Assembly (NCBI GenBank): GCA_017405115.1 | Contig: JAFRBA010000194.1 | Coordinates: forward strand, 1 to 13,048 | Source of the DNA: Kiritimatiellia bacterium | GTDB lineage: Bacteria; Verrucomicrobiota; Kiritimatiellia; RFP12; UBA1067 | Direction: 5' to 3' | DNA: 13,048 nucleotides | Shown: piece by piece, positions 1-13,048 of the stretch | How positions within the stretch are numbered: position 1 is the stretch's first letter | Layout of the letters: each line of letters begins with the position of its first letter | Translations under genes and position numbers: made by a program | The notes under the pieces: generated by a model | What the model saw: only the letters and a program-made list of their open reading frames with translations | Database searches by the model: none | What the model was told of the DNA's origin: nothing

Positions 1-1
1 A

Positions 2-1003
2 CACGTCCGATTCGAGATCGCGGGCGAAAACAAGCTGGAGCGCGTCTCCGGGCACCTCCTTCCCGTCGAGCAGGAGGTCTTGCCCGGCAAGAAGCTCGAC
101 TTCACCATCGTCTACAAGGGCCAGTTGCCAAGCACAAACGCCGAGGACATCGTCGTTACGACTTCGTTCACCGAGAACGCGGAGGGAGCAACGCCGGAAG
201 TTTCTACGGATGATCTTACGGCGATAAGAATTACAATGCAAACGCACATGACGGCCCCTCAAAACACTGACAGACATAGGCATACTTATGGGGTTTGCGA
301 GAAAGTTGCCCTTTTGCATGCACCGGCCTCTGTCGGTCTCAACTGGAGTTGTTCACGAGGATCGGCCGCATTTTCAACATCTGTTGGGGATGGTGTTCGC
401 TCATATTCATGCCCTGTGACCAGTCAGATATCTGACAACCTTTGTGTGGAATATGGGGATACATCATACACTCCACAGATTACGATAGTTGAGCCAACGG
501 GTTTTGAGTGTAGAAATGAAGTATGGTACGAAGACAAGCACAGACCAGCTGGGGAAGTTGGTGGTGTTGAGATGCGCATGCGGCTTTATGTACTGCCGCA
601 GCATGTGTCGTTCTGTGAAATATACATAGTGGAGATACCTTGCTATACGGGCTCGCACAGTGGATTTTACGAGCATGAAGATCAAATGGAAGAATGGTAT
701 CATACTGTGGCGCAGGGCGCTGGGGAATGGGGGCAGCCGTCCATTAGTGGCTATTGGATGACAGACAAAGCCGGGAGTGTGGCTGTTTTGACAAACTGGT
801 GTGCGGGTGTTAAGATTTGGGATGTTCCAATAGGGTGGAATTCGCAGATTGCATCTCCTGTTGCCAAGGAAATCAACCCTGATTTTTACAAACAACGGTT
901 TGAGATATTTACGAATGGGTCATTTCGCATAGACAAGCATTCGAACTGGATTCTTCGCACTATTGACGACCATATTTTTCTTAATGGAGTGCAAAAGAAA
1001 TGA
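2..1003 (+). CDS. Secreted Ig-like repeat protein, C-terminal part (5' partial)
   Basis: The reading frame is open from the first complete codon at base 2, so this is the end of a gene that begins upstream. A TTG at 80 is not a convincing start because the frame upstream is intact and has the same GC-rich codon use. The first ~60 residues look like a beta-rich linker or domain. From about residue 75 a segment with R-H-T-Y-G-V followed by a stretch containing LNWSC resembles a bacterial Ig-like fold. The remainder is rich in Trp, Tyr and Cys. From memory, similar RxTYGV-type domains occur in exported proteins of Lentisphaerae and Verrucomicrobia; this was not checked. Eleven or so cysteines would suit an exported protein, but the signal peptide would lie outside the window. 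GC content drops sharply near base 190, inside the gene. The stop overlaps the next start (ATGA). Function is unknown. Confidence 0.75.
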   Translation, partial: HVRFEIAGENKLERVSGHLLPVEQEVLPGKKLDFTIVYKGQLPSTNAEDIVVTTSFTENAEGATPEVSTDDLTAIRITMQTHMTAPQNTDRHRHTYGVCEKVALLHAPASVGLNWSCSRGSAAFSTSVGDGVRSYSCPVTSQISDNLCVEYGDTSYTPQITIVEPTGFECRNEVWYEDKHRPAGEVGGVEMRMRLYVLPQHVSFCEIYIVEIPCYTGSHSGFYEHEDQMEEWYHTVAQGAGEWGQPSISGYWMTDKAGSVAVLTNWCAGVKIWDVPIGWNSQIASPVAKEINPDFYKQRFEIFTNGSFRIDKHSNWILRTIDDHIFLNGVQKK

Positions 1004-1713
1004 AAAAGAATTTGGCATTGTTCTCAATCGTAATCTTGTTTTGTGGGACGCTTGGGTGCAAAAGGGATTCGTCAGTGCAACCCCGCAGTGATACTATCAC
1101 AATTAAGAAGGCTTGTCATGACATTTCGGACTTTAAGAAATCTCTAGCCGATCTTGATGTCCTAAGCATTCAAAACTGGGTTATTGAAGAGAGCCTGTCA
1201 AACGCCTTTCTGTCGGTGACAAGCAAGTTGGAAAGGGTTGCGCTGTTGAGTGCGGTCGAGAAGGAGATTTCGGCCATGCCATATGCGAGTGTAGATGCGA
1301 GAAAATGCCGTTACCTGTATTCGTCCGTTGCGAGAGCCTATTCCGCCGTGCAGGATTCATATTGGAATTATGCTGACGCTCCGGCATTGGCCGTTGAATG
1401 TTGGTTCGCCGAGATCAACCATTTTAAAGCGGAGATGGATCGGTGCAGAAGGGAAATGAAAACCGTGCGAAGCAACCATGACGCGGTAATTGCTTTGCAT
1501 GAGTTAGAGGATAGAATCTTACTTTGCAATAGTGAATGCGAGAAGACATATTATAAAATTGACATATGCGGATTCATGGGGGAGAGCTTCTGCAAGCGGC
1601 ACCCGGAATCAAGGGGAGATTTTGTTGAGCGGGTCAGGAAGCTTATTGGCCGATATCCAGAATGGTATTCAAGTAAGATGGGAGACTCCGGCGTTCATGG
1701 CGGCAATCATTGA
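1000..1713 (+). CDS. Putative lipoprotein of unknown function
   Basis: A 237-residue protein. It opens with MKK, a hydrophobic stretch and then G-T-L-G-C with Cys20, a plausible signal peptidase II site. The match is imperfect because position -3 is Thr instead of Leu. The mature part looks all-helical and charged, with scattered cysteines (such as C-R at 103-104 and several near 150-195) and no motif I recognise. The ATG overlaps the preceding stop as ATGA, so translation is probably coupled to the Ig-like protein. The next gene follows after 9 bases. Codon use is AT-richer than in the genes after 2623, as in its two neighbours, which suggests that the three arrived together. It may be an envelope-anchored partner of the upstream secreted protein, by position only. 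Confidence 0.75.
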   Translation: MKKNLALFSIVILFCGTLGCKRDSSVQPRSDTITIKKACHDISDFKKSLADLDVLSIQNWVIEESLSNAFLSVTSKLERVALLSAVEKEISAMPYASVDARKCRYLYSSVARAYSAVQDSYWNYADAPALAVECWFAEINHFKAEMDRCRREMKTVRSNHDAVIALHELEDRILLCNSECEKTYYKIDICGFMGESFCKRHPESRGDFVERVRKLIGRYPEWYSSKMGDSGVHGGNH

Positions 1714-1722
1714 GGAGGAGAA

Positions 1723-2415
1723 ATGAGACGAATGACTATATGTATGATGCTTCTTGCCGCGGCGGCAATAATTGTTGCCATGTTCTTGATGCCCGTTGGG
1801 CGGAGCAGTGAATATGGATCGACGTGTGGTCTTATGTATGGTAGCAAGGTTGACGGAGTCGTTCGATATGCGTTTGAGAACAACGATCACGATTCGACAG
1901 CATTAGAACGGCTTAATGACATGCGGGCTACTTGGCTTGCACAAGATTTCCGTTTGCGGGTGTTTCATCGGGCATGTGCACAATGTCGGGAAGTTCCCAC
2001 AAATGACTTGATGACCGTCGTCATGCGGACAACAGTTGAGGTTCGACCTAAGAAAATATCGGTGCTGATAAGGGCGGTTGCCTCGACGCCTGAAATTGCA
2101 TCTGCATGTGCGCAATCATTTTCAAGAGAAATTATAGAGTCTACGATCGAGAAGGGGAATCAATGCAAGGAAATCGGCGCCGCGCAGTTGCGGCGCAACT
2201 TTGAAAAACAAGAGCGTCATGCGTCTAGACTTCAAAAAGAACTTCAATCAATGAAGGCAAATGCATCAAACATCGAAACTGCGGCGGTTAAGCGCCTTGA
2301 AAGCGAAATTGCTTCTCTGCGGAAAAGACTTGTTGCAATGCAACTTGATATGTCCGCAGTTCAGGAGGTGGATAGTTGGTGCGGTATTTTTGAGGAGGCG
2401 GAATACAGCGAGTGA
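1723..2415 (+). CDS. Membrane-anchored coiled-coil protein, Wzz/PCP-like periplasmic region
   Basis: A 230-residue protein with a strong Shine-Dalgarno (GAGGAGG) just before the ATG, overlapping the end of the preceding gene. Residues 5-24 form one membrane segment or uncleaved signal. Residues ~100-140 read V-E-V-R-P-K-K followed by hydrophobic strands and S-T-P-E-I-A-S-A-C-A-Q-S-F. This resembles the pattern in polysaccharide co-polymerases (Wzz, GumC), where a strand is followed by '(D)PELAAxIAN'. Residues ~150-215 are a heptad-rich coiled coil, as expected for that family. A second C-terminal membrane helix and any kinase domain, usual in Wzz/BY-kinase proteins, are absent. It could thus be a truncated or divergent family member, or an unrelated coiled-coil protein. 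The family call is from memory of the pattern. It lies in the low-GC block. Confidence 0.65.
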   Translation: MRRMTICMMLLAAAAIIVAMFLMPVGRSSEYGSTCGLMYGSKVDGVVRYAFENNDHDSTALERLNDMRATWLAQDFRLRVFHRACAQCREVPTNDLMTVVMRTTVEVRPKKISVLIRAVASTPEIASACAQSFSREIIESTIEKGNQCKEIGAAQLRRNFEKQERHASRLQKELQSMKANASNIETAAVKRLESEIASLRKRLVAMQLDMSAVQEVDSWCGIFEEAEYSE

Positions 2416-2498
2416 CAAACGCAAAGTTCAAGATCGTTTTGATAAAAATGAAGGACGATCTAAAGAAACTACGTCCTGCAGCAAGTCTGCTGGAGTGA
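2412..2498 (+). CDS. Possible 28-codon small ORF overlapping the preceding stop (GTGA)
   Basis: A GTG at 2412 overlaps the TGA of the preceding gene in the same 4-base manner as the other coupled genes here. A GAGGAGG stretch lies at 2393-2399, about 12 bases upstream, which is rather far. The peptide is lysine-rich and amphipathic (it contains K-F-K-I-V-L-I-K-M-K) and ends after 28 residues. It may be a real small protein, the start of a gene truncated by the event that ended the low-GC block, or chance. No homologue is recognised. Confidence 0.25.
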   Translation: MTNAKFKIVLIKMKDDLKKLRPAASLLE

Positions 2499-2622
2499 AA
2501 AACGTTGCTATGGTTTGTGTGGCTTTAGAGGCTGAGGCGTGCAAGTCCATGGCCGGGGTTGCGAGCTTGCGTTTTATCAGCGGGCGATTGCCGGAGAAAA
2601 GGCGTTTTGCTATAATGCACGC
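2416..2622. other. Intergenic stretch before the nitroreductase
   Basis: Apart from the possible small ORF (2412-2498) and the promoter at 2588-2616, nothing is recognised here. Base composition returns from AT-rich to GC-rich at about 2530, which marks the right edge of the low-GC block. No inverted repeat, transposase remnant or obvious terminator is visible. Confidence 0.5.
2588..2616 (+). promoter_or_regulatory. Near-consensus sigma70-type promoter, leaderless
   Basis: TTGCCG at 2588-2593, a 17-base spacer and TATAAT at 2611-2616 with an upstream TGC (extended -10). Only six bases (GCACGC) separate the -10 box from the ATG at 2623. Transcription should therefore begin at or next to the A of the start codon. 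No Shine-Dalgarno lies in the intervening bases. Confidence 0.8.
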
Positions 2623-3249
2623 ATGAAAAACTATATCACAACGTTGTTCGCCGCAGCAGGCTTCGCCATGAGCGGCCTTGCGGAACCGATGAAACTCCCG
2701 GCACCTGACATGGAAGGTGGCCTTACTGTAATGCAGGCCCTGAAGGCCAGGCATTCGGAAAGGGCGTTCGCCGAAACCGAGCTCTCGGCAAAGGAGCTGT
2801 CGGGGCTCCTTTGGGCGGCGAACGGCTTCAACCGTCCAGACAGGCGTACGAACGCGACTGGATTGAACAAGCAGACGATCGTCCTCTACGTATGCATGAA
2901 GTCGGGCGCATACCGCTATGACGCGAAGGCGAACGAACTCGTCAAGGTGAGCGACGAGGATTTGCGTCCGGCCGTCGCGGGGCATCAGGCGTTCGCGGCG
3001 ACGGCGCCGGTGTCGGTCGTTGTAGCGGCGGACACGAGCGACCCGATCTACAAGGGCGCGCGGGGCACGCTTTCGTGCTATGACGCGGGAATCGTATCCG
3101 GCAACATCTACCTCTACTGCGCCGCGCACAATCTCGCCACGGTCTGCCGCGCCTCGATGGACCGCGAGAAGCTGAAGAAGGGGCTCGGGCTCGCGGACAG
3201 CATTACCTTGCACCTCAACCACCCGGTCGGGCACTTTATGGCAAAATAA
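2623..3249 (+). CDS. Exported nitroreductase-family protein (FMN-dependent)
   Basis: A 208-residue member of the nitroreductase family (PF00881), whose members use FMN to transfer hydride to nitro, quinone or related substrates. Residues 1-20 look like a signal peptide ending A-E. Residues 36-47 (A-L-K-A-R-H-S-E-R) match the Arg-rich FMN phosphate-binding start, and 62-73 (L-L-W-A-A-N-G-F-N-R-P-D) the next conserved block. A-A-H-N-L-A-T-V, near 167-174, is the usual late block before a glycine-containing end. Length and layout fit the small exported group seen in Bacteroidales and relatives. The start at 2623 is preferred over an in-frame ATG at 2539 because it follows the promoter at leaderless distance and gives a clean signal peptide. 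The physiological substrate cannot be told. It seems to be a single-gene unit; the kinase starts 35 bases on. Confidence 0.88.
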   Translation: MKNYITTLFAAAGFAMSGLAEPMKLPAPDMEGGLTVMQALKARHSERAFAETELSAKELSGLLWAANGFNRPDRRTNATGLNKQTIVLYVCMKSGAYRYDAKANELVKVSDEDLRPAVAGHQAFAATAPVSVVVAADTSDPIYKGARGTLSCYDAGIVSGNIYLYCAAHNLATVCRASMDREKLKKGLGLADSITLHLNHPVGHFMAK

Positions 3250-3284
3250 AGGCGGTGAATGCCTAAAGCCAGGGACAGCTGAGT

Positions 3285-4262
3285 ATGCTTGAGACTGGAA
3301 GGCATGTCGGGTCGTATCGCGTCGTGCGCCTGCTCGGCAAGGGCGGGATGGCCGAAGTCTACGAAGTCGAGAACGAACGGCTCGGGGCGCGCTTTGCGCT
3401 GAAGGCGTTCACGCTCGACCACGGCGAGGTCGACTTCCTTCGCAAGCGCTTTCAGGTCGAGGGACGGCTTCTCGCGCGCCTGTCTCATCCGCGCATCGTT
3501 CGCGTCTACGACATGGACGTCGACGAGGGGACGGGGCTCCCGTACTACGTCATGGACCTCGTCCTCGACGAGTCGGGGCGTCCGCGCTCTCTTAGGGACG
3601 CGCTCGAGAGCGGCGAGGCGACCGAGGAGATGGCGGCGAACTGGTACGAAGACCTTCGCGAAGGGCTGGAGTACATCCATGCGATGGGCGTAGTGCACCG
3701 CGACGTGACGCTGGACAACGTGCTTGTCGGCTCTGACGGACGGGCGGTCCTCTCGGACTTCGGGGTGTCGAAGATTCTGCCGCGCGACCTGCGCGCCGAG
3801 CTCAAGGAGACCGTCAACACGATTGTGCGGGGCGGAAAGCCTCTTATGGGCAAGTCGTTCTACATCGCGCCAGAAGTCGCGGACGGGGGCGACGAGTCTG
3901 CGGCGTCCGACTGCTATTCGCTCGGAGTGATGATGCTGAGGCTTCTCACGCAGGTGTGGTATGCGCCCGGCGTGAAGCTGGACGACCTGCTCCTTCCGCT
4001 CGACCCGCAGTGGCGTCGCATACTTCCGCTGCTCCTTGCCGAAAAGCCGACGGACAGGCGGATGCCCGCCTGGCACGGACCGGCGAAGAATCCGTTCCGT
4101 TCGATTGTCACGGCGGGCGGCGGCGAAAACGACGTCATGCTGCGCATCCGGTTCCCGCACTGGGTTCTGGGCGGGATCATGCTCTTTGCGGCCATGGCGT
4201 TTGCGGCGGTCGCAATCTACGCGGCATACGAGCGCGGACAGCGCAAGATGGCGGAGCGGTAA
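3285..4262 (+). CDS. Hanks-type serine/threonine protein kinase with C-terminal membrane anchor
   Basis: A 325-residue kinase. Visible elements are the glycine loop G-K-G-G-M-A-E-V-Y (18-26), ATP-binding Lys40, helix-C Glu59, H-R-D (138-140) with Asn145, D-F-G (158-160) and A-P-E (195-197). The lysine usual at HRDxK is Thr142, but catalytic Asp and metal-binding Asn are kept, so it is probably active. The region after ~260 is short. Residues ~293-314 form one membrane helix, placing the kinase on the cytoplasmic side. There is no PASTA or other sensor. A short SD-like AGGGA lies 10 bases before the ATG. The reading frame stops at TAA (4260-4262) but then stays open for 14 codons to a TGA that would overlap the sigma factor start (ATGA), so the kinase may have lost a short charged tail. 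It lies next to an ECF-like sigma factor, its likely partner. Confidence 0.93.
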   Translation: MLETGRHVGSYRVVRLLGKGGMAEVYEVENERLGARFALKAFTLDHGEVDFLRKRFQVEGRLLARLSHPRIVRVYDMDVDEGTGLPYYVMDLVLDESGRPRSLRDALESGEATEEMAANWYEDLREGLEYIHAMGVVHRDVTLDNVLVGSDGRAVLSDFGVSKILPRDLRAELKETVNTIVRGGKPLMGKSFYIAPEVADGGDESAASDCYSLGVMMLRLLTQVWYAPGVKLDDLLLPLDPQWRRILPLLLAEKPTDRRMPAWHGPAKNPFRSIVTAGGGENDVMLRIRFPHWVLGGIMLFAAMAFAAVAIYAAYERGQRKMAER

Positions 4263-4303
4263 CTGCGGGAGCTGCGCGAGAGGATTTCGGTCATGGAGGC
4301 GAA

Positions 4304-4906
4304 ATGAGCGCGTTTCCAGAGACTCCGGCGACGCTTCTCGTGAAGCTCGCCGCCCAGGTGACTGGCGAGGACGAGGCGAACTGGGTGCGCTTTGCGGACC
4401 TGTACGTTCCGGCCATACGCGAGTTTGCGCGGCATCGCGGCGACGGACGCGACGTGGACGACGTTGTGCAGGAGGTGCTTGCAGGGCTCGTGCGAGTGTT
4501 TCGCGGCAACAAGTTTTCCGTTCGCGAGGGCAAGGGGAACTTTCGCGCGTATCTCGCCAAGATGATCCGCAACCAGCTCTACATGGCGTATCGGCGCGAA
4601 AAGGCGCGGGGGCTTGGGCTCAACGTGCCCCTGGACGAGGCGGAGCCCGTCGTTCCGGCGGACAGCGTCACGGCGGCGATAGACGCGGAATGGGCGGCGG
4701 CGCGGCACCGTGCTGCGGTTGAGCACGTCCTCGCGAAGACGCTTGTCTCGGACCTCAACAAGCGCCTCTACCGCGCGTATGTCGTCGAAGAGCGGCCGAT
4801 AGACGAGGTCGCGCGCGAGTTCGGGGTGACGCGCAACCAGGTGAGCCAGGCCAAGACGCGCATCGGCCGTATGGTCGCCGCGATAGAGGGTTTTGTCGAA
4901 GAGTGA
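4304..4906 (+). CDS. ECF-like sigma-70 family RNA polymerase sigma factor
   Basis: A 200-residue sigma factor with region 2 (residues ~25-100) and region 4 (~140-190) only, as in the ECF group. Region 2.2 holds D-V-D-D-V-V-Q-E (50-57), equivalent to the DAED motif that contacts the polymerase beta' subunit. F-R-A-Y-L-A-K-M-I-R-N (80-90) leads into regions 2.3-2.4, which open the -10 element. The C-terminal helix-turn-helix includes I-D-E-V-A-R-E-F-G-V-T-R-N-Q-V, which reads the -35. A GGAGG at 4295-4299 lies 4 bases before the ATG. There is no anti-sigma gene next to it. The upstream kinase takes that position, which suggests control by phosphorylation as described for other kinase-linked ECF factors. 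The acidic 2.2 motif is intact, unlike in the kinase-dependent EcfP of Vibrio. Confidence 0.9.
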   Translation: MSAFPETPATLLVKLAAQVTGEDEANWVRFADLYVPAIREFARHRGDGRDVDDVVQEVLAGLVRVFRGNKFSVREGKGNFRAYLAKMIRNQLYMAYRREKARGLGLNVPLDEAEPVVPADSVTAAIDAEWAAARHRAAVEHVLAKTLVSDLNKRLYRAYVVEERPIDEVAREFGVTRNQVSQAKTRIGRMVAAIEGFVEE

Positions 4907-4910
4907 GAGA

Positions 4911-4973
4911 ATGGACACGATAAGTCGAGAGCAGCGGCCTAAGGTGATGTCGGCGATACACTCGCGCGACACG
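4911..4973 (+). pseudogene. vsr: 5' remnant of a vsr (very short patch repair endonuclease) gene
   Basis: Codons 1-21 from ATG 4911 encode M-D-T-I-S-R-E-Q-R-P, then K-V-M-S-A-I-H-S-R-D-T. This follows the Vsr family opening (MDxxSxEQRxxxMSxIxSxDT), which in complete genes leads to KPE and the nicking domain. Here similarity stops at the D-T and the frame runs directly into YjdF. None of the catalytic part (zinc site, Asp/His residues) remains, so this is a remnant, not a working nuclease. No cytosine methylase gene lies nearby. The call rests on remembered family sequence. Confidence 0.7.
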
Positions 4974-5663
4974 CTATCGTGCAGTTGTTTCATCAAATGG
5001 GAGAGGTGGATGGTTGCCGCGCTTGTGTGCGTGGCGGTCGTGCTGGGCATCTACCCCGCCGACAGGACGGTGTGGTGCGTCGAGATGGTGTGGGCGGTCG
5101 GGCTGTGGGCGATTCTACTCCTTACGCGCAGGAAGTTCCGCTTCTCACCGCTGGCCTACCTCTGCTTCTTCGTCTGGACGGTTCTCCAGCTTGTCGGTGC
5201 ACACTACACGTTCGAACTCGTGCCGATGGACTGGCTCAAGGAACCGCTTGGACTTGTCCGCAATCCCTACGACCGCATCGCGCACTTCGCGGTCGGCTGG
5301 TTTGCGTTTCCGCTCGCCGAACTCTTCTTCCGCAAGGGCTGGGTGAAGTCCGCTGGCTTTGCCGCGTTCTTCGCCGTGATGTCGACTGTCGCAATGGCCG
5401 GAATCTGGGAGCTCGTCGAGTGGATCTACGCGGTCGTTGACGGCGGCGAGGCGGGTGCGGCGTTCCTCGGCTCGCAGGGCGACGTATGGGACGCGCAGAA
5501 GGACATCCTCTGCGACACCCTAGGCGCGATCTGCTCTTCGGGGCTTTTCCTATGGCGCGTCCGAAGTTCACCACCTCGCCGCGCATCGGCATCGCCTATA
5601 CCTCTCCGCGCGACCAGAAGCGCAAGTGGCGGTTCGCGGCCGCGACGCCGTAGCATTGGATAA
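4911..5663 (+). CDS. yjdF: YjdF/DUF2238 membrane protein with a Vsr-derived N-terminus and a frame-shifted C-terminus
   Basis: The body (residues ~30-216 from ATG 4911) is a full YjdF/DUF2238 protein with about six membrane helices. Family marks include G-A-H-Y-T-F (96-101), R-N-P-Y-D-R-I-A-H-F (118-127), W-E-L-V-E-W (166-171) and L-G-S-Q-G-D-V-W-D (186-194). The function of the family is unknown. Residues 1-21 do not belong to it: they match the start of Vsr endonucleases. Residues ~217-250 are an Arg/Ser/Pro-rich tail, produced because the frame runs through mpg sequence in the wrong phase. Translation may begin at ATG 4911, four bases after the sigma factor stop, giving a fusion. It could also begin at ATG 5010, which has its own GGGAGAGG at 4999-5006. 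The second gives a normal YjdF N-terminus and is somewhat more likely on Shine-Dalgarno grounds. Confidence 0.85.
   Translation: MDTISREQRPKVMSAIHSRDTLSCSCFIKWERWMVAALVCVAVVLGIYPADRTVWCVEMVWAVGLWAILLLTRRKFRFSPLAYLCFFVWTVLQLVGAHYTFELVPMDWLKEPLGLVRNPYDRIAHFAVGWFAFPLAELFFRKGWVKSAGFAAFFAVMSTVAMAGIWELVEWIYAVVDGGEAGAAFLGSQGDVWDAQKDILCDTLGAICSSGLFLWRVRSSPPRRASASPIPLRATRSASGGSRPRRRSIG
5554..5653 (+). pseudogene. mpg: 3' remnant of an mpg (3-methyladenine DNA glycosylase) gene
   Basis: Bases 5555-5653 align without gaps to 10826-10924, the end of the intact mpg in this window. By my count 86 of 99 bases match, as do 25 of 32 residues, and both end at the same stop. Conserved peptide pieces are A-R-P-K-F, S-P-R-I-G-I-A-Y, S-P-R-D-Q and R-K-W-R-F. 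Most differences are conservative or synonymous, so the fragment was once translated in this frame. The rest of the gene is missing; the sequence upstream is the end of yjdF, read in another frame. Confidence 0.85.
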
Positions 5664-5671
5664 TGCGAAAA

Positions 5672-5680
5672 TGATATAAT
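5672..5680 (+). promoter_or_regulatory. Extended -10 promoter, leaderless
   Basis: TGATATAAT (extended -10, TATAAT at 5675-5680) is followed by GTCGGC and then the ATG at 5687. The six-base spacing equals that at 2623 and 10961. No good -35 box is seen 16-18 bases upstream, which the TGn extension may compensate. It lies just after the mpg remnant stop. Confidence 0.75.
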
Positions 5681-5686
5681 GTCGGC

Positions 5687-6694
5687 ATGAAAATGGAGAT
5701 AGGAGTTGGCCTTGCGGCGCTGTCGGCTCTGGCGGCGAAGGGGAAGGACTTCAACCGTGCGGAGCTGAACGCGATGCTCGACAAGCTCGCCGCCTCGCCA
5801 GAGCCGAATAATGTCATTTCCATAATGGCGGCAACTGGCTATGTGAGGGTGATGCCGCGCCCTGAGAAATTTGAATATGTCTGCAAGAAGTGCGGAACGC
5901 ACACCGTCTATCCGAAGAACAGCAAGCAGATGGCGAACTCTCTCGCACGTCGCCGCGACGAGGCGGCGAGCCTCAGGGCGCTCGGGCTGGACATCACGCT
6001 CGACGAAACGGTCCTCTGCTCGAAGTGCAAGTCGGCGGAGGAACTTGGCCTGCCGACGGCGGGAACGATTGCAGGCAGACCCAAAAGGGAGGAAGACGCC
6101 GGGGATGTTCCGTGGAGCATTGGCGACAAGGTCAAGATAATCGAGGCCTATGACTCTTGGTGTCGCGTCTTGCCTGTTTCAAGCAATGCATGGGTTAGCG
6201 CAGAGTATATATCGGAGAAGGGGAAGATACTAGGGGACAGCGTGAACATTCGATTGGCTCCGAGTCTGGACGCGACAGTGATTGGTTCGTTGTTCAAAGC
6301 GGATCCGCCGCTGAAACGGCTCCCGGCGAAACCGGGCGATCCAGCGGGCTGGGTTTGCGTAGAGTGGCCGCCCGAGAATGACCGCGCCTGGGGTTACAGC
6401 GTACGGACAAGGTTTCTGGGCGATCTGTCGTATGACGAAAAGGATTTTGTCGCCCCATGCCGCATCGACAGGCTGTCCTGGGTGATCAACGGGAAAAGGA
6501 TCGTCGCAATGGATGATGACGCACGAATACTGAAGGCGTTTTTGTCCGGCGAGAAGACGATCAAAGACATACTCGGCCGAGATATGCTCCTCAAAAGAGA
6601 GCTGCCACGTCTGCGCAAGCTGCTGGAGCCTGGCGAATCCGATCCTCTGGCGCCTGCACCTTTGGCGCCTGTAGAAGTCGAGGTTGACATTTGA
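5687..6694 (+). CDS. Zinc-ribbon and SH3-like domain protein, partner of the radical SAM enzyme
   Basis: A 335-residue cytoplasmic-looking protein with no signal peptide. Residues 1-40 form a helical start. Residues 61-116 hold C66-K-K-C69 and C111-S-K-C114, a four-cysteine zinc-ribbon-like site with a long helical insert. Residues 144-176 and 183-245 look like bacterial SH3 folds: the second has G-D-S-V-N-I-R-L-A-P-S with a later V-I-G-S-L, the usual SH3b signature. The last ~80 residues contain a short helical region and a Pro/Ala-rich acidic end. Its TGA overlaps the TTG start of the radical SAM gene (TTGA), so the two are translated together. The protein could bind or present a substrate to that enzyme, or be the substrate; neither is shown. 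It is not a clear PqqD-type recognition domain. Transcription should be leaderless from 5687. Confidence 0.8.
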   Translation: MKMEIGVGLAALSALAAKGKDFNRAELNAMLDKLAASPEPNNVISIMAATGYVRVMPRPEKFEYVCKKCGTHTVYPKNSKQMANSLARRRDEAASLRALGLDITLDETVLCSKCKSAEELGLPTAGTIAGRPKREEDAGDVPWSIGDKVKIIEAYDSWCRVLPVSSNAWVSAEYISEKGKILGDSVNIRLAPSLDATVIGSLFKADPPLKRLPAKPGDPAGWVCVEWPPENDRAWGYSVRTRFLGDLSYDEKDFVAPCRIDRLSWVINGKRIVAMDDDARILKAFLSGEKTIKDILGRDMLLKRELPRLRKLLEPGESDPLAPAPLAPVEVEVDI

Positions 6695-7695
6695 CGACGA
6701 TACTTCCGACTGTCGCCGTCCTGGAAATGACCTACCGCTGCAACCATGCGTGCAGGTTCTGCTCGTGTCCGTGGTTCGCGGGAATGCTTAAGCCGGGGCC
6801 GGAGATGGAAGTCGACGAGTGGAAGCGGCTTATCGAGACGTATTCATCGGCGGGCGTGACGCAGTTTTCGTTCACCGGCGGCGAGGCGCTTCTGAAGGAA
6901 GGGTGCCTTGAGCTTATGGACTTCGCGTCGAAGCGGGCACAGGTGGGGCTTCTCTCCAACGGACGTGCCATGACGGATGATGTCCTGCGGTTCTGCGCCG
7001 AGCGCGGCATACACGTCATGATGAGCATGCCGGGGCTTCGGTCGTTCGCGGCGAACACCGACAGCGACACGTCCGTCGAGCACATTCTCGCCATGTTCGG
7101 CAAGGCACATGAGCTAGGCTGCGCGACAACCGTCGGCATCGCCGTCACGAAGCTCAATCGGCCGGAGCTCTACGAGACGATCTCCGCCGCGCTCGTCGCG
7201 GGCGCGGATTCGCTGCTCCTCAACCGCTTTCTCCCGGGCGGACGCGGCCTTTCGCATCCAGAGCTTATGCTGACGGCGGATGAGGTGCGTCAGGCCGCCG
7301 ACATCGCGGAAGAGGTATTGTCGCGCGCGAAGCGCCGCGGGCATTTCGGAACGGAGCTTCCCGACTGCATGATCGACGTGGACAAGTACGAGTACCTAAA
7401 CGTAACGACCGGCTGTTCTGCGGCTACGGACTTTTTCACCGTCGGGCCGAACGGATGGCTGCGCGTCTGCAACCACAGCCCGGTCGAGCTCGTGAAGTGG
7501 GACGAGTGGGAACGGCTTCCGGAGTGCGATGAGTGGATGCACTACGTGCGCCATGACTATCTGCCGAAGATGTGCGACGGCTGCGCCAAGTCCGCGAAGT
7601 GTCTTGGCGGATGTCGCGAGGCCGCGCGCGTTTTCGCTGGCTCGCCCACTGCGCCCGACCCAATGTTTCTTAGCCAGCTGTCTCGTCCAGGCTAG
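6691..7695 (+). CDS. Radical SAM/SPASM-type maturase
   Basis: A 334-residue protein starting at a TTG that overlaps the preceding stop, with GAGG at 6680-6683 as Shine-Dalgarno. C17-x3-C21-x2-C24 binds the 4Fe-4S cluster that cleaves S-adenosylmethionine, and T-G-G-E (62-65) is the SAM-binding motif. The C-terminal part has G-C242 with C260 and then C295-x2-C298-x5-C304-x3-C308, the SPASM pattern for auxiliary Fe-S clusters. The last cysteine usual after this block is absent in the remaining 26 residues, so one auxiliary cluster may lack a ligand. SPASM enzymes mostly modify ribosomally made peptides or proteins or mature enzymes; the substrate here is unknown. No separate short precursor peptide gene is visible beside it. 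Co-translation with the zinc-ribbon/SH3 protein points to a joint job. The call is otherwise firm. Confidence 0.92.
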   Translation: MTTILPTVAVLEMTYRCNHACRFCSCPWFAGMLKPGPEMEVDEWKRLIETYSSAGVTQFSFTGGEALLKEGCLELMDFASKRAQVGLLSNGRAMTDDVLRFCAERGIHVMMSMPGLRSFAANTDSDTSVEHILAMFGKAHELGCATTVGIAVTKLNRPELYETISAALVAGADSLLLNRFLPGGRGLSHPELMLTADEVRQAADIAEEVLSRAKRRGHFGTELPDCMIDVDKYEYLNVTTGCSAATDFFTVGPNGWLRVCNHSPVELVKWDEWERLPECDEWMHYVRHDYLPKMCDGCAKSAKCLGGCREAARVFAGSPTAPDPMFLSQLSRPG

Positions 7696-7710
7696 AATGT
7701 GAGTAGATTG

Positions 7711-7748
7711 CTTACTAAATGTAGTGGAAAAGCTCAAGATTTAGTAAG
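7711..7748. repeat. Inverted repeat IR1 (CTTACTAAAT / ATTTAGTAAG)
   Basis: Left arm 7711-7720 and right arm 7739-7748 are perfect 10-base complements separated by 18 bases. The core equals that of IR2, with centres about 104 bases apart. It may be an upstream operator, or a recombination or transcript-end structure. Confidence 0.8.
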
Positions 7749-7755
7749 AGCTTTT
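7728..7755 (+). terminator. Possible intrinsic terminator after the radical SAM gene
   Basis: AAAAGCTC (7728-7735) and GAGCTTTT (7748-7755) form a perfect 8-base stem with a 12-base loop, and the run of T at the 3' side is followed by AT-rich DNA. The stem is short and only half GC, so strength is uncertain. It overlaps IR1 and cannot form together with that hairpin. Confidence 0.4.
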
Positions 7756-7814
7756 AAATATATTGATTCATATTTTGGCATATTGCGTCTTTTACTGTGT
7801 TTTAATATAGGCCG

Positions 7815-7850
7815 TTGACTAAATCGCAAGAAAATGATAAGATTTAGTCA
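7815..7850 (+). promoter_or_regulatory. ATPase promoter embedded in inverted repeat IR2 (putative operator)
   Basis: TTGACT (7815-7820), a 17-base spacer and TAAGAT (7838-7843) with an upstream TG form a good promoter. The arms TGACTAAAT (7816-7824) and ATTTAGTCA (7842-7850) are perfect complements lying on the -35 and -10 boxes, so a dimeric protein bound here would block the polymerase. The predicted mRNA has a leader of about 30 bases with AGGAGGA at 7869-7875, five bases before the ATG at 7881. Confidence 0.65.
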
Positions 7851-7880
7851 GTTGATTTCTTCAAGATTAGGAGGAAGAGG

Positions 7881-9278
7881 ATGATTGGGCGTGAAAGAGA
7901 GCGGAATCTGCTGTTGGAGGCGTTTGCTTCCGATAGTTCGGAATTTGTCGCAGTTTATGGGCGTCGCAGAGTCGGCAAGACGTTTCTGATTCGCGAGACG
8001 TTCAATCAGGACTTCACATTTCAGCATACTGGGGTTAAGAACGGTTCTTGTGCAGTGCAGCTGTCGCGCTTCAGGCAATCGATGGTCGAACAGGGGTATC
8101 CTTCCTGTCCGGATCTGAAGAACTGGTTTGATGCATTCGACAATCTAAAGGTCATCATAAAGGAGAGTGCCGCAGAGCGCAAGGTCGTGTTCATCGACGA
8201 GATTCCGTGGATGGGGCGGTCGGACAGGAATTTCATCTCGGCGGTCGAGAACTTCTGGAACGGCTGGGCTTCCGCGCGAAAGGACGTGCTGCTTGTGGTA
8301 TGCGGGTCGGCGACGTCGTGGGTGCTGGACAAAATAGTCCACAACCGCGACGGGCTCCACAACCGCGTGACATATCGGATCAGGCTTGATCCGTTTACCT
8401 TGAGGGAATGCGAGGAGTACGCACATTCCCGTGGACTTGAGTATACGCGTGACCAGTTGGCGGAATGCTACATGATTCTTGGAGGGATACCGATGTATTG
8501 GCGGTATCTTGAGCGCGGCAAGAGCGTCGCGCAGAACATCGACGAGATGTTCTTCTCCGGAAGCGAGAAGCTCGAAAACGAGTTCGACGAACTTTACGCA
8601 TCTCTGTTCGAGCATCCGGAGCCCTATCTCGCCATAGTGACCGCCATGGCGAGGAGGAAATGCGGCATGACGCGGGAAGAGGTATCGAATTTGTCCGGGC
8701 TTGAAAACAGCGGGGCGCTGAGCAGGTACCTGAAGGTGCTTGAGCAATGCGGCTTCATCCGCAAGTTCACAGAAATAGGGAAGAAGACCAAGTGTGCGGT
8801 GTTCCAGCTGATGGACAGCTTCACGTTGTTCTACTTCCGGTTCATAGAGGCGAACAAGTCCAACGACCCGCATTTCTGGTCTGCGATGTCCGACAGCCGA
8901 GTGCATTCGACGTGGGCGGGGCTTGCGTTTGAGCGCCTTTGCCTGCAGCACATCGACGGCATCAAGCGGGCTCTTGGCATAAGCGGGGTGTTGGCGAACG
9001 TGCATTCGTGGCGGAACGCGAACGCGCAGATAGACCTGCTGATCGACCGCAGGGACGGCATCATAAACATCTGCGAGATGAAATACTGGGCAGGGCCTTA
9101 TGTTATGACTGCGGAGGACGACGTATCGTTGATGAACAAGAAGTCCGAGTTCAAGGCCGCCACGAAGACTCGCAAGGCCGTTCATGTCACCATGGTCACG
9201 TCTTTTGGCGTCAAGCAGAACGCCTACTCCGGCAAGGTGCAGTCGTTTGCGACGCTCGACGACCTGTTCGGCTGCTAA
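7881..9278 (+). CDS. AAA/STAND-like ATPase with C-terminal PD-(D/E)XK (DUF234-type) domain
   Basis: A 465-residue protein of the archaeal-type ATPase family (PF01637) with a DUF234 C-terminus. Walker A is G-R-R-R-V-G-K-T (27-34) and Walker B is K-V-V-F-I-D-E-I-P-W (101-110). V-C-G-S-A-T-S-W (140-147) is the sensor-like block. A winged-helix-like region (~250-300) follows. The end shows E351, Q-I-D385 and E399-M-K401, the ordered residues of a PD-(D/E)XK nuclease-like core, kept intact. The role of the family is not established; mobility or defence functions have been suggested for related proteins. It is preceded by a strong Shine-Dalgarno and a promoter within an inverted repeat, suggesting tight or self-regulated expression. 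The next gene begins 12 bases after the stop. The AT-rich leader differs in composition from the coding region. Confidence 0.9.
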   Translation: MIGRERERNLLLEAFASDSSEFVAVYGRRRVGKTFLIRETFNQDFTFQHTGVKNGSCAVQLSRFRQSMVEQGYPSCPDLKNWFDAFDNLKVIIKESAAERKVVFIDEIPWMGRSDRNFISAVENFWNGWASARKDVLLVVCGSATSWVLDKIVHNRDGLHNRVTYRIRLDPFTLRECEEYAHSRGLEYTRDQLAECYMILGGIPMYWRYLERGKSVAQNIDEMFFSGSEKLENEFDELYASLFEHPEPYLAIVTAMARRKCGMTREEVSNLSGLENSGALSRYLKVLEQCGFIRKFTEIGKKTKCAVFQLMDSFTLFYFRFIEANKSNDPHFWSAMSDSRVHSTWAGLAFERLCLQHIDGIKRALGISGVLANVHSWRNANAQIDLLIDRRDGIINICEMKYWAGPYVMTAEDDVSLMNKKSEFKAATKTRKAVHVTMVTSFGVKQNAYSGKVQSFATLDDLFGC

Positions 9279-9290
9279 GGGAGATTAGAA

Positions 9291-10289
9291 ATGCCTATAA
9301 GCGAGAATAAAATCCCGGCGCGGATTCACGCGATACTGGCGAGAGAGGCGGACAAGGCGGTCGTCTTTCGTCGAGGGCCGTCGAGCAAGACGGCAATCCT
9401 CGAATGGGACTTGAAGGCGGACAAGTTCAAGCTCGGCCAGTGGTTCTATGGAAGTTTCTATCCGTATCGGTGCGACATCTCTCCAGACGGACGCCACCTC
9501 GTCTATTTCGCCGCGAAATACGGAAGGGGCAGTTCGATTGACAAATACATCGCCGAAAGGGTCGAGGCGGAAACGGGACCTTTCTCTTGGAGAAATCATA
9601 GCGTCTATTTTCGCCGGCGCGACGAGATTGCCGCTGATGCAAAAACTGGCAAGGAGATTGAACGGCAGGTTCGTGCGGGCGAATACTACGACTGCAGCTG
9701 GACGGCCATATCGCGGGTTCCTTATCTCAAGGCGTTTGACCTCTGGTTCAATGGCAGCGGATGGAACGGCGGCGGGTTGTTCGTCGACAACAAACGCGTG
9801 GCCATCAACCATCTGCCGCACACGAAGGACGTGAAACGCAATGGCGGACGATTTGTCGAAGTGGCTCCGCCGAAGTTCTGCGAAGGATGGGGAGAATGCA
9901 AGGGCGAGTGCCCGATGGGTTACTTTCCGCGGCTTGTCCGCGACGGATGGAAGTGGACTTCGCGGTCGCTGGAGCTTGATGTGTTCGAGAAGCCGCTTTC
10001 TCACGGGCTGACACTTCGCAAAATGTTTCATTGCGTGTGGAACTCGAAGTCGCGTGTCGAAGGGCGCGGGGTCTATTGGGAAAGCCATCAGATATGCGAC
10101 GCCGACGGCAAGACTGCCGTTGACGGCGCACACTGGTCCTGGGCGGATTTCGACAAGCCGCGCAAACGAGTGGTCTTCGCCGAAGGCGGTGCGATTTTCG
10201 CTTTGCGCGCCGCAAACATCCAAGGCGCGCCAAAGAAGCTCCATGACTTCAACGACATGAAGTACGAGCGCATCAAGGCGCCGTATTGA
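9291..10289 (+). CDS. Conserved hypothetical protein with a beta-propeller-like SPDG motif
   Basis: A 332-residue soluble protein, with AGGGAGA just upstream. Residues near 43-75 include W-D-L-K-A-D, then Y-R-C-D-I-S-P-D-G-R-H-L-V-Y-F, a motif like that in WD40/TolB-type blades. The rest is rich in Trp and Gly with a small Cys group (C-E-G-W-G-E-C-K-G-E-C). From memory, proteins of this pattern (I-P-A-R-I, R-R-G-P-S, C-D-x-S-P-D-G) occur widely as uncharacterised genes; this could not be checked. No signal peptide or membrane segment is seen. It lies 12 bases after the ATPase gene and is probably co-transcribed with it, but this may be only chance proximity. Function unknown. Confidence 0.78.
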   Translation: MPISENKIPARIHAILAREADKAVVFRRGPSSKTAILEWDLKADKFKLGQWFYGSFYPYRCDISPDGRHLVYFAAKYGRGSSIDKYIAERVEAETGPFSWRNHSVYFRRRDEIAADAKTGKEIERQVRAGEYYDCSWTAISRVPYLKAFDLWFNGSGWNGGGLFVDNKRVAINHLPHTKDVKRNGGRFVEVAPPKFCEGWGECKGECPMGYFPRLVRDGWKWTSRSLELDVFEKPLSHGLTLRKMFHCVWNSKSRVEGRGVYWESHQICDADGKTAVDGAHWSWADFDKPRKRVVFAEGGAIFALRAANIQGAPKKLHDFNDMKYERIKAPY

Positions 10290-10408
10290 GGAGAATGATG
10301 TTTCGAGGGCTGTCGTGGGAAGGTTTTTAGACAGGATTGACAAGATTAACAGGATTATGGGGAATGGATGTAAGTTTTAATCTTGTAAATCCTGTCCAAG
10401 AAACAACA
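10290..10408. other. Intergenic region holding a MITE-like repeat
   Basis: The 119 bases between the uncharacterised gene and mpg are almost entirely taken up by the inverted repeat at 10324-10402. The first 34 bases hold nothing recognisable. Confidence 0.6.
10324..10402. repeat. MITE-like inverted repeat built of 9-bp units
   Basis: The left arm contains three 9-base units: GACAGGATT (10330-10338), GACAAGATT (10339-10347) and AACAGGATT (10348-10356). The right arm 10378-10396 is complementary to 10330-10348 at 18 of 19 bases, and weaker pairing extends to 10324 and 10402. The 29-base centre is unpaired. No coding capacity or transposase is present. Similar ACAGGATT-type tandem units occur, from memory, in intergenic DNA of many phyla. 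An exact TTGACA lies in the left arm (10337-10342), without a good -10. Confidence 0.8.
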
Positions 10409-10924
10409 ATGAGAAGATTGACTACAAAAGACTATGCGGTTGATGCGGTGACGGCCGCGAAGGCGCTATTGGGCGCGTGGCTGTGCCGGCGGCTCGACGA
10501 CGGCACGGTCATGCGGCGGCGCATCACCGAGACGGAGGCATACTGCGGCGAGGGGGACACGGCCTGCCATGCGCACAAGGGGAGGACGCCGCGGACGGAC
10601 GTGATGTACTCGCCGGGCGGCTGCGCGTATGTCTATCTCTGCTACGGGATGCATGAAATGCTGAACGTCGTGACGGGGCGCGAAGGGCGCCCCGAAGCGG
10701 TGCTTATCCGCGGCGTAGAGGGCGCGGAAGGTCCGGGGCGTCTCACGAAGGCGCTTCACATCGACCGCTCGCTCAACCGCGAAGATCTCGTTTCGTCGCA
10801 ACGCCTCTGGATCGAGAGCGACGGGGCGCGTCCGAAGTTCGCCGCCTCGCCGCGCATCGGCATCGCCTACGCCTCCCCGCGCGACCAGCGCCGCAAGTGG
10901 CGATTCTCCGCCGTGTCGCCGTAG
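10409..10924 (+). CDS. mpg: DNA-3-methyladenine glycosylase (MPG/AAG family)
   Basis: A 171-residue base-excision repair enzyme that removes alkylated purines, somewhat shorter than the usual 180-200. Family blocks are R-R-I-T-E-T-E-A-Y-C-G (with the catalytic Glu of the ETEAY motif), H-A-H-K-G-R-T-P-R-T-D-V-M-Y, A-Y-V-Y-L-C-Y-G-M-H, L-N-V-V-T-G and R-P-E-A-V-L-I-R. Later blocks are G-P-G-R-L-T-K-A-L and I-D-R-S-L-N. The end (S-P-R-I-G-I-A-Y) is complete. ATG 10409 is chosen because the family domain begins immediately after it. An in-frame ATG at 10337 lies inside the repeat and would add 24 unrelated residues. No good Shine-Dalgarno precedes it. The inverted repeat ends six bases before the ATG, so expression is likely affected by it. 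The last 99 bases have a diverged second copy at 5555-5653. Confidence 0.92.
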   Translation: MRRLTTKDYAVDAVTAAKALLGAWLCRRLDDGTVMRRRITETEAYCGEGDTACHAHKGRTPRTDVMYSPGGCAYVYLCYGMHEMLNVVTGREGRPEAVLIRGVEGAEGPGRLTKALHIDRSLNREDLVSSQRLWIESDGARPKFAASPRIGIAYASPRDQRRKWRFSAVSP

Positions 10925-10945
10925 TGGCGAAGGAATGTCATTTTT

Positions 10946-10954
10946 TGCTATAAT
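10946..10954 (+). promoter_or_regulatory. Extended -10 promoter, leaderless
   Basis: TGCTATAAT (TATAAT at 10949-10954) followed by GCGTGC and ATG at 10961. The stretch from TTTTGC to the ATG differs from that at 2605-2625 in only two bases. The -35 region is weak (TGGCGA at 10925-10930 at best). No Shine-Dalgarno is present. Confidence 0.78.
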
Positions 10955-10960
10955 GCGTGC

Positions 10961-11959
10961 ATGGAAAACAAGGTAATTCTGCGTGACGGGGTCTTTGTCC
11001 ATGAAGCAGAAGCCCTTTGTCGGGAACTTGAACAGGCGGGCGTGCCTTTTGAACTGTGCCAGGTGTCGAAGGAAGGCGCGGGGATAGTCGAGTCCCATCG
11101 GAACAACTGGTCGACTGCCCTTGGAACGGTAGTGAACTACTTCAACCAGGGAGGCCTTGGAGTCTATCTGCGCATACTGGTGTTGCCGGAGGATCTAGAC
11201 CGGGCGAACGTAGCGCTTGCACCGAAGTCAACCAGATTCCATATGAGGTTCAATAGAAGAAAGTTGGTGCGGCTAGTGCTTTGGGGAATCGTCGCCGCGC
11301 TATTGGCGTGGGGCGGCGCGGCGCTTGCTATACGCCTCCTGTCGAACGGCCGCGTATTCGATTCCGAGTCGATTGCCGCGCTTCCTCGTCTGCGCGCGGG
11401 CGTGGTGCTCGGCTGCCGCAAGACGTTTCCCAACGGACTTTCCAACCTCTACTTTACGCGGCGTATCGCGGCGGCGGCGGAGCTCTACAAGGCGGGGAAG
11501 GTGGACTGCCTCATCGTGAGCGGCGACAACCACGTCAAGACATACGACGAGGCGTCCGACATGAAGTCGTCGCTTGTGGAGGCGGGCGTTCCCGAGGCGC
11601 AGATCGTCTGCGACTACGCGGGTTTCCGCACGCTCGACACGGTCGTGCGGGCGAAGAAGGTGTTCGGACTCGACTCGTTTGTAATCGTCTCGCAGTCGGA
11701 CCATGTTCGCCGCGCCGTGTTCACCGCGCGCGGCTTCGGATGCGATGCCTACGGCTACGCGGCGCAGGACGTGAACGGACGCTACTCCATAAAGACGACC
11801 ATCCGCGAGCAGCTCGCCAAGATCGCTGCCGTGCTCGATGTTATTTTCCGTCGCAGTCCCAAGTTCCTCGGCCCGCGCGAGCCGCTGCCTGGCGACAAGA
11901 CGCTAGAGCTGCCAGTGGCAGAGCACGGAGACGAACAACGATGCGGGCGTTTCGGTTGA
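10961..11959 (+). CDS. sanA: SanA/YdcF-like DUF218 membrane protein with extra N-terminal domain
   Basis: A 332-residue protein. Residues ~97-125 hold a basic segment and one membrane helix. Residues 138-265 are a DUF218 domain of SanA type: R-A-G-V-V-L-G-C, then I-V-S-G-D-N, G-V-P-E-A-Q-I-V-C-D-Y-A-G-F-R-T-L-D, V-R-A-K-K-V-F-G and V-S-Q-S-D-H. In Escherichia coli SanA affects the envelope permeability barrier; its chemistry is unclear. The first ~94 residues are extra and resemble a DUF2007-type domain (V-I-L-R-D-G, E-A-x-x-L-C-R-E-L-E-Q-A-G-V-P-F and a late L-P-E-D-L-D-R-A). An internal ATG at 11243 would give a conventional SanA but has no Shine-Dalgarno, so the long form, starting at the leaderless promoter, is preferred. 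The C-terminal 40 residues are unstructured. Confidence 0.88.
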   Translation: MENKVILRDGVFVHEAEALCRELEQAGVPFELCQVSKEGAGIVESHRNNWSTALGTVVNYFNQGGLGVYLRILVLPEDLDRANVALAPKSTRFHMRFNRRKLVRLVLWGIVAALLAWGGAALAIRLLSNGRVFDSESIAALPRLRAGVVLGCRKTFPNGLSNLYFTRRIAAAAELYKAGKVDCLIVSGDNHVKTYDEASDMKSSLVEAGVPEAQIVCDYAGFRTLDTVVRAKKVFGLDSFVIVSQSDHVRRAVFTARGFGCDAYGYAAQDVNGRYSIKTTIREQLAKIAAVLDVIFRRSPKFLGPREPLPGDKTLELPVAEHGDEQRCGRFG

Positions 11960-11975
11960 CATCTAATCAGACAGG

Positions 11976-12004
11976 CCTTCGCGGACTTTGCGAAATCCGC
12001 AAGG
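11976..12004. terminator. Hairpin after sanA, possible terminator
   Basis: CCTT, GCGGA and TTT (from 11976) pair with AAA, TCCGC and AAGG (to 12004), with two single-base bulges and a GCG loop. It is stable but not followed by a T run on either strand, so termination is only possible, not shown. Confidence 0.35.
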
Positions 12005-12013
12005 GGAAATTAA

Positions 12014-12022
12014 TGATATAAT
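12014..12022 (+). promoter_or_regulatory. Extended -10 promoter for ybjQ
   Basis: TGATATAAT, with TATAAT at 12017-12022. Unlike the three leaderless cases, the ATG is 27 bases farther on, with AAAGGAG about six bases before it. This transcript would therefore have a short leader of ~20 bases and a normal ribosome site. No clear -35. Confidence 0.65.
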
Positions 12023-12049
12023 AACAGCAGCATACCGAAAGGAGCGACA

Positions 12050-12364
12050 ATGACAATCGTCAATACCGAGACAATTCCCGGCAAGACCGTAGTCGCGGTC
12101 AAGGGGCTCGTCCAGGGCAACACAGTCCGCGCCAAGAACATCGGGCGCGACATCGCGGCCGGCTTCAAGAACATGGTCGGCGGCGAGCTGAAGGGCTACA
12201 CCGAGCTTCTCACCGAGTCGCGGCGCGAGGCGATCACCCGCATGATCGCGCAGGCCGAGGCGCTTGGCGCGAACGCCGTAGTCAACGTCCGCTTCTCCAC
12301 GAGCGCGATCACCTCGGGCGCCTCCGAGATGATGGCCTATGGAACCGCAGTCGTCGTGGAATAG
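12050..12364 (+). CDS. ybjQ: YbjQ/UPF0145 family protein
   Basis: A 104-residue protein matching YbjQ (PF01906) over its whole length. Recognisable are the start T-E-T-I-P-G-K, the middle block V-R-A-K-N-I-G-R-D, N-M-V-G-G-E-L-K-G-Y-T-E-L, R-R-E-A-I-T-R-M, and A-L-G-A-N-A-V-V-N-V-R-F with the closing Y-G-T-A-V-V-V. The family forms small pentameric assemblies and is listed as putative heavy-metal binding, but no function is proven. AAAGGAG gives a clear Shine-Dalgarno. It is the first gene of a short operon with another family member. Confidence 0.93.
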   Translation: MTIVNTETIPGKTVVAVKGLVQGNTVRAKNIGRDIAAGFKNMVGGELKGYTELLTESRREAITRMIAQAEALGANAVVNVRFSTSAITSGASEMMAYGTAVVVE

Positions 12365-12382
12365 CGTCGCCGGAGGATGACA

Positions 12383-12886
12383 ATGGGCGGGGGAAATGCA
12401 TCTATGGCCGTCACGCTGGCGCTCTACGTTTGCCTTCCTGCGGCTGTCCTCTTCGTCGGATGGCTTGTCGGCCATTTGTCCGAGACGAAGCACGAGCGGT
12501 CGCTTGCATCGCGCGAAGAGGCGCTGGAGGACATCGAGACGACGGACATGCGCAATCCGCCTGGCTTTGCCGGCGCGGAAGGTCCGTGTGTGCTCGTGAG
12601 CGGCGAGGCGGTGGTGGCGAGCGACATGTTCAAGACGTGGGTGTTCGGGATCAAGAACATCGTGGGCGGAGAGTCCAAGACGTTCACTCGCCTCTTCGAC
12701 AGGGCGCGGCGCGCGGCGCTTCTGCGCATGAAGGAGCGGGCCCGCGAGCTTGGCTGCAACGCAGTCTGCAACGTGCGCTTCGACAGCGCGGACATCGGCG
12801 GCAACGCCACGTCCGGCGCCAAGAAGAACTTGAACATGGCAGTCGCGCTCGTCTCCGGCACGGCCTGGCGGCGGCCTGTCGCATAG
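12383..12886 (+). CDS. Membrane-anchored YbjQ-like protein
   Basis: A 167-residue protein. Residues ~8-31 are a membrane helix, followed by a charged linker (~33-55). A diverged YbjQ domain follows, with K-N-I-V-G-G-E-S-K-T-F-T and R-R-A-A-L-L-R-M-K. It ends with E-L-G-C-N-A-V-C-N-V-R-F, parallel to the neighbour's block with two Ala/Val-to-Cys changes. ATG 12383 is chosen over ATG 12377 because GGAGG ends at 12376: the first ATG would leave no spacing, the second leaves six bases. It lies 18 bases after ybjQ and probably arose by duplication followed by gain of an anchor. Function unknown. Confidence 0.85.
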   Translation: MGGGNASMAVTLALYVCLPAAVLFVGWLVGHLSETKHERSLASREEALEDIETTDMRNPPGFAGAEGPCVLVSGEAVVASDMFKTWVFGIKNIVGGESKTFTRLFDRARRAALLRMKERARELGCNAVCNVRFDSADIGGNATSGAKKNLNMAVALVSGTAWRRPVA

Positions 12887-12887
12887 C

Positions 12888-13048
12888 ATGTCCGCGGGAA
12901 TCGAGGACGAGCCCGCGCTCTTTGCCGCGGCGCGCGCGGGCGACGCCGGGGCGGACGCCATCGGCGGAGAGGCGGCTCTTGCCGACGCGCCGGAGGCGGT
13001 CTGCGACAAGCTGCGCGGCGACGCGGTGCTGCGCGGGCTGTGGGAGTC
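12888..13048 (+). CDS. Unrecognised protein, N-terminal part (3' partial)
   Basis: An ATG at 12888, one base after the preceding stop, opens a frame that runs off the window end with no stop in 53 codons. The sequence is rich in Ala, Gly, Asp and Glu, with E-D-E-P-A-L-F-A-A-A-R near the start. I do not recognise it. The tight spacing to the YbjQ-like gene supports co-transcription. No Shine-Dalgarno is obvious, so the start is tentative. Confidence 0.5.
   Translation, partial: MSAGIEDEPALFAAARAGDAGADAIGGEAALADAPEAVCDKLRGDAVLRGLWE

Follow-up and report, generated by a model that had tools for sequence, protein, structure and literature searches.

The stretch of DNA analysed here, referred to as the window, comprises 13,048 nucleotides from a Kiritimatiellia bacterium and contains three matches to TATAAT-N6-ATG, at 2611, 5675 and 10949, all on the + strand. 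TGn stands directly before TATAAT in each of them (3/3), forming an extended -10 box, and an open gene begins at each of the three ATGs, encoding a nitroreductase (2623), an SH3-domain protein (5687) and a DUF218 protein (10961). The features concerned are the following:

2588..2593, + strand: weak -35-like hexamer TTGCCG, 17 bp 5' of the -10 box (sequence)
2608..2616, + strand: site 1, extended -10 box TGC-TATAAT (motif match)
2617..2622, + strand: site 1, 6-base discriminator GCACGC, whose last C would be position -1
2623..3249, + strand: nitroreductase-family gene, its ATG being the putative mRNA 5' end (PF00881; L001, 86% identical in amino acids, has the same start and -10 spacing)
5672..5680, + strand: site 2, extended -10 box TGA-TATAAT (motif match)
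5681..5686, + strand: site 2, 6-base discriminator GTCGGC
5687..6694, + strand: gene for an SH3-domain protein, one of a multi-copy family, putatively leaderless (PF08239; homologues with TGGTATAAT-N6-ATG)
10946..10954, + strand: site 3, extended -10 box TGC-TATAAT (motif match)
10955..10960, + strand: site 3, 6-base discriminator GCGTGC
10961..11959, + strand: gene for an N-terminally extended DUF218 protein, putatively leaderless (PF02698)

The initial annotation had reported TGnTATAAT, six bases and ATG at these positions, and all three are exact matches; 200 dinucleotide shuffles of the window give a mean of 0.01 TATAAT-N6-ATG, and no shuffle contains three. The pattern TGNTATAATGYNNGCATG is found exactly at 2608, 5672 and 10946, and allowing up to three mismatches adds no further match in the window. 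The lack of a Shine-Dalgarno (SD) sequence at the three sites is likewise confirmed, none being found between the -10 box and the ATG, and ordinary SD sites precede other genes of the window, e.g., those at 1723, 4304 and 7881. Regarding the -35 element, site 1 has only the weak TTGCCG at 17 bp, and sites 2 and 3 have no recognisable -35 at 17-18 bp. At two of the three sites, a same-strand gene ends just 23 and 36 bp upstream.

Some other features of the window can be mentioned. The DUF218 protein carries 94 additional N-terminal residues (10961-11242). The DUF218 homologue of the relative G093 (L093) starts with MRFNRRKLVRL and has its own TGATATAAT-N6-ATG, and a homologue of the extra part in G082 (L190) displays TGGTATAAT, a leader and an AAGGAG core, and the window gene looks like a gene fusion that brought its own promoter. 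The 3' ends of a methylpurine-DNA glycosylase gene and of the DUF2238 gene are near-copies of each other (5553-5653 vs. 10824-10924), with mostly 7-10 matching bases in every 10 along the stretch, which hints at a duplication or a gene remnant. A Ser/Thr protein kinase gene is followed by a gene for a sigma-70 region 2 protein (3285-4906), possibly a signalling pair.

Genome-wide counts were obtained from relatives, with G001 (its nitroreductase being 86% identical to that of the window) and G093 (94% identical over residues 93-325 of the window's DUF218 protein) standing for the window's genome, and with the reversed motif as control. TATAATN{0,20}ATG has 370 matches in G001 vs. 62 for the reversed control. 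In 58 sampled genomes from the genus of G093, pooled, TATAAT-N6/7/8-ATG occurs 6723 times vs. 618 for the reversed control, and the N=6-8 count exceeds three times the genome's own control in 55/58, the three remaining genomes being G086, G250 and G052. Spacing N=5 is near control (357 vs. 238) and N=7 is commonest with 2817 matches, N=8 being about as frequent as N=6. A genome-wide count at N=6 had been put forward with the initial annotation as a check, and it came out strongly positive in these relatives, with 1913 matches vs. 122 for the reversed control over the 58 genomes. The distance of exactly six bases holds for the three window sites (3/3), but relatives use a band from 6 to 8, with N=6 at its lower edge; as a fixed rule, N=6 is rejected. 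TATAAT alone of its 20 anagrams peaks at N=6-9, 32 matches coming from the G001 sample and 25 from the first half of that of G093; the next anagram, ATAATT (12 and 5, respectively), is TATAAT moved by one base and overlapping it.

Of the 56 genomes sampled in the family of G001, 28 show a ratio to control of at least 5 together with at least 20 matches, and the ratio is below 3 in 16. Across the phylum, only 10/145 sampled genomes, a sample that includes G001 and G014, both of the family of G001, reach these two thresholds, and the median ratio is 1.62. The trait is therefore strong in the genus and patchy around it, the patchiness within the family counting against the leaderless reading. The systematic promoter-start fusion that had been envisaged for the lineage is supported in relatives, as a set of promoters, probably leaderless, that extends across the lineage.

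Regarding the base just 5' of the ATG, it is C in 29/33 N=6/N=7 sites of G093, in 12/13 N=7 sites of G001 and in 84% of the 149 typed N=6 sites of the genus. Together with the A of the ATG, this C makes a pyrimidine-purine (YR) step, which is given as the usual initiator in the accessible text of PMC4782308. At N=8 in G093, A precedes the ATG in 5/7 sites, three of which have C/A at 7/8 and the remaining two pyrimidine/A at 6/7, and none of the six N=9 sites of G001 has C before the ATG, which speaks against the leaderless reading, although a leader of one or two bases would permit it. The most informative control is a calibration set drawn from TGnTATAAT outside called genes and with no ATG at N5-9. 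Among these promoters, the YR step lies at 7/8 in 33/52 and at 6/7 in 11 in G001, vs. at 6/7 in 22/46 and at 7/8 in 14 in G093 (Fisher p 0.0014), and the N=6 share of N=6-8 matches is 27/166 in G001 vs. 73/224 in G093 (p 0.0003). The placement of the ATG shifts between G001 and G093 in the same way as the YR step. The A of the ATG seems to fall where the polymerase of the lineage starts, and this suggests that the distance from -10 box to start of an organism's polymerase is readable from its genome. For the E. coli polymerase, the position 7 bp past the -10 element is described as preferred, 8 and 9 being possible (PMC5730371, accessible portion).

Gene starts were taken from a home-made gene caller, and a gene was classed as -10-adjacent when TAnnnT with at most one mismatch to TATAAT stands at N=6-9 before an ATG, the class being defined with ATG only; a comparison of its start codons with those of SD genes would be circular for that reason and is not used. 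Such genes number 41/553 in the G001 sample and 65/539 in the G093 sample, counts that include a background of about 1-3 matches per position, and 2/84 and 2/89 in the low-signal genomes G003 and G005, with samples of just 97 and 114 kb. Leaderless promoters probably stand before 7-12% of the sampled genes of G001 and G093. An SD core in -18..-5 is found at 0/41 (G001) and 1/65 (G093) -10-adjacent starts, partly because the -10 box occupies the same stretch. TGn precedes TATAAT in 41/47 (G001) and 49/59 (G093) sites, and TTG occurs at 17-18 bp in 13/59 G093 sites and 1/47 G001 sites. The anti-SD GGATCACCTCCTTT was matched, by 16S tail pattern, in 4/10 genomes searched.

With regard to gene neighbourhood, 16 of the -10-adjacent genes in the G093 sample have a divergent neighbour upstream and 13 follow a same-strand gene at less than 40 bp, vs. 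13 and 177 of the SD genes (p 3e-9); the corresponding numbers in G001 are 5 and 12 vs. 19 and 186 (p 0.024). The idea that operon-internal genes use SD sites thus holds as a lean in both samples, but two window sites themselves lie 23 and 36 bp behind a gene, and the -10-adjacent genes so close to a same-strand gene upstream (under 40 bp; 12/41 in G001, 13/65 in G093) count against the leaderless reading.

Homologues of the window genes can be found with either kind of start. The Met of the nitroreductase is kept in L001, and that of the SH3 protein is kept in homologues, its relatives having 335-337 aa at 100% coverage; four of the 120 matches listed for it are named Kiritimatiellae bacterium. 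This SH3-domain family has several matches per genome in G093, G062, G253, G073 and G078, some presumably leaderless and some leadered. Thirty SH3 loci were compared, of which 11 lack N-terminus coverage and two pairs represent the same copy, leaving 17 copies. Among these, TGGTATAAT-N6-ATG stands at the homologous Met in 6/17 (L199, L200, L214, L215, L216, L223), one (L210) has TGGTATGAT-N7-ATG three residues upstream of the homologous Met, seven (L198, L201, L202, L205, L222, L224, L225) have an SD-type core before a near-N-terminal start, and three (L203, L206, L226) show neither the -10-ATG form nor an SD core near the N-terminus. Likewise, 24 nitroreductase loci were compared, and 17 remain after setting aside three without N-terminus coverage and four repeats of another locus. 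Of these, L001 shows N=6, and L239 and L240 (38-40% identical) show N=7; an SD-type core is present in 12, and two have neither form. The leadered nitroreductases L003 and L005 (repeated as L235 and L237) carry TGGTATAAT followed by ATGCGCC, with an A at the expected initiator place and a leader with GGAGG 3' of that A. Since L001 has the putatively leaderless form and L003 and L005 are leadered, one gene family has the same promoter type with and without a leader, and homologues switch between the -10-adjacent form and putative SD-bearing leaders.

It could be supposed that the promoter is real but that translation starts at a downstream SD-preceded codon, the adjacent ATG lying in a short leader. 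An in-frame SD-preceded start 15-90 nt downstream is indeed present in 11/41 G001 and 9/65 G093 genes, and in one SH3 homologue group several members carry a GTG at residue +10 that is preceded by an SD-like core. These rates are, however, at or barely above the random-codon control (0.20 and 0.14, respectively), G001 exceeding chance slightly. Homology in the nitroreductase and SH3 families starts at the adjacent Met, and the enrichment at N=6-9 concerns ATG; GTG/TTG have no such peak in G093, and in G001 a slight one at most. This explanation is therefore improbable. Still less credible is that the block serves as a translation signal or as a regulator-binding site, with ATGC-NN-GCAT as operator, instead of a promoter start. 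The palindrome noticed earlier is present in 2/3 window sites, but its frequency in relatives is at chance level, with 8/150 listed N=6 sites in the family (5.6 expected from base usage) and 0/149 in the genus (5.4 expected). L001 keeps the -10 box and the spacing without the palindrome, and TGnTATAAT with its initiator also occurs without a nearby ATG; the palindrome as an operator is rejected. A GY at the start of the spacer, found in 28/149 N=6 sites of relatives, is not general either. Base-composition chance or a single spread repeat, with which the three genomes at or below three times control would fit, is the most remote explanation, since TATAAT anagrams other than the overlapping ATAATT do not peak, site flanks differ from one another and composition does not account for the N=5/N=6 edge.

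The window sites are thus very likely extended -10 promoters of the sigma-70 type joined directly to coding sequence and giving leaderless mRNA. This is supported by the enrichment with its abrupt lower limit, by the initiator base and TGn, and by the one-base co-shift between two genomes and the leader/leaderless alternation, all well established as sequence patterns. A TGn-TATAAT promoter, presumably recognised by a sigma-70-type factor, would abut the coding sequence, and RNA polymerase would start 7 or 8 bases past the -10 box, at a pyrimidine/A step that is usually C/A, the starting A being the first base of the ATG. With transcription starting on that A, the mRNA would have no leader, or a leader of one or two bases. 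Translation would then follow the leaderless route, the ribosome and initiator tRNA presumably entering on the 5'-terminal AUG, and genes deeper in operons would mostly use SD sites. The proposal that the mRNAs begin at the ATG itself, which the enrichment in relatives supports, is one that we infer for a band of spacings from 6 to 8 and not for a fixed six.

A further proposal, for which we see the chances as evenly balanced, is that start codons track the polymerase: the distance from -10 box to start would differ by one base between relatives, with the ATG moved along, and homologues would pass in both directions between leaderless and SD-leadered forms without losing the extended -10 box or the pyrimidine/A initiator. 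Whether TG follows the initiating A would then set the translation mode. Homologous genes with the same promoter type, with or without a leader, offer a natural comparison, and start codons in the lineage could be corrected from DNA alone.

Akkermansia muciniphila belongs to the same phylum as Kiritimatiellae but to a different class. A literature search, with most subscription journals outside it, found no description of leaderless genes in Kiritimatiellae. In the accessible parts of the two papers, Kiritimatiellae are named in the anti-SD table of PMC10783764, and Verrucomicrobi is not mentioned in PMC5397173. Neither Verrucomicrobi, Planctomycet nor Akkermansia occurs in the main text of PMC3160421, where TA-led leaderless genes are described, as far as the accessible portion goes, in Actinobacteria and Deinococcus-Thermus (Zheng et al., 2011). 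These genes share with those studied here TANNNT/TATAAT about 12 bp upstream, the lack of a leader (presumed here), a -10-like box whose short, fixed spacing to the start codon exceeds control expectation, and the presence of SD-led genes alongside, whereas here most sites carry TGn, and both the initiator step and the spacing lent themselves to calibration. By Cappable-seq of A. muciniphila, 10% of high-confidence transcription start sites lie at annotated gene starts, with a YR initiator, according to the available text (PMC4782308); leaderless transcripts were thus measured there, and are inferred from sequence here. In Deinococcus-Thermus, a -10 motif adjacent to open reading frames is described, in the accessible part of PMC12340547, as serving as a promoter and working without a -35. 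The distance of about 6-7 bp before the open reading frame is common to both. In Deinococcus-Thermus, the same text gives TANNNT, most often TACACT, before nearly one third of genes, unlike here, where TATAAT with TGn stands before 41/553 and 65/539 sampled genes. Other bacteria thus already show this arrangement, which in this lineage is unusually clean, and well-supported leaderless gene expression is extended to a little-studied lineage. The lineage itself is new, and so are the TATAAT-based extended -10 box, a start-site calibration drawn from the sequences themselves and the way in which homologues alternate between the two forms.
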